Positions 1 through 64,000 of a DNA stretch of 64,000 bases are shown piece by piece. Positions within the stretch are counted from its first letter, which is position 1. Every line of letters starts with the position of its first letter. This stretch comes from Bacillota bacterium (lineage in GTDB: Bacteria; Bacillota; Limnochordia; Darwinibacteriales; JAAYFS01): the NCBI GenBank assembly GCA_012728115.1, contig JAAYFS010000012.1, forward strand, positions 1-64,000, in the 5' to 3' direction. A model generated the notes under the pieces. The model had not been told where the DNA came from. It was given only the letters and a program-made list of their open reading frames with translations, and searched no databases. Both the position numbers and the translations under genes were made by a program.

Positions 1-525
1 ATCAATTTCGGACAATATTTCAATCATCGTTAATCCGATCGGATAACTAACCGCAAGTGAAACCTCACTAAGATGTTCACGCATCCGTTTTAGATTATTA
101 ATAATGTTTAGTTCGATTTTTGCTCCAAGCCCTTTTAGTTTACGAATTTTTTGTTCCTTTGCAGCTTTCATCAATTGATCGCTATTTTCTATCCCAAGTT
201 CCTCATAGAGCCTCCGCACTAATTTCGGGCCCAAACCTGGAACTTTAGCTATTTCCAGTAATCCTTGCGGAATCTCGGCTCGTAAGGTGTTTAAGTATTT
301 AATCTCTCCCGATTCTATCCATTCCTTAGTTTTTTCTTGTAGTGCTTTTCCAAAGCCAGGAATCGCTGCTATCTCCTTTTCAGTGGCTTGAGTTAGATCT
401 TTTGAAAAAGTAGCGATCGTATCGGCTGCTTTCTGATACGCTCTGATTTTAAAAATGTTTTCTCCTTTTATTTCTAAAAGATCTGCTATTTCTTTAAACA
501 GCCATGCTAGTTCGATGTTATGCAT
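1..525 (-). CDS. polX: DNA polymerase/3'-5' exonuclease PolX, N-terminal part (runs off the window)
   Basis: This is the first 175 codons of a family X DNA polymerase; the rest lies beyond base 1. It starts at ATG 525-523 behind a strong AGGAGG site (531-536 on the plus strand). The visible protein is helical and carries two helix-hairpin-helix segments typical of the PolX N-terminus (IPGFGKAL near residue 57 and VPGLGPKL near residue 95). The family does gap-filling repair synthesis, and bacterial members usually carry a C-terminal PHP exonuclease domain that cannot be seen here. It follows zapA and cvpA, the usual order zapA-cvpA-polX-mutS2 in Bacillota. The family call is firm; activity cannot be judged without the C-terminus. 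Confidence 0.85.
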   Translation of the reverse strand, partial: MHNIELAWLFKEIADLLEIKGENIFKIRAYQKAADTIATFSKDLTQATEKEIAAIPGFGKALQEKTKEWIESGEIKYLNTLRAEIPQGLLEIAKVPGLGPKLVRRLYEELGIENSDQLMKAAKEQKIRKLKGLGAKIELNIINNLKRMREHLSEVSLAVSYPIGLTMIEILSEID

Positions 526-549
526 AACTTCCTCCTGGTTTAGTGATAA

Positions 550-569
550 ACCCCGCTGAAAAGCGGGGT
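550..569 (-). terminator. GC-rich hairpin between cvpA and polX
   Basis: A perfect ACCCCGC/GCGGGGT stem of 7 bp with a 6-nt loop fills the gap between cvpA and polX. The T-run after it on the minus strand is weak (TTTATC), so it may reduce read-through or stabilise mRNA ends rather than fully terminate. Confidence 0.5.
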
Positions 570-578
570 CTAAAATCT

Positions 579-1109
579 TTATGCTCCATCTAGTGAGAAC
601 AGCCAACCTGGCTTAGGCCAATCGTTAGGCCAAATACCTTCTAGATTTTCAACCATCCATGGGGTTAACGAGATAACCTGCTGGCTGGCTGCAGACTCTT
701 CTAAAATTGAATCGATAACTGGCAAACCTAGCGAAGAAAGGATTATTACAGCAAGTACAAATACCACCAGAACCTTTGTCACACAAAAGCCTGCTCCAGC
801 AATATTGTCCACAATCGAAAAAGGTGTCCTTTTTATTAAGCGTGACCAAATAAACCCAAATAATGCTGCTAATAAGCTGATTCCTAAGGCTAAGGTGACA
901 AAAGCTATTATCTGCGCCTGCCAATCTGCAAGTGAATAATGTTCTAAGATCAAGAGGGACAATTCGTTATTGAATCGGTAAGCTAGAATAACGGCCAATA
1001 CTGAGCCAATTATTCCAAAAACCTCTTGAATTAATCCTCGTCGAAAGCCGCGATTCATTCCCATGATAATAAAAACCAATAGGACAATATCGATCCAGCG
1101 TCCCGACAC
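579..1109 (-). CDS. cvpA: CvpA family membrane protein
   Basis: This is a 176-residue integral membrane protein of the CvpA/colicin V production family. It starts at GTG 1109-1107 behind GGAGGTGAGGAT. About four hydrophobic helices are visible, near residues 5-20, 28-45, 65-90 and 105-125. A conserved family feature, NRGFRRGLIQEVFG, follows the first helix. Its biochemical role in Bacillota is unknown. The neighbours zapA and polX match the standard Bacillota order, which supports the family call more than any function. Confidence 0.85.
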   Translation of the reverse strand: MSGRWIDIVLLVFIIMGMNRGFRRGLIQEVFGIIGSVLAVILAYRFNNELSLLILEHYSLADWQAQIIAFVTLALGISLLAALFGFIWSRLIKRTPFSIVDNIAGAGFCVTKVLVVFVLAVIILSSLGLPVIDSILEESAASQQVISLTPWMVENLEGIWPNDWPKPGWLFSLDGA

Positions 1110-1123
1110 ATCCTCACCTCCGC

Positions 1124-1384
1124 CTATTGTACTTGCTCAATCAAATTGAGTAGCTCTTTATGCTCTTCTCTTAACTTTTCGAGTTCATCCGCCAAATTCA
1201 AGGCTACGAGAATTGCCGCTCGATGTCGTGGAAGGTTAGGGTTTTTGTCCAATACATCCTTCATTTGTTCGTCTATCATGTGCGCTAACCGTCTAATGTA
1301 GTCGGCAGAAGCCTTTCCTTTGATCGGATGTTCTTCACCACAGATCTGAACCCGGACAGAATTTATCTCATTACTTACGTTCAT
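1124..1384 (-). CDS. zapA: Cell division protein ZapA
   Basis: An 86-residue ZapA homologue, a dimer-forming protein that bundles FtsZ protofilaments at the division septum. The N-terminal half has the beta-rich ZapA head (VRVQICGEEHPIKG) followed by DYIRRLAHMIDEQM. The C-terminal half is a charged coiled-coil helix (LADELEKLREEHKELL) that would mediate dimerisation. Length is typical. The ATG at 1384 has a good ribosome site (AGGAGGGTAGGGTGATCTT). It lies between pheT and cvpA, as in Bacillus. Confidence 0.9.
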   Translation of the reverse strand: MNVSNEINSVRVQICGEEHPIKGKASADYIRRLAHMIDEQMKDVLDKNPNLPRHRAAILVALNLADELEKLREEHKELLNLIEQVQ

Positions 1385-1448
1385 AAGATCACCCTACCCT
1401 CCTAATGATTGTATTTTATGCATTCTCTTTATTTGGATTTATTCCTGC

Positions 1449-3836
1449 TTACCTGATCTCAGCATTAAAGTCTCTCTTAACTCTAATATGCATCATCTCG
1501 ACAACTCTATTCACTTCATCGTCAGTCAATGTTCGATCGGCTTGGAACTGTAAGGAAAAGGCTACACTCTTTTTGCCTTCGGGAATTTGCTTACCCTGAT
1601 AGACATCGAAGACATTAATATTCTTCAAAAGTTCGCCCCCTTCTTCCTTTAATGCCAGCAGAATATTCCCGACTAATTCATCCTGAGCCACTAAGAGAGC
1701 GAGATCGCGCTCAACAACTGGGAATCTAGGTAATTGGTTAAACTTAAACTCCGATTTCGCACGTTCGACTAAAGCATCGATATTTAGCTCGAGTAAGTAG
1801 GAGCGTTTTGGTAGATCGTAAATTCTTTGGATTTCAGGATGAGTTTCACCAAGAACTGCGATAACTTTTCCATTTAAGAGCACTTGAGCTTGGCGTTCAG
1901 GATGGAATACTGGATGGATTCCCTTTTTGAGGACGAAGTCAGCTGCAAACAGGGATAGAACCAGTTCAAGAAGTCCCTTGATATCGTAAAAGTCATAATC
2001 TTCTTGTATAATATTCCACATCAACTCTTGTCTTGCACCCATCAAAGCAATACCTAAGTGTCGTTCTTCTTTTGGTAATGATTTTAGCGGAAGTGAATCA
2101 GGTAAAAAGACCGCACCAAGTTCGAAAATACTTATCCTATTCTGTTGTCTACTAGCATTGCGAGCTAGGCAATCTAATAAACCAGGAAGAAGGGTAGTAC
2201 GCATTACTGTAAGATCCTCAGATAATGGATTAGCTAATTCAATTTGTTCCACACCCTTAATTCCTAACTTGGCCACTCGGTCACGATGAATAAAGGAATA
2301 AGTGATTGCTTCGAGTAATCCAGCGCCAACTAAGCGACTACGAATTTCATCACAAATATCTAATTCCAGTGTTTGACCACCAGCGGTTGTTCCACCTGGT
2401 AGCGTGGTTGGAATTCTTTCATAACCCCAATGACGAGCGATTTCTTCAATCACATCATGTTCAAGTTCCAAATCACCTCGAAATGATGGCACTTTAACAA
2501 CCCATGGTTTGCTTTGAACATCCACCTCGATTTCCAGGCGTTCGAGGATATCTTGCATTTCCTTTTCCTCGATCTTGGTACCAAGTAATTCATTCACCTT
2601 TTCTGGACGGAAGTAAATCTTTTGATCTTGTTTTTCGTTTTCCGCCCTGACATCGATTATGCCTTTTGCCACCTTACCATTTGCGTAACGTACGAATAAT
2701 TCACTCGCACGATTTAATGCAAAAATAGTTCCTTCTATGTCCAATCCTTTTTCAAAACGAGCGGCTGCCTCAGAAAAAATGCCCAGTGATCGTGATGTTC
2801 TGCGAATACTAACTCGCGAGAATGTGGCAGATTCAAGTAGAATGGTTTTTGTTTTATGAGAAACCTCACTGCGTTTACCACCAAACACTCCTGCAATACA
2901 CACGGGGCCTTGAGGGTCACAGATCATGAGCATTTCTGGATCCAATTCTCGTTCAACCCCATCAAGGGTAACCAACTTTTCACCTTGATTCGCAGTACGG
3001 ACAATTATTTTATGATCCACTAGATCATCATAATCAAAAGCATGCAATGGTTGACCTGTTTCTAGCATCACAAAGTTGGTGATATCAACAACATTATTGA
3101 TCGGACGCATTCCTGCTGCTATCAACCTCTTTTGGAGCCACAATGGCGAGGGTTTGATCTCCACGTTTTTAATTACTCGAGCTGAATAACGCGGACATTT
3201 ATCTTGGGCAATAACCTCTATTTGAGCGAAAGCATTAACATCTTCATTACCCTCTTTTAATTCAATGCATGGGTACTTTAGCTTCTGTCCTGTTAAAGCA
3301 GCAACTTCCCTCGCTATACCTAGCACACTCATACAATCTGGTCGATTAGCATAAATCGAAATATCTAGAATAATATCATTTAAACTTAGCGCATCATTTA
3401 TTGTTTGCCCTACAGGAGTGTCCTCAGGCAACTCCATTATTTTAGAATTATCATCACCGATCTCTAACTCAGCCTCCGAGCAGAGCATCCCCTCCGATAG
3501 AATTCCGCGAAGGTCAGCTTTTTCTATTTCCACACCATTTGGTAGAACGGCGCCCTCTAAAGCTACTGGTACTTTAAGTCCCTGATAAATATTTTTTGCT
3601 CCAGTAACTACCACAATCGATCGCTCACCTAAGGATACTTCACACACGCTTAGTTCATCCGCATTTGGATGCTTTTCTATCTTGGATATCTGACCTACAT
3701 AAACGTTTTCTAATGGCAATCCGAGTGGTTCAACGCTTTCGACTTCTAACCCAACCATCGTGAGTTTATCTGCCAACTCATTAGGATCCATCGATATATC
3801 AACATAATCTTTTAGCCAATTTAAAGATACTTTCAA
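1449..3836 (-). CDS. pheT: Phenylalanyl-tRNA synthetase beta subunit
   Basis: The beta subunit (795 residues, normal length) of the alpha2-beta2 phenylalanyl-tRNA synthetase. Domains can be followed in order: an N-terminal tRNA-binding OB fold (about 40-150, with VGQISKIEKHPNADELSVC), the B3/4 editing domain (about 210-380, with RPINNVVDITNFVM and HAFDYDD), the B5 domain (about 405-475), a catalytic-like core, and a C-terminal FDX-ACB anticodon-binding domain (about 700-795, with FPVVERDLALLV). The gene is 21 bp downstream of pheS and should be controlled by the same Phe T-box. No lesions seen. Confidence 0.97.
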   Translation of the reverse strand: MKVSLNWLKDYVDISMDPNELADKLTMVGLEVESVEPLGLPLENVYVGQISKIEKHPNADELSVCEVSLGERSIVVVTGAKNIYQGLKVPVALEGAVLPNGVEIEKADLRGILSEGMLCSEAELEIGDDNSKIMELPEDTPVGQTINDALSLNDIILDISIYANRPDCMSVLGIAREVAALTGQKLKYPCIELKEGNEDVNAFAQIEVIAQDKCPRYSARVIKNVEIKPSPLWLQKRLIAAGMRPINNVVDITNFVMLETGQPLHAFDYDDLVDHKIIVRTANQGEKLVTLDGVERELDPEMLMICDPQGPVCIAGVFGGKRSEVSHKTKTILLESATFSRVSIRRTSRSLGIFSEAAARFEKGLDIEGTIFALNRASELFVRYANGKVAKGIIDVRAENEKQDQKIYFRPEKVNELLGTKIEEKEMQDILERLEIEVDVQSKPWVVKVPSFRGDLELEHDVIEEIARHWGYERIPTTLPGGTTAGGQTLELDICDEIRSRLVGAGLLEAITYSFIHRDRVAKLGIKGVEQIELANPLSEDLTVMRTTLLPGLLDCLARNASRQQNRISIFELGAVFLPDSLPLKSLPKEERHLGIALMGARQELMWNIIQEDYDFYDIKGLLELVLSLFAADFVLKKGIHPVFHPERQAQVLLNGKVIAVLGETHPEIQRIYDLPKRSYLLELNIDALVERAKSEFKFNQLPRFPVVERDLALLVAQDELVGNILLALKEEGGELLKNINVFDVYQGKQIPEGKKSVAFSLQFQADRTLTDDEVNRVVEMMHIRVKRDFNAEIR

Positions 3837-3857
3837 ATTAATCCCCCTATTCCTTCA

Positions 3858-4880
3858 TTATCGCTTAAACTGCTGCAAGAAACGAACATCATTATCAAAG
3901 AAAAGTCGAATATCATTTATTCCATAGCGAAGCATCGCAATTCTTTCAACACCCATTCCAAAAGCAAAACCACTATACTCTTCTGGGTCATATCCAACCA
4001 TTTCTAAAACTCGTGGATCAACCATCCCTGAACCAAGGATCTCAAGCCAACCAGTGTCCGAGCAAACCCGACAACCTGTTCCTTGACACATAATACAAGA
4101 AACATCCACTTCGGCACTAGGTTCGGTAAATGGGAAATAACTTGCCCTAAATCTAGTTTTAGTATTCTTGCCAAAAATCCGTTGGGCAAACAATTGTATC
4201 GTTCCTTTTAAATCAGCAAAAGTTATATTCTTATCGATAAGTAATCCTTCTATCTGATGAAACATCGGCGAGTGAGTAACATCAGAATCTGAACGATAAA
4301 CCTTACCTGGTGCAATTATGCGAACAGGAGGTTTTTGTTTTTCCATAGTTCTAATTTGAACTGGAGAGGTTTGACTGCGTAAGAGGATATTATCAGTAAT
4401 ATAGAAAGTATCTTGCATATCTCTCGCAGGATGATCTTTTGGAATATTCAATGCTTCGAAATTGTAGTAATCTGTTTCGATCTCAGGTCCTTCCACTACT
4501 TGGTAGCCCATCCCGATAAAAATCCTTTTGATCTCTTGAATGGTAAGGCTAAGCGGATGGAAAGCACCAAGAGCTGGTTGCCGTCCAGGAAGAGAAATAT
4601 CGATCTTTTCCTTTTGTAATCTTGCTTCTTGTTCTTTTCTTAATAACTCGTTCTCGCGATCTGTCCATAAACTTTCCAACTCATCCCTAAGTTCATTAAC
4701 TACCCGCCCAACTTTTGGTCGTTCTTCGGCTGGTATGTTGCCCATCCCACGTAAAAGAGCAGTTAATTTACCCTTTTTACCTAAGTAAAGGACTTTTCTT
4801 TCGTTAAGTTGAACAAGATCGACGGCACTAGTTAATGCAGCGAGTGCTTCTTGCCTCAGTTCTTTAATTTGTTCCTTCAT
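3858..4880 (-). CDS. pheS: Phenylalanyl-tRNA synthetase alpha subunit
   Basis: The catalytic alpha subunit of PheRS (340 residues). An N-terminal coiled coil (about 1-85) precedes the class II core. Motif 2 is visible in [19 protein letters not shown] and motif 3 in [17 protein letters not shown] near the C-terminus. The Cys-rich stretch [12 protein letters not shown] is shared with other Bacillota PheS proteins. It is the first structural gene after a Phe T-box leader, so expression should rise when uncharged tRNA-Phe accumulates. ATG at 4880. Confidence 0.97.
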
Positions 4881-4913
4881 TACATTCCCTCCGTATGAAA
4901 TCTGAAATATAGA

Positions 4914-5165
4914 AATAAAAAAACTTCTTGCATCCCAAAATTAGGGACGTAAGAAGTTTACGCGGTACCACCCTAGTTGGCTTTCCAGAGAACGAAAAAC
5001 CCACTCTTTCCGATAACGGCGGATCCGGCAAGGCCTACTACTATTTCAGCCCGCAGTTCAGGAGTGAATTTCAATCAACTTTCTCCAAGAAGGCTCTCAG
5101 TTAATAACCTCCTCTCCCTGTGGATTCCGTTGACTTACTTGTCTCCATCATCACTTTTGTCGTTA
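4914..5165 (-). promoter_or_regulatory. T-box leader of pheST, specifier TTC (Phe)
   Basis: On the minus strand the T-box core AGGGTGGTACCGCG (4961-4974) is followed by a terminator stem (AAACTTCTT...AAGAAGTTT, 4921-4959) and a run of Ts. Upstream in stem I the candidate specifier codon TTC lies at 5066-5068. It occupies the same sequence context (GAAA-specifier-A) as the specifiers of the thrS and ileS leaders in this window. TTC decodes Phe, matching pheST. Uncharged tRNA-Phe would stabilise the antiterminator. Confidence 0.93.
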
Positions 5166-5188
5166 TTCTGCCACTTTGGTCGATTGCT

Positions 5189-5299
5189 TTACTGAATCGT
5201 TTGCTTGCGTAAAGAAGATAATTGCTTGTAAAGTAAATAAGCTGTAATGGAACCGGTGGTTATAAAAATCCGCCATACGACCTCGGGAGTTAAATTCAT
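5189..5299 (-). CDS. YqzL-like small protein upstream of the pheS T-box
   Basis: This is a 36-residue open frame, ATG 5299-5297 to TAA 5191-5189, with a ribosome site GGAAAGGTGG 9 nt upstream. The peptide contains VVWRIFITTGSITAYLLYKQL, which resembles the YqzL-like family pattern (W..F..TG.I..YLLFK). It is the only gene between the promoter at 5332-5360 and the Phe T-box. It would therefore be translated from the same transcript but before the tRNA-sensing terminator, so its expression would not depend on charging. Function unknown. A chance leader ORF is the alternative, but the family resemblance and ribosome site argue against it. Confidence 0.65.
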   Translation of the reverse strand: MNLTPEVVWRIFITTGSITAYLLYKQLSSLRKQTIQ

Positions 5300-5331
5300 C
5301 GGATAGCCACCTTTCCTCTTTTATTACGCTT

Positions 5332-5360
5332 ATTATACCATAAGCAATAAATTGCTACAA
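5332..5360 (-). promoter_or_regulatory. SigA-type promoter for yqzL-like/pheST
   Basis: Minus-strand TTGTAG (5355-5360), 17-nt spacer, TATAAT (5332-5337). It lies just downstream of the rRNA methyltransferase stop codon and upstream of the small yqzL-like gene and T-box. Confidence 0.7.
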
Positions 5361-6161
5361 CTATTTCAAAGTTCTTTGCCTTAATACTTCATAGATCAAA
5401 ATTCCAGCAGCTACCGAAGCGTTGAGAGACTCAACACCCCTACTCATTGGAATTTTCACCTTTTCTGTCGCCTCATTAATAAATTTTTCGCTTGGACCAA
5501 GTCCTTCATTTCCAATAATTAACGCTAACGGCTTTTTAAAATCAAAACGTGAATACACTATCGAATCAGTTGTATCAGCAACAACGATCCTTAGGCTCTT
5601 CGCTGTCAAAAAATCCAAACATTCTTCTTCGGTGAAATGAAAGTATGGCAAGCGGAAGACGGCACCCATCGTCGCTCGTATCGTTTTCGGATTAAATAAA
5701 TCAGTACAACCCTTTACTAATAGCACGCAATTTGCATTCGCTGCAGCGGCAGTTCGAAACAACGCGCCAAGATTTCCTGGATCCTGAATTCGGTCAGCGA
5801 CGATAACAAACGAGCAATCTCCGATCATATCCAAAGACCACTTGGGCTTATGAGCTAGAGCAATTATCCCTTGGCTAGCGGTTGTATCACTAATCTCTTC
5901 AAATATATCCTTAGAACACTGATTGATACTTATATTACGACTCAAGAGAGTATCAATGATTTCTTTACCCTTCCCGTCGGATTGAAATTTCTCATTGATG
6001 AAGACTTCGGCAATTATTGCCTCTGAATCTATGGCATCCTCGATCAATCTGATTCCTTCTAGCATAAAGATGTCTTCTTGATCGCGAAAACGACGCTTAC
6101 TTAGCCTTTTTATGTACTTGATCCGCTCATTGTTCTTGCTCACAATCGTTCGAATTCTCAC
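5361..6161 (-). CDS. TrmH/SpoU family RNA 2'-O-methyltransferase (RlmB/TsnR-like)
   Basis: A 266-residue SPOUT methyltransferase. The N-terminal quarter is a SpoU substrate-binding domain (KNNERIKYIKRLSKRR). The catalytic trefoil-knot domain shows SPOUT motif 1 (DRIQDPGNLGALFRTA), motif 2 (LALIIGNEGLGPSE) and motif 3 (KVKIPMSRGVESLNASVAAG). The family uses S-adenosylmethionine to methylate a ribose 2'-OH in rRNA or tRNA; the target cannot be read from sequence. GTG start at 6161 behind GGAGCATCTAG. It lies upstream of the pheST unit, as often in Bacillota (ysgA-pheS order). Confidence 0.88.
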   Translation of the reverse strand: MRIRTIVSKNNERIKYIKRLSKRRFRDQEDIFMLEGIRLIEDAIDSEAIIAEVFINEKFQSDGKGKEIIDTLLSRNISINQCSKDIFEEISDTTASQGIIALAHKPKWSLDMIGDCSFVIVADRIQDPGNLGALFRTAAAANANCVLLVKGCTDLFNPKTIRATMGAVFRLPYFHFTEEECLDFLTAKSLRIVVADTTDSIVYSRFDFKKPLALIIGNEGLGPSEKFINEATEKVKIPMSRGVESLNASVAAGILIYEVLRQRTLK

Positions 6162-6193
6162 CTAGATGCTCCTTAAATCTAGTTTTAAAGATG

Positions 6194-6222
6194 AAAAAAT
6201 CCCAGGTGTAAAATACACCTGG
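6194..6222 (-). terminator. Terminator of infC-rpmI-rplT
   Basis: CCAGGTGTA/TACACCTGG stem (6202-6222) followed on the minus strand by six Ts, placed just after rplT. Confidence 0.85.
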
Positions 6223-6235
6223 TTTATAAAGAGAG

Positions 6236-6598
6236 TTATTGATTTTGAAGGCTTTGCTTTGCTAAGGCAGCAAGCTCACTAAAAGCTTGAGCATCGTTAA
6301 CTGCCAAATCAGCTAGCATTTTACGATTTATCTCAACGCCGCTCTTTTTCAAGCCAGCGATAAATCTGCTATAAGACAAGCCATTAGTTCTTGATGCAGC
6401 GTTAATTCTGGAAATCCAGAGCTTTCTAAAGTCGCGCTTTTTATTTCTTCTATCTCTATAAGCATAAGCAAGTGATTTTAGAACTTGCTGATTTGCTGGA
6501 CGGAATAGTTTACTTTTGGCACCAAAATAACCCTTGGCTAATTTAAGAACTTTTTTATGACGGCGACGTGTTACTACTCCACCTTTTACTCTTGGCAT
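6236..6598 (-). CDS. rplT: Ribosomal protein L20
   Basis: A 120-residue L20, basic throughout, with the family N-terminus [25 protein letters not shown] and the later [15 protein letters not shown]. It binds 23S rRNA early in 50S assembly. In Bacillota L20 also represses its own operon by binding the infC leader. It is last in infC-rpmI-rplT and followed by an intrinsic terminator. Confidence 0.97.
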
Positions 6599-6633
6599 TG
6601 ATATTTCCTCCCTATATCTTAAATCAAGTAATT

Positions 6634-6831
6634 TTAGCTATATGGTAACATTCTTTTGACGCGTTTGAAGTCGCTTTCGCTAGCCACAGTGGAGTGACGA
6701 AGCTGTCTTTTTCTTTTGGCAGACTTCTTCTCAAGAATATGACTCTTAAACGAACGATTCTTGATCACTTTTCCAGTAGCAGTAATTTTGAATCGCTTTG
6801 CAGCGCCTCTATGAGTTTTCATTTTTGGCAT
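6634..6831 (-). CDS. rpmI: Ribosomal protein L35
   Basis: A 65-residue L35 with the characteristic start [20 protein letters not shown] and basic C-terminus. Structural protein of the 50S subunit. It lies between infC and rplT in the standard operon. Confidence 0.97.
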
Positions 6832-6870
6832 GAGTATTTCTCCTTGTCTTTAAGAATATTTCGAATTACA

Positions 6871-7398
6871 CTAATTTGATTTTGAATTTTCGGCCTTAGG
6901 CAAAAGTATCATAATCATATTACGACCCTCTAATTTAGGTGGTCGCTCCATTGAACCAAAATCTTGAACAGCACCAGCTAGATCTAACAGTTTATTTTTG
7001 GCTAATTCCGAATGTACGATCGCTCTACCGCGAAATCTAACAGATACTTTTACCTTATCTCCCGACTTCAAAAACTTTTCGGCAGCCCGTAATTTTACAT
7101 TAAAATCATGTTCATCAATATTCGGGCTCATACGTATTTCTTTAATATTAATCACTTTTTGCTTTTTCTTAGCTTCTTTGTCCCTCTTACTCTGTTCATA
7201 CTTATGCTTTCCATAGTCCATGATTCGGCAAACGGATGGCTTAGCATTAGGAGCTACCTCAACTAAATCAAGTTCTTTCTCATATGCTAAACGCAAAGCA
7301 TCTTGCACACTCATTAGCCCCAACTGTTCGCCACTCTCATCAATAACGCGAACTTCCCGCGCCCTGATACCCTCATTTACCCTTAGTTCCTTGCTGAT
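6871..7398 (-). CDS. infC: Translation initiation factor IF-3, with a rare ATC start codon
   Basis: IF-3 prevents premature 30S-50S joining and proofreads start codon choice. The core is obvious (KELDLVEVAPNAKP, PNIDEHDFNVKL), but ATG/GTG/TTG starts in this frame would cut off the N-terminus. The conserved IF-3 start (SKELRVNEGIRAREVRVID) reads back to ATC at 7398-7396, with a TGA two codons before it (7407-7405). The ribosome site GAGGGGTGAT ends 5 nt before the ATC. Starting there gives 175 residues, normal for IF-3. A near-cognate start on infC is a known device by which IF-3 represses its own translation. First gene of infC-rpmI-rplT. Confidence 0.9.
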   Translation of the reverse strand: MSKELRVNEGIRAREVRVIDESGEQLGLMSVQDALRLAYEKELDLVEVAPNAKPSVCRIMDYGKHKYEQSKRDKEAKKKQKVINIKEIRMSPNIDEHDFNVKLRAAEKFLKSGDKVKVSVRFRGRAIVHSELAKNKLLDLAGAVQDFGSMERPPKLEGRNMIMILLPKAENSKSN

Positions 7399-7416
7399 AA
7401 CATATCACCCCTCTTG

Positions 7417-7588
7417 AAAAATAAAAACGGGTAGCAAAGCCACCCGTTTAAAAACCGCATCCATACACAGTAGTTACAAAATAACGCAACTATTGTTAAT
7501 AAATGTAAGAAAGAAAGTTTCTTCCTGATCGTGACCCTGTGAACGCTAGTTACAGGGTGAGAAGTGGTGGCTTCTACTTACAACCAAG
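7417..7588 (-). ncRNA. L20-type leader of infC-rpmI-rplT with terminator
   Basis: The 170-nt leader between promoter and infC contains a CACCCTGT/ACAGGGT hairpin (about 7533-7560) preceded by GAAGCCACCACTTCT, as in Bacillota L20 leaders. It ends in a terminator AAACGGGTGGC/GCTACCCGTTT (7425-7449) with a T-rich tail directly before the infC ribosome site. The expected mechanism is L20 binding that favours termination. The Rfam assignment is from memory of the motif, not a search. Confidence 0.75.
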
Positions 7589-7617
7589 AGTATATCAAAC
7601 CTTTTGTCGTCAGTCAA
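7589..7617 (-). promoter_or_regulatory. SigA promoter of the infC operon
   Basis: TTGACT (7612-7617), 17-nt spacer, TATACT (7589-7594) on the minus strand. The -35 box overlaps the thrS stop codon region. Confidence 0.85.
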
Positions 7618-9550
7618 GCTTCTTCGTTGCTATTTCTTCGATTATTTTCCCAATAAAATCATTTGCTGACATCTGACCTATATCGCCTTCTTTACGGTGC
7701 CGTACTGCGACTAAGTTGTTATCCTTTTCTTTTGCTCCAACAACCAACATGTAAGGCACTTTTTGCATTTGGGCTCCGCGAATCTTATAACCGATCTTTT
7801 CGGGACGGGTATCTACCTCCACGCGGATTCCAGCATATTGAAGCTTTTGTGCAGTTTCTTTAGCATAATCCACAAAATCGTCACTAACTGGTAACACTTT
7901 AACCTGGATAGGTGCTAACCAAGTTGGAAATGCTCCCGCGTATTTTTCAATCAACATCGCCAGTGTCCGTTCATAACAGCCGATCGATGTTCTATGGATT
8001 ACTATCGGCCGCTTCTTTTCACCATCTCGGTCAACATAACTTAGGTCGAGCCTTTCAGGAAGTGAGAAGTCGATTTGAACCGTGATGATTGTGTCCTCCT
8101 TACCGTGGACATTTCTCGCTTGAATATCGAGTTTTGGTCCATAAAATGCTGCTTCACCTTCCGCTTCTTTATACTCTAGTCCGAGAGAATCAAGGATATT
8201 CCTCATTTGTTCTTGAGTTCTTTCCCAAGCTTCAGGGCTACCGATATACTTATCCTTATTATCTGGATCCCATTTCGACAAACGATACCAAACGTCTTCA
8301 CGAAGACCAAGTGTATCAAGCATAAAGTTAATTAAGTCTAAAGCTCCTTTAAACTCCGATTCAACCTGATCGTTTGTGCAGATCAAATGTCCTTCTGAAA
8401 TCGTGAATTGACGTACACGAATCAAACCATGCATCTCGCCCGACGATTCATTTCTAAACAGCGTTGATGTTTCGGCATAGCGAATCGGTAGTTCACGGTA
8501 ACTTCTAAGTTTTGATTTGTAGATCAAGAATTGGAATGGACAGGTCATAGGCCTAAGAGCGAGCATATCATCCTCATCATCGCCTGGGACTTTAAACATT
8601 CCATCCTGGTAATGCTCCCAATGCCCTGATTGTTCAAACAGATCCTTCTTACTCATGAAAGGTGTCTTGGTCATCAAGTAACCACGCTTTTCTTCTTCAT
8701 CTTCCACAAATCTTTGTAAGATTTGAAGAACCTTTGCTCCTTTGGGCATCATTAAAGGCAATCCCTGACCGACTAGTTCTGAAGTAGTGAATAACTCCAG
8801 CTCTCTACCTAGTTTATTATGGTCCCGTTTTTTAGCTTCTTCTAACTGAACTAGGTATTCATCTAACTCTGACTTTTTCGGAAATGCAGTTCCATAGATC
8901 CTTTGGAGCATCGGCCGTTCAGAATCCCCACGCCAATAGGCACCTGCAACATTAAGAAGTTTAAATGCCTTTACCTTTCCAGTAGAGTTTAAATGTGGTC
9001 CGCGACAAAGATCATAGAATTCTCCTTGCCGATAAACACTGATTTGTTGATCTTTTAGTTCATCTATCAATTCTAGTTTATAAACTTCACCATCATCTGT
9101 GAATAACTTCTTCGCCTCTTCAAGAGAGATCTCTTCTCTAGTGATCAACAAATCCTCTTGTATGATTTTTTCCATCTCTGCTTCTATTTTGGTTAAATCT
9201 TCAGGCGTAAACGAATGCTTTAGATCAAAATCATAGTAGAATCCATTTTCGATCGTTGGTCCGATACCAAGTTTTGTATCTGGCCATAATCTTCTCACCG
9301 CTTGCGCCATAATATGAGCTACTGTATGACGTAGTACATCGAGACCTTCCTCTGAATCGATCGTAACTATGGTTAAAGAACAATCTTGCTCCAATGGGAA
9401 TGAAAGATCGATTTTGACATCGTTTACTATTCCACATACAGCGGCTTTTAAAAGGCGGGGGCTAATTCCACGTGCTACGTCTTCTACGGTAGTGCCTTTG
9501 ACTACTTCTTTGATTGATCCATCTGGTAATTGCACACGAATTTGTTCCAT
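7610..9550 (-). CDS. thrS: Threonyl-tRNA synthetase
   Basis: A 646-residue class II ThrRS. The N-terminal TGS domain (about 1-65, QIRVQLPDGSIKEV) is followed by the editing domain with HTVAHIMAQAV, where the hydrolytic His residues lie. The catalytic core has RPMTCPFQFLIYKS (Zn-binding Cys) and RYAETSTLFRNE (motif 2), and the C-terminal anticodon-binding domain begins near PIQVKVLPVSD. ATG at 9550 is preferred over the GTG three bases upstream because of spacing from GAAGGAGCG. Controlled by a Thr T-box. The next promoter (infC operon) overlaps its 3' end. Confidence 0.97.
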   Translation of the reverse strand: MEQIRVQLPDGSIKEVVKGTTVEDVARGISPRLLKAAVCGIVNDVKIDLSFPLEQDCSLTIVTIDSEEGLDVLRHTVAHIMAQAVRRLWPDTKLGIGPTIENGFYYDFDLKHSFTPEDLTKIEAEMEKIIQEDLLITREEISLEEAKKLFTDDGEVYKLELIDELKDQQISVYRQGEFYDLCRGPHLNSTGKVKAFKLLNVAGAYWRGDSERPMLQRIYGTAFPKKSELDEYLVQLEEAKKRDHNKLGRELELFTTSELVGQGLPLMMPKGAKVLQILQRFVEDEEEKRGYLMTKTPFMSKKDLFEQSGHWEHYQDGMFKVPGDDEDDMLALRPMTCPFQFLIYKSKLRSYRELPIRYAETSTLFRNESSGEMHGLIRVRQFTISEGHLICTNDQVESEFKGALDLINFMLDTLGLREDVWYRLSKWDPDNKDKYIGSPEAWERTQEQMRNILDSLGLEYKEAEGEAAFYGPKLDIQARNVHGKEDTIITVQIDFSLPERLDLSYVDRDGEKKRPIVIHRTSIGCYERTLAMLIEKYAGAFPTWLAPIQVKVLPVSDDFVDYAKETAQKLQYAGIRVEVDTRPEKIGYKIRGAQMQKVPYMLVVGAKEKDNNLVAVRHRKEGDIGQMSANDFIGKIIEEIATKKLD

Positions 9551-9589
9551 CACTATCGCTCCTTCACTAAACTATTTCCGTAAGATAAT

Positions 9590-9830
9590 TTAAAAAACCC
9601 GCCCAAAAAATGGGACGAGTTTGCTCGCGGTTCCACCCAAATTGAATAGCTAAAAGACTATTCCACTTGATGCAGATAACGGTTGCCCCGGTTCAGCTTA
9701 GTCGGACTCGGATCCTTTCAGCTTCACTGCTTCGAGATGGTTTTCCACTAGTACTTCTAAAAGAAGCTTCCAGCTATTGCTTCTTCTCTCTGGTAGTAAG
9801 TAATTTAGTGTACTCTTTCTCTTCATTGCA
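9590..9830 (-). promoter_or_regulatory. T-box leader of thrS, specifier ACC (Thr)
   Basis: T-box core GGGTGGAACCGCG on the minus strand (about 9626-9639), followed by a terminator (ACTCGTCCCA/TGGGCGGGT with T6, about 9594-9622). The specifier codon ACC lies at 9739-9741 in the context GAAA-ACC-A, aligned with the ileS and pheS leaders here. Confidence 0.92.
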
Positions 9831-9851
9831 TTTTAGTATTAATTACTAGTC

Positions 9852-9880
9852 ATTATATGCCCTTCAAATTTAAATGTCAA
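9852..9880 (-). promoter_or_regulatory. Consensus SigA promoter of thrS
   Basis: Perfect TTGACA (9875-9880), 17-nt spacer, perfect TATAAT (9852-9857) on the minus strand, just after the DUF445 gene. Confidence 0.93.
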
Positions 9881-10491
9881 GCATTCAAAAACAGTCGCCA
9901 ATAAAGCAATGCAGATTGGATCAATCCGATTAAGAATCCTAAAACGCCACCTAAGATTTCAATATGTCTTAGCTCTTTGTTCGCAATATTTATAACCAGT
10001 TTCTCCAGTTCATCAAGTTCAAATGACTCGATCTTGCTTCTAACTAAATCGCCAAGTCTCGCATCATTTCTTACCTTGTCCAACATTTCGATGGTAACAC
10101 CACTTATTAAGCTCTCACTCTCATTACGAACCAATTCTCCAACATAATCTTTGATCGTTGTCTTTAGATTTGATGGGATGAACTTTGGCAATTTCTCTTC
10201 AATTCGTGCATCAATATGAGTTACAATCGAGTTAACCAGGTGTTGCTTATAACCTGTCTCATCAATCATGGCGATCACTTCATCGATCGGCAATAGATCA
10301 GTGTCGATCGTTTCGCCGATTGAGCGGGCGAGATCTTTTTGCCTCTTCGGAAGCAGGCCGTACCATTCGAAAGGTAAACCAGGAATTCTCACTGGTTTTC
10401 TCGGCCAGAATAGCATTTTGATAGCTAGTACATTTGTGATCCAACCGATCAAAGCTCCAAAAATTGGAGCCGCTAATAATTCCCAAATCAT
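9877..10491 (-). CDS. DUF445 family membrane protein
   Basis: A 204-residue DUF445 protein. The N-terminus is a hydrophobic segment with the family signature GALIGWITNVLAIKMLFWP, followed by WYGLLPKRQKDLARSIG. A charged helical middle lies outside the membrane, and the last 25 residues form a second membrane segment (GGVLGFLIGLIQSALLYW). It is about half the length of full DUF445 proteins such as YheB, matching the short clostridial form. Function unknown. It is 2 bp from ytxC, so the two are probably co-transcribed and may be linked to sporulation. Confidence 0.75.
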   Translation of the reverse strand: MIWELLAAPIFGALIGWITNVLAIKMLFWPRKPVRIPGLPFEWYGLLPKRQKDLARSIGETIDTDLLPIDEVIAMIDETGYKQHLVNSIVTHIDARIEEKLPKFIPSNLKTTIKDYVGELVRNESESLISGVTIEMLDKVRNDARLGDLVRSKIESFELDELEKLVINIANKELRHIEILGGVLGFLIGLIQSALLYWRLFLNA

Positions 10492-10493
10492 AT

Positions 10494-11270
10494 TTACTTT
10501 CCTTTTCTTTTTCTAAATCTTTCCGCAGTTCTCTTCTGAAAGTTACCGCAAAGTGAGCATCCTTCACAAATCGAAACTCTTTCGCCGAAAATCCCAACTA
10601 TAGTGTTAACGATGCGTTGCTCGGCGGTGTGCAATATTAACTTCCAGGGAGCAACAGAAATTAACGAGCTTATTAACAGGTCCTCGAATTCAAGATCTTC
10701 TTTATCGATCCCAAATGTAAAACCATCTAAAGAATCTGTTTTTAACACCCTTTGATTCTCATCGAGGATTTGAAAAAAACCATATTCACTAATCAAAACA
10801 TTAACCAGATTGATCTTTGGTTCCTGCAATTCAACAAAGTAACTTAACAAATAGATGAACTCCTGATACTCTTTTTCTAGTAGGAAGCCATCGATCGACT
10901 CTTCGAGACTTTCTTGGAGTGTGTTCCAGTAATCCCGCAACCTGAAGCGAACGAACCCCTCAAGATTAACCATGTTGTATTCTTGCAGAAAGTCCTTTAA
11001 GCGTAGACAAGCTTGTATGTAAAATGAGTCGCTATGTTTCTTAATCTGTTCTTGGGATCTTTTTATTATCTCTTGTTGTTCTTCCGAACTGAAATAAGCA
11101 TATCGACTACGCAATATCCTGTCAAGCCAATTATCTTCTAAATCATAAACTATTAGTCCAGCGATAAATTGAACAATTTCATCCATTTTTATAAGATTTA
11201 TTTGCATACCTGTTTGTTTTTGTACCTTCTCGAAGGCATAGCTTGGTGCTACAATTGTTACGTTCTCCAT
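10494..11270 (-). CDS. ytxC: Sporulation protein YtxC
   Basis: A 258-residue protein resembling the YtxC family: a long helical body (FSSEEQQEIIKRSQEQIKKH, then LEGFVRFRLRDYW) and the Cys-containing C-terminal block FGERVSICEGCSLC. YtxC is linked to sporulation in Bacillus but has no known biochemical activity. In Bacillus it lies near thrS and infC, as here. A SigE-like promoter candidate lies upstream. Confidence 0.75.
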   Translation of the reverse strand: MENVTIVAPSYAFEKVQKQTGMQINLIKMDEIVQFIAGLIVYDLEDNWLDRILRSRYAYFSSEEQQEIIKRSQEQIKKHSDSFYIQACLRLKDFLQEYNMVNLEGFVRFRLRDYWNTLQESLEESIDGFLLEKEYQEFIYLLSYFVELQEPKINLVNVLISEYGFFQILDENQRVLKTDSLDGFTFGIDKEDLEFEDLLISSLISVAPWKLILHTAEQRIVNTIVGIFGERVSICEGCSLCGNFQKRTAERFRKRKGK

Positions 11271-11328
11271 CTCCGCAACCCCCTATTTAGCGATTTTTTC
11301 TACAACTAAATGTTCGATTTTACACTAA

Positions 11329-11356
11329 AGTATATGGCGTTATTTTTAAATGATAT
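11329..11356 (-). promoter_or_regulatory. Candidate SigE-type (mother-cell) promoter of ytxC
   Basis: On the minus strand ATA (11354-11356) is separated by 17 nt from CATATACT (11329-11336), close to the Bacillus SigE pattern ATA-N16-18-CATAcanT. The region is AT-rich, so chance matches are possible. Confidence 0.35.
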
Positions 11357-11561
11357 TCTTTTAAATTCGCTTTTGTGACTCAAACCAAAATCGAGAATTC
11401 TCATCTAAGGCAATAAAAATTAAACACTGATTCCAATCCTATCAAATTCTTTAACCATTTGGCAAATACTAAGTTTAAACAATATTTAACCGTAGCTAAT
11501 AATGCATTTGCTGTCTGTTTGGTATTGTCCCCTATTATGTTTCTAAAAAATCAATTTCCCC

Positions 11562-11676
11562 TTGCAAATTGCAGGAAATCTGGTATTATTATCAAAGAGA
11601 AACATTGTGTTTCAAACTAGCGCGGCTGCTAAGTTTATATAGTTAATTTAAGAAAAACTTGATAGGAGAGAATTTG
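11562..11676 (+). promoter_or_regulatory. rpsD promoter and 5' leader
   Basis: TTGCAA (11562-11567), 16-nt spacer, TATTAT (11584-11589). The leader of about 80 nt holds a small GAAACA/TGTTTC hairpin (11599-11613) and an AGGAGAG ribosome site (11664-11670). Bacillota rpsD is autoregulated by S4 through its leader, but no clear pseudoknot could be drawn by eye. The rest of the gap back to ytxC (11357-11561) is AT-rich and shows nothing else recognisable. Confidence 0.65.
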
Positions 11677-12276
11677 ATGTCAAGATACACAGGACCAACT
11701 TGGAAACTGAGCCGTCGCTTAGGTATCTCACTAAGCGAAACAGGTAAAGAATTACGCAAGCGCCCATATCCGCCTGGTCAACATGGTCAAAGACGTAGAA
11801 GAATTACAGAATATGGACTGCAGCTAAACGAGAAGCAAAAATTGCGCTTTTTATACGGTATAAGTGAGAAACAATTTAAGAAAATATTCCAAGAAGCAGT
11901 TAATATGCCAGGTATCGCAGGCGAAAACTTTATGATCTTGCTTGAATCTCGCTTGGACAACCTTGTTTACCGTTTAGGTTTTGCTAGAACCAGACCAGCT
12001 GCTCGACAACTTGTAACCCATGGTCATATCACAGTCAATGGTAAAAAGGTTGATATCCCAAGTTACCGGGTAACCCCAGGCGAAGTAATTGGCTTAAGAG
12101 AAAAGAGTAGAAACCTGCAGGTGGTTCAAGAATCTCTGGAAGTAAGACCAGCTGTTCCTGAATACCTAGCCTTCGACGAACAGAATTTAACGGGCGAATT
12201 TTTAAGACTTCCTCGTCGCGATGAGTTACATCCAGATATCAATGAAGCCTTAATCGTTGAATTCTACTCACGTTAA
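11677..12276 (+). CDS. rpsD: Ribosomal protein S4 (zinc-free type)
   Basis: A 199-residue S4, starting at ATG 11677 (MSRYTGP) rather than an upstream in-frame start, because the AGGAGAG site is correctly spaced for 11677. The S4 RNA-binding domain (about 92-155) contains [29 protein letters not shown]. The N-terminus lacks the four cysteines of zinc-binding S4 proteins, so this is the C-minus form. S4 starts 30S assembly at the 16S 5' domain and represses its own mRNA. One of only three plus-strand protein genes here. Confidence 0.96.
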
Positions 12277-12295
12277 AATTTCTCGTTAGAATTAG

Positions 12296-12335
12296 AAAAG
12301 AGTGTTCCAGTTTTTCAAGGAACACTCTTTTTTTC
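12296..12335. terminator. Bidirectional terminator between rpsD and tRNA-Cys
   Basis: AAAGAGTGTTCC/GGAACACTCTTT stem (about 12297-12330) followed by seven Ts on the plus strand. Read from the minus strand the same hairpin ends in TTTTC and can also stop tRNA-Cys transcription. Confidence 0.9.
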
Positions 12336-12352
12336 ATAAAAAAGCAAAAAAA

Positions 12353-12426
12353 TGGAGGCGGCACCCAGATTCGAACTGGGGATAGAGCTTTTGCAGAGCT
12401 CTGCCTTACCACTTGGCCATGCCGCC
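12353..12426 (-). tRNA. tRNA-Cys (GCA)
   Basis: A complete 74-nt cloverleaf with encoded CCA (12353-12355). The acceptor stem is GGCGGCA/TGCCGCC, the D arm GCCAAGTGGTAAGGC, the anticodon stem GAGCT/AGCTC with loop CTGCAAA, and the T arm has TTCGAAT. The anticodon GCA (12392-12394 on the plus strand reads tgc) decodes UGY Cys codons. It stands alone between rpsD and ytaF on the opposite strand. Confidence 0.98.
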
Positions 12427-12442
12427 CCCGATCACACTACAT

Positions 12443-12471
12443 AGGATACCATCTTTTTTCTCTGTTGTCAA
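12443..12471 (-). promoter_or_regulatory. SigA promoter of tRNA-Cys
   Basis: TTGACA (12466-12471), 17-nt spacer, TATCCT (12443-12448) on the minus strand, 17 nt before the mature tRNA 5' end. Confidence 0.88.
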
Positions 12472-12489
12472 TCCATAATTCCAGCATGC

Positions 12490-12516
12490 ACCACTTCTTT
12501 CTTATTCCATAGAATA
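12490..12516 (+). promoter_or_regulatory. Candidate SigK/SigE-type promoter of ytaF
   Basis: AC (12490-12491), 16-nt spacer, CATAGAATA (12508-12516), which fits the SigK -10 pattern CATAnnnTA. SigE and SigK sites look alike; either would place ytaF in the mother cell. Confidence 0.4.
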
Positions 12517-12546
12517 TGGAGTAGGATAAAGAAAGGATGGTGTGTC

Positions 12547-13176
12547 TTGGAATCAGTCACAGTTTTATTGCTCGCAATAGCCGTTAGTTTTGATTCTCTT
12601 GCAATAGGAATGACCTATGGGATGGCTAGGATCACAATTCCTATTCTTCCAAGGATCCTACTCAGCGCAATTTCTTTCGTCTCAATTTTTATAGCAATGC
12701 TGATCGGCGATTTGTTTATTTCTTGGTTATCGCCCGAAGCGACCAAGTTGCTAGGAGGAGGTATTCTAATCTTACTTGGAATCTACACCCTCTGGCGCAC
12801 GTATCAACAATCTGAAGATGAACCCTTCCAACCGAAAGAATCAAACCCAGATGGGGTATTTATCAATACTGTGATGAATGTTTTTAAAGACCCCTTAGCC
12901 GCAGATTATGATTGTTCGAAAACGATCTCGTTGTATGAATCAGTTTTTTTGGGCATCGCCCTAGCGTTCGATGCATTCGCCGCAGGAATCGGTGCCGCTA
13001 TCCTTAGTTTCCCGCATCTACCTACTTCTACCGCAGTAATGATCGCTAGTTTCATTTTTCTCTCTATTGGACTCCTGATTGGGAACAAAATCCATCGTTG
13101 GTTTCAAGGTTTGTTTTTCAAATGGCTTCCAGGTACGATCATACTCCTGATTGGGATAGCAAAAATTTTTTCTTAA
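12547..13176 (+). CDS. ytaF: Sporulation membrane protein YtaF (MntP-related)
   Basis: A 209-residue membrane protein with six hydrophobic helices in two similar halves. Each half carries an acidic signature in a helix: VSFDSLAIGMTYG near residue 13 and LAFDAFAAGIGAA near residue 140. This two-fold pattern belongs to the MntP/YtaF group of Mn2+-efflux-like proteins. The central loop (EDEPFQPKE) is hydrophilic. TTG start at 12547 with AAAGGATGG 8 nt before. YtaF is associated with sporulation; transport has not been shown for it. Confidence 0.8.
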   Translation: MESVTVLLLAIAVSFDSLAIGMTYGMARITIPILPRILLSAISFVSIFIAMLIGDLFISWLSPEATKLLGGGILILLGIYTLWRTYQQSEDEPFQPKESNPDGVFINTVMNVFKDPLAADYDCSKTISLYESVFLGIALAFDAFAAGIGAAILSFPHLPTSTAVMIASFIFLSIGLLIGNKIHRWFQGLFFKWLPGTIILLIGIAKIFS

Positions 13177-13229
13177 AATGAATGTATAACTTTCGGATAC
13201 TCTGCACATGATATAGTCAGGGTGATGCA

Positions 13230-13390
13230 GTTCTTTAAAATCCCTTGCTTCACGGAAGATGCACTTACACCTTTTAAAACATAAGACTTTCACAAAGCCA
13301 GTGTATTCTGGTCACCCAGTGTAAGTGTATGGGATATCTGGAGTTGCGTATACAGCTTAGTTCTAGAAGATGCCTATCTCTTTAAAGAAC
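13230..13390. other. Convergent gap with nested inverted repeats
   Basis: The 306-bp gap between the convergent ends of ytaF and uraA has no credible gene. It contains nested perfect inverted repeats: GTTCTTTAAA (13230-13239) with TTTAAAGAAC (13381-13390), ATCCC (13240-13244) with GGGAT (13331-13335), and CACTTACAC (13262-13270) with GTGTAAGTG (13319-13327). A small CCAG/CTGG hairpin lies in the centre. It could be a structured RNA or the remnant of a small inverted-repeat element. Confidence 0.45.
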
Positions 13391-13453
13391 TACCTTTATC
13401 CGATATATAAAGGTAACAGAAACACTCAAGTTTGTGAATTGTCTTATGTACAA

Positions 13454-13486
13454 AGAGGAGCCTTATCGGCTCCTCTGCTTTTTTAT
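13454..13486. terminator. Terminator shared by ytaF and uraA
   Basis: AGAGGAGCC/GGCTCCTCT stem (13454-13476) with six Ts on the plus strand, overlapping the uraA stop codon. The minus-strand T-run is weaker. Confidence 0.85.
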
Positions 13487-14736
13487 TCACTCGCTTTTGC
13501 TTCTTCACTCTTGTCCATTGGCAGGATAAGATTCAATACAATACCAGCCAAGGTCGCTAAAGCCATTCCTTGGATCGTTATTGATCCAGCCGAAATTGCC
13601 GCTTCTCCAAGACCTAAAGTAAGTATCACAGAAGAAATGACCAAATTTCGTTTATTAGCGTAATCCACTCCGCTTTCAACCAAGGTTCTTAATCCTGAAG
13701 AGGCGATAATTCCGAAAAGAACCATAGACACTCCACCCATTACAGGCGCTGGTATTGTCGAAATTAACGCTTCCGCTTTAGGAATAAAGGCAAGGATTAT
13801 AGCAAAAATTGCCGCTAGACCAACTACCCAGACGCTGTAAACCTTGGTCATTGCCATAACTCCAACGTTCTCACCATAAGTTGTATTAGGAGGTCCACCC
13901 CACAAAGAGGCCCACGCTGATGCTAAACCATCACCAAGCAGTGTTCGTGACAGACCTGGGTTTTTATAAAAATCACGACCCGTAATTTTACTTAATACCA
14001 AGACATCACCTAAATGCTCTGCAATGACTACAAAGGCTACTGGGGCCATCATAGCAATTGCGCTCCAATTGAATTCTGGAGCCATAAAGTTTGGTTTTCC
14101 CAACCAGGCTGCCTCTCTAACTACTGAAAAGTCAATCGCACCTCTAAAGGCTGCAAATACGTATCCTACCACTATACCAATTAATACAGGTATTACTGCG
14201 AAGAATCCTTTAAAAAAGATCGAGCCCAGCACGGTCACCGCCAGGGTAACTAATGAGATTTGAACGGTTACATTCGCTAGACTGACACTCTCTCCCGATA
14301 GACCAGCCATCTCTACAGCAACTGGTGCTAGACCCATCCCTATTACGATTATTACGGATCCGATTACCACTGGTGGAAGCAAACGATCCAGCCAACCAAC
14401 GCCAACCAATGCGATAAATGCTGCAACTATACAATAAATAAGTCCTATAACTACTCCCCCTGCTAGGGCTGCAGGCAGACCATATTGAGCTGCCACAGCG
14501 GTTATCGGAGTAATGAAGGCAAACGATGAACCTAAGTATGCTGGAACTTTACCTTGAGTTATTAAAATAAATATTAACGTACCAGTACCTGAAGTAAAAA
14601 GCGCAACCGCTGGTGATAATTCTGTTAAAATCGGAACTAAGATGGTCGCACCAAACATCGCAAATAGATGTTGGATTCCTAGAGGAATCATTTGAAAAAA
14701 GGGTAAACGTTCATGAACATCAATGGATCTTTTCAT
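13483..14736 (-). CDS. uraA: Uracil permease (UraA/NCS2 family)
   Basis: A 417-residue nucleobase:cation symporter with about 14 hydrophobic segments. Family signatures include VPAYLGSSFAFITPI near residue 65, FVVIAEHLGDVLVLSKITG near 235 and GGPPNTTYGENVGVMAMT near 280; the last is the QxH/NCS2 substrate-site region. It should take up uracil. Directly downstream of pyrR and behind the PyrR attenuator, so it would be switched off when UMP is plentiful. Confidence 0.92.
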   Translation of the reverse strand: MKRSIDVHERLPFFQMIPLGIQHLFAMFGATILVPILTELSPAVALFTSGTGTLIFILITQGKVPAYLGSSFAFITPITAVAAQYGLPAALAGGVVIGLIYCIVAAFIALVGVGWLDRLLPPVVIGSVIIVIGMGLAPVAVEMAGLSGESVSLANVTVQISLVTLAVTVLGSIFFKGFFAVIPVLIGIVVGYVFAAFRGAIDFSVVREAAWLGKPNFMAPEFNWSAIAMMAPVAFVVIAEHLGDVLVLSKITGRDFYKNPGLSRTLLGDGLASAWASLWGGPPNTTYGENVGVMAMTKVYSVWVVGLAAIFAIILAFIPKAEALISTIPAPVMGGVSMVLFGIIASSGLRTLVESGVDYANKRNLVISSVILTLGLGEAAISAGSITIQGMALATLAGIVLNLILPMDKSEEAKASE

Positions 14737-14760
14737 AATATATCCTCCTAATCAATTAGG

Positions 14761-15327
<567 letters not shown>

Positions 15328-15340
15328 TTAAAGAAGCTTA

Positions 15341-15461
15341 TAAAAATAGCTCCTGCCAGTAGAAGGCAGGAGCATTTAGATCGCGACTAGACATCAAAAA
15401 CCAAGCTTCCTTACTGGCCTCACTGGACTAGTTTAAAGGGCTAGCTATTTTCTCTAATCAG
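15341..15461 (-). promoter_or_regulatory. PyrR-responsive attenuator of pyrR-uraA
   Basis: The PyrR binding loop AGTCCAGTGAGGCC lies at 15416-15429 on the minus strand, matching the consensus UCCAGNGAGGYU. A terminator GCTCCTGCC/GGCAGGAGC (15349-15373) with a T-rich tail follows it before pyrR. Confidence 0.9.
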
Positions 15462-15490
15462 ACTCTATCTTATTGGACAACCAATGTCAA
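15462..15490 (-). promoter_or_regulatory. SigA promoter of pyrR-uraA
   Basis: TTGACA (15485-15490), 17-nt spacer, TAGAGT (15462-15467) on the minus strand, overlapping the end of rluD. Confidence 0.75.
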
Positions 15491-16407
15491 GATGTTTTTC
15501 GCATTTGCATCAGAATTTCTCGAAATTCTTCGGGTAATGGAGCAATAAACTCCATCCATCCTTTCTTAGGGTGTTCAAAGGCAATTTTATAGGCATGGAG
15601 TAATTGTGAATTTATGTTTTGATCGCTTCGCCGTCCGTAAACTTTATCTCCAACAATTGGATGATTGATCGATGATAAATGAACACGAATCTGGTGTGTT
15701 CTGCCCGTTACCAGTTCACACTCCAAGAATGAATGCTTTTGATAACGTTCAATCACTTGAAAATGAGTAATTGCTCTCCGTCCACTTTCAATTACCGTCA
15801 TTCGTTTTCGGTCGACAGGATGTCTTCCAATTGGGGCATCGATCGTTCCATGATCGTTAATTACCACACCATGAACCAAGGCATTATAGAACCTTCCTAT
15901 TTTTCTTAGTTTCAATTGAGCGCTTAAGTACTTATGAATTTCATCATTTTTAGCAATCATTAGTAATCCAGTAGTTTCTTTATCCAAACGATGCACAATG
16001 CCTGGTCGCTCTTGTCCACCGATCCGAGATAAATTCCCTGGGTAATGAAATAAAAGGGCGTTCACCAAAGTACCTGACAAATTTCCAGCACCAGGATGAA
16101 CCACAACATCAACGGGTTTATTTACGATCAATAGGTCGTCATCTTCGTATATTACATCTAGCGGTAAATTTTCAGGTAAGGGTTTTTCAGAAACTGGTGT
16201 TGGCAAAGAAACAACAACTTCATCACTAAGTTTTAAAGAATGGCCAGCCTTGACAGATTGTCCATTCACTAAGACTTTCCCCTCGCTAATAAGATTCTTG
16301 ATCTGCGACCGGGAAAATGCTAGTTTTTCTACCAACCATAGATCTAACCTTAGTCCGACTTCATTTTCTGTAATAAGCCAGCGCTCATTTCTTGCTAGTT
16401 GTTCCAT
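15487..16407 (-). CDS. rluD: RluD-family 23S rRNA pseudouridine synthase
   Basis: A 306-residue RluA/RluD family enzyme. An N-terminal S4 RNA-binding domain (about 15-80, RLDLWLVEKLAFSRSQIKNLI) precedes the catalytic domain. The active-site Asp is in GIVHRLDKETTGLLM. A later block ELVTGRTHQIRVHLS is also family-typical. ATG at 16407 with GGGAGGTG is preferred over a start 57 nt upstream that would run deep into lspA. It overlaps the lspA end by 23 nt. B. subtilis ylyB is the likely counterpart. Confidence 0.93.
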   Translation of the reverse strand: MEQLARNERWLITENEVGLRLDLWLVEKLAFSRSQIKNLISEGKVLVNGQSVKAGHSLKLSDEVVVSLPTPVSEKPLPENLPLDVIYEDDDLLIVNKPVDVVVHPGAGNLSGTLVNALLFHYPGNLSRIGGQERPGIVHRLDKETTGLLMIAKNDEIHKYLSAQLKLRKIGRFYNALVHGVVINDHGTIDAPIGRHPVDRKRMTVIESGRRAITHFQVIERYQKHSFLECELVTGRTHQIRVHLSSINHPIVGDKVYGRRSDQNINSQLLHAYKIAFEHPKKGWMEFIAPLPEEFREILMQMRKTS

Positions 16408-16831
16408 CTGACAGCACCTCCCAAAACAGAAGCGCAACTCCACATATGATAGCGATATCAGCAAGATTAAAAATGGGCCAGATCCGGATATCGATAAAAT
16501 CTATTACCGCACCTAGTCTTAAACGGTCAATAAAATTCCCTAATGCACCAGCTAGAGCAAGGGCAACTCCCCATTTAAGCCTATTACTCCGCTTCATCAT
16601 TTGTTTTCGATAGTACCACACCATTAACAAGGCGAGTACGAATGCTCCTATTAAAAGGACGGTTTGATTTTGAAATAAGCCAAAGGCTGCGCCTTTATTT
16701 TTAACAAAAGTTAAATACAGAACTGGTGGAATAAGACTAATGCTTGTACCCTCAACTAAAAAGAAATCAACAAGCAACTTGCTTGTTTGATCTAGAAACA
16801 CGATGATTAGTCCCGCAATGAAAAATTTCAA
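16385..16831 (-). CDS. lspA: Lipoprotein signal peptidase (signal peptidase II)
   Basis: A 148-residue, four-helix membrane aspartyl protease that cleaves prolipoprotein signal peptides after lipidation. The catalytic aspartates lie in GNFIDRLRLGAVIDF and FNLADIAI, and KNKGAAFGLF is the conserved periplasmic-side loop. It overlaps rluD by 23 nt, the usual lspA-rluD arrangement. Confidence 0.95.
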   Translation of the reverse strand: MKFFIAGLIIVFLDQTSKLLVDFFLVEGTSISLIPPVLYLTFVKNKGAAFGLFQNQTVLLIGAFVLALLMVWYYRKQMMKRSNRLKWGVALALAGALGNFIDRLRLGAVIDFIDIRIWPIFNLADIAIICGVALLFWEVLSDGTTSKK

Positions 16832-16862
16832 ACAGTTTCACCACTTTCTACTCAAACCTCTC

Positions 16863-17261
16863 TTACAAATTCTGGGGTGGAAACCGATTTCCTGCTTGTT
16901 CATCCTCTTTTTGGCATTGAATGCAAAGATTGGTAAATGGAATAGCATCTAATCTTTCAAAGCCGATCTCCTGGCCACAATTAGCACAGATCCCGTACTC
17001 TCCCGTTTCAATAGCCTCTAATGCTTCATTAATTCTGGCAATTTCTTGTTCAATTCGCTCCAGGAACCCATAATCCTTGGACCGTTCATACATCTCACTA
17101 CCAGAATCTCCGATGTGTTGATCATATTCGGTTAAGTTACCAGTAGCTTCCTCCATACTATCACGCAGTCCCCATTCTTCTAAATGTTTCTCGGAATCAA
17201 GGAAACTTTGCTTTTCAGCCAAAAGCTTTTTCTTGAAATATTGCAACTTTGATTTATCCAT
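16863..17261 (-). CDS. DksA/TraR-type zinc finger protein (YteA-like)
   Basis: A 132-residue protein with an N-terminal helical coiled coil (KLQYFKKKLLAEKQSFLDSE) and a C-terminal four-cysteine zinc finger (CANCGQE, then CIQCQKE 17 residues on). This is the DksA/TraR fold; the Bacillota version resembles YteA. DksA-type proteins enter the RNA polymerase secondary channel, but whether this one does is not known. ATG 17261 behind GGGAGATG is preferred over an earlier start inside the neighbouring DUF5665 gene. Next to lspA. Confidence 0.8.
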   Translation of the reverse strand: MDKSKLQYFKKKLLAEKQSFLDSEKHLEEWGLRDSMEEATGNLTEYDQHIGDSGSEMYERSKDYGFLERIEQEIARINEALEAIETGEYGICANCGQEIGFERLDAIPFTNLCIQCQKEDEQAGNRFPPQNL

Positions 17262-17265
17262 CTTT

Positions 17266-17568
17266 TCATCTCCCTGCAAGTTCATTTTGGACAATTCGTG
17301 CAATCTCGGCAATAAACTCACCAACGATCGGCAGATTTAGCGCTGCTATCCGACCAAGAAGATACAAAAAAACGGCGCCAACAGCAGTAAATCCCACTGC
17401 TATGCCAAAACCGCGCATTAACCCGAGTAAGAAATTCAAGTACATCATCCGTCGGGGATTTGAATACAACTCCGCTAGTTCTACTAAACTTGCCTTTTCA
17501 ATTGCGGTTGCTACTCTTTCCAGTTTTTTGATCAATGTAGCGATCAATCCTTCGCTGATACCCTTCAT
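17266..17568 (-). CDS. DUF5665-like membrane protein
   Basis: A 100-residue protein with a charged N-terminal helix, the conserved-looking NPRRMMYLNFLLGLMRGFG, then one or two hydrophobic segments (about 50-75) and an amphipathic tail. It resembles the DUF5665 family found between ileS and the dksA/lspA genes in Clostridia. No function is known. Confidence 0.65.
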   Translation of the reverse strand: MKGISEGLIATLIKKLERVATAIEKASLVELAELYSNPRRMMYLNFLLGLMRGFGIAVGFTAVGAVFLYLLGRIAALNLPIVGEFIAEIARIVQNELAGR

Positions 17569-17597
17569 AACATTGTCCCTCCAACCCTTAGAATGTG

Positions 17598-17626
17598 AAA
17601 AAAACCCCTTGGGTATTCCAAGAGGT
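17598..17626 (-). terminator. Terminator of ileS
   Basis: ACCTCTTGG/CCAAGGGGT stem with seven Ts on the minus strand, 27 nt after the ileS stop. Confidence 0.85.
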
Positions 17627-17652
17627 TTTTTCTATCCTGCAGACTATTACTT

Positions 17653-20400
17653 TTAGTTACTTAACACGTCAGTACAACGTGGGCAAAGTTGATGGGAGTC
17701 TTCGGCCGCAGTTACATCTTCGGAAATTCGCCAGCAGCGTTCGCATTTTTCACCAGATGCAACATCCACTTCTACTTCGATTTCTTTTTCACTGACCACC
17801 AAATTGACTTTGGAAACAATAAACAGTATTTCTAACTCGCCAGCGAATGAACTCAGTTGTTCAATCAAATTTTCTTTAGCCTTAATAGTAACCGTCGCCT
17901 CATTTGAGCTACCGATTTTCTTTTGATTTCTTGCATCCTCTAATGCCCTTGCAACTGACTTACGAATCTCAAGCAATTGATTCCACTTTGCTTCAAGGCT
18001 CACGTTATTGAACTCGGCAGGAAGCGCGTCCCAGGTTGTTAAATGCACGCTTTCCTCCTTATCTTTTAGCGGAATTGCTTGCCATATTTCATCTGCCGTA
18101 AAGACCAATACAGGTGCGATCAATTTTACCAACTCATTGAGGATTATAAACATTGCTGTTTGGGCTGATCTTCTTCTAGGCGAATCTTGTTCATCACAAT
18201 AGAGGCGATCTTTTAAAACATCCAAGTAAAAACCACCTAGATCTACGGCACAGAACTGATGAACGTCATGGTACATCACGTGGAAATCATAGTTTCGATA
18301 CGCTTCTCTAACTCTTGTGCTAAGTTTTGTTAAACGCAAGAGTGCCCATTTATCCAGTTCAGTTAAATCTTCATATTTTACGCTATGAGTTTCTGGATCA
18401 AAATCACTAATATTTCCGAGGATGAATCGAGCGGTATTTCTAATTCTGCGATAACCATCCGAAAGCTGTTTAAGAATCTCATTGGAAACTCTAATGTCGC
18501 CTCGATAATCCGCTGAAGCAACCCAAAGCCGGAGAATATCTGCTCCATATTGCTTGGTTACTTGTTCTGGTTCGACAACATTACCGAGTGATTTGGACAT
18601 TTTTCGTCCTTCGCCATCCACAACAAATCCGTGAGTGAGCACAGCTTTGTATGGTGGTTTGTTGAACGCTGCAATCGAAGTGGCTAGCGATGATTGGAAC
18701 CACCCTCGATGTTGGTCACTTCCTTCAAGATAAAGATCAGCTGGCCAGCTTAGATTAGTGCGCTGATGTAACACTGCCGAATGTGAAACTCCTGAGTCAA
18801 ACCATACGTCCATAATATCGTTTTCCTTAGTAAACGTGGTTCCTCCACATTTCGGACAAGTAAAACCATCTGGAAGAAGCTCGCTAGCTTCTCTAGCATA
18901 CCAGGCATTTGACCCTTCCTTGCGGAAAATATCGGCAACGGACTGAATAGTCTCTTCACTTAAAATTGCTTCTCCACATTCACAGTAGAAAATCGGAATT
19001 GGAACTCCCCACACTCTTTGCCGTGAGATACACCAATCACTTCGATCAGCTACCATATTTCGAATTCTTTCGATACCCCATTTTGGAACCCATTGAACTT
19101 CTTCAATTGCATCCAACATCGCTTTTCTAAAGCCATCTAAGGATGCAAACCACTGCTCTGTTGCTCTAAAGATAATAGGGTCCTTACAACGCCAACAATG
19201 TGGATACGAGTGTTCAATAAAATCAAGTTTTAATAAAGCGCCAACTTCATCTAGGTCCTGAGTTACTAATTTATTCCCTTCAGCAAGCTTTACCCCCGCA
19301 TACTTGCCAGCTTCTTCAGTGAACCTTCCTTTTGAGTCAACGGGAGAAAATACAGGTAGATTATATTTTAGACCGATAACATAGTCTTCTTGCCCATGTC
19401 CTGGTGCGGTATGAACACATCCTGTACCTGCTTCAAGGGTTACGTGATCACCTACAATCACGATGGAGTTTCGATCAAAGAGTGGATGTTGACAGATCAT
19501 CCCGTCTAGTTTGGCACCAGAAATCTCCGCCTTGATAGTATGAGCTGTTAAACCTACGTCATTTAGGAAACTATCAAGCAAGTCCTTTGCTATAACCAAA
19601 TCGCCTTTTTCTGTTTCAACTAGCACATAAGTATAATCAGGGTGTACTGAGATAGCTAAGTTGGCTGGAATGGTCCATGGTGTAGTAGTCCAGATCACAA
19701 AGAAACTTCCATTAGGAAGGATTCCCAAACCATCTTTAACAGCAAATTTAACATAGATACTAGGTGATCTATGATTGCCATATTCAATTTCGGCTTCCGC
19801 TAAAGCTGTTTCGCAATCTGGGCACCAGTAAACAGGCTTTAAATCTTTATATATATAGCCATTTTTTACCATTTGACCGAAGATTTCAATTTGCCTAGCT
19901 TCATATTCTGGATGAAGGGTTAGATATGGATTATCCCATTCGCCCCAGATTCCTAATCTCTTAAACTCTTCCTTTTGAATCTCAACGAATTTCTTGGCGT
20001 ATTCCGCACATTTTTGGCGAAACTCTAAGTTGGACATTTTTTCTCTATTTACGCCCAAATCCTTGATCGCTCGCAATTCGATTGGCAATCCATGGGTATC
20101 CCATCCTGGCACATAAGGTGTATGATATCCATCCATACTGCGTGAACGAAGTACAAAGTCTTTTAACACTTTATTTAAAGCTGTGCCGATATGGATATTT
20201 CCATTAGCATATGGTGGGCCATCATGAAGAATAAACGTGGGCCGACCTTCAGCAATTTGTTTTTCTTGTAATTTTTGATAGTAGTTTTTCTCTTCCCAAT
20301 TCTTAAGCATTCCTGGTTCTCTATTTGGCAGATTTGCTCGCATCGGAAAGTCAGTTTTCGGTAATTGTAACGTATCTTGATAATCTGTTTTGGTACTCAA
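17653..20400 (-). CDS. ileS: Isoleucyl-tRNA synthetase
   Basis: A 915-residue class I IleRS. The HIGH motif is in PPYANGNIHIGTALNK and KMSKS in GRKMSKSLGNVV; the CP1 editing domain between them has TTTPWTIPANLAI. A C-terminal zinc site ends the protein (CERCWR and CPRCTD), the form common in Bacteria. TTG at 20400 with an ideal GGCAGGAGGG ribosome site is preferred over starts upstream that would extend into the T-box terminator. Controlled by an Ile T-box. Confidence 0.96.
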   Translation of the reverse strand: MSTKTDYQDTLQLPKTDFPMRANLPNREPGMLKNWEEKNYYQKLQEKQIAEGRPTFILHDGPPYANGNIHIGTALNKVLKDFVLRSRSMDGYHTPYVPGWDTHGLPIELRAIKDLGVNREKMSNLEFRQKCAEYAKKFVEIQKEEFKRLGIWGEWDNPYLTLHPEYEARQIEIFGQMVKNGYIYKDLKPVYWCPDCETALAEAEIEYGNHRSPSIYVKFAVKDGLGILPNGSFFVIWTTTPWTIPANLAISVHPDYTYVLVETEKGDLVIAKDLLDSFLNDVGLTAHTIKAEISGAKLDGMICQHPLFDRNSIVIVGDHVTLEAGTGCVHTAPGHGQEDYVIGLKYNLPVFSPVDSKGRFTEEAGKYAGVKLAEGNKLVTQDLDEVGALLKLDFIEHSYPHCWRCKDPIIFRATEQWFASLDGFRKAMLDAIEEVQWVPKWGIERIRNMVADRSDWCISRQRVWGVPIPIFYCECGEAILSEETIQSVADIFRKEGSNAWYAREASELLPDGFTCPKCGGTTFTKENDIMDVWFDSGVSHSAVLHQRTNLSWPADLYLEGSDQHRGWFQSSLATSIAAFNKPPYKAVLTHGFVVDGEGRKMSKSLGNVVEPEQVTKQYGADILRLWVASADYRGDIRVSNEILKQLSDGYRRIRNTARFILGNISDFDPETHSVKYEDLTELDKWALLRLTKLSTRVREAYRNYDFHVMYHDVHQFCAVDLGGFYLDVLKDRLYCDEQDSPRRRSAQTAMFIILNELVKLIAPVLVFTADEIWQAIPLKDKEESVHLTTWDALPAEFNNVSLEAKWNQLLEIRKSVARALEDARNQKKIGSSNEATVTIKAKENLIEQLSSFAGELEILFIVSKVNLVVSEKEIEVEVDVASGEKCERCWRISEDVTAAEDSHQLCPRCTDVLSN

Positions 20401-20417
20401 CTTATTTCCCTCCTGCC

Positions 20418-20655
20418 TAAAATTAAAAAATCTCTCCTCCACATAAGGGACGAGAGAAACCCGCGGTACCACCCTAGTAGAAATGATGAACATTTCCACT
20501 CTAATGGTTATAACGGAACCACCGACCTGACTTACTTAGCTTCAGCCAGGCAACTCAGGGGTGATCTTCAAAAAGCCATAAGGTTTCGGGCTCGCACCTA
20601 TCCCCGAATCTCTGAGACCCCGTTACTTTCCTACTCTCCCCATCATAGCTTTTAA
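20418..20655 (-). promoter_or_regulatory. T-box leader of ileS, specifier ATC (Ile)
   Basis: T-box core AGGGTGGTACCGCGG on the minus strand (about 20461-20475), followed by a terminator CTCTCGTCC/GGAGGAGAG with six Ts (about 20428-20455). Specifier ATC at 20563-20565 in the context GAAG-ATC-A. Confidence 0.93.
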
Positions 20656-20667
20656 ATATTAACCAAG

Positions 20668-20696
20668 ATAGTATCAGATTAACACCTAGATGTCAA
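20668..20696 (-). promoter_or_regulatory. SigA promoter of ileS
   Basis: TTGACA (20691-20696), 17-nt spacer, TACTAT (20668-20673) on the minus strand, just after divIVA. Confidence 0.85.
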
Positions 20697-20706
20697 TAGT
20701 TCCAAT

Positions 20707-21219
20707 CTAGTATTCATCGGTGTCGAAGTCTTTGAACACCCTGGTTTGCTCGTGGTTTCCAACTTCATTAACATCTGGTTCACCATTGTCTTCTACCATT
20801 GCCCAAACGGTTTCTAAAGTACGGCGAATCCTTTCACGCATTTCTTGCTTTTTCAACCGTAATACAGCTATTTCATCTTTAACTTTTTGAACTTCTTCTT
20901 CAGCTTCACTAAGCATTCTCTTCGCCGAAAGCCTAGCATTCTCGATTATTTCTGTAGCTTGTTTGTTGGCAATGCTTTTTGTTTCGGTCAAAGTTTCCTT
21001 GGTGATTTTAACCAGTTCCTGAATATCTCCTTGCCAGGATTGACTATTAGTCAAACTTTCCTTCAGTTTCTCGTTTTCCTCGCGGAGCATTTGGTTTTCT
21101 TTGAACAATTCTTCGTACGCTTTCACAACCTTCTCTAAGAAAGCATCTACTTCCTGTTCATTATAACCTTTGAAAGAACGTTTAAACTCGGCATTATGGA
21201 TATCGATCGGCCTTAACAC
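20707..21219 (-). CDS. divIVA: DivIVA-family septum/pole placement protein
   Basis: A 170-residue DivIVA. The N-terminal membrane-binding domain has the family block DIHNAEFKRSFKGYNEQEVDAFLEKV (residues 6-31). The remainder is a long coiled coil (about 35-145) with heptads such as ELFKENQMLREENEKLKESL, ending in an acidic tail. DivIVA proteins recognise curved membranes at septa and poles. It closes the ylm/sepF block just upstream of ileS, as in Bacillus. Confidence 0.93.
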   Translation of the reverse strand: MLRPIDIHNAEFKRSFKGYNEQEVDAFLEKVVKAYEELFKENQMLREENEKLKESLTNSQSWQGDIQELVKITKETLTETKSIANKQATEIIENARLSAKRMLSEAEEEVQKVKDEIAVLRLKKQEMRERIRRTLETVWAMVEDNGEPDVNEVGNHEQTRVFKDFDTDEY

Positions 21220-21249
21220 TCTAATCCTCTCCTTAGAGTTAGAAATGAA

Positions 21250-22041
21250 CTAAATTAATCTTTTTAATACGATACTGATTCGTCCTTTTCGTGTTTGTCC
21301 CTTCACTTCATCTACAATCACTCTGCCACGACCACGGATAGATATTATATCACCTTGATCGATGTTAAAAGCAGGGTTTGGTACTTCTTTCCAATTTACT
21401 TTAACCTTTTGGGCTTTAATCTCTCTCACCATTTTGGTTCGAGAAGTACCAAAACCAGAGGCCGCAATTGTATCAAGTCTCATCGCAGGAACTGTAGTCT
21501 TGATTTCCTTTACCCTCTCTGGCTCCACTTCGATTTGTTCTGGATCGATCACCTTTACCTTAACTGGGACTTGGTGAACTTTCACTAAATTCGTTAGCAG
21601 ATATTTTTCTACTTCTGAAGCAATAACCCCCTGACAACCGTTTTCTATCTGTATAATATCCCCGATTTTTTCTCGTTTGATCCCTGTACCCATCATAGCG
21701 CCCAAAAAATCCTTATGACTTACTTTTTGAAACTTAAAGTTTCCTTCGACCTGTAGAACAGTGATCGGGGGTTCAATATTATCACTTGCAAAAAACTGTG
21801 GTACAATCACTAGTCGTGCTCTTTCGCAACGCCGATGTCCACCGAAAGTAAAATAGGTTATTTCAGGAATTCCTGATAAAACACTGATCGCCACCTTTTG
21901 TTGATGTGGATCGTAAAAATCAGTGACCTGGGGTCTATTTGTTTTCCAAGCTAACTCCGCGCCATCTAAAACTTCAATAGCTACCTTGTGCTCGTCTTCA
22001 CCTCGCAAATGCGAAGTAAGCCGCTCTTTATCCAACAACAA
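21250..22041 (-). CDS. ylmH: YlmH, S4-domain RNA-binding protein
   Basis: A 263-residue YlmH homologue. The N-terminal domain contains TYFTFGGHRRCERARLVIVP, and the C-terminal S4 domain (about 180-255) has RLDTIAASGFGTSRTKMVREI and GDIISIRGRGRVIV. Work on the Bacillus protein links YlmH to rescue of stalled ribosomes on 50S subunits (established knowledge). Usual place between yggT/ylmG and divIVA. Confidence 0.92.
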   Translation of the reverse strand: MLLDKERLTSHLRGEDEHKVAIEVLDGAELAWKTNRPQVTDFYDPHQQKVAISVLSGIPEITYFTFGGHRRCERARLVIVPQFFASDNIEPPITVLQVEGNFKFQKVSHKDFLGAMMGTGIKREKIGDIIQIENGCQGVIASEVEKYLLTNLVKVHQVPVKVKVIDPEQIEVEPERVKEIKTTVPAMRLDTIAASGFGTSRTKMVREIKAQKVKVNWKEVPNPAFNIDQGDIISIRGRGRVIVDEVKGQTRKGRISIVLKRLI

Positions 22042-22053
22042 ATACGTTCACTC

Positions 22054-22317
22054 CTATAAAAACAAGCTAATTACTAGTTGCTTCAAAAATTCCAGCACTA
22101 TTAACGCAATCATCGGCGAAAAATCAAGCATTAAGCCCCTTGGCATTAATCTTCTAAACGGTCTCAAAAAAGGCTCTGTAATTCTATACAAAAGATTCAC
22201 CACTGGATGAGTGTAATCTATGGTTGGAAGCCATGACAGAACTACTCTAGCAAGGATCAGTAGCTCATAAGCCTCAAAAAGCCGTTGAATAAAAAGAATC
22301 ACTTGGTAGCGAGCCAC
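22054..22317 (-). CDS. ylmG: YggT/YlmG family membrane protein
   Basis: An 87-residue protein with two hydrophobic segments (about 5-27 and 65-85) around the family block LLYRITEPFLRPFRRLMP. GTG start overlaps the proC stop by one base (TAGTG). The family is associated with cell division gene clusters; function unresolved. Confidence 0.9.
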   Translation of the reverse strand: MARYQVILFIQRLFEAYELLILARVVLSWLPTIDYTHPVVNLLYRITEPFLRPFRRLMPRGLMLDFSPMIALIVLEFLKQLVISLFL

Positions 22318-23159
22318 TAACCTCTACCTCCTGAATATTCCGATTCCATCTCTTTCGACCGTTCTATCGCTCGATTAACAGCATCCCATAAAACTCCCCG
22401 CACGCCAGCTTTCTCTAATATATGTAGGGCCTGGATTGTCACACCGCCAGGTGAAGTGACTTTGTCTTTCAACTGCCCAGGATGCTCTTTTGAATCCTTT
22501 ACCATCTGAGCAGCCCCGACGAAAGTGGAGGCAACAAATTGGCGTGCGATATCCCTTGTCAAACCCTGAGCACAACCCGCGTCGATTAATGCTTCGATCA
22601 TTAAGTACACATATGCGGGTCCGCATCCGCTTAGGGCAGTGACAGTGTCAAAGGTAGTTTCAGGTAAAACATATACCTCACCAACCGAACCGAAAACCAA
22701 TTCTATTGTCTGCCTAATACGGCTAGGAGTATTGTCAGTGTATGCTATGGCACTGATTCCCTTGTTAATTAAACATGGAGTATTAGGAATAATGCGTGCC
22801 ACAGGTACATTACCCCACTCAGCTAGTATTTTGAGCGGTATTCCAGCAGCTACGGAAGCAAAACACCCTACTTTACCGTTTGGAATGTCCTGAATGACTT
22901 GGTGAACATGGTAAGGTTTCACTGCTAATATCGCAATATCACAATCTGTTAGATTATGTACATCATTAGTGATCCTCAACAATTCATGGTCTTTCAGATC
23001 AGCTAGTTTACCAGGATTTCTGTCAATAACCTGAATCGGATTCTCGATAGTCAAGTTTTTATTATTCACCAAACCGCGTAAAATCGCTCCCCCCATGACG
23101 CCCGCGCCTATTAGAGCGATTTTTTTACTTAATTTCTGTCCGCCACTTTCAGCTATCAT
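22317..23159 (-). CDS. proC: Pyrroline-5-carboxylate reductase
   Basis: A 280-residue ProC, the last step of proline synthesis (P5C to proline with NADPH). The Rossmann nucleotide loop is IGAGVMGGAILRG near the N-terminus; the C-terminal signature is DKVTSPGGVTIQALHILE, with SGCGPAYVYLMIEALIDAG in between. It overlaps sepF by 4 nt (ATGA). proC within the ylm/sep block between sepF and yggT is common in Clostridia. Confidence 0.95.
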   Translation of the reverse strand: MIAESGGQKLSKKIALIGAGVMGGAILRGLVNNKNLTIENPIQVIDRNPGKLADLKDHELLRITNDVHNLTDCDIAILAVKPYHVHQVIQDIPNGKVGCFASVAAGIPLKILAEWGNVPVARIIPNTPCLINKGISAIAYTDNTPSRIRQTIELVFGSVGEVYVLPETTFDTVTALSGCGPAYVYLMIEALIDAGCAQGLTRDIARQFVASTFVGAAQMVKDSKEHPGQLKDKVTSPGGVTIQALHILEKAGVRGVLWDAVNRAIERSKEMESEYSGGRG

Positions 23160-23620
23160 AGCGGTTCCCTCATCTCAAAAAAGTCACTGGTACCAATATC
23201 TCCTTCAATACTGACAGAATGCGGTGTGAAACAGAAGATCTTACCTCCTATTTTTCTCATATTTCCTTCAAGTGCATGAGTCGCCCCGCTCATAAAATCA
23301 ATGATCTGGCGAGCGACATCCTTTTCAACTTTTTCCAATCTAATAATTACTGCTCGCCCATGTTTTAAATGGTCTACGAAAAGTCGTACTTCTTCGGCCT
23401 TGGTTGGTTCTACAATCACCAGTTTTACTTGAGATTTTAATCCCCCAGCAAGACTAACCAAGTTTGATTTTCTTTCACCAGCCTGCCCTTTTGACCTGTT
23501 TGAAAAATAATTTCTCTCTTTTTGCGGCTGTTCGACTTCCTCTTCATATTCAACCTCGGCTAATTCATCCTCGTCCTTAACTCCTAAAAGACCCATCACC
23601 TTATCAAAAACAGATGCCAT
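23156..23620 (-). CDS. sepF: Cell division protein SepF
   Basis: A 154-residue SepF, an FtsZ membrane anchor. The N-terminal amphipathic helix (ASVFDKVMGLLGVKD) is followed by an acidic linker and the conserved globular domain (about 68-150) with RAVIIRLEKVEKDVARQIIDFMSG and IFCFTPHSVSI. Start codon overlaps the end of yggS closely. It works with zapA and divIVA, both in this window. Confidence 0.95.
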   Translation of the reverse strand: MASVFDKVMGLLGVKDEDELAEVEYEEEVEQPQKERNYFSNRSKGQAGERKSNLVSLAGGLKSQVKLVIVEPTKAEEVRLFVDHLKHGRAVIIRLEKVEKDVARQIIDFMSGATHALEGNMRKIGGKIFCFTPHSVSIEGDIGTSDFFEMREPL

Positions 23621-23621
23621 A

Positions 23622-24299
23622 CTACCCCTCCTTAGAGAATAGTGCAGAACCTACTCGAATAATAGTAGCGCCTTCTTCAATAGCAACCTCGAAATCATTA
23701 CTCATCCCCATTGATAAAACATCGAGCGGGATTGCTAACTCTTTCGCGATCTCATCGCGCAAACACCTTAGTGATTTAAAAATCGGTCGGCTATCCTCAG
23801 GTTGTCCATAGGGAGCCATTGTCATTAATCCACACAATTTCAGATTCGGGAATTCTTTCTGAACTTGCCCTGCAAAATCCAGGGCCGCTTCAGGTTCGAT
23901 ACCATGCTTAGTATCTTCTCCCGAAATATTTATTTGCATTAAGACATTAAAAACCTTGTCCCATTTTTGACCTTGCTCGTTTAAGGCTTGCGCCAAACGA
24001 TAACGATCCAATGAATGAATTAAATTAAACTCTTGGCAATACTTCACTTTATTTGTCTGTAATGACCCAATAAAATGCCATTCTATTTGAGGAAATCTTT
24101 CAATCCTAGTACGAGCATCTTGGATCCGATTCTCACCAAAAGTAGTGATTCCTAACTCGAATAATCTATCAATCGCATCATCATTAGCATACTTACTAGC
24201 AGCTAGTATCGTTACTTCCTTCGGGCTACGGTTAACTTTTTTACATGTTTCTTCAATTCTTGCCTGGAGTTTGGCCAGGTTAGTTGCAAGATAGTCCAT
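23622..24299 (-). CDS. yggS: YggS/YlmE family PLP-binding protein
   Basis: A 225-residue alanine racemase N-domain-like protein that binds pyridoxal phosphate and acts in PLP homeostasis. The PLP lysine is in ILAASKYAN, with FGENRIQDA and EWHFIGSLQTNK next and SMGMSNDFEVAIEEGATIIRVGSA near the end. ATG at 24299 with GGAAGGAG is preferred. First gene of the yggS-sepF-proC-yggT-ylmH-divIVA set. Confidence 0.93.
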   Translation of the reverse strand: MDYLATNLAKLQARIEETCKKVNRSPKEVTILAASKYANDDAIDRLFELGITTFGENRIQDARTRIERFPQIEWHFIGSLQTNKVKYCQEFNLIHSLDRYRLAQALNEQGQKWDKVFNVLMQINISGEDTKHGIEPEAALDFAGQVQKEFPNLKLCGLMTMAPYGQPEDSRPIFKSLRCLRDEIAKELAIPLDVLSMGMSNDFEVAIEEGATIIRVGSALFSKEG

Positions 24300-24368
24300 C
24301 AAACCATACTCCTTCCTGACAATAGATTTCGTGATTCCGATGAATATTCCTGCTAGATATTGGCAGTG

Positions 24369-25214
24369 CTAACCCGCTAGAAAGTAAAAATAAAAAATAA
24401 TTGTTAATCCTACTGCCCACACATAGTAAGAAAAATAAACCAATCGACCTTTTTTTATGATTTGAAGGAGGAATTTAATAGCAACATAACCCGTTATAGC
24501 TGCAACAATTGTACCAATTATTAATGTACTAATCGAAGCATTCACTTGGCCACTGATTAAATCACCGATAGCCAGAACGGTTGCGCCCAGAATCGCTGGA
24601 ATAGATAGCAAGAAAGAAAAGCGAGCAGCCTCCTCCCTCCTCAATCCTCGCCATAGTCCGAAACCAATGGTAGTACCTGAACGACTCAACCCTGGTACGA
24701 TAGCAAAAGCTTGACCTATACCAATTATCAGTCCATCTAGAATAGAAACAGATTCCTTTAAACTTTTTCCCTTAAGCGCAATGATCTTGCTATAGCGTTC
24801 CGTAATAAATAATACCCCTCCTGTAATTAGTAGTACAATTCCTGTCAATCCTGGTGCGGCAAAAAGGCCTTCTATTTGGGATTCTAATAAAAGAGCGACA
24901 ATCACTGCTGGAATAGTACCAATGCAAAGAGCAACCAACATCCGCACGTCAGCATCTTCATCAATTAAGCGTGGGAAAGCTTTGGGATTTGAAATTATCT
25001 TCAACCCAGCTTGGAACAAAGCTACAATATCACGCCAGAAGGCGATGAAAACCGCGATTAAAGTACCGAAATGAAGTAGTACTTCGTATGCGATACTAGG
25101 TTGATTAACCCCTAAAATATAGGAAAAAAGCACCAAATGTCCTGATGAACTTACTGGCAAAAACTCTGTTAAACCTTGAACTACAGCTAGAATTACCGCT
25201 TCTAATAGACCCAT
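24369..25214 (-). CDS. uppP: Undecaprenyl-diphosphatase UppP/BacA
   Basis: A 281-residue polytopic membrane phosphatase that recycles undecaprenyl pyrophosphate for peptidoglycan synthesis. Signatures: GLTEFLPVSSSGHLVL near residue 15 and PGLSRSGTTIGFGLWRGL near 175. Eight or so hydrophobic helices. Length is typical. It stands alone between yggS and the Na/Pi-type gene. Confidence 0.96.
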   Translation of the reverse strand: MGLLEAVILAVVQGLTEFLPVSSSGHLVLFSYILGVNQPSIAYEVLLHFGTLIAVFIAFWRDIVALFQAGLKIISNPKAFPRLIDEDADVRMLVALCIGTIPAVIVALLLESQIEGLFAAPGLTGIVLLITGGVLFITERYSKIIALKGKSLKESVSILDGLIIGIGQAFAIVPGLSRSGTTIGFGLWRGLRREEAARFSFLLSIPAILGATVLAIGDLISGQVNASISTLIIGTIVAAITGYVAIKFLLQIIKKGRLVYFSYYVWAVGLTIIFYFYFLAG

Positions 25215-25250
25215 TCCTTCACTCCCAATCTCTATACTAACTAACTCGTT

Positions 25251-26195
25251 TCATTCGTTCCTTCGGAACTTAAATCCTGCCCACCGAATACATAAGTTCA
25301 TTAATGGTGCGATAAAGGGCATTACGAAAAGAACTGTAATCACATTGAACAAAGTGTGAGCATTAGCAACCTGGCGTGGCAAATGAGGTGAAGTTAATGA
25401 CACAAGGAGAATAAAAGGGCCAAAAATCAGACTAATTCCGAGCACCCCAAGCACATTGAAGATAAGGTCTGCTAAAGCTGTTGCGCGTGCTTCTTTCTCT
25501 AATCCTATACTAGAGATAATAGTAGTAAAGACCGTTCCGATATTCGCTCCTAATGACAAGGCGATTGCCCCAGAAAGCGAAATTGCGTTTTCTTGTGCTA
25601 AAGCAATAACGATGCCTGTGGTAGCAGTACTCGACTGGATCAGAGCTGTGAGAGTAGCCCCTGTAAAGATCCCTTCCAAAAGATTGTTGGAAACTCGTAA
25701 GACAAGATCACGAACCGCGGGTAACTCGATGATCGGAGCCAGAGATAATCTTAGATATCGCATGCCAAAAAACAGACTCCCAAAACCGATCATCGCAACC
25801 CCGATTATTTTACACTTTCGATTTATTGGAAGCAAAAGCAGACCAAGTAAAATTATCGGGAGGGCAAAAGAACTCAGATCGAAGGAAATAATTTGGGCGG
25901 TAAAAGTTGTCCCAATATTTGCCCCGAGAATGATACCAAAAGCTTGGTAAATAGTAATGACTTGTGCGTTTACTAAAGCAACCATAGTAACAGCAATAGT
26001 ACTGCTGCTTTGCACTAATGCTGTTGCAATTGCACCAAGAACCATTCCCCTAAACGGGGTAGTCGTCAGCTTCCCCAAAATTTGCCCTAGTTTCTGTCCC
26101 AGCACCCCATTAAGCCCTTGGCTCATCACCCATAAGCCGATCAAAAATATAGCTAACCCTAAACTTGCCTGAATAAAATATTTAAGTCCCCACAT
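25251..26195 (-). CDS. Na/Pi cotransporter family protein
   Basis: A 314-residue PF02690-type transporter built from two inverted repeats. Each repeat has QSS and GANIGT signatures: QSSSTIAVTMVAL and GANIGTTFTAQI in the first, QSSTATTGIVIAL and GANIGTVFTTII in the second. Length resembles B. subtilis YqeW and lacks the PhoU tail of longer members. The substrate is probably phosphate with Na+. The ATG at 26195 has no clear ribosome site and is embedded in a 13-bp hairpin (26184-26217), so its translation may be regulated. In Bacillus, spoIIIE follows ylzJ; here this gene does instead. Confidence 0.85.
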   Translation of the reverse strand: MWGLKYFIQASLGLAIFLIGLWVMSQGLNGVLGQKLGQILGKLTTTPFRGMVLGAIATALVQSSSTIAVTMVALVNAQVITIYQAFGIILGANIGTTFTAQIISFDLSSFALPIILLGLLLLPINRKCKIIGVAMIGFGSLFFGMRYLRLSLAPIIELPAVRDLVLRVSNNLLEGIFTGATLTALIQSSTATTGIVIALAQENAISLSGAIALSLGANIGTVFTTIISSIGLEKEARATALADLIFNVLGVLGISLIFGPFILLVSLTSPHLPRQVANAHTLFNVITVLFVMPFIAPLMNLCIRWAGFKFRRNE

Positions 26196-26217
26196 ATTTC
26201 ATGATATGAGGGGACTT
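26184..26217. promoter_or_regulatory. Hairpin occluding the start codon of the Na/Pi transporter gene
   Basis: AAGTCCCC-A-CATAT, loop TTCATG, ATATG-A-GGGGACTT: 13 bp with one A/A mismatch. The ATG of the downstream gene (26195-26193) lies within the stem. On the plus strand the hairpin is followed by Ts; on the minus strand by AAATATTTT. It could be an attenuator, a terminator of tepA-ylzJ, or both. Confidence 0.6.
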
Positions 26218-26241
26218 TTTAAAAAAGAATCATTTTAACGT

Positions 26242-26460
26242 TTACTCGAAATCTTCCAACCCAAAAATAGTTCCTGGTTGCCACTGTGGTTCAAGATAGA
26301 TTTGCGGATCTGAGCTAATTACTCTTTCGACGCGAAATTGGAAATTCCCCAATGCTTCTACTTGCATCATAACTCCTCTGAATTCCAGATTCAAGTACGA
26401 GCGGGTATCCGATTCAGCTTCATTCATCACTTCTTCTTCGGGCACGATGGTGTACAACAC
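26242..26460 (-). CDS. ylzJ: YlzJ-like protein
   Basis: A 72-residue YlzJ-like protein, recognised from its start MLYTIVPEEEVM and the middle block GVMMQVEALGNFQFRVERVIS. No function is known. Coupled to tepA by a one-base overlap, the same order as Bacillus tepA-ylzJ. Confidence 0.8.
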   Translation of the reverse strand: MLYTIVPEEEVMNEAESDTRSYLNLEFRGVMMQVEALGNFQFRVERVISSDPQIYLEPQWQPGTIFGLEDFE

Positions 26461-27263
26461 TATTGTATTCCTCCAGTATGTCCAGGATATCCAGATTGTC
26501 TCTGATAATTAGGTTGGTAATAACCTGGAGTTTGATACTTGGAATGATACTGGGGAGCTTTCGGAGCACTGACCACCTGTGTCATCTGATCGAGCTTATT
26601 GATCGCTGAATACAAACCACCAATTTCATCGATCAATCCTACGCTGACAGCATCTTCGCCGATTAGAACGGTGCCAACATCGCGCACTAGCTCACCAGTG
26701 CGAAACATCATTTCCCGCAATTGTCCTTCTGGCACCCGAGAGTTTCCGACGATAAACCTGATCATCCTATCTTGCATTTTGTCAAGATATTCGTATGTTT
26801 GCGGAACTCCAATTACTAACCCCGTTAATCTTATCGGATGGATCGTCATCGTCGCAGTTTCCGAAATAAACGAGTAATCTGCCGATACCGCAATTGGAAC
26901 CCCGATCGAATGTCCCCCACCTAGCACTAACGATACTGAAGGTTTGGACATACTTTTGACCATCTCCGCAATAGCGAGCCCAGCTTCAATATCTCCTCCA
27001 ACGGTGTTGAGAACAATTAACAAACCTTTAATCCGAGGGTTTTGTTCAATTGCAACAAGCTGCGGTATGATATGTTCATACTTCGTTGTCTTATTGCGAG
27101 GAGGTAATACCATATGCCCTTCGACTTGTCCTACAATAGTGAGACAGTGATAAGGACTCGTATGGTCTGGCACATTCATTTGACCAAGCTGCCTAATACT
27201 CTGGATCGCGGCTTTTTGTTCAAGAGCAGACTGTTCGTTCTGGTTTTGGTATTCAAAATCCAT
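26460..27263 (-). CDS. tepA: ClpP-like serine protease TepA (YmfB)
   Basis: A 267-residue ClpP/crotonase-fold protease. The nucleophile Ser is in [16 protein letters not shown] and the His in [30 protein letters not shown] is the typical oxyanion-side segment. Named translocation-enhancing protein in B. subtilis, where it degrades signal peptides and small spore proteins. ATG 27263 (MDFEYQN) is preferred over an ATG 9 nt upstream that sits on the AAAGGATGG site. The C-terminal 40 residues are Tyr/Gln/Pro-rich. It lies between RNase J and ylzJ as in Bacillus. Confidence 0.9.
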
Positions 27264-27326
27264 ATTTCGCATCCATCCTTTCTTTAAGGTCCTTTTTATT
27301 ATGCGAAATATGGAGCCAAATTAAAC

Positions 27327-28991
27327 CTAAACTTCCATAATGATCGGAAGGATCATTGGTCGACGTTTGGTCTTGCTATAAAGATACTGAGTTAAAACAT
27401 CCCTAATACAACTCTTAAGTACTCCCCACTCTTTTACGCTATTTCCTTCACAGTTTTCAATGGCGTCCTTAACTTTTTTACGAGCTTCTTCCATCAACTC
27501 TTCACTTTCCCGCACGTAAACGAAGCCACGAGAAACAATATCGGGTCCCGCTATAATCTTACCAGTCTTCTTATCTAGGGTAACCACTACGATAAATACC
27601 CCATCTGTAGACATTTGTTTGCGATCACGTAATACAATATTACCTACATCTCCAACTCCTAAACCATCGACAAATACTTGACCCGATGGAACTTTTTCCC
27701 CTGCCGTAACCCCTTTAGCGGTAAATTCAATCGGCTGTCCGATTTCTGCGATAAAGATATTCTCTTTTGGAACACCAGTAACTTCTGCTAACTCAGCATG
27801 TTTAATAAGCATCCTATGTTCGCCATGAATAGGAATAAAGTACGTTGGTTTACAAAGATTCAGCAAAAGTTTTAACTCTTCTTGCTTTGCATGACCAGAA
27901 GTATGAATTCCTAGATGCGGTTCATAAATTACATGTGCCCCTTCTTTAAACAACTGATTAATAATATTTCCTACCGAGCGCTCATTACCTGGAATCGGTG
28001 TGGCGGAAATAATCACGGTGTCGCCTGGACAAATTTCAAGCTTTTTATGTTCTGCCATCGCAATCCGTGTGAGAGCAGACATCGGCTCACCTTGACTACC
28101 CGTTGTAATTATTACTACTTGCTCAGCTGACAAACTGTCAATTTTGGCTAAATCAACGAGTATACCTTCTGGAATGCTCAAATATCCTAGTTCCACTGCT
28201 ATTTCCACAACGTTTACCATACTCCGTCCAGTGACACATACTTTGCGACCATGTTTCTGAGCAGCATCGAAGATTTGTTGGAGACGATGAATATTAGATG
28301 CAAATGTGGCAACTAATACTCGTCCTTCTGCTTTAGAAAAGATCTGCATTAAAGTTTCCCCAACTACTCTTTCTGACTCTGTATAACCTGGTCGTTCAGC
28401 GTTAGTTGAGTCTGAGAGCAAACAGAGAACTCCTTTGCGTCCCATTTCAGCAAATTTGTAAAAATCTGCAACTTTTCCATCTATTGGAGTTTGATCAAAC
28501 TTGAAATCGCTACAATATACGATCGTCCCTAATGGGGTATGCAAAGCTAAGGCTACCACGTCCGCAATACTATGGTTAACGTGGATAAATTCTATTTCAA
28601 AGTTACCGAGCTTAACTTGATCGCCTGCTTTAACTTCCCTTAGCTGCGTGGTTCTTTCCAAACCAAATTCTGCTAGTTTAACCCTTAATAACGCCAAAGT
28701 TAATTTTGTTCCATACACTGGCACATTTAATTGTCTTAAAAGATAGGGTACAGCCCCTATGTGATCTTCATGACCGTGAGTGAGGAATACTCCTTTAACC
28801 CGATGAGCATTCTCCACCAAGTATGATGTGTCAGGAATAACCAAATCAACTCCTAACATATCATCTTCGGGAAACATTACTCCTGCATCGATAACTATGA
28901 TTTCGTTGTTTAACTCGACTACCATCATATTTTTCCCGATCTCACCTATTCCACCAAGCGGAATAAGTCTTACTTTTCCATTTTTTGTCAT
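27327..28991 (-). CDS. rnj: Ribonuclease J
   Basis: A 554-residue metallo-beta-lactamase/beta-CASP ribonuclease with endo- and 5' exonuclease activity in mRNA decay and rRNA maturation. Visible motifs: PLGGIGEIGKNM at the N-terminus, the zinc motif LTHGHEDHIGAVPYLL, LLSDSTNAERPGYTESE, and the C-terminal HTSGHAKQEELKLLL and PIHGEHRML. ATG at 28991 behind GGAGGTGCG is preferred; starts further up would enter the leader hairpin. Position downstream of dapA matches B. subtilis rnjB. Confidence 0.95.
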   Translation of the reverse strand: MTKNGKVRLIPLGGIGEIGKNMMVVELNNEIIVIDAGVMFPEDDMLGVDLVIPDTSYLVENAHRVKGVFLTHGHEDHIGAVPYLLRQLNVPVYGTKLTLALLRVKLAEFGLERTTQLREVKAGDQVKLGNFEIEFIHVNHSIADVVALALHTPLGTIVYCSDFKFDQTPIDGKVADFYKFAEMGRKGVLCLLSDSTNAERPGYTESERVVGETLMQIFSKAEGRVLVATFASNIHRLQQIFDAAQKHGRKVCVTGRSMVNVVEIAVELGYLSIPEGILVDLAKIDSLSAEQVVIITTGSQGEPMSALTRIAMAEHKKLEICPGDTVIISATPIPGNERSVGNIINQLFKEGAHVIYEPHLGIHTSGHAKQEELKLLLNLCKPTYFIPIHGEHRMLIKHAELAEVTGVPKENIFIAEIGQPIEFTAKGVTAGEKVPSGQVFVDGLGVGDVGNIVLRDRKQMSTDGVFIVVVTLDKKTGKIIAGPDIVSRGFVYVRESEELMEEARKKVKDAIENCEGNSVKEWGVLKSCIRDVLTQYLYSKTKRRPMILPIIMEV

Positions 28992-29043
28992 TAAATTGAC
29001 GCACCTCCATAAACTTCGCCAAAAATTGAAACAACTAACTAAA

Positions 29044-29079
29044 CCTAAAACACCTGCCATTATTTTCAGGTGGATTAGG
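29044..29079 (-). promoter_or_regulatory. Leader hairpin of rnj
   Basis: In the 5' leader the minus strand has CCTAA-TC-CACCTG, loop of 10, CAGGTG-T-TTTAGG, pairing CACCTG/CAGGTG and CCTAA/TTAGG. It lies about 55 nt before the rnj ribosome site. Possible target for autoregulation; function not shown. Confidence 0.45.
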
Positions 29080-29176
29080 CCACGTCCGTATGAAACTCCA
29101 CATTCCTATTCTGCCCCCGCACAAAAAATCTAGCAGAATGAAATGAGTTAATTCCCGAACAGACATAATTATTCTT

Positions 29177-29205
29177 ATTATATCTTTAATGGAAAAGAAA
29201 AGCAA
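29177..29205 (-). promoter_or_regulatory. SigA promoter of rnj
   Basis: TTGCTT (29200-29205), 17-nt spacer, TATAAT (29177-29182) on the minus strand. Confidence 0.7.
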
Positions 29206-29209
29206 TAGA

Positions 29210-29239
29210 AAAGCACAATCTCATTGGAGATCGTGCTTT
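29210..29239 (-). terminator. Terminator of the asd-dapG-dapA unit
   Basis: AAAGCACGATCTC/GAGATTGTGCTTT stem of 13 bp (one G-T) with a four-base loop, followed by TTC and further Ts, 17 nt after dapA. Confidence 0.75.
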
Positions 29240-29255
29240 CGGTTACAATGACCTT

Positions 29256-30137
29256 CTATTCTAACAAACCATATCTACTCAATACATTTCGTAGCGTTTG
29301 TTTTTCTTCCTCGCTCATTTCTACCAACGGTTGTCTAACTGGTCCAGTCTCGAACCCTAAGATTTCCAAAGCTTGTTTTACAGGGACTGGATTGGTAGTA
29401 ATGAATAAGGCTCTGACGAGCGGTAATAATTCAAGGTGGGTGTTGATCGCTTCCTTTACCTCGCCTTGCATGAAATTATCGATCATTGCTTTTATTTGTT
29501 TTCCAACCAAGTGAGAAGCTACACTAACTACACCACATCCACCTACTGCTAAAATTGGCAAGGTTAACACATCATCTCCTGAATAGATTAGAAAACCATC
29601 TGGAGTAAGTGAGCGTACCAAACTAACCTGCTCTAAGTTTCCGCTTGCTTCTTTAATAGCTACAATGTTATCTATCTCAGCTAGTCTCGCAACTGTCTCA
29701 GGAAGTAGATTTACGCTAGTTCTTCCTGGAACATTGTATAACATTATTGGCAATGAAGCTTTCTCTGCAACCGTTTTAAAATGTTGGTAAAGTCCCTCTT
29801 GAGAAGGTTTGTTATAGTAAGGAGTGACCAACATTATACCGTCTACACCCGCTCTTTCTGCTGCGGCAGTTAGTCGCAATGTTTCTTCGGTATTATAAGA
29901 ACCTGTACCAGCAATTACTTCAATTCGGCCCCCGACCGCGTTAGTTATTTCCGAAAACAATCTTACCTTTTCGTCAAAGGTCAATGTTGGTGATTCTCCA
30001 GTTGTTCCACTGATTACAACTGCGTCAGAACCGTTTTCGGCAAGCCGTTCAGCAAGTCTTACTGCTTGTTCATAATCAACACTTCTGTCTTTCTTCATCG
30101 GTGTTACCATAGCTGTCATAACTTGACCCGCCTGCAT
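29256..30137 (-). CDS. dapA: 4-hydroxy-tetrahydrodipicolinate synthase
   Basis: A 293-residue DapA that condenses pyruvate with aspartate semialdehyde. Signatures: [38 protein letters not shown] with the conserved YY, and the Schiff-base Lys in [11 protein letters not shown]. Its start overlaps the end of dapG by 62 nt, indicating translational coupling. The product feeds both lysine/meso-DAP (via dapB) and, through dpaAB, spore dipicolinate. Confidence 0.95.
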
Positions 30138-31368
30138 AACCCGAAACCCCCTTTTTACTCAATGAAAACTCTTCGTGAAGAATGTGGACTGTGCGAGGCA
30201 ATTCTTCTTCTTGGATTAGGCAAGAGATGTTAGCATGAGAATCGGTAGTCTGGAAGACTGAAATTTTTTCTTTCCCCAAACAACGTACAATTCTGGCCAT
30301 CACCCCTGGCACTCCATGCATCCCAGCACCAACAATTGAAACCTTTGCGAATCCACTCTTTATTTCAATATTCAACTCATAAGGAGCAAGAACCTTTTTC
30401 ACTAGATCGGCTTTTTCACTTTCCACAGTAAAAGCGATCAGATCTTGAGAGAGATGTATTAGATCAAGGCTTACCTCATATTGAGCTAATACATCGAAAA
30501 TCTTTATCGCCAAGTCTGTTTTGGCAAAATCAAATGATCCATAAATCCTAACTTGGGTACGCCGCGACATATGGGCAATTCCTGTTGCTACTCGGTCTTG
30601 GATATCGGATTGATCACATTTCTCTTGTTGACCTATTACCAAAGTACCTTTACCAGTTTCGGTTGAAAGAATTCTGAGCGGAATTCCCTTTTCCATCGCA
30701 ATTTCTACTGCTCGAGGATGGATCACCTTCGCTCCCAAATGAGCTAGTTCTACTACCTCCTGATAGGTCAAACACTTCAGAGTTTGCGCATCTGGAACCA
30801 ATCTTGGATCCGCTGTTTTCACTCCATCGACATCCGTAAATATCTCGATACAATCTGCATCCAAAGCATATGCGAGTACCGAGGCAGTGGTATCGCTACC
30901 ACCTCTACCGAGAGTAGTCACTTCATTATTTTCAGTTACACCTTGAAAACCAGCTACCACTGGAACTATCCTTAAGTCAATCGATTGTTTTATCCTGGTG
31001 TGATCAACACTTACAATCCTAGCATTTCCATAACGATCATCTGTTACGATTCCGCTTTGCCATCCAGTTAAAGCTTCCGCTTTAAGCCCTATCGAATTCA
31101 GGGTTTCAGCCATAATTACGGCAGAAATAATCTCGCCGCAACTCATCATCATATCCATGTTTCGTAATGAATATTGATTGCTTACCTCTTCTACCTGTTT
31201 GATTAAAGTATCGGTAGAATAGGGGTTACCCATTCTACCAATAGCCGAGACTACAACCACAGGAAAAAGCCCGTTATCCCAAGCCTTCTTTACATGAGAG
31301 GCTGCTTTTTGTCGCATTTCCGCTGTTGTCAGCGAACTGCCCCCGAATTTTTGAACTACTATTTTCAT
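30076..31368 (-). CDS. dapG: Aspartate kinase (DapG type)
   Basis: A 430-residue aspartokinase I. The kinase start [12 protein letters not shown] and the [18 protein letters not shown] and [14 protein letters not shown] blocks are typical. Two ACT domains follow from about residue 270 ([27 protein letters not shown]). The last 25 residues ([10 protein letters not shown] onward) are an extension overlapping dapA and look non-conserved. In B. subtilis DapG is the isozyme linked to DAP and dipicolinate, matching this context. Confidence 0.94.
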
Positions 31369-31372
31369 TAAC

Positions 31373-32401
31373 TCACCCCAAGTTTTGGGTTAGGAATTCA
31401 GCTATTTGAATGGCATTAAGTGCCGCTCCTTTTCTAATCTGATCTCCCACGACCCAAAGGTTTATTCCGTTTTTCACCGAGAAATCTTTTCGAATTCTAC
31501 CGACGTAAACAGGATCCTTTCCAGAGGTGAAAATTGGCATGGGATATTGTTGTTCCGCCACTTCATCCAAAACTTCAATACCTGGTGCTTGTCGCAATAG
31601 CTCTTTACATTCTTCGGGACTTAAAGGTAGTTCGGTTTCAACGTTAATAGATTCACAATGCGACCGCATTATCGGAAGTCTGACAGTGGTTGCTGTAATT
31701 CGCAAGGGTTCGTTAAAGATTTTTTGGGTTTCCTTAATCATCTTCCATTCTTCCTTAGTATAATCCCCTTCTTCAAAAACATCAATCTGTGGGATAGCAT
31801 TAAAGGCGATAGGATAGTGCTTCTCTCCGCTAGCAACAGGAAGAACGTTTGCTTCCATAGGTTTATCAGCTACATAATCCCTTACCTGCTGTTCTAATTC
31901 CTGCATTCCAGCAAATCCCGCACCCGAAACCGCTTGGTAAGTGGACACAACCACTCTTTTAATCTGCGCCTTCTTATGAATTGGAGCTAAAGCGACCGCC
32001 ATAATAGTGGTTGAACAATTTGGATTGGCAATTATTCCTTGATGCTTTAGGATATCCTCCCCATTAACCTCTGGAACAACAAGAGGAATATCAGGTTTCA
32101 AACGAAAAGCACTAGTGTTGTCAATTACAACCGCACCAGCCTTGACAGCATGTTTGGCGTACTTTTCACTCACTGATCCTCCTGCACAAAAGAAAGCGAT
32201 ATCAATGTTTTCAAAACTGTCCTCAGAAACAGCTTCAATAACGTATTCCTTACCATCTACTACTTTCTTTTGCCCAGCGGACCGGGGTGATGCTAATAAA
32301 CGTAACTCTCCTAGTGGAAAAGCACGCTCAACAAGCATATTTAAAATTTCTTCCCCAACAGCACCTGTTGCACCTAAAACAGCTACATTTTGCTTTTTCA
32401 A
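31373..32401 (-). CDS. asd: Aspartate-semialdehyde dehydrogenase
   Basis: A 342-residue Asd that reduces aspartyl phosphate to the semialdehyde with NADPH. The nucleotide loop is VLGATGAVGEEIL; the catalytic Cys is in IANPNCSTTIM; the His is in RLPIMRSHCESIN. It lies between dpaB and dapG in the standard spoVF-asd-dapG-dapA order. Confidence 0.96.
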   Translation of the reverse strand: MKKQNVAVLGATGAVGEEILNMLVERAFPLGELRLLASPRSAGQKKVVDGKEYVIEAVSEDSFENIDIAFFCAGGSVSEKYAKHAVKAGAVVIDNTSAFRLKPDIPLVVPEVNGEDILKHQGIIANPNCSTTIMAVALAPIHKKAQIKRVVVSTYQAVSGAGFAGMQELEQQVRDYVADKPMEANVLPVASGEKHYPIAFNAIPQIDVFEEGDYTKEEWKMIKETQKIFNEPLRITATTVRLPIMRSHCESINVETELPLSPEECKELLRQAPGIEVLDEVAEQQYPMPIFTSGKDPVYVGRIRKDFSVKNGINLWVVGDQIRKGAALNAIQIAEFLTQNLG

Positions 32402-32426
32402 TTTGAACCTCTCCTCTTTTCTTCAA

Positions 32427-33029
32427 TTACCTTATTTCTCTTCTCCCGCGTTCAATTAAAACGGGTTGTATTTGTTGATATTCCAGCGCTTTTTCTAAAG
32501 CTGGAATAATCATTTCCATGTCAGCAACTAATGAATTCGCTTTCATCTCAGGATTATCCTGACCGAAAGGTACGAAAAAAACGTTTTTTGCATTCAGCAA
32601 AATTCCTAGATTTCTAGCATTCATGCTTAATCCGTCGTTGGTTGATATTGCGATTAGGACTGGCTTTTTATTCCGTAAATGAGCCTTGGTAGCCATTAAC
32701 ACTGGAGTATCAGTAATTGACGACGCAAGTTTAGCTAATGTATTACCAGTGCAAGGAGCGATTACGATACAATCGAGATCGTTTCGTGGGCCCAAGGGTT
32801 CTGCATCGACAATTGTTTTAATCGGTTCTTCACCAGTCAGTTTTCTTAGTCTATCGACAATATCTTGCCCTCGCCCAAATCTTGTATCTGTCTCAGCAAC
32901 AGAATAGGACACGATCGGACAAACACTTGCGCCTAGCGACAAGATTTTTTCAATTTGCGGAAAAATCTCTTCATAAGTGCAATGACTTCCTGTTAAGGCA
33001 AATCCAATTCGCTTCCCCTTTAGTGTCAT
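32427..33029 (-). CDS. dpaB: Dipicolinate synthase subunit B (SpoVFB)
   Basis: A 200-residue flavoprotein-fold subunit of dipicolinate synthase. Recognised by IGFALTGSHCTYEEIFPQIE at the N-terminus and CIVAPCTGNTLAKLASSITD-like residues near 95. It overlaps dpaA by 4 nt. Dipicolinate made in the mother cell is exported to the forespore core. Followed by asd. Confidence 0.95.
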   Translation of the reverse strand: MTLKGKRIGFALTGSHCTYEEIFPQIEKILSLGASVCPIVSYSVAETDTRFGRGQDIVDRLRKLTGEEPIKTIVDAEPLGPRNDLDCIVIAPCTGNTLAKLASSITDTPVLMATKAHLRNKKPVLIAISTNDGLSMNARNLGILLNAKNVFFVPFGQDNPEMKANSLVADMEMIIPALEKALEYQQIQPVLIERGRREIR

Positions 33030-33925
33030 TTAGCATCATTCCTCTCTAATAATCGGTTAATTAGTCGAGGAATACACCTAATTAGGATTTGTCCGGAAGT
33101 GATTGGCGCAACCTTTCCAGGTAATGACAATGCTAGAATAGCCAGTATCCCAAATTCTTTTGCAGCATGAAAATCGGTGCCTCCTGGTTCGGCTGCTAAA
33201 TCGATTATTAGAGCATCCTTGTTTATCAACTCAAGATAAGAAGCTGTTAGAACTAGCGCAGGAATAGTGTTGAAAACGAAGTCAAAATTCGTTTCGGTGT
33301 CCAGATCACTTAACAATAGAGGTTTTAAGCCCATCTCAACAATCCTTGCTAAATCAGCCACATTGCGGGATGCTACCGTTACATTTGCTCCTAGAGCATC
33401 GAGTTTTCTCGCTAAGGTCATTCCACATCTACCGAAACCGAGAACCAAGCATTTTGAGCCATGGATCGTAATCGGTTTTTGTTCCATCGCTAGCTGAATA
33501 GCACCTTCGGCAGTCGGAATAGAATTGAGGATCGCTATCTCATCGACTTCAGCGGTTTCCACTAAGAGTAATTTTTTCTTATAAACGGCCTGTTGAATTA
33601 CTGGCTTAGCAACTCCGACAAAGAGTATGGTTCTTTCTGGTAGCACTCCAATGATCTGCAACAAATCGATGGGTTCTTTTTTATCTAGTCGGGTTTTTAT
33701 TTTACCCGTTAGATCAGTGTTACTCATCGGGGCAATAACAACTTGAACATCTTTTACGGCTACAACTGGGTCCGAAACAAACTCAGCTTCTTCTAAACCC
33801 GGCTCAAACTCAAAGCCTACCAAGCGTAAGTTAACTAGTTGCTCCAGCAAAGCTTTTGCTAGCTCGAGTTCGCGCCGATCCCCTCCTAGCATACAAATTG
33901 AGACACCTTTTAACATACCATCCAT
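33026..33925 (-). CDS. dpaA: Dipicolinate synthase subunit A (SpoVFA)
   Basis: A 299-residue dehydrogenase-fold subunit. N-terminal SICMLGGDRRELELAKAL and the Rossmann loop CLVLGFGRCGMTLARKLDALG (about residues 162-182) are characteristic. With DpaB it oxidises dihydrodipicolinate to dipicolinic acid. ATG 33925 behind GGAGG. A near-perfect SigK promoter lies 32 nt upstream, consistent with late mother-cell expression. Confidence 0.96.
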   Translation of the reverse strand: MDGMLKGVSICMLGGDRRELELAKALLEQLVNLRLVGFEFEPGLEEAEFVSDPVVAVKDVQVVIAPMSNTDLTGKIKTRLDKKEPIDLLQIIGVLPERTILFVGVAKPVIQQAVYKKKLLLVETAEVDEIAILNSIPTAEGAIQLAMEQKPITIHGSKCLVLGFGRCGMTLARKLDALGANVTVASRNVADLARIVEMGLKPLLLSDLDTETNFDFVFNTIPALVLTASYLELINKDALIIDLAAEPGGTDFHAAKEFGILAILALSLPGKVAPITSGQILIRCIPRLINRLLERNDAK

Positions 33926-33956
33926 TCCAAGACCTCCTCTAGGGTGTACTCCTTAG

Positions 33957-33985
33957 TACTATATGAGAAGGAATTGGAACAGGTG
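33957..33985 (-). promoter_or_regulatory. SigK-type promoter of dpaA
   Basis: On the minus strand CACC (33982-33985), 16-nt spacer, CATATAGTA (33957-33965). This matches the SigK consensus mACm-N16-CATAnnnTA at every defined position. In Bacillus the spoVF operon is SigK-controlled, so sequence and context agree. Confidence 0.75.
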
Positions 33986-34001
33986 CATATCTAAAATAAC
34001 A

Positions 34002-34772
34002 TTAATCCTGGAAAAGAATATGTTCTAATCCATAGATCACACCTTTTAACTCGTGTATTTTACGAATCGCTAAAATAACACCAGGCATGAAACTCTCTCT
34101 ATTGGTAGAGTCATGACGAATAATTAAACTTTGCCCTGGTAATCCAAAAATCACTTCTTGATGAGCAACATAACCAGGCAATCTAATACTATGAATATTT
34201 ATATCTTCAAGCTTGCCCCCCCTGGCCCCAGGGATCTTTTCCCATTCCTCATGCTTCGGAAGCTCACTTTCTTCTCTTCGAGCTTCCAATATCATCTCCG
34301 CAGTCTTGATAGCGGTACCAGAAGGAGCGTCTTTCTTTTGGTCATGGTGATATTCAATTATTTCCACTTTAGGAAAAAACCTAGCTGCTTTGGAAGCGAA
34401 CTTCATCATAAGTACAGCACCAATAGCAAAATTTGGTGCAATTAATGCAGCCCAATCATCCTTTTTCGCTTCTTCCTTGAGTTTTTGAATTTCCACTTCG
34501 CTTAAACCTGTAGTACCTACTACTACCCTAACGTTAAAATCATAACATATTTTGATATGTTTTAGTACAACATCAGGTCGAGTAAAATCGACTACTACAT
34601 CGGGTTTGGTCTGGCGGATAGCTTCGGCTAGATCATCATATAGTTCGATCCCGTCAACCTGCCCTTTGGCGGTATCGACTCCGCCTACTAGTTCCATTTC
34701 TTCGGTAGCTCTTACTGCATTAACTACTTCTTTACCCATTTTGCCTCGCGCACCGCAAACGAGCACTCGCAT
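34002..34772 (-). CDS. dapB: 4-hydroxy-tetrahydrodipicolinate reductase
   Basis: A 256-residue DapB. The N-terminal nucleotide loop is VCGARGKMGKEVV, the substrate motif is EYHHDQKKDAPSGTA, and VVVGTTGL lies between. It commits the pathway to DAP/lysine. In this window dapB stands just upstream of dpaA, whose product competes for the same intermediate; the SigK promoter between them would allow separate control. Confidence 0.95.
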   Translation of the reverse strand: MRVLVCGARGKMGKEVVNAVRATEEMELVGGVDTAKGQVDGIELYDDLAEAIRQTKPDVVVDFTRPDVVLKHIKICYDFNVRVVVGTTGLSEVEIQKLKEEAKKDDWAALIAPNFAIGAVLMMKFASKAARFFPKVEIIEYHHDQKKDAPSGTAIKTAEMILEARREESELPKHEEWEKIPGARGGKLEDINIHSIRLPGYVAHQEVIFGLPGQSLIIRHDSTNRESFMPGVILAIRKIHELKGVIYGLEHILFQD

Positions 34773-34845
34773 GTGTAGACCTCCTAAAGAATTAGCAATA
34801 TTAATCTAGGAATGATTCTAGTCACAACCAAAAGATTCCTGCATA

Positions 34846-34904
34846 CTCAAGAACATTACAATAAAGGGCCGCTTTTCGCGGCCCTTTATTGTAATGTTCT
34901 TGAG
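34846..34904 (-). terminator. 27-bp perfect palindrome after the stress protein gene
   Basis: CTCAAGAACATTACAATAAA-GGGCCGC (34846-34872), loop TTTTC, and the exact complement at 34878-34904. The GC core followed by CTTTATT resembles a bidirectional terminator, but the stem continues 20 bp further out than needed. It lies 4 nt after the stop of the downstream-reading stress protein gene. Confidence 0.75.
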
Positions 34905-34908
34905 TCTT

Positions 34909-35406
34909 TTATTCTCCTCCGTGAGACTCTACATCTTTTGCTCCGTTGCGTCTGAGAATTTCACTAGCCTCCTCAGTTTTTTCGTCACTAGTTTCGACAA
35001 CAGCGAGGATTCCTCCGCTCTTAAGTTCTTCTTCGTATTGGCGTCCTCGCTCTTCAGGTATTCCTAAATCAATAAGACCTCCTGCTACTCCGCCAGTGAC
35101 TGCTCCAGATAAAGCTCCTGCCAATGGACCTGCAGCTACGATTGGACCGATGCCTGGAATCGCTAGAGCTCCAACTCCTGCGAGTAGTCCAGCTACGCCA
35201 CCGAGCGCTCCGCCCCAAGCTGTTCCATCCGCAATATTCTCAGTACCACCAAAATCTCCGCCAACTTCCATGTCGCGTTTAACAGTTTTTCCGTCATCAC
35301 GAGCGATAATGGATATTTCATTATCTTTGAAACCTTTGTTTCTTAGTGTTTTCACTGCCTTTTCGGCTGCTTCCATTTGGTTAAAAACACCTATTACGGT
35401 TGACAA
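34909..35406 (-). CDS. General stress protein with glycine-zipper region (YflT/GSP17M-like)
   Basis: A 165-residue protein. The N-terminal domain (VIGVFNQMEAAEKAVKTLRNKGF) resembles the general stress protein 17M domain. The centre (about 70-115) is Gly/Ala-rich with zipper spacing (GGALGGVAGLLAGVGALA), suggesting membrane association. The C-terminal part (GGILAVVETSDEKTEEASEIL) repeats the alpha/beta pattern. Similar genes are stress induced in Bacillota; the exact role is unknown. Ends at a long palindromic terminator. Confidence 0.7.
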   Translation of the reverse strand: MSTVIGVFNQMEAAEKAVKTLRNKGFKDNEISIIARDDGKTVKRDMEVGGDFGGTENIADGTAWGGALGGVAGLLAGVGALAIPGIGPIVAAGPLAGALSGAVTGGVAGGLIDLGIPEERGRQYEEELKSGGILAVVETSDEKTEEASEILRRNGAKDVESHGGE

Positions 35407-35477
35407 TTTTCAATCCCCCTTTTTGGTATTCACGAGTATTGTTCCCACAAAAGGGCGATTATTATGCGAAAAAACTG

Positions 35478-35750
35478 TCAATAATTAAGGTCCAAGCGAC
35501 GGATAATATCAGAATAATGTTCTGCTTCATTTAGATCAACAATCACAAGGTCTCTACCGATTTTCTTGATGCCGCGCCACGGTATTACAATTACCTTTGA
35601 TTTAAAAAAACCTTTCCCATACGGGATAATAATTGAATCGACTTTACCTGTCTCAGTGTTTATAATCAGATCAGTTTCGTTGATTACCCCAAGCTTAATC
35701 CCTTCATCAAAACTCACTATTTCCTTGCCTGCTAAATCCGAATAACGCAA
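35478..35750 (-). CDS. ymxH: YlmC/YmxH family PRC-barrel sporulation protein
   Basis: A 90-residue PRC-barrel protein (MRYSDLAGKEIVSFDEGIKLG, then SIIIPYGKGFF and IPWRGIKKIGRDLVIVDL). TTG start at 35750 behind AAGGGGG. In Bacillus ymxH lies between the M16 protease gene mlpA and spoVFA; here the beta-barrel candidate, a stress protein and dapB are interspersed. Function unknown, sporulation-associated by context. Confidence 0.82.
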   Translation of the reverse strand: MRYSDLAGKEIVSFDEGIKLGVINETDLIINTETGKVDSIIIPYGKGFFKSKVIVIPWRGIKKIGRDLVIVDLNEAEHYSDIIRRLDLNY

Positions 35751-35762
35751 TAAACTTCCCCC

Positions 35763-37070
35763 TTAGAAGCAAAACCCTACGAAAACACGCCAATTGGTTT
35801 TGTCATCAAACCTCGCTAGCAGATTGCCGTTATCAGATTCACCATACCTTAACTCCCAAAACCGTGCCGCAAATCGGCGCTTTAAACTAAAATATTGATG
35901 TTTTCGACTCGTCTGCGGTTCAAATTTGTACACATACGAAAGATCATAAACGCTATTAATACCGAGTTCAAAACGATACCGATGCAAGAAATGATAATCA
36001 AAGCGTAATGAGACATTCGGATTTGGTTTCCAAACCAAGCGGCCGATGGGGTAGGATTCTGTAAATTGAAGACTAAGATGAGTTCTATCACCATTCGCAC
36101 TTAATGAAAGACGAGGCTTCGGCAACCATTCAATGATTGCCGAGAAACGCACTGGCTCCTCTTGATATTCTATGCGCTGATTAAACGAAGGATAACTGGT
36201 CGTTCCATCGATATTTACCACATGTTCATGGGAATAGGTAAGAATAAAAGGCTCGGAAATGAAACGTATGTTGAACTTAACTCCCTGACGATTAGGAGTA
36301 TACAAGTTGAGATGCGTTAATGGCGAACTAAAATTCTTGCCGATATGATATCCTTCAAAATTAAGATTGAAATTAGGAGAAATTTTTTGGGAGAGTTTAA
36401 TGATACCAGCTAGATCGAACTGTTTTTCGATACTGCCTCGTGATAAATCATTTCTATCGATCAATCCGACAGACCAATCGACTTGGATTTTCTCTTTGAT
36501 TTTTCCGTCAAGAACAAAAACGGTACCGTAGTTTCTGCGAAAGTCCCAATTTTCCCGTTCATTAATTTGGACCCACTGTAAAAAAGATTCAAAAAACGCT
36601 AAGGTGGTTTTAATATCATAGAAACTACCTTGAAAAAACAGTAATTTACTTGGGATCCCGTTTTTGACGGGAGTATTTTCACTGATAAGCAAGGTCCAAT
36701 CATTATTGCTCTTAAAAAGTAACTGTAATGCATTAGGATAAAAGTTGCTTTGCCTTAAAACTCGAAACGAATCCTTAGAAGTTAAATGAGGGGCATTGTA
36801 GAGTAATTGCAAGACACCATGCCGATTATTCCACTCCCATCGCCACTTAGTCCATGCTAACGTATTGTTTGAATAACTAACCTTGCCAGAAACAATTTGA
36901 TGTGAGTTAAGTTGATGATTTAAAGCTAATTGAATCGAGCTATCCAATCTAAAAGTATCAAGCTCAAGCATCGCTTCGTAATCTAATCCGATATCAGTCT
37001 GAGCTAAAGCTTCTAATGGAAGAATTAAAAGAAGGATTAGGAAAACAAAAAAGACTCCACGGATAGACAA
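35763..37070 (-). CDS. Secreted beta-strand-rich protein, candidate outer-membrane beta-barrel
   Basis: No family recognised. A 435-residue protein starting at TTG 37070 with AAAGGAGAG correctly spaced; an ATG 51 nt upstream lacks a spaced site. Residues about 5-23 form a signal peptide ending ALAQ. The rest has no membrane helix but many short strands alternating polar and aromatic/hydrophobic residues (for example FRVLRQSNFYPNALQLLF, SLSANGDRTHLSLQF, VSLRFDYHFLHRYRFELG), rich in Trp, Tyr, Phe, Arg and Asn. The final residue is Phe in WRVFVGFCF. These are hallmarks of porin-like barrels and imply an outer membrane (inference). It lies between an M16 protease gene and ymxH. Confidence 0.6.
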   Translation of the reverse strand: MSIRGVFFVFLILLLILPLEALAQTDIGLDYEAMLELDTFRLDSSIQLALNHQLNSHQIVSGKVSYSNNTLAWTKWRWEWNNRHGVLQLLYNAPHLTSKDSFRVLRQSNFYPNALQLLFKSNNDWTLLISENTPVKNGIPSKLLFFQGSFYDIKTTLAFFESFLQWVQINERENWDFRRNYGTVFVLDGKIKEKIQVDWSVGLIDRNDLSRGSIEKQFDLAGIIKLSQKISPNFNLNFEGYHIGKNFSSPLTHLNLYTPNRQGVKFNIRFISEPFILTYSHEHVVNIDGTTSYPSFNQRIEYQEEPVRFSAIIEWLPKPRLSLSANGDRTHLSLQFTESYPIGRLVWKPNPNVSLRFDYHFLHRYRFELGINSVYDLSYVYKFEPQTSRKHQYFSLKRRFAARFWELRYGESDNGNLLARFDDKTNWRVFVGFCF

Positions 37071-37110
37071 AGAATTCTCTCCTTTGGCCATCTCCCTTGG
37101 ACGTGGAGTC
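37053..37110 (-). promoter_or_regulatory. Inverted repeat enclosing the start of the beta-barrel candidate gene
   Basis: GACTCCACG (37102-37110 read on minus) and CGTGGAGTC (37053-37061) form a 9-bp stem. The 40-nt loop contains the ribosome site and TTG start. The distal arm is followed by T6-G-T4, so the structure could act as terminator of the M16 gene and attenuator of the next gene. Confidence 0.5.
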
Positions 37111-37131
37111 AGTTTTAATATACCATATAAT

Positions 37132-38394
37132 CTAATTATTTCCAATAATTTGTTTAAATTTTACATCCCCTGGAACTGGGCCGACAAGGGCACCACACCA
37201 ATTCCCCAGATCAAGGAGTCGCTTGGCTAGGGAAAAGACTTCCTCTGAAGTCACTAGCGAAATCGCATCGATTGTTTCATCAACTTCCACCAATCGCCGC
37301 TCCGATATTTCAGCTTTCGCGACCCTCATCATTCTATTAACTGTACTTTCTAGTGAGAGTAAAAAGCCACCCCGAAGAAGACTTTTTGCTCTCTCGATTT
37401 CCGCTTCATCCAATTCTAGGGTTGCCAATTTCCTTATTTCACTCACTAAGATATCTAGTACATACTCATGATCGTCGATTCCATATCCCGCATACACTCC
37501 GAAAGTTCCTGTTTCTCGATAAGCAGAATGATAAGAATACGTTGAATACACTAAACCTCTTTCCTCTCTCAGTTCTTGAAAAAGGCGTGAACTTGCTCCG
37601 CCCCCTAAAATGGTATCGAGTAAGAATAGAGCGTACTTTTCATGATCATCTCGCGCTAACCCCTGCCCACCTAAACAAAGGTGGACTTGCTCAATGTCTT
37701 TTTCCTTGGTTTGAAAAACACCTGTCGCTGTTGTAATCGAAGTTCTTCGTTTAGCTAAATAATTTGACGGTAATTTGGAAAATGCATCGGCGAAAAGATC
37801 GATAATTTGCTGATGATTCACATTACCTGCTGCAGCAATAATTAAGTTATTTGTGGTATAATGCTTTTGATAATAATCGAGTAGGTTTTGCCGCTTAGTC
37901 TCCAAAATGTTTTCTTTTGGCCCTAAAATATCCTTACCTAACGGATGATTGGGAAACAATAACTGATATAAAAGATCATGAACGAGATCGTCAGGACTAT
38001 CATCATACATGTTTATTTCCTGAACGATCACACTACGTTCTTTTTCAAGCTCTTTATCTAAAAATAATGATTCCAAAATCATTTCTTTTAAAATGTCGGC
38101 CGCTACTTCTAGGTATTCATCTAACACACGCACATAGTAACAAGTATGCTCTTTCGCGGTAAATGCGTTTAGTTGACCTCCCGACATATCAATAATCTCT
38201 GAGATTTCTTTGGCTGAATACTTCTTGGTTCCTTTAAATAACATATGCTCGATAAAATGAGAATAACCTCGCTCATGGTCTTCCTCATCTCTACTTCCAA
38301 CCTCAAACCAAATCCCCAGCGAAATAGAGCGAACATAAGGAATATACTCAGTAACTATCCGTAATCCATTTGGTAGTTCAGTTCGTTGATACAT
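37132..38394 (-). CDS. M16 family zinc peptidase (MlpA/YmxG-like)
   Basis: A 420-residue insulinase-family protease. The inverted zinc motif HFIEH is at residues 46-50, with the downstream Glu expected in the ERSVIVQEINMYDDSP region. The C-terminal half repeats the fold (GGGASSRLFQELREERGLVYSTYSYHS). ATG 38394 behind GGAGG is preferred over an earlier start. The B. subtilis counterpart is mlpA, next to ymxH and spoVFA. The protein has no signal peptide, so it is probably cytoplasmic. Confidence 0.9.
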   Translation of the reverse strand: MYQRTELPNGLRIVTEYIPYVRSISLGIWFEVGSRDEEDHERGYSHFIEHMLFKGTKKYSAKEISEIIDMSGGQLNAFTAKEHTCYYVRVLDEYLEVAADILKEMILESLFLDKELEKERSVIVQEINMYDDSPDDLVHDLLYQLLFPNHPLGKDILGPKENILETKRQNLLDYYQKHYTTNNLIIAAAGNVNHQQIIDLFADAFSKLPSNYLAKRRTSITTATGVFQTKEKDIEQVHLCLGGQGLARDDHEKYALFLLDTILGGGASSRLFQELREERGLVYSTYSYHSAYRETGTFGVYAGYGIDDHEYVLDILVSEIRKLATLELDEAEIERAKSLLRGGFLLSLESTVNRMMRVAKAEISERRLVEVDETIDAISLVTSEEVFSLAKRLLDLGNWCGALVGPVPGDVKFKQIIGNN

Positions 38395-38591
38395 AGATAC
38401 CTCCACTAGACATCAGAACTCGTCTTTTCATCTCCAGGTAATTCAATTTAACTTGGCAAAATCCTCTATCCTTGATTTTCTAATATTGATGATTATTGCT
38501 AGAAAAGGGGTTCTTTAACTTTAGATTTTTTACTTAGTCTATGATACCATATTAGATGTTACTGGCAATATATATGAAGGGGGGAATTTGG

Positions 38592-39677
38592 TTGGCACAA
38601 AATATTCTTGTGACGGTATTAACCGTTCTTTTTTATCTATCTAGCCTATTGGGCGGAAACTCCGATCCGAAGACAACCCCATTGTTTGGGAACCAAAATC
38701 CAACAATAGTGAATCCACCAGCGATTTCTCGGCAAAACGACAAGATAGTAATGGGCTATATGTTCGGCAATCAATCGCTAACGAGTATAGATAAGAATTC
38801 ACAATTATTAACTAGCATTTCTCCTTGGAGCTGGTCAGTTGATAGCTATGGGGGTTTGAGTGCTAATTTTAATATGAACCAATTTGCTGAACTACTTCAA
38901 ACTGCTGGTAGTCAAGAAATAGAAACCTATGCCCTTATCCACAATTATTTTAATAATTCCTTTGACAGCAGAGTAATTAGCTCGTTACTCAATAATCCAG
39001 TTGCACGCAAAAACGCAATTGACCAGATTCATTCAACCCTGACTGCGTGGGGCATGACTGGTATCAATCTCGATTTCGAGAATGTTCCACCAAGTGACCG
39101 TGAATTATTGACAAGCTTTGTTGCTGAATTAGCAGAAAAATTACGAGCTGATGGTTTGAAAATCACCATGGCGGTCCCAGCAAAAAATACAGATAACTGG
39201 GAAAGCAATCATTCTGGTGCATATGATTATGAAGCTTTAGCTAAACATGTTGATCAACTCGTTATTATGGCGTACGATGAACATTATCGTGGCGGAGAAG
39301 CTGGACCAGTAGCTTCGATAACGTGGGTTGAATCAGTGATTGAATACGCTCTTTCTAAAGCGCCAAAACAAAAAATCGTTTTAGGTATACCAGCTTACGG
39401 ATATGATTGGCCTCAAGCTGGAGTCGCTACAGGTTTAACGTATCAACAAGCGATGGAAAAAGCAGCTGCCGAAGATGTTACAATCAGATGGCACGGCACT
39501 TACCGAGTACCATTCTATGAATATGGTTTAGGGAATCAAGTCTGGTTTGAAAACCGCTATAGCTTCCGTTATAAAGTTGATCTAGTTAATCAATACGATT
39601 TAGCTGGTATTGCAATCTGGCGTTTGGGTCAAGAAGACCCTGGAATCTGGGAAATAATCGAAAAGAATCTTTCCTAG
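38592..39677 (+). CDS. Secreted GH18 glycosidase (YaaH/SleL-like)
   Basis: A 361-residue exported protein with an N-terminal signal segment (about 3-22) and a glycoside hydrolase 18 domain. The catalytic motif appears as GINLDFENVPPSDRE, with the DxE acid pair. Other GH18 features: IMAYDEHYRGGEAGPVASITWVE and IVLGIPAYGYDWP. This form resembles spore cortex-fragment hydrolases YaaH/SleL, but no LysM domains are present. TTG at 38592 fits the AAGGGGGGAA site better than an ATG 36 nt upstream. It reads against its neighbours, so it may be an insertion in the ylxY-mlpA-ymxH block. Confidence 0.82.
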   Translation: MAQNILVTVLTVLFYLSSLLGGNSDPKTTPLFGNQNPTIVNPPAISRQNDKIVMGYMFGNQSLTSIDKNSQLLTSISPWSWSVDSYGGLSANFNMNQFAELLQTAGSQEIETYALIHNYFNNSFDSRVISSLLNNPVARKNAIDQIHSTLTAWGMTGINLDFENVPPSDRELLTSFVAELAEKLRADGLKITMAVPAKNTDNWESNHSGAYDYEALAKHVDQLVIMAYDEHYRGGEAGPVASITWVESVIEYALSKAPKQKIVLGIPAYGYDWPQAGVATGLTYQQAMEKAAAEDVTIRWHGTYRVPFYEYGLGNQVWFENRYSFRYKVDLVNQYDLAGIAIWRLGQEDPGIWEIIEKNLS

Positions 39678-39716
39678 AATACGCTGACCTACTACGAAAA
39701 TATCTTTGAAGCAAGA

Positions 39717-39752
39717 ATGAGACCTGGGTGCCTAGGTCTCATTTATTTTTTT
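39717..39752. terminator. Terminator shared by GH18 gene and pdaA-like gene
   Basis: ATGAGACCT/AGGTCTCAT stem (39717-39742) with a long T-run on the plus strand. It overlaps the stop codon of the convergent deacetylase gene. Confidence 0.85.
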
Positions 39753-40757
39753 AATCTTATTTCCTTTATCTGATAGCTTTTCGGACACCGTCACTAGTTG
39801 GTATCCTTTATTCAATAATTGTTCAATGATGATCGGTAGTGCTTCCGCGGTTGGTTGAGTTGGATGCATTAGGATTAGGGCACCATTACTTACTTTACCG
39901 ATAACTCGATCAATAATAACGGTCGGGGCTGGTCTTTGCCAATCGATGGTATCTACCGTCCATAAAACCGTTTTATAACCTAATTCAGCTGCTACCGCAA
40001 CAGTCTGGGAATTGAAATCTCCAGCTGGCGGAGCAAAAATATTAGGTTTCTGTCCCGTTGCATTCATTATGGCTTCTTCTCCTTCGAGAATAAGCCTACG
40101 CACCTCATCCGCACTCATTTGACTAGGCATACCATGCCAGCCACCATGGTTTCCAATTTCATGACCATGATCTGCAATCATTCTCGCCAAGGCAGGCGAT
40201 TCCTTAGCCCATCTGCCAGTCGGAAACCATGTTGCCACCACATCATATTGTTCGAGGGTTTCCAACATCGATGGAATAAACTCATTTCCCCAATCCACAT
40301 TGATCATTATACATACCTTCGGCTCAATAGTAGGACCGTTGTAATAGGGTTTGAAATGTTCCTTGGTAATCGATGGCAAGACTGGAACAGTGACAAATTT
40401 ATGATCTGTATTTGGCCCCGCTTGGAGAATTCTTTTGATAGTTGCGTCGATATCCACTACCATTCCAACTTGTTCAACTTCAACGGTACCATTATCCCAA
40501 TTCCATTTGGCATTACGAGCTTCCACTATTCTTTGCTCCGCCAACTCCGATATCGCATCATAAAGCTCACGTTCTAGCAGACCCGCTAATAAATATCCTT
40601 CAAGCGTTACTCCCTGCTTGACACCATATATCTGGCGTTGAAAGAATTCTACCACTTTTGGACCTGCTAATAAGGAGAAAATTATTGCTACGATTATCCC
40701 AGCAAGTTTAAGTTTTGTTTTGGTAATAACGAGAGAGAACCAAAATCTTTGTTTCAT
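39732..40757 (-). CDS. Polysaccharide deacetylase, YlxY-like
   Basis: A 341-residue protein with an N-terminal membrane anchor (about 15-33) and a NodB domain from about residue 150. The metal motifs are altered from the classic TFDDG: MINVDWGNEF, then HEIGNHGGWH, with FAPPAGDFNSQTV and LILMHPT further on. This matches the YlxY group, which lies upstream of mlpA in Bacillus. Deacetylation activity of that group is uncertain. Paired with a second deacetylase 3 nt upstream. Confidence 0.85.
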   Translation of the reverse strand: MKQRFWFSLVITKTKLKLAGIIVAIIFSLLAGPKVVEFFQRQIYGVKQGVTLEGYLLAGLLERELYDAISELAEQRIVEARNAKWNWDNGTVEVEQVGMVVDIDATIKRILQAGPNTDHKFVTVPVLPSITKEHFKPYYNGPTIEPKVCIMINVDWGNEFIPSMLETLEQYDVVATWFPTGRWAKESPALARMIADHGHEIGNHGGWHGMPSQMSADEVRRLILEGEEAIMNATGQKPNIFAPPAGDFNSQTVAVAAELGYKTVLWTVDTIDWQRPAPTVIIDRVIGKVSNGALILMHPTQPTAEALPIIIEQLLNKGYQLVTVSEKLSDKGNKIKKINET

Positions 40758-40759
40758 CG

Positions 40760-41539
40760 TTAGTTCTCCCCCCTATTCTTTTGTGTACCATCATGAGCTA
40801 TATAGTAATTCTCTTTATAGATAAGTTCCGATACTGGAACGATGTTATACCCTTGCGCCTTTAATTCGGGGATGATTCGACGGATCGCATCGGGAGTTGC
40901 TTTGGCCGCGTTATGAAATAAAACAATTTCACCTGGCCCGATCTTACTCATAACTCTGGAATATACTTCATTGGACGTGGTGTTTTGCCAGTCAAGCGAA
41001 TCAATCGACCATTGGATTGTATAATATCCGATCGATTCAGCAGCTTTAATAACAGTGTTGTTGTACTCACCAAAAGGCGGACGAAATACTATCGAATCCT
41101 GCCCCGAAAGGTCCTTGATCATTGCATGGTTCTTTTGCAATTCCTTAACCACGCCTTCGAAGGTAAGCGAATTCATATGTGGATGTGAGTAACTATGATT
41201 CCCTATTTCATGACCCTCTTCGGCGATCTTAACCACGTACTCGGGGTACTTATCAACCCAGTAACCTGCAAGAAAAAAAGTAGTTTTGATATCATGTTCA
41301 CGTAAAATCGATAAGATCTCATCCGTTAGATCTGTTCCCCAAGTGGCATCGAAAGAAATCGCTACCTTTTTTTCTTTTGTGTCCACTCGGTAAATTGGTA
41401 CCAACCTATTTTGATTGGTGACTGTCATAACCGCTGTTGCTAAAGGCTGATAAAGCCACGGTAAAAATAGTGCAACGAAAAGAGTAAAAACAATTAGAAA
41501 TAGATACGGCGCTTTTATTCTGAATACAAATACACGCAT
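40760..41539 (-). CDS. Polysaccharide deacetylase, PdaB-like
   Basis: A 259-residue membrane-anchored NodB-domain protein. Motifs: ISFDATWGTDLT (motif 1, as in PdaB), HEIGNHSYSHPHM (motif 2 with the HxxxH pair), RPPFGEYNN (motif 3), and LFHNAAKATP near the end. PdaB-type enzymes act in spore cortex maintenance. ATG 41539 behind GAGGGGG is preferred. It forms an operon with the YlxY-like gene and sleB. Confidence 0.85.
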   Translation of the reverse strand: MRVFVFRIKAPYLFLIVFTLFVALFLPWLYQPLATAVMTVTNQNRLVPIYRVDTKEKKVAISFDATWGTDLTDEILSILREHDIKTTFFLAGYWVDKYPEYVVKIAEEGHEIGNHSYSHPHMNSLTFEGVVKELQKNHAMIKDLSGQDSIVFRPPFGEYNNTVIKAAESIGYYTIQWSIDSLDWQNTTSNEVYSRVMSKIGPGEIVLFHNAAKATPDAIRRIIPELKAQGYNIVPVSELIYKENYYIAHDGTQKNRGEN

Positions 41540-41569
41540 ACGATTACCCCCTCGTGTATTCATATTCAG

Positions 41570-42166
41570 TTAGATAGCGAAGTTATGATTCCCGATAACC
41601 TTTATTACTGTCCGAGTTTCCCAAAAATCACGGTATCTAGTGATCCGTGGGTTATAAAAAAATAATGCCCCTCCCGATGGGTCCTCTCCTGCCAGCGCCC
41701 GTAAAGCAGCATCCCAGCTGGAATAATCAGGGAATTCTGGCAGAATATCGTTTTCTACAGGAGTGAACTGACCTGGTTGATAAACTACTTCACGAATGGT
41801 CGAAGGAAATGACGAACTCTTGACGCGATTGACGATCACCGCACCGACTGCGACTTTCCCTTCGAAACTTTCGCCCCTTGCTTCAGCATAAATTACTCTA
41901 GCCAGCAAAAGACGTTCTCCTGGGGTAACTCCTTCGATTATTTCGCTTCCGATATATCCTTTTGGTGGAATTAGAATTACATCACCCACCCAGATTTTAT
42001 TCGGCTCGTCGATTTCATTAAAAACAACTAATTCGCCAACTGTCACCCCATGCTTGCTAGCAACGTGGGTTAAAGTATCACCTGGTTGAACTACGTGAAA
42101 GAATGTTGGCTGTGCATAAACGGATGTTCCGAATAAGAATAATAATATTGTTAAGGTAAAAACCAT
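41570..42166 (-). CDS. sleB: LysM-SleB cell wall hydrolase
   Basis: A 198-residue exported protein: signal peptide (1-18, ending VYAQ), one LysM domain (about 22-67, HVVQPGDTLTHVASKHGV), and a SleB/hydrolase_2 domain (about 83-198) with the catalytic Glu in VIYAEARGESFEGKVAVGAVIVNR. SleB-type enzymes are lytic transglycosylases that degrade spore cortex at germination. ATG 42166 lies inside the dinG 3' end behind GGAGG, so the two genes are coupled. Confidence 0.9.
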   Translation of the reverse strand: MVFTLTILLFLFGTSVYAQPTFFHVVQPGDTLTHVASKHGVTVGELVVFNEIDEPNKIWVGDVILIPPKGYIGSEIIEGVTPGERLLLARVIYAEARGESFEGKVAVGAVIVNRVKSSSFPSTIREVVYQPGQFTPVENDILPEFPDYSSWDAALRALAGEDPSGGALFFYNPRITRYRDFWETRTVIKVIGNHNFAI

Positions 42167-44262
42167 TTTTCTACCTCCGATAATATTCTTTCGCTAGACC
42201 CTTGATGAACTTGACAGTTAGCGGGTAAAGCTTTAATAAAAAACTGACCATAATTCTTGGTTGCGATTCGCTGATCGCAAACTAGGATGATCCCGCGATC
42301 GTTTTTGGTCCTTAATAACCTTCCAAATCCTTGCTTGAATTTGATAATCGCTTGTGGCAAGAAGTATTCTCTAAAAGGATTCTTTCCGTCATGGACCATC
42401 TTTTCACTTCTGGCTGCAACGATCGGCGAAGTCGGCACCCTAAACGGTAGTCTCGTAATCACGACACAGGATAATGCCTCACCAGGTACATCAACGCCTT
42501 CCCAAAAACTATCCGTACCAAAGAGAATCGTATTCTCACTCTTTCGGAAATCCTGTAACAAATGATGACGGGGTTTATCCCCTTGCACAAGATACAAAAA
42601 CTCTGGAAATTTTTCCTTGGCGATGTCGACAGTTTGATTCATCAGTTTATAGGACGTAAAAAGAATAAATGCTCTTCCCTTAGTTAGGGTCAAGAATGGA
42701 GCGAGTTTATTGACCATGTTTTCTGCAAAGCTATTTTCTTCTGGTTCGGGTAAGTCTTTTAAAACCGCAAAATAGACTTGCTTATTATAATTAAATGGTG
42801 ATTCTAGTTGTAGAGTTCGCAGATCCCAATTTTCAGCTTCATTTACTCCAATACTCTCTCTAAAATACTTAAAACCGTTATGAACCGCCAAAGTAGCACT
42901 TACAAAAATCGCAGTTTCTAACTCAAATAAGAGTTTTTCACGAAGTAAGGGTCCAGGATCGATTGGTGAAGCGACCAAGGCACAGCTTTTATTACTTCTG
43001 CTTAAATAATAAACATAGCTGATATCATCAGTTTTCATTATAAAATCTAACTCTTCTCTAAAGACTTCCATCCGACTCAAATAAGCCCTACACTCTAGAA
43101 CTTTTAGGTTCAAAGACTCTTTTTGGTTTAAGTGTTCAAGTAATTTTATCAATTGGCGGGTGTTTCCTTCAAACTCGGATAATTGCCCAATAAACTCATC
43201 GTAAATCGTAAGAACTTGTTGATCAGATATCCCTGTCCGATACAGTAAACGAAGATGCTCTTCATCTTCACAATTCTCACTCATAAAGGTGAGAATCGCA
43301 TGAAAAAATCGTGTTCCTAAATCAGAAAAATGATTAACCTTGGCGAGCAATTGCCAGTCAATTAATTCAAGAACCTGCTTTTTTAGCTCATCGTTGGCTT
43401 TTACTTTCTCAACTATTGCTCTTAACTGAGGCAACAAACCACGACTTGCTCTAGCACGAGGACGAAAAAACGAGTTTAGTAAACGACGAAGTCGAAGTTC
43501 AGAGATTCGAAAGCCAAAAAACTCTGTAGCTATATCTTCCAAATTATGAGCCTCGTCAAAAATAACATGGCGAAAGGCGGGCAACACAAAAGTCTCATCC
43601 CATCCAGTAAATTGGCGGATTTGAACATCTGCAAGTAACAGATGATGATTTACGATAATTAAATCTGCCTTTTCGGCAGCTTGTTTTGCCTTCATTACTG
43701 GACATTGTTCAAAAAAGGAACAATCTTGTCTGATGCACAAATCCGATTCAGCACATATATCATCGATTAACTCTTCATCAGTAATCATCAAATCAGTAAG
43801 ACTATGCGCTTCACCTCTGATTACTTCATCGCTAAAGGTGTGCAAAAGCTGCTGAACATCCCCATCTAATTGATACACGATCTCTTGGATCCGTAGTAAG
43901 CAAGGGTAGTTACTCCATCCTTTTACCACGGTTGCCTGAAAATCGGCTCCCAGAATTTTTCGTAAAAACGGAATATCTTTATGTATCAACTGTTCCTGAA
44001 GATTGATTGTATTAGTTGAGATTATTATCCGCTTTTTCTTCGCCAAGGCATGACAAATCGCTGGATACAAGTATGCCAACGATTTCCCTGTACCTGTTCC
44101 AGCTTCTACCATCCCTATATGCCCACTGGTGAAGACATCATTGATAAACTCAGCCATCCTTACTTGTTCTTCTCTATATTCATAGCCAGCCAAGGAGCTT
44201 AAAGGTCCACCTAAACCTAGGAAATCTCGTGAAAACTGCAATTCTGTCACCTCTAGAATCAC
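42151..44262 (-). CDS. dinG: DinG-family ATP-dependent helicase
   Basis: A 703-residue superfamily 2 XPD-like helicase. Walker A is VEAGTGTGKSLAYLYP and the DEAH box is VIFDEAHNLED. Four cysteines between these (NYPCLLR, then CAESDLCIRQDC and EQCPV) fit an iron-sulfur cluster. C-terminal motifs FGTDSFWEGVDVPGE and KQGFGRLLR complete the helicase. The start is uncertain: a GTG at 44262 or a TTG at 44241 that fits the AGAGGTGAC site better. Followed by sleB with overlap. Confidence 0.93.
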   Translation of the reverse strand: MILEVTELQFSRDFLGLGGPLSSLAGYEYREEQVRMAEFINDVFTSGHIGMVEAGTGTGKSLAYLYPAICHALAKKKRIIISTNTINLQEQLIHKDIPFLRKILGADFQATVVKGWSNYPCLLRIQEIVYQLDGDVQQLLHTFSDEVIRGEAHSLTDLMITDEELIDDICAESDLCIRQDCSFFEQCPVMKAKQAAEKADLIIVNHHLLLADVQIRQFTGWDETFVLPAFRHVIFDEAHNLEDIATEFFGFRISELRLRRLLNSFFRPRARASRGLLPQLRAIVEKVKANDELKKQVLELIDWQLLAKVNHFSDLGTRFFHAILTFMSENCEDEEHLRLLYRTGISDQQVLTIYDEFIGQLSEFEGNTRQLIKLLEHLNQKESLNLKVLECRAYLSRMEVFREELDFIMKTDDISYVYYLSRSNKSCALVASPIDPGPLLREKLLFELETAIFVSATLAVHNGFKYFRESIGVNEAENWDLRTLQLESPFNYNKQVYFAVLKDLPEPEENSFAENMVNKLAPFLTLTKGRAFILFTSYKLMNQTVDIAKEKFPEFLYLVQGDKPRHHLLQDFRKSENTILFGTDSFWEGVDVPGEALSCVVITRLPFRVPTSPIVAARSEKMVHDGKNPFREYFLPQAIIKFKQGFGRLLRTKNDRGIILVCDQRIATKNYGQFFIKALPANCQVHQGSSERILSEVEKWFLP

Positions 44263-44281
44263 AGATTCAACATTCCCAACA

Positions 44282-45073
44282 CTAACCCCTTCCTAATCGA
44301 TCAAGAAAGTCCAACACTCGGTTAGACTCAATTAATTTGGTTAAGGAGAGTCTCTCACAGAGAACCTGCAAGCAAATAAGCAAGAAAACGATACCTAGCC
44401 GAAATAGAAGTGATGACCGTACCAAGTAAAGACCCAAAAATGCTCCTAGACAATTTGAACCGGTATCCCCCATCATCACCTGTTGGCGCAGATCCCAAGC
44501 CAAATATCCGAGGACTGAGGCGAAAACAATTAAGAAATCTACCGAAAAACCTGAGGTGATAAGTATCACCATACTGAAAATAAGAAATACTTTTCCTGCT
44601 CTTCCTGGTCGTAAATCAAATAAGTTTAAAGTATTTGCTCCCAAAGCGATTAATAAGCCATTAAGCATTACCTCAACAAGGTTTTTTGCGAGAAATGAAC
44701 CGATCAAGAATGCTCCCAAGCCACCAAGGATCGCCTTAAGCGCACCCGTAGTAAGAACGCCATTGCGCAAAGCGTGAAAATGTCCTCGAAATCCACGTGA
44801 TGTACGATCACCGCTAACATCATCAATTAAACCAAGAATACCAAAAAACACCAAAGTCACTATCCCTAGAAACTCAAAAGTACTCGACCGCTGAATCCTA
44901 GTAAACAGCAACATTAAAGGAACAGGTATTAAAATAAAAATAATCCCCAAACCCACTGGAACTTCGCGATTCTGAAAATTGAGGCGCATTAACGATGGTC
45001 CGAATGTATTTCTTAAAGGGGGCACAAGGATATATGTTCCAAACAAGCTTATAACCAGGAGAATTATTTCCAT
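44282..45073 (-). CDS. MraY/WecA-like glycosyltransferase family 4 membrane protein
   Basis: A 263-residue polytopic protein. Conserved acidic sites of the MraY/WecA/TagO superfamily are visible: GLIDDVSGDR (about residue 81), NTLNLFDLRPGR (about 145) and MMGDTGSNCLGAF (about 203). The protein is shorter than MraY or TagO. Substrate is unknown; it is paired head-to-tail with a GT2 gene and steAB, as in other Clostridia, which suggests envelope polymer synthesis. Confidence 0.8.
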   Translation of the reverse strand: MEIILLVISLFGTYILVPPLRNTFGPSLMRLNFQNREVPVGLGIIFILIPVPLMLLFTRIQRSSTFEFLGIVTLVFFGILGLIDDVSGDRTSRGFRGHFHALRNGVLTTGALKAILGGLGAFLIGSFLAKNLVEVMLNGLLIALGANTLNLFDLRPGRAGKVFLIFSMVILITSGFSVDFLIVFASVLGYLAWDLRQQVMMGDTGSNCLGAFLGLYLVRSSLLFRLGIVFLLICLQVLCERLSLTKLIESNRVLDFLDRLGRG

Positions 45074-45742
45074 TTAACGACTTCGTACCTCCCGCCATAA
45101 GGCCAAAAAGATATCACAGAGTTGCTTACCGCGATGTTTAAATCCCCAAAAGTCCCTTTTGGTAATCCGATGCGTCATCGGGACAGGGAGTTCTATAACC
45201 CGAAAACCCTGTTTAATTGCCCTAACCGTTAAAGCTACCTCTACTCCAAATGCATCAGCGAAACCGCCTATGCTTTCAATTACACTTCTTCGTAATGCTC
45301 GCTGTCCCGATAAAGGGCATTCGAACACCTTCCCTGTTAGCAGGTAGATTCCTAGTTTAGCGATATTCTTGGCTAGCCCAAAACCCATTTTCGCTTGAGT
45401 GGCATTCAAATTTCCGATAACCATATCTGCCTCATTATTCATAAGCGGAACTAAAAGTTTCTCAGCGTTAACTGCACTCGCTTCTAAATCTGCATCAAGA
45501 AGCAGAAAAATATCCGCTTTAGTTGAACTAAATCCTAAATTCAACGCTTGCCCCTTGCCAACGTTCTTCGGATTCTGAACCAATCTTACTCCTTCATCTT
45601 CAACTATCCTAGCGGTACTATCGGTAGATCCATCATCAATTACGATAATTTCGTCTACAACTGAAATCTTTTTGGTAGCACGAATAGTCTCACGGATACG
45701 TTCTTCCTCGTTGTAAGCTGGGATTAGGATCGCAATCTTCAT
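45074..45742 (-). CDS. Glycosyltransferase family 2
   Basis: A 222-residue GT-A fold enzyme. IPAYNEEERIRETI, EIIVIDDGSTDSTA and LLLDADLEA show the nucleotide-sugar binding and DxD metal sites; LSGQRALRRSVIESIGGF is typical of the DPM1/GtrB-like group. It lacks the C-terminal membrane helices of GtrB. Start overlaps the steB-like gene by 4 nt; the MraY-like gene follows at once. Confidence 0.88.
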   Translation of the reverse strand: MKIAILIPAYNEEERIRETIRATKKISVVDEIIVIDDGSTDSTARIVEDEGVRLVQNPKNVGKGQALNLGFSSTKADIFLLLDADLEASAVNAEKLLVPLMNNEADMVIGNLNATQAKMGFGLAKNIAKLGIYLLTGKVFECPLSGQRALRRSVIESIGGFADAFGVEVALTVRAIKQGFRVIELPVPMTHRITKRDFWGFKHRGKQLCDIFLALWREVRSR

Positions 45743-46476
45743 AACGAAAACACTTCACTCAATTCGTCGATCGGCAGTAATGCCGAGGCAGCACTACCGA
45801 TGCCATATATTCCTTCGTGCTCGTTAGCTAAACCCAAAATTAAACCCAACTCCCCAATCATTGTATCTGCAATATCAATTACCAGATTCGCACCGAGATA
45901 ATCATTCAGGTTAAAATCAACAGAAAATGGTTGCAGGAAAACTAATGTCCATCCATTAATTTTCATTTCTTCCAAAATAGTCTTTCGTCCGATGGATAAC
46001 GGCCGTTCTAACCAGGAAACAAAGATTAAGTTTTTCGTGCCAGAAAGTTCGAATTCTCTAAGCTCACTTTCATAAAAATCCTCCAAGGATTGCTGATCGA
46101 TTTGAACACATTTCAAAACCTTTGCGCCCGCTTCCAAAAATAGTTGCTCAAGGCGAGAAGTATCAAACTCAGTTGAAAGGGAAGCGATAACTACATTCCT
46201 ATTTTCCAAACTATCCTTAAACATTAAGGAACGAATTAGATCCCAACCGCGAAAAACTGTTTCTTCCCGTTTTTCAGCCACTACTAACTTAGACTGAAGA
46301 GTTTGCATTTTAATCTGATTTTCTTTAAATCGTTCTTCTAAATCATTGATAATTAGCCCTTGCTCTTTTAACAGACCACTGTCTTGAAACAAAGCCCCTC
46401 CGACTAAGATACCTAAAGTAGTACTAAAAAGAATAGCAATGATTGTTACAACATGGTAGCGAAATCCTATATGCAT
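45739..46476 (-). CDS. MctB/SteB-like membrane protein
   Basis: A 245-residue protein with one N-terminal membrane helix in the block HIGFRYHVVTIIAILFSTTLG and a coiled coil (about 38-72). The C-terminal domain is alpha/beta and extracytoplasmic. This is the MctB (copper transport) family that includes SteB, the partner of SteA in Actinobacteria. The adjacent steA gene makes a division role more likely than copper transport (inference). Confidence 0.8.
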   Translation of the reverse strand: MHIGFRYHVVTIIAILFSTTLGILVGGALFQDSGLLKEQGLIINDLEERFKENQIKMQTLQSKLVVAEKREETVFRGWDLIRSLMFKDSLENRNVVIASLSTEFDTSRLEQLFLEAGAKVLKCVQIDQQSLEDFYESELREFELSGTKNLIFVSWLERPLSIGRKTILEEMKINGWTLVFLQPFSVDFNLNDYLGANLVIDIADTMIGELGLILGLANEHEGIYGIGSAASALLPIDELSEVFSL

Positions 46477-47598
46477 TTACATTCCTCCGATCAATAACCG
46501 TAGTTGAAGCCAAGCCAAACGGAAAAAATGTCGCCAAGGCGAGGACATAGAGATGAAAATAATGATCGGAATCAACGCTGCTAGAACAAGGTAGATTGGT
46601 ACCAAGTCGTTTTTTCCTTGATAAAGTTTACTCACGCCCTTAGCATCCATCAATTTAGGCCCAATTTTTACTCGCGTCAAAAAGGTAGAGGCCATCCCCT
46701 TTCTGCCTTTTTCTAAAAAATCAATCAGGTTTGAATGAGTTCCAACTGCTACTATCAGCTCTGCCCCTTTTTCATCTGCCAGCAATAAAGCGATATCTTC
46801 ACTTGTACCTGGAGCAGGAATAATTGAATACTCGATACTTAGATTATCCATTCTCTCTTTAGCTGGACAATGCCCATCGGTGTACGCATGAACGATTTTT
46901 TCGGCTTTACTTAAAAGTGCACGGTCAGATACGCTATCCATATCTCCAATTATGATATCTGGCATCAGACCAAACTCCAATAAAGCATCAGCTCCACCAT
47001 CGACAGCGATCAAAACTGGGCGCATTTCGTGAATATATGAGGAAATGGCGAGTAAATCATCTTTATATCCCAAACCCCTAACCACTACGACAACGTGTTT
47101 TCCTATTATCTCCGTTTTTAGTTCGGGAAAATCCAGCTCACCGAGAAGCAAATCCTTTTCCTTCTGAATATACCAAAACGTATTATCAATGAATTTACTG
47201 ATCTCGTTATTCAGATTTTCTTGAGCGAGTTTCATTGCTCGTTCAATTATCTCATCCGTTAAGACCGTCCCTTGCGCGATCAGGCGTTTTTGATGATAAA
47301 CTTTACCGTCAAAGATCTCAATCTCATCACCTGTTTTAAGCTGATCAAAAATCATTGGCCCAACATTGTCGATAATTGGGATATTATGTTTAAGTAAAAT
47401 TTCAGGGCCTAGATTTGGATAACGTCCAGAAATTGAACTAGCAGCGTTTATTACAGCACTTACCCCACAATTTACCAATTCGATCGCACCTAAGGCATCT
47501 AGATCACTATGATCAATGATGGCTATTTCTTTACTCTTGAGTTCCTTGACAAGTTCCTTTGTTTTCCGCCCGAGCCTCGCTATTCCCTGTCTTTGCAT
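46477..47598 (-). CDS. steA: SteA-like cytokinesis protein
   Basis: A 373-residue protein. The middle carries a thiamine-pyrophosphokinase-like fold (AVDGGADALLEFGLMPDIIIGDMDSVSD, split around residues 200-230) and the C-terminus has a membrane helix (about 325-345). This architecture is SteA, shown in Corynebacterium to act with SteB in septal hydrolase control. The gene precedes the SteB-like gene by one base. ATG 47598 behind GAGAGGG. Confidence 0.85.
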   Translation of the reverse strand: MQRQGIARLGRKTKELVKELKSKEIAIIDHSDLDALGAIELVNCGVSAVINAASSISGRYPNLGPEILLKHNIPIIDNVGPMIFDQLKTGDEIEIFDGKVYHQKRLIAQGTVLTDEIIERAMKLAQENLNNEISKFIDNTFWYIQKEKDLLLGELDFPELKTEIIGKHVVVVVRGLGYKDDLLAISSYIHEMRPVLIAVDGGADALLEFGLMPDIIIGDMDSVSDRALLSKAEKIVHAYTDGHCPAKERMDNLSIEYSIIPAPGTSEDIALLLADEKGAELIVAVGTHSNLIDFLEKGRKGMASTFLTRVKIGPKLMDAKGVSKLYQGKNDLVPIYLVLAALIPIIIFISMSSPWRHFFRLAWLQLRLLIGGM

Positions 47599-47619
47599 CC
47601 TTTTCGCCCTCTCATACTG

Positions 47620-47652
47620 AAAAAAGGACGAGAAATACTCCCGCCCTTTTTA
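47620..47652 (-). terminator. Terminator after spo0A
   Basis: AAGGGCG(GG)AG/CTCGTCCTT stem with a small bulge and six Ts on the minus strand, between spo0A and steA. Confidence 0.75.
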
Positions 47653-47683
47653 AGTATGATTCTGTCCACGATAACCTATTCAT

Positions 47684-48436
47684 CTAATTTAAGTCAATAT
47701 CTAAACGGATGCGTTCCGCCATGGCAGCGATAAAGGATGAATTAGTAGGCTTTCCTTTTTGAGCATCAATGGAATATGGAAAGAGTTGATTTAGTTGCTC
47801 AAAACTACCTCGCTCCCAAGTCATTTCGATCGCATGCCTGATCGCTCGTTCAACATGTAATGGAGTAGTATCAAACCGTTCTGCCACCATTGGGTAAAGC
47901 CTTTTTGTCACTTTATCTAAGTATTCTTGCTCAAAAATCACCAAACTTATCGCTTCCACCAAGTAACGATATCCTTTGTAATGAGGAGGCATCCCGATGG
48001 CCGAAAAGTAATGGATGATCCTTTCAGTAATCAGTTGCCTTTGACGTTCGTGGTGAAAACTTTGCGATGAAGACATTGCACTAACTTGGCGAATCCGTTT
48101 AGTTAAAGTAGCTAAGCTAAAAGGCTTTACTAAGTAAAAATCCGCCCCTAATTCATTGGCCTTTTGCACATAAACATCATTCCCTAAAACTGAGATAATA
48201 ATAATTTTCGGTTTTTTTGAGCACTTATCGAACAAAGATTTAAGAACTTCCAATCCATCCTGATCAGGAAAAACTAATTCCATTAATAAAACATCAGGAC
48301 AAAATTTGTTAAGCGCAGGAATAATCGCTTGTCCCCTATTAACGGAACCAATAAACTGGATATCCTCCTCTTCTTCGACATATATTTAGATTTGCTCGAC
48401 AAAACCGAGGTCGCTATCAGCAACGAGCACTCGCAC
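47684..48436 (-). pseudogene. spo0A: spo0A, interrupted by an in-frame TAA and with altered receiver residues
   Basis: Master sporulation regulator, receiver plus DNA-binding domain. The full frame starts at GTG 48436 (site AAGGGGTG) and spans 250 codons. Codon 17 is TAA (48388-48386), where Lys or Gln is expected (EQI-stop-IYVEEEEDIQF). Otherwise the nearest start is ATG 48283, which would remove most of the receiver. Aligned with B. subtilis Spo0A, the phosphoacceptor Asp56 is Glu53 (LLMELVF), the acidic pair DD is DS (VADSD), and Thr84 is Ser, while the Lys (LVKPF) remains. The effector domain is well kept (HVERAIRHAIEMTWERG, PTNSSFIAAMAERIR). Confidence 0.85.
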
Positions 48437-48454
48437 CAGAAACACCCCTTATGT

Positions 48455-51072
48455 TCAATCGAAGTAGCGCTTTTTCGCCACGATCTCTTCTCCTACTCGA
48501 TCGATATTTCTACTCTTGGTGACTAATTTTGTTTTAAAAAACGTCCATGGACGCGTTAAACTTTGCCACGTTAAAAGCCTCAAGGCTATTTCAATAATGA
48601 ATAGCACTAAAGCAACCAAAATACAAACATCCCATTTTTCTTCCGATTCGATTGGGATTCTGGCGGACTCTAAAAACAACTCTTCTGGTGAAAAAAGTAC
48701 TCGTCCACCTGTCTCGTTAGCTAAAGCCATTAAGACACTTTTCCCCGAATCAATTTTATACTCAGGCGAATACTGCATCACAATTCCCGTTTGATACACC
48801 GTAGCAAAATCATCGGATGCTATCAATACACTGATGTAATAAGCTCCTATTGTTTCGGCACTGAACGAGGCGGTATATTCCCCAGCATTAGTTTGTCTTA
48901 ATGGAACTGAAAAAACTTGCCCATCAGGATCAATCACTAATGCCTCTAAATCCAAAAAATTTACGTATTCACCTTCGTCGAGAACATCAAGCACCATGGT
49001 GATACTAGTTCCCTCGATCGAAAAACGCGCCTGAACATTATTTAAAAGGTTATCTCGTGCAACAAAATTAAGCACTTGCGACCAGAATTTACCGAAATCC
49101 TCAGTATAAAGCCAATCTTTTGTCCATTTGGATCCTAGATCGGATAAGAAACTAACCGTTCTTCCTAAGCCTATTCGCCAACTCGCAAGGATTGGAGAAT
49201 TATCAGGTGCCACGAGATGCACATCAGCCAACGCTCGTGGAGTGGTAGCGATGTATCCTCGAAAAGGCAGTATCCTCTCCCAGTCTACATCAGTGGTTAG
49301 CGGTGTTGTTTCCGTCACCCTAGGATGAAAAGACCCTTCGATAATTGCTTTTTTTAAAATTCGATTCGTTTCGGCAATAAATACCTGGACGATATTACCG
49401 AAGTCGGTAGTAAAATAGGCTTCTCCTCCACCCCAATAAGCAATATCCTCCATTAACTCTTTATCTGCCGCGTCCCCAATCGTAACGGTTGATACTGTGA
49501 TCCCTTTTTTCGTCAATCCCTTGATTAGTACTTCAAAATCCGCTGGATCGGTGATCCCATCTGATAATAAGATTATATGTCTAAGCGCTGTTTCCTCTTT
49601 TTGTAATTCTTCACTTCCTGTGACCAAGGCGGAATAGATATCCGTTCCACCTCCTGGTTGCAGTTCCGCTAATCTCTGAACAATCGCGTCTTTATCAATT
49701 GCTGGCTGTAATGGAACCGTCCATTCAGGTACAACATCAAAAGAAAGTATTCCGATTCGTTCTTCGCTAACTAACAAATCCAACACAGCTTTACTAGCTT
49801 CTTTTGCCAAATCCATCTTACTTATTTGTCGATCATCGGTACTTCTTTCGTCCATACTTCCTGATTTATCGATAATCAAAAGCAAACTCAAAGTCGGGAA
49901 AAGAATTCTTTGTTCGATGCTTGAATGAACAGGTAGTAACGATTCAAAATACTCGTTGGTATAGCCGCCCATGCCATAACTTAAGTCTCCCCCAATACAG
50001 ATCAAACCGCCACCAAGTTCCCGAACATAGCGATGAAACTCCTGACTTTGCTTAGAGGAAATCTGGTGAATGGGAACGTTATTTAGAATTACCGCTGAAA
50101 AGGATTGTAAATAATTGAAACCAACAAAGACTCCTGGTTCACTTCGTTCAACTTTAAACCCGCGCCAATCCATTTCGGTTATCAAGCGCTCGCTATCTTC
50201 TCCAGACTTCGAGATAAGTAATACCCGCTTCTCACCTTCGCCATATACAAAATCACTGAGTATGTTGTTTTCTGAAACTGTATCTGCTTCCGCTTCGATC
50301 TCAACGGTGTACCGATGAAACTCACCTTGAGAAAGCCTTTGATGAAACGAGTATGGATTGTTGCCTGCTTGGAACTCTACGGCTTCTGTGAAAATTAATT
50401 GATCATTTAAGTAAATTCTAACTGTACCAGACGTTGTAATTGTGCTTCTAACATTGAGCCGTAACACAAAGTCCTGGTTGAGAGAAACACGTTCAGGAAT
50501 AAAGAAATGTTCAACCCAAACCTCATGCTCGATTGGACTGGCGAGAGGAACAACATCAACCGGTAGATTCCTTTCTAAGAGCATTGGTACCACTGCTAAT
50601 GCATTTCCGACATTTTCCTGTCCATCAGAAAGCAAAACTAAACGTACTGCTTTTTTGGTGTTATGCGCATGGAGTAAACCTAAAGAAAGAGCAGTTTCAA
50701 TACTGGTAAAGTTAGTGGCTGGCATCCTATCTAACAGAGCATTCTCCCCAAACATAATTACTGTACTGCCATACTTATCAGGAAGGGTAGCCAGAGCTTG
50801 ATCAATAAATTATCGACCTTTCTCAATTCCTAGTCCCCTTAAACTATCTGAGACATCGAGTAAAAAAATAAAATACTGTTCATTTGCATAACGAGTAAAC
50901 ACGGGGCTAGCTACGGCACAAATTAACAAAGCAGTTATTAAAATCCGAAGGGTTAGAATCCACTGTCCTTTCTTAGGTGAACTGAATCGTCTACCTTTGT
51001 GAAAAAAAGAATCACAAAAGGAATTAAAACCAAGAGAAATAATACTCTAGGATGTTCAAAGGAAACTGTCAT
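48455..51072 (-). pseudogene. Large double-VWA membrane protein (BatB/GATase-like), frameshifted and with a stop
   Basis: Spans 2618 nt, one short of 873 codons. The start ATG (51072-51070) overlaps the upstream stop (TGATG). An N-terminal membrane helix runs into a T7 tract (51002-51008) where one missing T shifts the frame; restored, it reads a second helix and a VWA MIDAS (LLDVSDS). An in-frame TAA follows at 50812-50810 (EKGR-stop-FIDQ). The 766-codon remainder is open: end of the first VWA, a beta domain, a glutamine-amidotransferase-like region (GGGLICIGG near 250), and a second VWA with MIDAS DKSGS at 296-300. Last comes a membrane helix. Such proteins usually partner MoxR and DUF58. 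Confidence 0.75.
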
Positions 51073-52904
51073 CAAACCCCTCCTTTATCCTTGAAACTTG
51101 GCTTTTGATACAAGTACCATTCAACGATCAAGATCAACAAAGTAACTAGAACTATTGGTTGCCAGAGGGAAAGACGATTTTGATGTTTGATCAAACCGAG
51201 AGTCTTAATCTCTTTTCTAGAATCAAGATCTACTCGACGTATATCAGATTCCAGCTTTGAAAAAGTATTAACAGTAAAAAGATACTCACTTCCATCATTC
51301 AGTGATACAGAATATACTCCAATTTCATCGGTGTCGAGAATCAAGAATTGTCCAAAAATATAGAACAAAGGCACTTCTTGCCTACTTGGAGAAACTACTG
51401 TTACAGGAATTTTCCTGGGTGAAAGAGTTAGAAAATGAGGTTCGCCTGGATTAGAAAGTAAATGCGCTACGTCAAAACGATCCGTAAAGAACCAATCGAT
51501 TGCATTAGCAAGAAAAATCGGAAATCCCACCTGCAAAGGAAAATTAGATTCTAAAATTGGAAAAGCAAGATAAAGCCACTTCCTGCCTCCACTTCCCTCT
51601 TTAATCAATACTAAAGGTCCTTCAGTTGTTTCAATAATGGTTTGCACATCTGGATCATTGTTTTCGATTTGTGTTTGTCTCGTAACAATTATCTCGCTTA
51701 CATCCATAAATCGCAACAACGAATGATCGTCACGCCAGGAGACGGTGGGAAAACTGCCATTTTCTTTGCCCGTTACCTTTACTTCTCGTGGAATTGAATC
51801 GACGTAAATCACATTAGTTTCCAATTCTCTGTTTACGTCAATTCCATCAAGTATCAGCAAGTCATAAAGCATTTCTTCTTCATCGATCAAATCTGATTTT
51901 ATAAAAGCACGAATGTTTGGTATCGACAATAATGCACGTTCCAAAAAGAAATTCCCTTGACTTACCATAAGTACTCGTACTGGGTCGCTCGGTCCAAGGA
52001 CGAAGTATGCCACATTATCTTCCACTAAATCATCATCAATTTGAATACTTGCTCGGAAAACAACTCTAGTGTCTGACCTTAACACATATTCCTTTTGCAT
52101 ACTAGTTGCTGAAGATAAGGAGAACGAATCGCGAATAATTACTCTGTTTCCTTGACTAATTATCAAAGGAACGTCTTGCCTTTCCTTGGAAAAATTACTT
52201 ACCTCAATTCGGACATGGTACTCGCCGATTCTTCCCGTTAAGGCGCGGATATCTAGGGCAGTAATCCCAATGTTAGAAGCGTCATTTCCAATTAGCATGA
52301 GACTAACTTTTTCATGCTCGAAGGGCTGATCAGTAAAAATAATGATTTCGCCATCTTCTACTTCTTCTAACAATACAAAGGCTAATTCCAATGCTCCATT
52401 GATGTTTAGCTCGGTATCTGTTGGTTCTAATATTTCTAATAATCGAATAACACTCTGATGATCATTTGTAAAGTTGGAAACCACATCAGCGCGTGCCCCA
52501 GCAAACACCAAGGCAAATTCCTGACCAGCGGCGCTATTCTCAATATATTTATTGGCTTGTCTTATCGCCTCTTCAAATCTGCGGGGTTGCACATCAGTTG
52601 CCTTCATGCTTAAAGACCCATCGATGATCAGTACTGTCGGCTATAAAATCTCTGTTGAATACCTGGTGTACGGCTGCATTAGTGCGGTTACTAATAATGC
52701 GGCTATCAATAGATGGAAAAACAAAAGCAATTCTGGTTTCAACCGCCACCTCGGATTGAATGATAAGCTATCTGTCGAGACATTCTTCCATAAAATGGTC
52801 GAAGAAATCACCTTATCTTGTCTTTTCCCTTTGAGAAAGTAAATAAGGAGAATAATACCCAGGAGTGAAAAAAGAACGAATGCGGAGAGATTGGCAAAAG
52901 TCAT
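51072..52904 (-). pseudogene. BatA-like VWA membrane protein interrupted by an in-frame TAG
   Basis: A 610-codon frame starting at ATG 52904 right after the DUF58 stop (TAGATG). Two membrane helices (about 5-22 and 59-76) match the BatA N-terminal domain; the last lies near the VWA domain. A TAG (52643-52641) interrupts just before the MIDAS motif DGSLS, in the same frame (STEIL-stop-PTVLIIDGSLS). The part after the stop is a VWA domain, a CARDB-like beta region, a long extracytoplasmic part and a C-terminal helix. Read-through would give a complete protein; restarting at ATG 52607 would lose the metal site. Confidence 0.75.
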
Positions 52905-53777
52905 CTAGCGAACCCTCCTTTCAGATCTGAGAGTACTGAAAATTACGTTTTCTATTGGATCTGTCGAAACCACTCTCAGATAATAGGCACCAAGACCAAG
53001 GCAAAACCTCCTCATTTCTTCGGTAAACTCATAAAGGGCTTGTTGATAGTGTTCTGCTACTTGTTTATCGACATATACCTCCTTGGACTCACCAGTCTCA
53101 GAATCAATCAATAGAAAATCACTTCCTACAGTGACATCGATTTCGGTTGGTTCTAGTATCTGGAAGGCCCACACTTCCCAGCCACTGGCGACCAAAGTTC
53201 TTATACCATCCTGATACCCTTTTGGATCAAAGAAATCGGAAAAGACTATGGCTAAACCTCTTGATTTGCTAAGCTTACAAAAATCAAACATCGCTTGATT
53301 AAAATTGGTGATACCACCAGTAGCTATACCTGTTAAAGATTCAAACAACTTAGGAAAGTGTTTCTTTCCCTGGTAAACCATTATCTCCGAATTTACCGAA
53401 TTAGCAAACGAGCAGACTCCTACTCTGTCTAAATTATTTAAAGCAATAAAACCCAACGAACCAGCCAATTTGCAAGCAAACTCCAATTTTGAAAGTTCGC
53501 CAAAACCCATGGAGGTGCTCTTATCGATTAATAGCATCAACATCGAATTCTGCTCTTCCACAAATTGCTTAAGGACAAGTTGTCCTAATCGTGAATAAAC
53601 GTTCCAATCAAGGTGACGAAAATCATCACCGAGGTAGTAAGGACGGTGTTCGGCAAATTCTAGTCCAGCACCAATCTTTCGGTTGACTTTTTTTCCTACG
53701 TAGTGCGTGTTAATTTTATGTCGCGTTACCAGCTCAAGACGCTCCAAGACTTTTAGAAACTCATAATCCCAAAGCAT
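52905..53777 (-). CDS. DUF58 domain protein
   Basis: A 290-residue DUF58 protein with the family block GKKVNRKIGAGLEFAEHRPY, then DDFRHLDWNVYSRLGQLVLKQF, and a VWA-like second part (LLIDKSTSMGFG, residues about 83-94, with an intact MIDAS). DUF58 proteins travel with MoxR ATPases; function is not established. ATG 53777 fits the AGGGAGTGG site better than a GTG 9 nt upstream. Intact, between moxR and the BatA-like gene. Confidence 0.88.
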   Translation of the reverse strand: MLWDYEFLKVLERLELVTRHKINTHYVGKKVNRKIGAGLEFAEHRPYYLGDDFRHLDWNVYSRLGQLVLKQFVEEQNSMLMLLIDKSTSMGFGELSKLEFACKLAGSLGFIALNNLDRVGVCSFANSVNSEIMVYQGKKHFPKLFESLTGIATGGITNFNQAMFDFCKLSKSRGLAIVFSDFFDPKGYQDGIRTLVASGWEVWAFQILEPTEIDVTVGSDFLLIDSETGESKEVYVDKQVAEHYQQALYEFTEEMRRFCLGLGAYYLRVVSTDPIENVIFSTLRSERRVR

Positions 53778-53789
53778 TGCTTCCACTCC

Positions 53790-54779
53790 CTAGTTAATTG
53801 GTGGAATTCTTTCCAATAACTCTTTTAAAACCTTATCCACATCGATATTAGCCGCTTCCCCTTCGAAGTTGAGGATTAGACGGTGGCGTAGAGCTGGAAG
53901 TAGCGAATCTTGAACATCGTTAAAACTTACATTCACCCTTCCATCTAGAAAGGCCCGTGCTTTTGCAGCTAAGACCAACGCCTGAGCTCCACGAGGACTA
54001 CTACCATACTTAATATATCGCTTGATCGCGGGAGTGCTCTGGGGAGAATTCGGGTTAGTAGCCAAAACTAATCGCGCCGCGTAATCCATGATATCCGATG
54101 AAATCGGAACCAACCGCACCAAGTTTTGATACTTCAATAACTCATCCTTTTGCAATATTACTTGCGCTTCTGGAAGATTAGCACCTGTGGTAAGTTCCAT
54201 AATCTGTAGTAGTTCTGGTAAACTTGGATAGTCCACCGTAAGTTTAAAGAAGAAGCGATCCAATTGAGCCTCTGGTAGTGGATATGTACCTTCCAATTCC
54301 AATGGATTTTGGGTAGCAAGAACAAAAAAGGGTTGCTCAAGTATATGAGTTCTTCCAGCTACCGTAACACTACTCTCCTGCATTGCCTCAAGCAACGCGG
54401 ACTGAGTTTTAGCAGTCGTACGATTGATCTCATCAGCCAAGACAATATTGGCAAAGACTGGACCTGGTAGAAAATGGAACACTCTTGTCCCATCACTATT
54501 CTCAAGCAGAATATTGGTTCCTGTGATATCTGCTGGCATCAAATCGGGCGTAAACTGGATCCGCGCATATTTTAAATCAAGAACTTTCGCCAAAGTCTGC
54601 ACTAATAATGTCTTACCCAAACCAGGAACACCTTCTAATAAGCAATGACCATTTGAGAGGATGGCAACCAAAATATCAGTAATTCTTTGCTCCATACCAA
54701 CGATCACTTTATTGATTTCATTTCTAGTGGCTACCATTGTTCTTTGCATCCTTGACACTTCTTCCTTGGACAAATTCAT
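53790..54779 (-). CDS. MoxR-family AAA+ ATPase
   Basis: A 329-residue AAA+ chaperone-like ATPase. Walker A is EGVPGLGKTLLV (about residues 49-60), Walker B NIVLADEINR, sensor 1 ATQNPLELEGTYPLPEAQLDRF. The C-terminal lid includes KYGSSPRGAQALVLAAKARA. MoxR proteins are thought to activate partner proteins, often VWA-bearing, by metal insertion or remodelling. ATG 54779 behind GGAAGG. Intact. Confidence 0.93.
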   Translation of the reverse strand: MNLSKEEVSRMQRTMVATRNEINKVIVGMEQRITDILVAILSNGHCLLEGVPGLGKTLLVQTLAKVLDLKYARIQFTPDLMPADITGTNILLENSDGTRVFHFLPGPVFANIVLADEINRTTAKTQSALLEAMQESSVTVAGRTHILEQPFFVLATQNPLELEGTYPLPEAQLDRFFFKLTVDYPSLPELLQIMELTTGANLPEAQVILQKDELLKYQNLVRLVPISSDIMDYAARLVLATNPNSPQSTPAIKRYIKYGSSPRGAQALVLAAKARAFLDGRVNVSFNDVQDSLLPALRHRLILNFEGEAANIDVDKVLKELLERIPPIN

Positions 54780-54798
54780 CAAGCAACCTTCCTTTCGC

Positions 54799-56057
54799 TC
54801 ATTCCGTGGTAATCAACATAAAATAGTCCCTTATCAGATCGCGGTGGTATAATGGAATGACTTCAGTGCTTAACCAGTTTAACATTGCATTTCGATAAGA
54901 TATCATCCGCTCCTGAAGCTCATTTCCAGCCTCTATTCCTAATTCAGGCGGGAGGTATTCTTCAAAAAAGATATTAAGGTATTCAGCTAATTCCGTTTGA
55001 TTAAGAATTGGCGCTAGATCGTAATCTAAATCTTGTTTATAATTCGTTCCATTCAGATAGTGTTCTCTGTCGTCCGCATGGGTTCCAGCGATCATTGCTG
55101 AATCAGTCAAATCTAGCGTTTCTCTCTGCTCATCGATCTCTGTAAGAACTCCAACTAATTCGTCCATTCCGACTTGAGGATGTCCATCTGCATCCATAGA
55201 TCCTCTTCCTTGTTCTCCTTCTCCCTCGCTTTCGAAGGCTGGTAATTGTTCATTCAAAGGGATAATATCACCTTCACGAGCTAAACCACCAGGGGATTCT
55301 CTTTCGTCAGTTCCAGTTTCAAGTTGTTCTATTTGGCGTTTTTCAATTTGCTCTCTTTTTCGCCCAATCTCGGAAGGTGTTGCTTGAGCACCAACTCTCC
55401 GCTGTAGTTGTTCTTGTTCGTTATTGAATTTTTGTAAATCATCTTCGGATAATGCTTGGAGATTTTCTGGCATTAGGCTTTGTTGCAAATGAGATATCGA
55501 TCCTAAAACTTTAGGTTCGCGTTCCATAGATTGTAAAACAAGTCTTTCATCAGCCCCAGTTTCCAGCATTCTTTCTTGAATTTGGTTGGCTGTATAAGGA
55601 ACAAATGTCGGAATATTTGACAAAGAAATGATAAATAAAAGAGAGATAAAGCTCAATCCAATTGCACCAGCCTTTAATTCTAAACTGAAGGATAGTGGGT
55701 AGACCACTTTTAATTTTTCGGGTGTCATCAACGGCTCGATTTCCGCTTTCAACACTTCTAGAAACGGATTCGTCGGATATTTCTCTTGATATTCAATAAA
55801 AAAAATTAAACGGGAATCACACTTTAAATTATCATCAGCAGTCCTTACGAGCTTTCGTGTACTTATCGGCCAAAAAAAATGCGCTGCACAAACCAAAATT
55901 AAAACAGACCCAACTAAAAACAAATGGTGAATAAAGGAAAGGGAGTAAAAAAACTCGTGACGGAAACGAAAAATACAGTTATCAGAATGCCGCGAACCAA
56001 CCCTTGGATCGTTCTTCTTTTTTGGTATTCCTTGCGTAATAACGTCAAATAAACCAT
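54799..56057 (-). pseudogene. Membrane protein of the MoxR cluster, frameshifted at a T7 tract
   Basis: No family recognised. The gene begins at ATG 56057 behind AGAGGGGTG, reads 35 codons (MVYLTLLRKEYQKRR, then a hydrophobic helix), and loses frame at seven Ts (55947-55953). One extra T rejoins the 374-codon downstream frame (LFLVGSVLILVCAA). Rebuilt, it has two N-terminal helices, a third near LSFISLLFIISL, a long charged Glu/Gln-rich region (about residues 150-270 of the downstream part), and a conserved-looking C-terminus. A secreted or cytoplasmic scaffold is possible. It directly precedes moxR. Confidence 0.65.
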
Positions 56058-56069
56058 TCAGACACCCCT

Positions 56070-56735
56070 CTAATTGAAAAACCGTCCCCTCACATCAAGA
56101 GCAAGATCAATTAGCATTATCAAGGTAAGAAGCAATAAGGGAATACTCAATTGGAAAGAAAATAGAACATCGAGAGAGAAAACTAATGCACAAACCAATA
56201 GGAAAACGAGAATAAGACCAAACTCAAGGTAAGCAATCTGTGGCCATTCATTCTTTATATCCTCAAGGTAGATGCTAAGCCAACTACATGCTACACCAAG
56301 TATCAGGAGATTTAGGTAGAGTGAAATAAGATTGTGCCAAGTTAAACTGGCGATAAACGTCATCAAACAGCCAACAGGAATTGTAGTACATATACTTACG
56401 AAAGTGATCACTATGGTCGAAAACGCTTTTCCCATTACAATTTCAAGATTAGAAAAGCTACCATAATATTTCCATTCGCCCATCGTTAATAATTCTTTAT
56501 TACTTCGACTACCCAAGGCAATTGTATTTAAGTAAACGATCGCTATTAGTAATGCGTAAGAATAATAGATCCCCACTACTGGTGCTTTGAATTGATAAGG
56601 TTGAATTGACGGCCACGCAAGTGCTGTGATCAAACCCGTCCCTGCTAACAAGGCTAAGATCTTGATCCAATAATCTAGTGCGAGGATCTGCTTTTTGAAG
56701 TCAGTCCAAAATACTATTAGGATATGTTCCCACAT
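56070..56735 (-). CDS. ABC-2-like membrane permease
   Basis: A 221-residue protein with about six hydrophobic helices and the organisation of an ABC-2 type permease (EWKYYGSFSNLEIVMGKAFSTIVITFVS between helices 2 and 3). No ATPase gene is adjacent. ATG 56735 (MWEHILIVFWTDFKKQ) fits GTGAGGG better than an ATG 6 nt upstream. It may be a structural part of the MoxR/VWA envelope cluster rather than a transporter. Confidence 0.55.
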   Translation of the reverse strand: MWEHILIVFWTDFKKQILALDYWIKILALLAGTGLITALAWPSIQPYQFKAPVVGIYYSYALLIAIVYLNTIALGSRSNKELLTMGEWKYYGSFSNLEIVMGKAFSTIVITFVSICTTIPVGCLMTFIASLTWHNLISLYLNLLILGVACSWLSIYLEDIKNEWPQIAYLEFGLILVFLLVCALVFSLDVLFSFQLSIPLLLLTLIMLIDLALDVRGRFFN

Positions 56736-56755
56736 TATCATCCCTCACAAAACCC

Positions 56756-58372
56756 TCATCTTAATGGCACCATCCAGAAACCTAAAAACTGGTAGGTTAA
56801 AGAAACATTACTCTTTATTTCATTTACTAGTCCTGGCCCTTGAAAAGCGAGTAATAAAAGTGGTTCATTATCTACTGTTACTAATTCACCTCGCAGTAGA
56901 GCCAAATTGACAAGAATGCGGTCAATTAGGCTTTGTTGGGCCTTCTCCCTTGTTAAACGCCGTCCAACCGATGGCAACAAAGCACCTTCCAATGCTCGTT
57001 GGAGATTTATCTGAGTCGCGGTGTTTTTTGAGAAAAACAGTTTGCCGCTGTTTATGTCTAACTGATACCATAGACCACCAAAGTACAAAAGAGCCTTTTC
57101 TATTCTGTAATCAGATTGGTTTTCTAAGTAAAAAGAAATAGTCTCTGAGTGGATTGCTATATCTCGAATCGTTATTGGAAGTTCAAGAGTAGTGGCGCCA
57201 CGGAAACCACTTACCGTCCAATTACCTTTTGCTTTCATTTGAACAGTAATTTCCTCTTCAGATAGAAATAAATCAATTCGATCAGGAAATTCGCCTTTTG
57301 CGGTAGAGGATAGATTAGTGAAATTGCCAACATTTCGAGGGAAAATCAAATTGATATCTTTGTTTCCACCACCAACGCAAGTTAAGTAATGTTCGACGTA
57401 GCCAGTTGAAGATTGAGGTTTTTTTTGAACTATCCCTACATTCAATAGGAAACGATTATCTCTAGCAAGTTTTTTTCCAAGCACAAGATAAAGTCCTGTT
57501 GAAAAAGCGGTTGTGAACAATAAAACTAGACACAAGAGCAAAAAGACGCTTTTCTCTTTTTCTACCAACCGATAAATAAACAATATTCCCCCACCATATG
57601 TCAGCAAAACAACTCCAACGATCACTATTCCATGCGGAGTATTAAATAGCATCGATGCAAGCATATCTTCCGCTAAGAAATCTATAGCCTCTTCAAAATG
57701 GATCATCGTGGACGTGTTCAACTCGACGAACTCTTGGGTAAAACGACTTTGAGAATCAAGAATCCCGCTAGGTGCAACTTTGTGAAGGGCATCCAATTGC
57801 GCTTGATTTATTGAGCTGTGACGCACATTATCAAGAACAATTGCATTAAAATTAAGATATGCTAACCAATGATCTGGAAGAACTTTCGGGGTGGAATAAT
57901 ATGGTTGATATTTTGGCTCTATATTATCGAGAATGTTAAGCATATCGGAGATAATTAAAACTCTTTCTTGCATTAGGTTCTGCAAAGTTGTAGGATATTG
58001 ATATCTAGCTGAAAAAATACTTTCGTTATCAGAGTGGTTTTCAGTAAGATTCAGTTTGATGGTACTATTTTGGTTGTAGATCACTGTCGTAAATTTCTTC
58101 TTGGTTAGGCGCGCTAACTCAACTTCAAAATGATAATGCGTAAATTTAGGTTTTCCGCGCAACTTATTGTGGTCCTCCACTATTAGTTCAAGAGTCCAAA
58201 AAAAGGGTTGCTCCTGCTCATTATTTATTTCTACTCTTAGCGGAAGCCAGCCAGGAGGATAAAAATCAGAAGCAAAATATGGATTAACCGTAACTGAAAC
58301 TTTGGCTGCCGTATTAACTGAAAGCATTTGTAACAAAAGAACGATCAAAAGTACAGTTCGTTGTTTTCTCAT
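56756..58372 (-). CDS. Exported membrane protein of the MoxR cluster (unknown)
   Basis: A 538-residue protein with a signal peptide (1-23, ending NTAAK), an extracytoplasmic beta-rich region, two membrane helices (about 250-272 and 278-300), and a second extracytoplasmic region. The first part ends in a segment (LDALHKVAPSGILDSQSRF) where related cluster proteins usually have a glutamine-amidotransferase-like glycine loop, so an internal deletion is possible. The start overlaps the htrA-like stop region (GGAGTGAGGAA before ATG). No family named. Confidence 0.6.
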   Translation of the reverse strand: MRKQRTVLLIVLLLQMLSVNTAAKVSVTVNPYFASDFYPPGWLPLRVEINNEQEQPFFWTLELIVEDHNKLRGKPKFTHYHFEVELARLTKKKFTTVIYNQNSTIKLNLTENHSDNESIFSARYQYPTTLQNLMQERVLIISDMLNILDNIEPKYQPYYSTPKVLPDHWLAYLNFNAIVLDNVRHSSINQAQLDALHKVAPSGILDSQSRFTQEFVELNTSTMIHFEEAIDFLAEDMLASMLFNTPHGIVIVGVVLLTYGGGILFIYRLVEKEKSVFLLLCLVLLFTTAFSTGLYLVLGKKLARDNRFLLNVGIVQKKPQSSTGYVEHYLTCVGGGNKDINLIFPRNVGNFTNLSSTAKGEFPDRIDLFLSEEEITVQMKAKGNWTVSGFRGATTLELPITIRDIAIHSETISFYLENQSDYRIEKALLYFGGLWYQLDINSGKLFFSKNTATQINLQRALEGALLPSVGRRLTREKAQQSLIDRILVNLALLRGELVTVDNEPLLLLAFQGPGLVNEIKSNVSLTYQFLGFWMVPLR

Positions 58373-58376
58373 TTCC

Positions 58377-59356
58377 TCACTCCGACGTCACCTCAATAAT
58401 AAGATCATGCCTAAAACCATCGCGCCGAATCGAGATTAATACAGTCTGACCAATCTCACAGTCATTATATATTTTATAAGCCTGCGCTTTGTTAGTGATT
58501 GGAATTCTATCAATCTGAATAAGTACATCGCCTTTTATTATCCCAGCTTTGGCTGCTGGACTGTTTTTCTCAACAGCCTCTACAATTACATTTAATCCAT
58601 CTGGGGCAAGACTATCTTTCAGTCTCACTCCAAACCAAGGCCGAATCGCTTTACCATATACCAGAATTTCATTAGCGATCCTTAAGGCTGTTTCGATAGG
58701 AAGGGCAAATCCAATTCCTTGCGCAAAGCGAAAACTGGCAGTATTAATGCCGATAACCTCTCCATCTAAGTTGATTAACGGACCCCCACTATTTCCCGGG
58801 TTGAGCGCCACATCCGTCTGGATCCAATTATAATAGGCATTCTCCCGAACCTCCAAATTGCGGTTCTTAGCACTGACTATTCCTAGCGTTACCGATGGTT
58901 CTATTCCAAGCAGAGTTGCAAAAGGGCTACCAACTGCGATCACCCATTCGCCTACCCGAATATTTTGAGAATCGCCAATTCTTAAAAACGGTAGACCCTC
59001 TACATAAGGTTGGTCGTTGATTTTTAAGACGGCAATATCGGTTGCCTCATCGCTCCCTATCATCGCCACATCTTCGACCATAACCCCATCGGAAAATGTA
59101 ATAATTACTTTACTCGCCCCTTTTACAACATGATCATTAGTAAGAATTAGTCCGTCCGAATTATAAATCCTGTTCCACCATTTGCTTGTCCCCCAGGTAA
59201 AATACTCCAAATACTGACGATTGCAGGTCTAACTAAGTCCACAATATCGGCGATCAGGTAGCGTTCGAGATTTTGTGCAGATACATTTGCTATTGTTAGT
59301 AGAGAAACCAAAGATAGAGTTATTACCCAGAACAATAATCTAGGTGTCTTCATCAA
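58377..59356 (-). pseudogene. HtrA/DegP-like serine protease, one-base frameshift
   Basis: An S1C protease with PDZ domain. The 980-nt gene is one base short of 327 codons. The first 63 codons (signal peptide, then VDLVRPAIVSIWSI and GGTGFI) are in one frame; the remainder (NSDGLILTNDHVV onward) is in the other. The shift is at about 59160-59168, inside ATAATTC. The triad is intact: His in TNDHVV, Asp in EATDIAVL, Ser in GNSGGPL. A C-terminal PDZ domain (about the last 90 residues) has SPAAKAGIIKGDVLIQID. Ribosome site GGAGG directly after a terminator. Confidence 0.8.
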
Positions 59357-59363
59357 AATTCCT

Positions 59364-59402
59364 CCAAAAAAAATTAATCAACCAATAACACTGGTTGATT
59401 AA
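59364..59402 (-). terminator. Terminator of spoIVB
   Basis: ATTAATCAACCA/TGGTTGATTAAT perfect 12-bp stem with a 7-nt loop and eight Ts on the minus strand. The htrA-like ribosome site GGAGG begins right after the T-run. Confidence 0.92.
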
Positions 59403-59436
59403 TCTTTCTGTAAATCGATGTCAATTCCTTTTCTCT

Positions 59437-60765
59437 TTATACAGCAATTCTTAAGCGTTCCAACGATTCATTAAGTGCTGCTTCCGATGTTAAACCTGCT
59501 TCGTACACCATCCATTCAATAAGGTTTCCATAACCACGGGTTGGATCATTAACAAAAACGTGAGTAACTGCTCCTACTAGCATTCCGTTTTGCACGATTG
59601 GGCTACCAGACATACCCTGAACTATTCCACCAGTTGTATTTAATAATCTTTTGTCTACCACCTCAATCACTAATCCTTTATCGCTAGGAGCCCTTTGGTT
59701 CGCAACTTTAATTATCCCAATTTCAAATTTCTCGATTCGATTCCCTTGAATTACAGTATAGATTTCGGCAGGTCCAGTTTTCACTTGGTGCGCCAAGGCT
59801 ACTGGAATCGGTTCCTTAAAAAACGGATGTTTTGGAATTCTATTTAAAATTCCATAAATTCCAAAGGTGGTATTTTTATCAACGTTTCCCAAAATATCGC
59901 TTTCATTTTGAAAAGTTCCAAGCTTCTCGCCAGGTACACCACGGTATCCCTGCTTAATACTATCGATGGAAGCTTCAACTATAGTTCCATTATTAATCTG
60001 GAGGTCCCGTCCATTACTGTCTGTAATGGTATGACCTAGAGCACCATATCTTCCCGTCGCTGGATCATAAAAACTCAGTGTACCTACCCCTGCTGCGGGA
60101 TCCTCGATAATTAACCCTAACATATAGGCCTGATAACGATTCCCGTAAATATCTTCCCGTAATGAAAGAATGGGCGTTATGTCAAATTTCATTTGACGGC
60201 CTGCACGCTCAATAATTATCTCCACAGGTTTTCCAGGCTCCGCTACCATGTTCACGATCGCACTCACCTGTTCAGGTTTTCTCACAGAATGACCCGCTAT
60301 AGATAAAAGGATATCACCTTCCTTGATCCCTGCTTCAATCGCGGGCTTGTATTCCCTTCCATCGATTCCTCTCACAGAAACAACTTGACTAACCATCAGG
60401 CCTTGTTCGTTTAAGAGTACCCCGATCGAATGTCCTCCAGGATATACTTGAACTTGCGGAACAACATCGACTATCATTTCTTTCACAGGAAAAATCCCGA
60501 ATAATTTAACCTGAAACTCATGTGATCCGATCTCGTCGGAAATTAACGAAAACAAACGTTTCGGACCCGTAACATCCGCTCCGTTCTTATCCGTTAAGCG
60601 AAACGGAAGGTGAATATACAGCGAGTACTCCGACCCAGGAAACACTCTGATCTGTGACGGAATCCCAGCCCAAGAAGCAAAAGTAGGAGATAGTGCGAAG
60701 AAAACTAAAAGAATTAAGGGTACTAATAGTAACCAGATTAAGCCTTTTTTCACAGGACATGACAC
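59437..60765 (-). CDS. spoIVB: SpoIVB peptidase
   Basis: A 442-residue forespore protease that signals across the intermembrane space to trigger pro-SigK processing. N-terminal membrane anchor (about 8-28), PDZ domain (about 110-210, HSIGVLLNEQGLMV, GIKEGDILLSIAGH) and S55 peptidase domain with GALGHTITD (His) and VQGMSGSPIVQNGMLVGAVTHV (Ser). Intact. It follows recN, as in Bacillus, but spo0A is displaced 11 kb downstream by the MoxR/VWA cluster. Confidence 0.95.
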   Translation of the reverse strand: MSCPVKKGLIWLLLVPLILLVFFALSPTFASWAGIPSQIRVFPGSEYSLYIHLPFRLTDKNGADVTGPKRLFSLISDEIGSHEFQVKLFGIFPVKEMIVDVVPQVQVYPGGHSIGVLLNEQGLMVSQVVSVRGIDGREYKPAIEAGIKEGDILLSIAGHSVRKPEQVSAIVNMVAEPGKPVEIIIERAGRQMKFDITPILSLREDIYGNRYQAYMLGLIIEDPAAGVGTLSFYDPATGRYGALGHTITDSNGRDLQINNGTIVEASIDSIKQGYRGVPGEKLGTFQNESDILGNVDKNTTFGIYGILNRIPKHPFFKEPIPVALAHQVKTGPAEIYTVIQGNRIEKFEIGIIKVANQRAPSDKGLVIEVVDKRLLNTTGGIVQGMSGSPIVQNGMLVGAVTHVFVNDPTRGYGNLIEWMVYEAGLTSEAALNESLERLRIAV

Positions 60766-60825
60766 CTCTTAGGTTTTAAAGTCTGATTGTATAGTGCCCT
60801 GCTTTTATAACAATCATTAATGGTA

Positions 60826-62505
60826 CTAGCTGGCATTTCCCCTTCTCAGAAGTTCTTTGGCATGTTCAACAGTTATTTCCTCGGATTGATCAGAACCGAG
60901 CATACGTGATATCTCAGCAATCCGTTCAGAATATGATAATCGTTTCACTTCTACCTTAGTTCTCTGGTGATGTTCAAATTTTTCTACTAAGTAATGATTA
61001 GTGGCAAAACCAGCAATCACTGGCAAATGCGTGATGCAAAATACTTGACTAACTTTACTTAAATTTCTTATCTTGTAGGCGATTGATTGTGCGGTTCTTC
61101 CGCCAATTCCAGCATCAATTTCATCTAAGATCAACGTAGGAATTCTTTCACTTGCCGCTGTAATACTCTTAAGTGCTAGGAGGATCCTTGATAATTCGCC
61201 TCCAGAAGAAATTCGTGCTAATGGTTTAAGTTCTTCGCCGACGTTCGGGGAAATCAAAAATTCAATATCATCCTTTCCCTTGGCGCTAGACTGTGGCAAA
61301 GGAGTGATCTCTACCTGAAAACTAGCTTTTTCCATCTTTAATTGAGCTAATTCTTCTTCGATTTGCTTTTCAAACCTTTTCGCTAACTCTTTCCGTTTCA
61401 CTGTTAATTGATCCGCCAACTTGTCCCATTCAAGGGCAAGTTTCTGCTTTTCAAGCACAAGCTCTTCGAAGACTTGCTCACTATTGGTTAGCTCTTCCAA
61501 CTCTTTATAACAGTCTTTTGCGAACTCTAAAATTTCGTAAATCGAACTGCCGTATTTTCGCTTTAGATCATTGAGTTGTTGAAGACGCTCTTGAACAATC
61601 TGTAAACGATATGGATCGGCTTGATAGCTCTCAGAAAGAATTCTCAGCTCTCTCGCACAGTCCTGTAATTGAATTAGGGCTTGGGAAATGGTGTCATTAA
61701 TTGATGATAGGTTTGGATCCAAGTTTGCTAATTCAGTAATTTCACTAGCAATACTACTAAGACCATCAATAATACTTCGCTCTTGTTGATTACCAAGTTG
61801 TAGTGCTGCATAAATACTTTGGCAACCCATACTTAACTTTTCAATACTGCTAAGTCTTTTACGTTCTTGAAGTAAGGTTTCTTCTTCTTTGACATCGCTG
61901 AGATTAGCTTCCTCAATTTCTTTTGTTTGGTATTCTAAAAATTCGATCCTTCTAACTCTTTCACGTTCATTCTGCTCTAACTCATTCAGCTTACTTCTAA
62001 CATTGTGCAAACGTTGATAAACTTCACTTACTTTTTGAACTAAGTTTAGATGCTCCCGATCCCCTAAACCATCAAGAATATCTATGTGTTTTTCAACTTG
62101 AAGTAAACTTTGTTGGTCATGCTGTCCAACAATATCAACTAAGAAAGGTGCCAACTCCTGGAGCTGGTTTAAAGTAACCATTTTACCATTGAGACGACAT
62201 TTGTTTCGTCCATTTCGTTGAATCTGGCGCGAAACAATTAAGGTATTTTCGCCTTCTATCCCCCATTGTTCTAAAAGATTTTCGATTCCTTCTGGTATTT
62301 CAAAACATCCCTCTATATATGCCGTCTCAGAACCAGTTCTGATGAAATCAGTGGATGCCCTGCTCCCCAACAACATTCCGATGGCGTCAATAATAATCGA
62401 TTTTCCTGCACCAGTCTCGCCAGTAAGAACGCTAAATCCCTGTTCAAATTCCAACCTTAAATCATCGATCAATGCGAAATTGGAAATTGCTAACTCTAGC
62501 AGCAC
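60826..62505 (-). CDS. recN: DNA repair protein RecN
   Basis: A 559-residue SMC-like ATPase that gathers broken DNA ends. Walker A is GETGAGKSIIIDAIG near residue 30, the signature is RISSGGELSRILLALK, and Walker B TLILDEIDAGIGG. Long coiled coils fill about 150-370. GTG at 62505 with GAGGTG is preferred over an earlier in-frame GTG; it gives the usual N-terminus LLELAISNFALID. Between argR and spoIVB. Confidence 0.96.
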   Translation of the reverse strand: MLLELAISNFALIDDLRLEFEQGFSVLTGETGAGKSIIIDAIGMLLGSRASTDFIRTGSETAYIEGCFEIPEGIENLLEQWGIEGENTLIVSRQIQRNGRNKCRLNGKMVTLNQLQELAPFLVDIVGQHDQQSLLQVEKHIDILDGLGDREHLNLVQKVSEVYQRLHNVRSKLNELEQNERERVRRIEFLEYQTKEIEEANLSDVKEEETLLQERKRLSSIEKLSMGCQSIYAALQLGNQQERSIIDGLSSIASEITELANLDPNLSSINDTISQALIQLQDCARELRILSESYQADPYRLQIVQERLQQLNDLKRKYGSSIYEILEFAKDCYKELEELTNSEQVFEELVLEKQKLALEWDKLADQLTVKRKELAKRFEKQIEEELAQLKMEKASFQVEITPLPQSSAKGKDDIEFLISPNVGEELKPLARISSGGELSRILLALKSITAASERIPTLILDEIDAGIGGRTAQSIAYKIRNLSKVSQVFCITHLPVIAGFATNHYLVEKFEHHQRTKVEVKRLSYSERIAEISRMLGSDQSEEITVEHAKELLRRGNAS

Positions 62506-62520
62506 GCTTGTCACCTCAAT

Positions 62521-63000
62521 TTAAATCATTAATTCTTGAAGTCGATCAAATATCTCGCCTGCTTTTCCTGGTGGTCTTTTCATATGTCGTTCATCTTCAC
62601 TACGAACAATTATTAAAAAAACATCATCTCCAGCTAAAGTGCCAACAACACCTTCCCAGTTCAGCTCATCGATCACCGCTCCTACCGCATTAGCTCCACC
62701 AGGATAAGTCTTAATTATCAGGATATTACCGCTAAAATCCACAGCCTTTACATAATCTTCAAACACTCGGCGCGCCCGTCGGTTAAGATCCCCTTTACTT
62801 GCACTCTGAGGAAGAGCGTATTTATATCCTCCCTTGCCATTTGAAACCTTGGCTAAGCGTAACTCTTTGATATCGCGTGAAACCGTAGCTTGCGTTACCT
62901 TAAATCCGTGTTCATGCAGATGTTCCAAAAGCTGATCCTGAGTTTCAATTTCTGTAGTGTTTAGAATATGAAGAATATAAGCTTGTCTTCTTAATTTCAT
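62521..63000 (-). CDS. argR: Arginine repressor ArgR/AhrC
   Basis: A 159-residue arginine-responsive repressor. The N-terminal winged helix has VTQATVSRDIKELRLAKV; the C-terminal hexamer/arginine domain has GGANAVGAVIDELNWEGVVGTLAGDDVFLIIVRS. ATG 63000 fits the GGAGGGTAA site best. Between nadK and recN, the standard order tlyA-nadK-argR-recN. Confidence 0.96.
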   Translation of the reverse strand: MKLRRQAYILHILNTTEIETQDQLLEHLHEHGFKVTQATVSRDIKELRLAKVSNGKGGYKYALPQSASKGDLNRRARRVFEDYVKAVDFSGNILIIKTYPGGANAVGAVIDELNWEGVVGTLAGDDVFLIIVRSEDERHMKRPPGKAGEIFDRLQELMI

Positions 63001-63018
63001 CACTTACCCTCCAATCAC

Positions 63019-63870
63019 TTACACCTGTGGCATTTTCATTCGGCTATGAAGTATTTCGAAAAAATTATGTCCTTTAAGTTTAATAAAATGGACATAAACT
63101 GGAGATTTTCGAACCTCAATAGCATCTCCAGAACGAAGTCGAAAGCCTAATTGACCATCAACTGTTAGCATAACATCTTGATGGGCCGCTTCGATTTCAA
63201 GTTTAACCACCGAACTAGCACGTGCTAGGACTGGGCGAGCAGAAAGAGTATGTGGACAAATCGGAGTGAGCCCTATACTTTCTAAGAGTGGATCGATTAG
63301 AGGGCCACCCGCAGACAATGAGTAAGCTGTCGAACCTGTGGGAGTTGATACAATTATCCAATCTGCTTTATAATCCGCAACATGCTGAGAGTCAATATAG
63401 CTACTTAGCTGAATAATTCTAGCAAAAGTACCTCTGGTAACAACAACATCGTTTAAGGCTCGATACCGAGCGATCGATTTTTGATCGCGGATTACATCAC
63501 AATCGATAAACATCCTTTTTTCTAAGGTGTAGTTATTGGCGAGTATTTGTTCCATCGCTGGGTAAAGATTCTTTGATTCAATTTCAGTCAAAAAGCCTAG
63601 ATGTCCTAAATTAACACCCAGTAATGGGACATTAAGATCGCTAACCAATCTTGCTGAACTAAGTAAGGTACCGTCGCCACCGAGAATTACTAATGCATCC
63701 ACTTTCGTTAGTTCTGCCATATCATGACCATATTTAGGGAAACCAAGTAGCCTAGCAGTACCCTTATCGAGCCAAATACTCACTTTTCTTTCTTCTAAGT
63801 AATTAACTAGATCCTTGGCTAAGCTTACAGCGCTTTCTTTACGAGCATGAGGAATTATACCAATGATCAT
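63019..63870 (-). CDS. nadK: NAD kinase
   Basis: A 283-residue NAD kinase that makes NADP. The GGDGTLL motif is near residue 64, followed by GVNLGHLGFLTEI, the NDVVVTRG block, and TPTGSTAYSLSAGGP near 172. ATG 63870. It lies directly after tlyA. Confidence 0.96.
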   Translation of the reverse strand: MIIGIIPHARKESAVSLAKDLVNYLEERKVSIWLDKGTARLLGFPKYGHDMAELTKVDALVILGGDGTLLSSARLVSDLNVPLLGVNLGHLGFLTEIESKNLYPAMEQILANNYTLEKRMFIDCDVIRDQKSIARYRALNDVVVTRGTFARIIQLSSYIDSQHVADYKADWIIVSTPTGSTAYSLSAGGPLIDPLLESIGLTPICPHTLSARPVLARASSVVKLEIEAAHQDVMLTVDGQLGFRLRSGDAIEVRKSPVYVHFIKLKGHNFFEILHSRMKMPQV

Positions 63871-63875
63871 AATAG

Positions 63876-64000
63876 TTATTCCTTTCTATCAATCACTTTG
63901 TTTACCCAATTTGAGCAATCGATCGGCTCCATTCCTTTTTTAAAGTGGGCAAGATATTCAGTATTACCATCTGAGCCTGTGATCGGAGATTTTATTAGAC
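63876..64000 (-). CDS. tlyA: TlyA-type rRNA methyltransferase, C-terminal end (runs off the window)
   Basis: Only the last 40 codons are present, ending at TAA 63878-63876. The visible part contains KSPITGSDGNTEYLAHF, matching the TlyA/YqxC C-terminus (SPITG.GN.E.L). TlyA methylates 16S and 23S rRNA in some bacteria. Its place before nadK supports the call. Confidence 0.8.
   Translation of the reverse strand, partial: LIKSPITGSDGNTEYLAHFKKGMEPIDCSNWVNKVIDRKE

Follow-up and report, generated by a model that had tools for sequence, protein, structure and literature searches.

The existence of diderm Bacillota has served as an argument that the phylum descends from an ancestor with an outer membrane, but the make-up of these membranes is poorly known. 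Both genomics and electron microscopy have shown the Limnochordia to be diderm, and Limnochorda pilosa is a Gram-negative species that forms spores (PMC11456536, PMC11448272). Outer membranes in the class, this spore-forming species included, have already been published (PMC11456536, PMC11448272, PMC10628300), and cultivated isolates have yielded three closed genomes (PMC11456536). One outer-membrane barrel described from diderm Firmicutes (Bacillota) is OmpM, an SLH porin (PMC10628300). Among RNA elements at gene starts, a described example is E. coli ispU, which has an intrinsic 3′ end (PMC7815308).

Here we describe a gene for a predicted outer-membrane barrel in a member of the Limnochordia. 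It lies in a 64,000-nucleotide stretch of contig JAAYFS010000012.1 (assembly GCA_012728115.1), the whole of which is referred to below as the window. The gene starts within a conserved leader RNA that was not seen in the original prediction; this leader is the new part of the analysis and the one likeliest to interest a specialist.

The barrel gene and its genomic slot

The longest mechanical open reading frame spans 35763-37145 on the minus strand, and the frame used in the original prediction (35763-37070, minus strand) starts at the TTG at 37070 and ends with the stop at 35763. The TTG is likely to be the start, because the start codons of the orthologues (TTG, ATG or GTG) fall in the same alignment column. 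This is much more than a random open reading frame. The 435-residue product has a signal peptide at about residues 1-23, read by inspection as MSIRGVFFVFLILLLILPLEALA with Q following, and the barrel occupies about residues 27-435. In close orthologue pairs dN/dS is about 0.1-0.3, with dS near saturation, values that indicate a fast-evolving gene under purifying selection.

On sequence comparison, the barrel family is new to the libraries searched (Pfam, NCBIfam and PDB sequences). Searches with the window protein alone found no Pfam relative, no meaningful relative among PDB sequences and none on the genome contigs, so that orthologues had to be gathered by synteny. NCBIfam had no match for the 435-residue product, nor did Pfam for the window protein or the 29 orthologues, apart from one weak Porin_4 match. 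Of 61 genomes from the order and class, 30 gave matches, and a profile built from the 29 orthologues detected the family in 50 of 73 genomes belonging to the class. Across 399 genomes spread over the phylum, matches to this profile were confined to the same class.

The slot in which the gene lies reads M16 protease, barrel, ymxH, a YflT-like gene, dapB, dpaA, dpaB, asd, lysC and dapA, the last three being genes that we take to be such by sequence recognition. In family f4 a short open reading frame, presumably dUTPase-like (by recognition), stands between the M16 gene and the barrel. Neighbouring proteins are mostly 45-85% identical to those of the window, compared with 21-30% for the barrel protein. 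Long open reading frames occupy the same M16-ymxH slot in other orders, and profile-profile comparison relates them to the family of the window protein, the probabilities being 99.6, 99.1, 98.6, 97.5 and 92.5%. Families f7, f12, f13 and f15 and genome G002 have the slot without such a reading frame. The location in the mlpA-ymxH-spoVF block had been called unusual in the original prediction; this view was not upheld, as the same slot is conserved for the barrel family within the class. The positions of the features at the locus are given in Table 1.

Genus g3 (family f3) departs from this arrangement in two ways: G008, G011 and G015 have neither a barrel nor a strong match to the M16 protease of the locus, and G002 keeps the protease beside an empty slot. 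A sporulation-specific role, suggested by the neighbouring dpaA and dpaB, is not supported, since loci from families f2 and f5 that lack both genes (L029, L035 and L047) still have the barrel, together with its leader; these organisms may not form spores.

Table 1. Coordinates of the barrel gene, its leader RNA and the borders of the slot within the window
Feature	Position	Strand	Evidence
M16 peptidase (mlpA-like), upstream slot border	37132..38406	-	Pfam PF00675/PF05193
Promoter-like TTGGAA-17-TATATT, TG before -10, predicted start ~37110	37117..37145	-	same spacing in most orthologues
Conserved leader RNA (model R1), 69 nt	37046..37114	-	leader alignments, folding, covariation
P1 5′ arm ACTCCACG, predicted 5′ end of transcript	37102..37109	-	pairs with 37054-37061
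Unpaired bulge TCCAAGGGA holding AGGGA, candidate binding site	37093..37101	-	AGGGA invariant in leader alignments
Hairpin P2, GATGG/CTATC and CAAAGGA/TTCTTTG	37062..37092	-	pairs Shine-Dalgarno segment with start-codon segment
Shine-Dalgarno AAGGAG	37079..37084	-	sequence; AAAGGA predicted paired at 0.99 in the window
P1 3′ arm CGTGGAGT, codons Arg-Gly-Val	37054..37061	-	leader alignments
T-run directly after P1 stem, terminator-like, also Phe codons	37047..37052	-	sequence
Predicted outer-membrane beta-barrel protein	35763..37070	-	ORF, orthologues, AlphaFold2 model, topology and conservation
YlmC/YmxH sporulation protein, downstream slot border	35478..35750	-	TIGR02888

Predicted fold and the envelope of the host

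The AlphaFold2 model, for which the alignment of 29 orthologues was the input, has a mean pLDDT of 92.4, a pTM of 0.80 and 26 strands, with one interrupted strand merged in the count. Its only helix covers residues 3-24, in agreement with the signal peptide and absence of other membrane helices in the original prediction. A second model, from eight proteins of another order, is of lower confidence (pLDDT 69.7) and also has 26 strands. Both models have long loops after strands 5, 13 and 25. In the model of the window family, the turns after even strands comprise 2-4 residues and the loops after odd strands 2-6, except for these three, which have 23, 17 and 17 residues (92-114, 244-260 and 410-426).

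Most surface loops are less conserved than the strands. The opposite holds here, with conservation of 0.56-0.62 in the three long loops compared to 0.42 in the strands, and the loops therefore probably fold inward in the modelled structure, where they would gate or line the barrel; alternatively, they could be plug-free or extracellular.

Hydrophobicity alternates between neighbouring strand residues with a value of 3.02, compared to 1.68 +/- 0.23 in within-strand shuffles (p of about 5e-4), and Phe, Trp and Tyr make up 15.6% of the mature residues, in keeping with the amphipathic, aromatic-rich strands of the original prediction. The C-terminal Phe noted as a barrel mark also recurs: the last residue is aromatic in 28 of 29 orthologues (Phe in 23, Trp in 5) and Leu in the remaining one. 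The protein combines the general features of outer-membrane barrels: it has a signal peptide and a C-terminal aromatic residue, its amphipathic strands are antiparallel and even in number, the turns on one side are short, and its host has BAM. The top Foldseek matches are outer-membrane barrels (FimD, LptD, BtuB, PirA and AlgE), all with TM-scores of 0.5 or less, and a viral fold library returned nothing useful for the barrel model. As modelled, the barrel is without a close match among known families. We conclude that the protein is very probably an outer-membrane barrel with both termini and the short turns in the periplasm and the three long loops facing outward; the predicted fold is of the membrane type, which bears out the porin-like barrel of the original prediction.

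An Omp85/BamA carrying POTRA domains is encoded in the organism's own genome. Close to it are genes for TamB, two OmpH/Skp-like proteins and small barrel-like proteins, as well as LptF/G next to an LptD-like protein of 678 residues (the two at L051:2429-5581, on contig C45). Between LptF/G and OmpH, at L051:5614-7110 (-), lie two short proteins with weak matches to YjbH and to Toluene_X (FadL-like). An SLH and coiled-coil protein of 788 residues (L101:3797-6163) is encoded on the same contig as, and beside, a Porin_4-like protein of 503 residues (L101:1654-3165 (-)); the pair is possibly an OmpM-type tether. Of 61 relatives, 59 have Omp85; for those of good quality the count is 48 of 49. LpxC, the committed enzyme of lipid A synthesis, was not found in the organism's own genome (95.8% complete), reflecting either a gap in the assembly or an outer membrane that carries something that is not ordinary LPS. 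The host is almost certainly diderm. With BamA, TamB, OmpH/Skp, LptF/G, LptD-like and SLH genes present, the original prediction was right about the outer membrane, and this part of it is not new, as outer membranes of Limnochordia had been published before.

The leader RNA of the barrel gene

DNA around the start of the gene is strongly conserved, although identity of the protein falls to about 20%. The conserved elements of the leader follow one another in the order ACUCCRCG, YCC(A)AGGGA, GAUGN, CAAAGGAG, a short loop, UUCUUUG, NCAUN, CGYGGAGU and a U-run. The bulge with AGGGA is the best conserved part, the U-run follows P1 in nearly all leader sequences, and P2 is somewhat different in family f5. 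In most orthologues the predicted promoter, TTGGAA-17-TATAAT (TATATT in the window), would put the start of the transcript on the 5′ arm of P1 or immediately beside it. The leader has the make-up by which attenuators are recognized, a stem and then a U-run downstream of a promoter. The P1/U-run stem was not listed by a simple terminator scan, because the scan permits only loops of 3-8. We identified no convincing alternative fold of the leader.

The folding energy of the window leader is -27.4 kcal/mol, compared with -16.3 +/- 3.0 for shuffles. The predicted fold consists of two stacked helices, P1 between the 5′ end and the Arg-Gly-Val codons, with UUUUUU after it, and P2 between the segments of the Shine-Dalgarno sequence and the start codon. 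In a MAFFT alignment made from sequence only, 10 of 21 pairs are changed on both sides, the observed measures were reached by none of 500 shuffles, and 88% of cells are paired, compared with 37-56% in slid versions; these values are to be read in light of the fact that the structure was drawn from the same sequences used to test it and that the shuffle and slide controls are imperfect. P1 has 97% of its cells paired and three pairs with two-sided changes. With the alignment fitted to the model, 31 sequences give 11 two-sided pairs, and 24 two-sided cells where 9.1 are expected. In six sequences outside the set used to build the model, 46 of 47 P1 pairs are kept. Three orthologues (L037, L042 and L075) have the codon GGA replaced by GAA (Gly to Glu) and the 5′ UTR segment ACUCCG by ACUUCG, with the pairing kept. 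RNAalifold's own consensus is without hairpin P2; the structure used here was drawn by comparing sequences and tested with the shuffles and slides. Taken as comparative sequence evidence, these results make it highly likely that the leader is a real RNA structure.

Each genome in families f1 to f5 has one strong match to the leader, at the barrel gene. No strong match was found in other orders, nor in several genomes of the order that have no barrel. Weaker matches (E between about 0.0003 and 1) also occur, and some of these come from this hairpin read on the opposite strand. The G005 orthologue (L023) has no leader motif; from this and the absence of strong matches in other orders, we infer that the family at large can do without the leader. 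Against Rfam, no match to the leader scored over the gathering score, and a permissive search gave matches at chance level only. Elsewhere in the window, three T-box leaders score over the Rfam gathering score (20443-20655, 9608-9835 and 4940-5160 (-)).

Two wider roles for the leader were considered. A role as operon leader for the lysine and dipicolinate genes is not supported: the leader has no match in G002, where the slot is empty and the downstream genes remain, and it stays where dpaA/dpaB and ymxH are missing. A role as an element of a regulon was rejected, with just one strong match in each genome.

Proposed control and function of the barrel

We propose that, in the window's order, a strong promoter would begin the message with the 5′ arm of a long hairpin, inside which the Shine-Dalgarno sequence and the start codon would be hidden by pairing with each other. 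The outer stem, followed by the U-run of the first codons, could terminate transcription; with so large a loop, termination is less assured than for a simple hairpin. A factor at the invariant AGGGA bulge, or the entry of a ribosome, would open the hairpin, and synthesis of the barrel would depend on this opening. The product would be exported by Sec and inserted by BamA, encoded elsewhere in the genome. That the leader represses expression is likely. The explanation as a whole, a barrel with inward loops serving as a gated transport channel under a structured, repressive leader, is in our view somewhat favored. A gated transport channel is the likeliest single role for the protein, and we hold it tentatively. 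More doubtful is a dedicated switch that would pair the ribosome-binding site with the start codon, use the first codons as the 3′ arm of a terminator and sense a protein or ligand at the bulge, so that transcription and translation would both be shut off for a class-wide 26-strand barrel in a diderm spore-former.

The barrel could be real and yet be an outer-membrane enzyme, an LptD-like inserter of lipids or glycolipids, or a structural protein, and not a solute channel. The LptD barrel also has 26 strands, LptD is among the top fold matches, and an active site could lie in the conserved loops. However, the model lacks a periplasmic jellyroll domain, no neighboring gene points to a lipid pathway, and the separate LptD-like protein beside LptF/G led us to reject the barrel as the genome's own LptD. 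We regard this family of roles as possible and the gated channel as the better account.

A different question is whether the leader acts purely as a translational lock, as an RNA thermometer or a site of CsrA-type repression would, with a U-run stem that does not terminate. In most orthologues both the Shine-Dalgarno sequence and the start codon are predicted to be paired, 35 of 37 genomes from the order have CsrA, and the bulge contains GGA, so that CsrA might, hypothetically, be the factor that binds the leader. On the other hand, P1 is better kept than any other helix and the U-run comes after it in nearly all sequences, features that sit poorly with a lock acting on translation alone. The presence of CsrA is uninformative as a discriminator, since it is found in genomes with and without the leader. 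We consider a purely translational lock unlikely, and prefer a leader that could act on transcription as well.

It is improbable that the terminated leader, some 65-70 nt long, serves as a small regulatory RNA in its own right: such an RNA would run from the promoter-proximal stem to the U-run, but the element is always joined to, and in frame with, the barrel gene. A soluble exported beta-protein (propeller or helix) in a monoderm, which the signal peptide, the beta content alone and the lack of a Pfam match would allow, is rejected as barely credible given the high-confidence barrel model, its membrane-type topology and the outer-membrane machinery in this genome and across the class.

The barrel family is undescribed and occupies the same locus in most of a diderm class with cultivated members. 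The covarying leader, confined to the barrel gene in one order, suggests that the amount of barrel is controlled, and it offers a short, testable RNA element in which a terminator-like arm is coding sequence.

Compared with described systems, the window protein resembles LptD in being a large 26-strand outer-membrane barrel that retrieves LptD among its top fold matches, and differs in having no N-terminal OstA/jellyroll domain, no sequence similarity and no match to PF04453. The FimD usher, BtuB, the siderophore receptors and AlgE share the outer-membrane barrel fold, as top Foldseek matches; their TM-scores do not exceed 0.5, and the window protein has neither plug nor periplasmic domains, nor sequence similarity to them. 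Like OmpM, it is predicted to be an outer-membrane barrel of a diderm member of the Bacillota, whereas it has no SLH domain or stalk by Pfam, and the SLH proteins of the genome are encoded elsewhere. With attenuators, RNA thermometers, leaders that hide the ribosome site and E. coli ispU, the leader shares a predicted occlusion of the ribosome site and, where the gene begins, a stem with a U-run behind it. It differs from these known leaders in being without an Rfam match, in the predicted pairing of the Shine-Dalgarno sequence with the start-codon segment and in a terminator-like 3′ arm that consists of the conserved Arg-Gly-Val codons.
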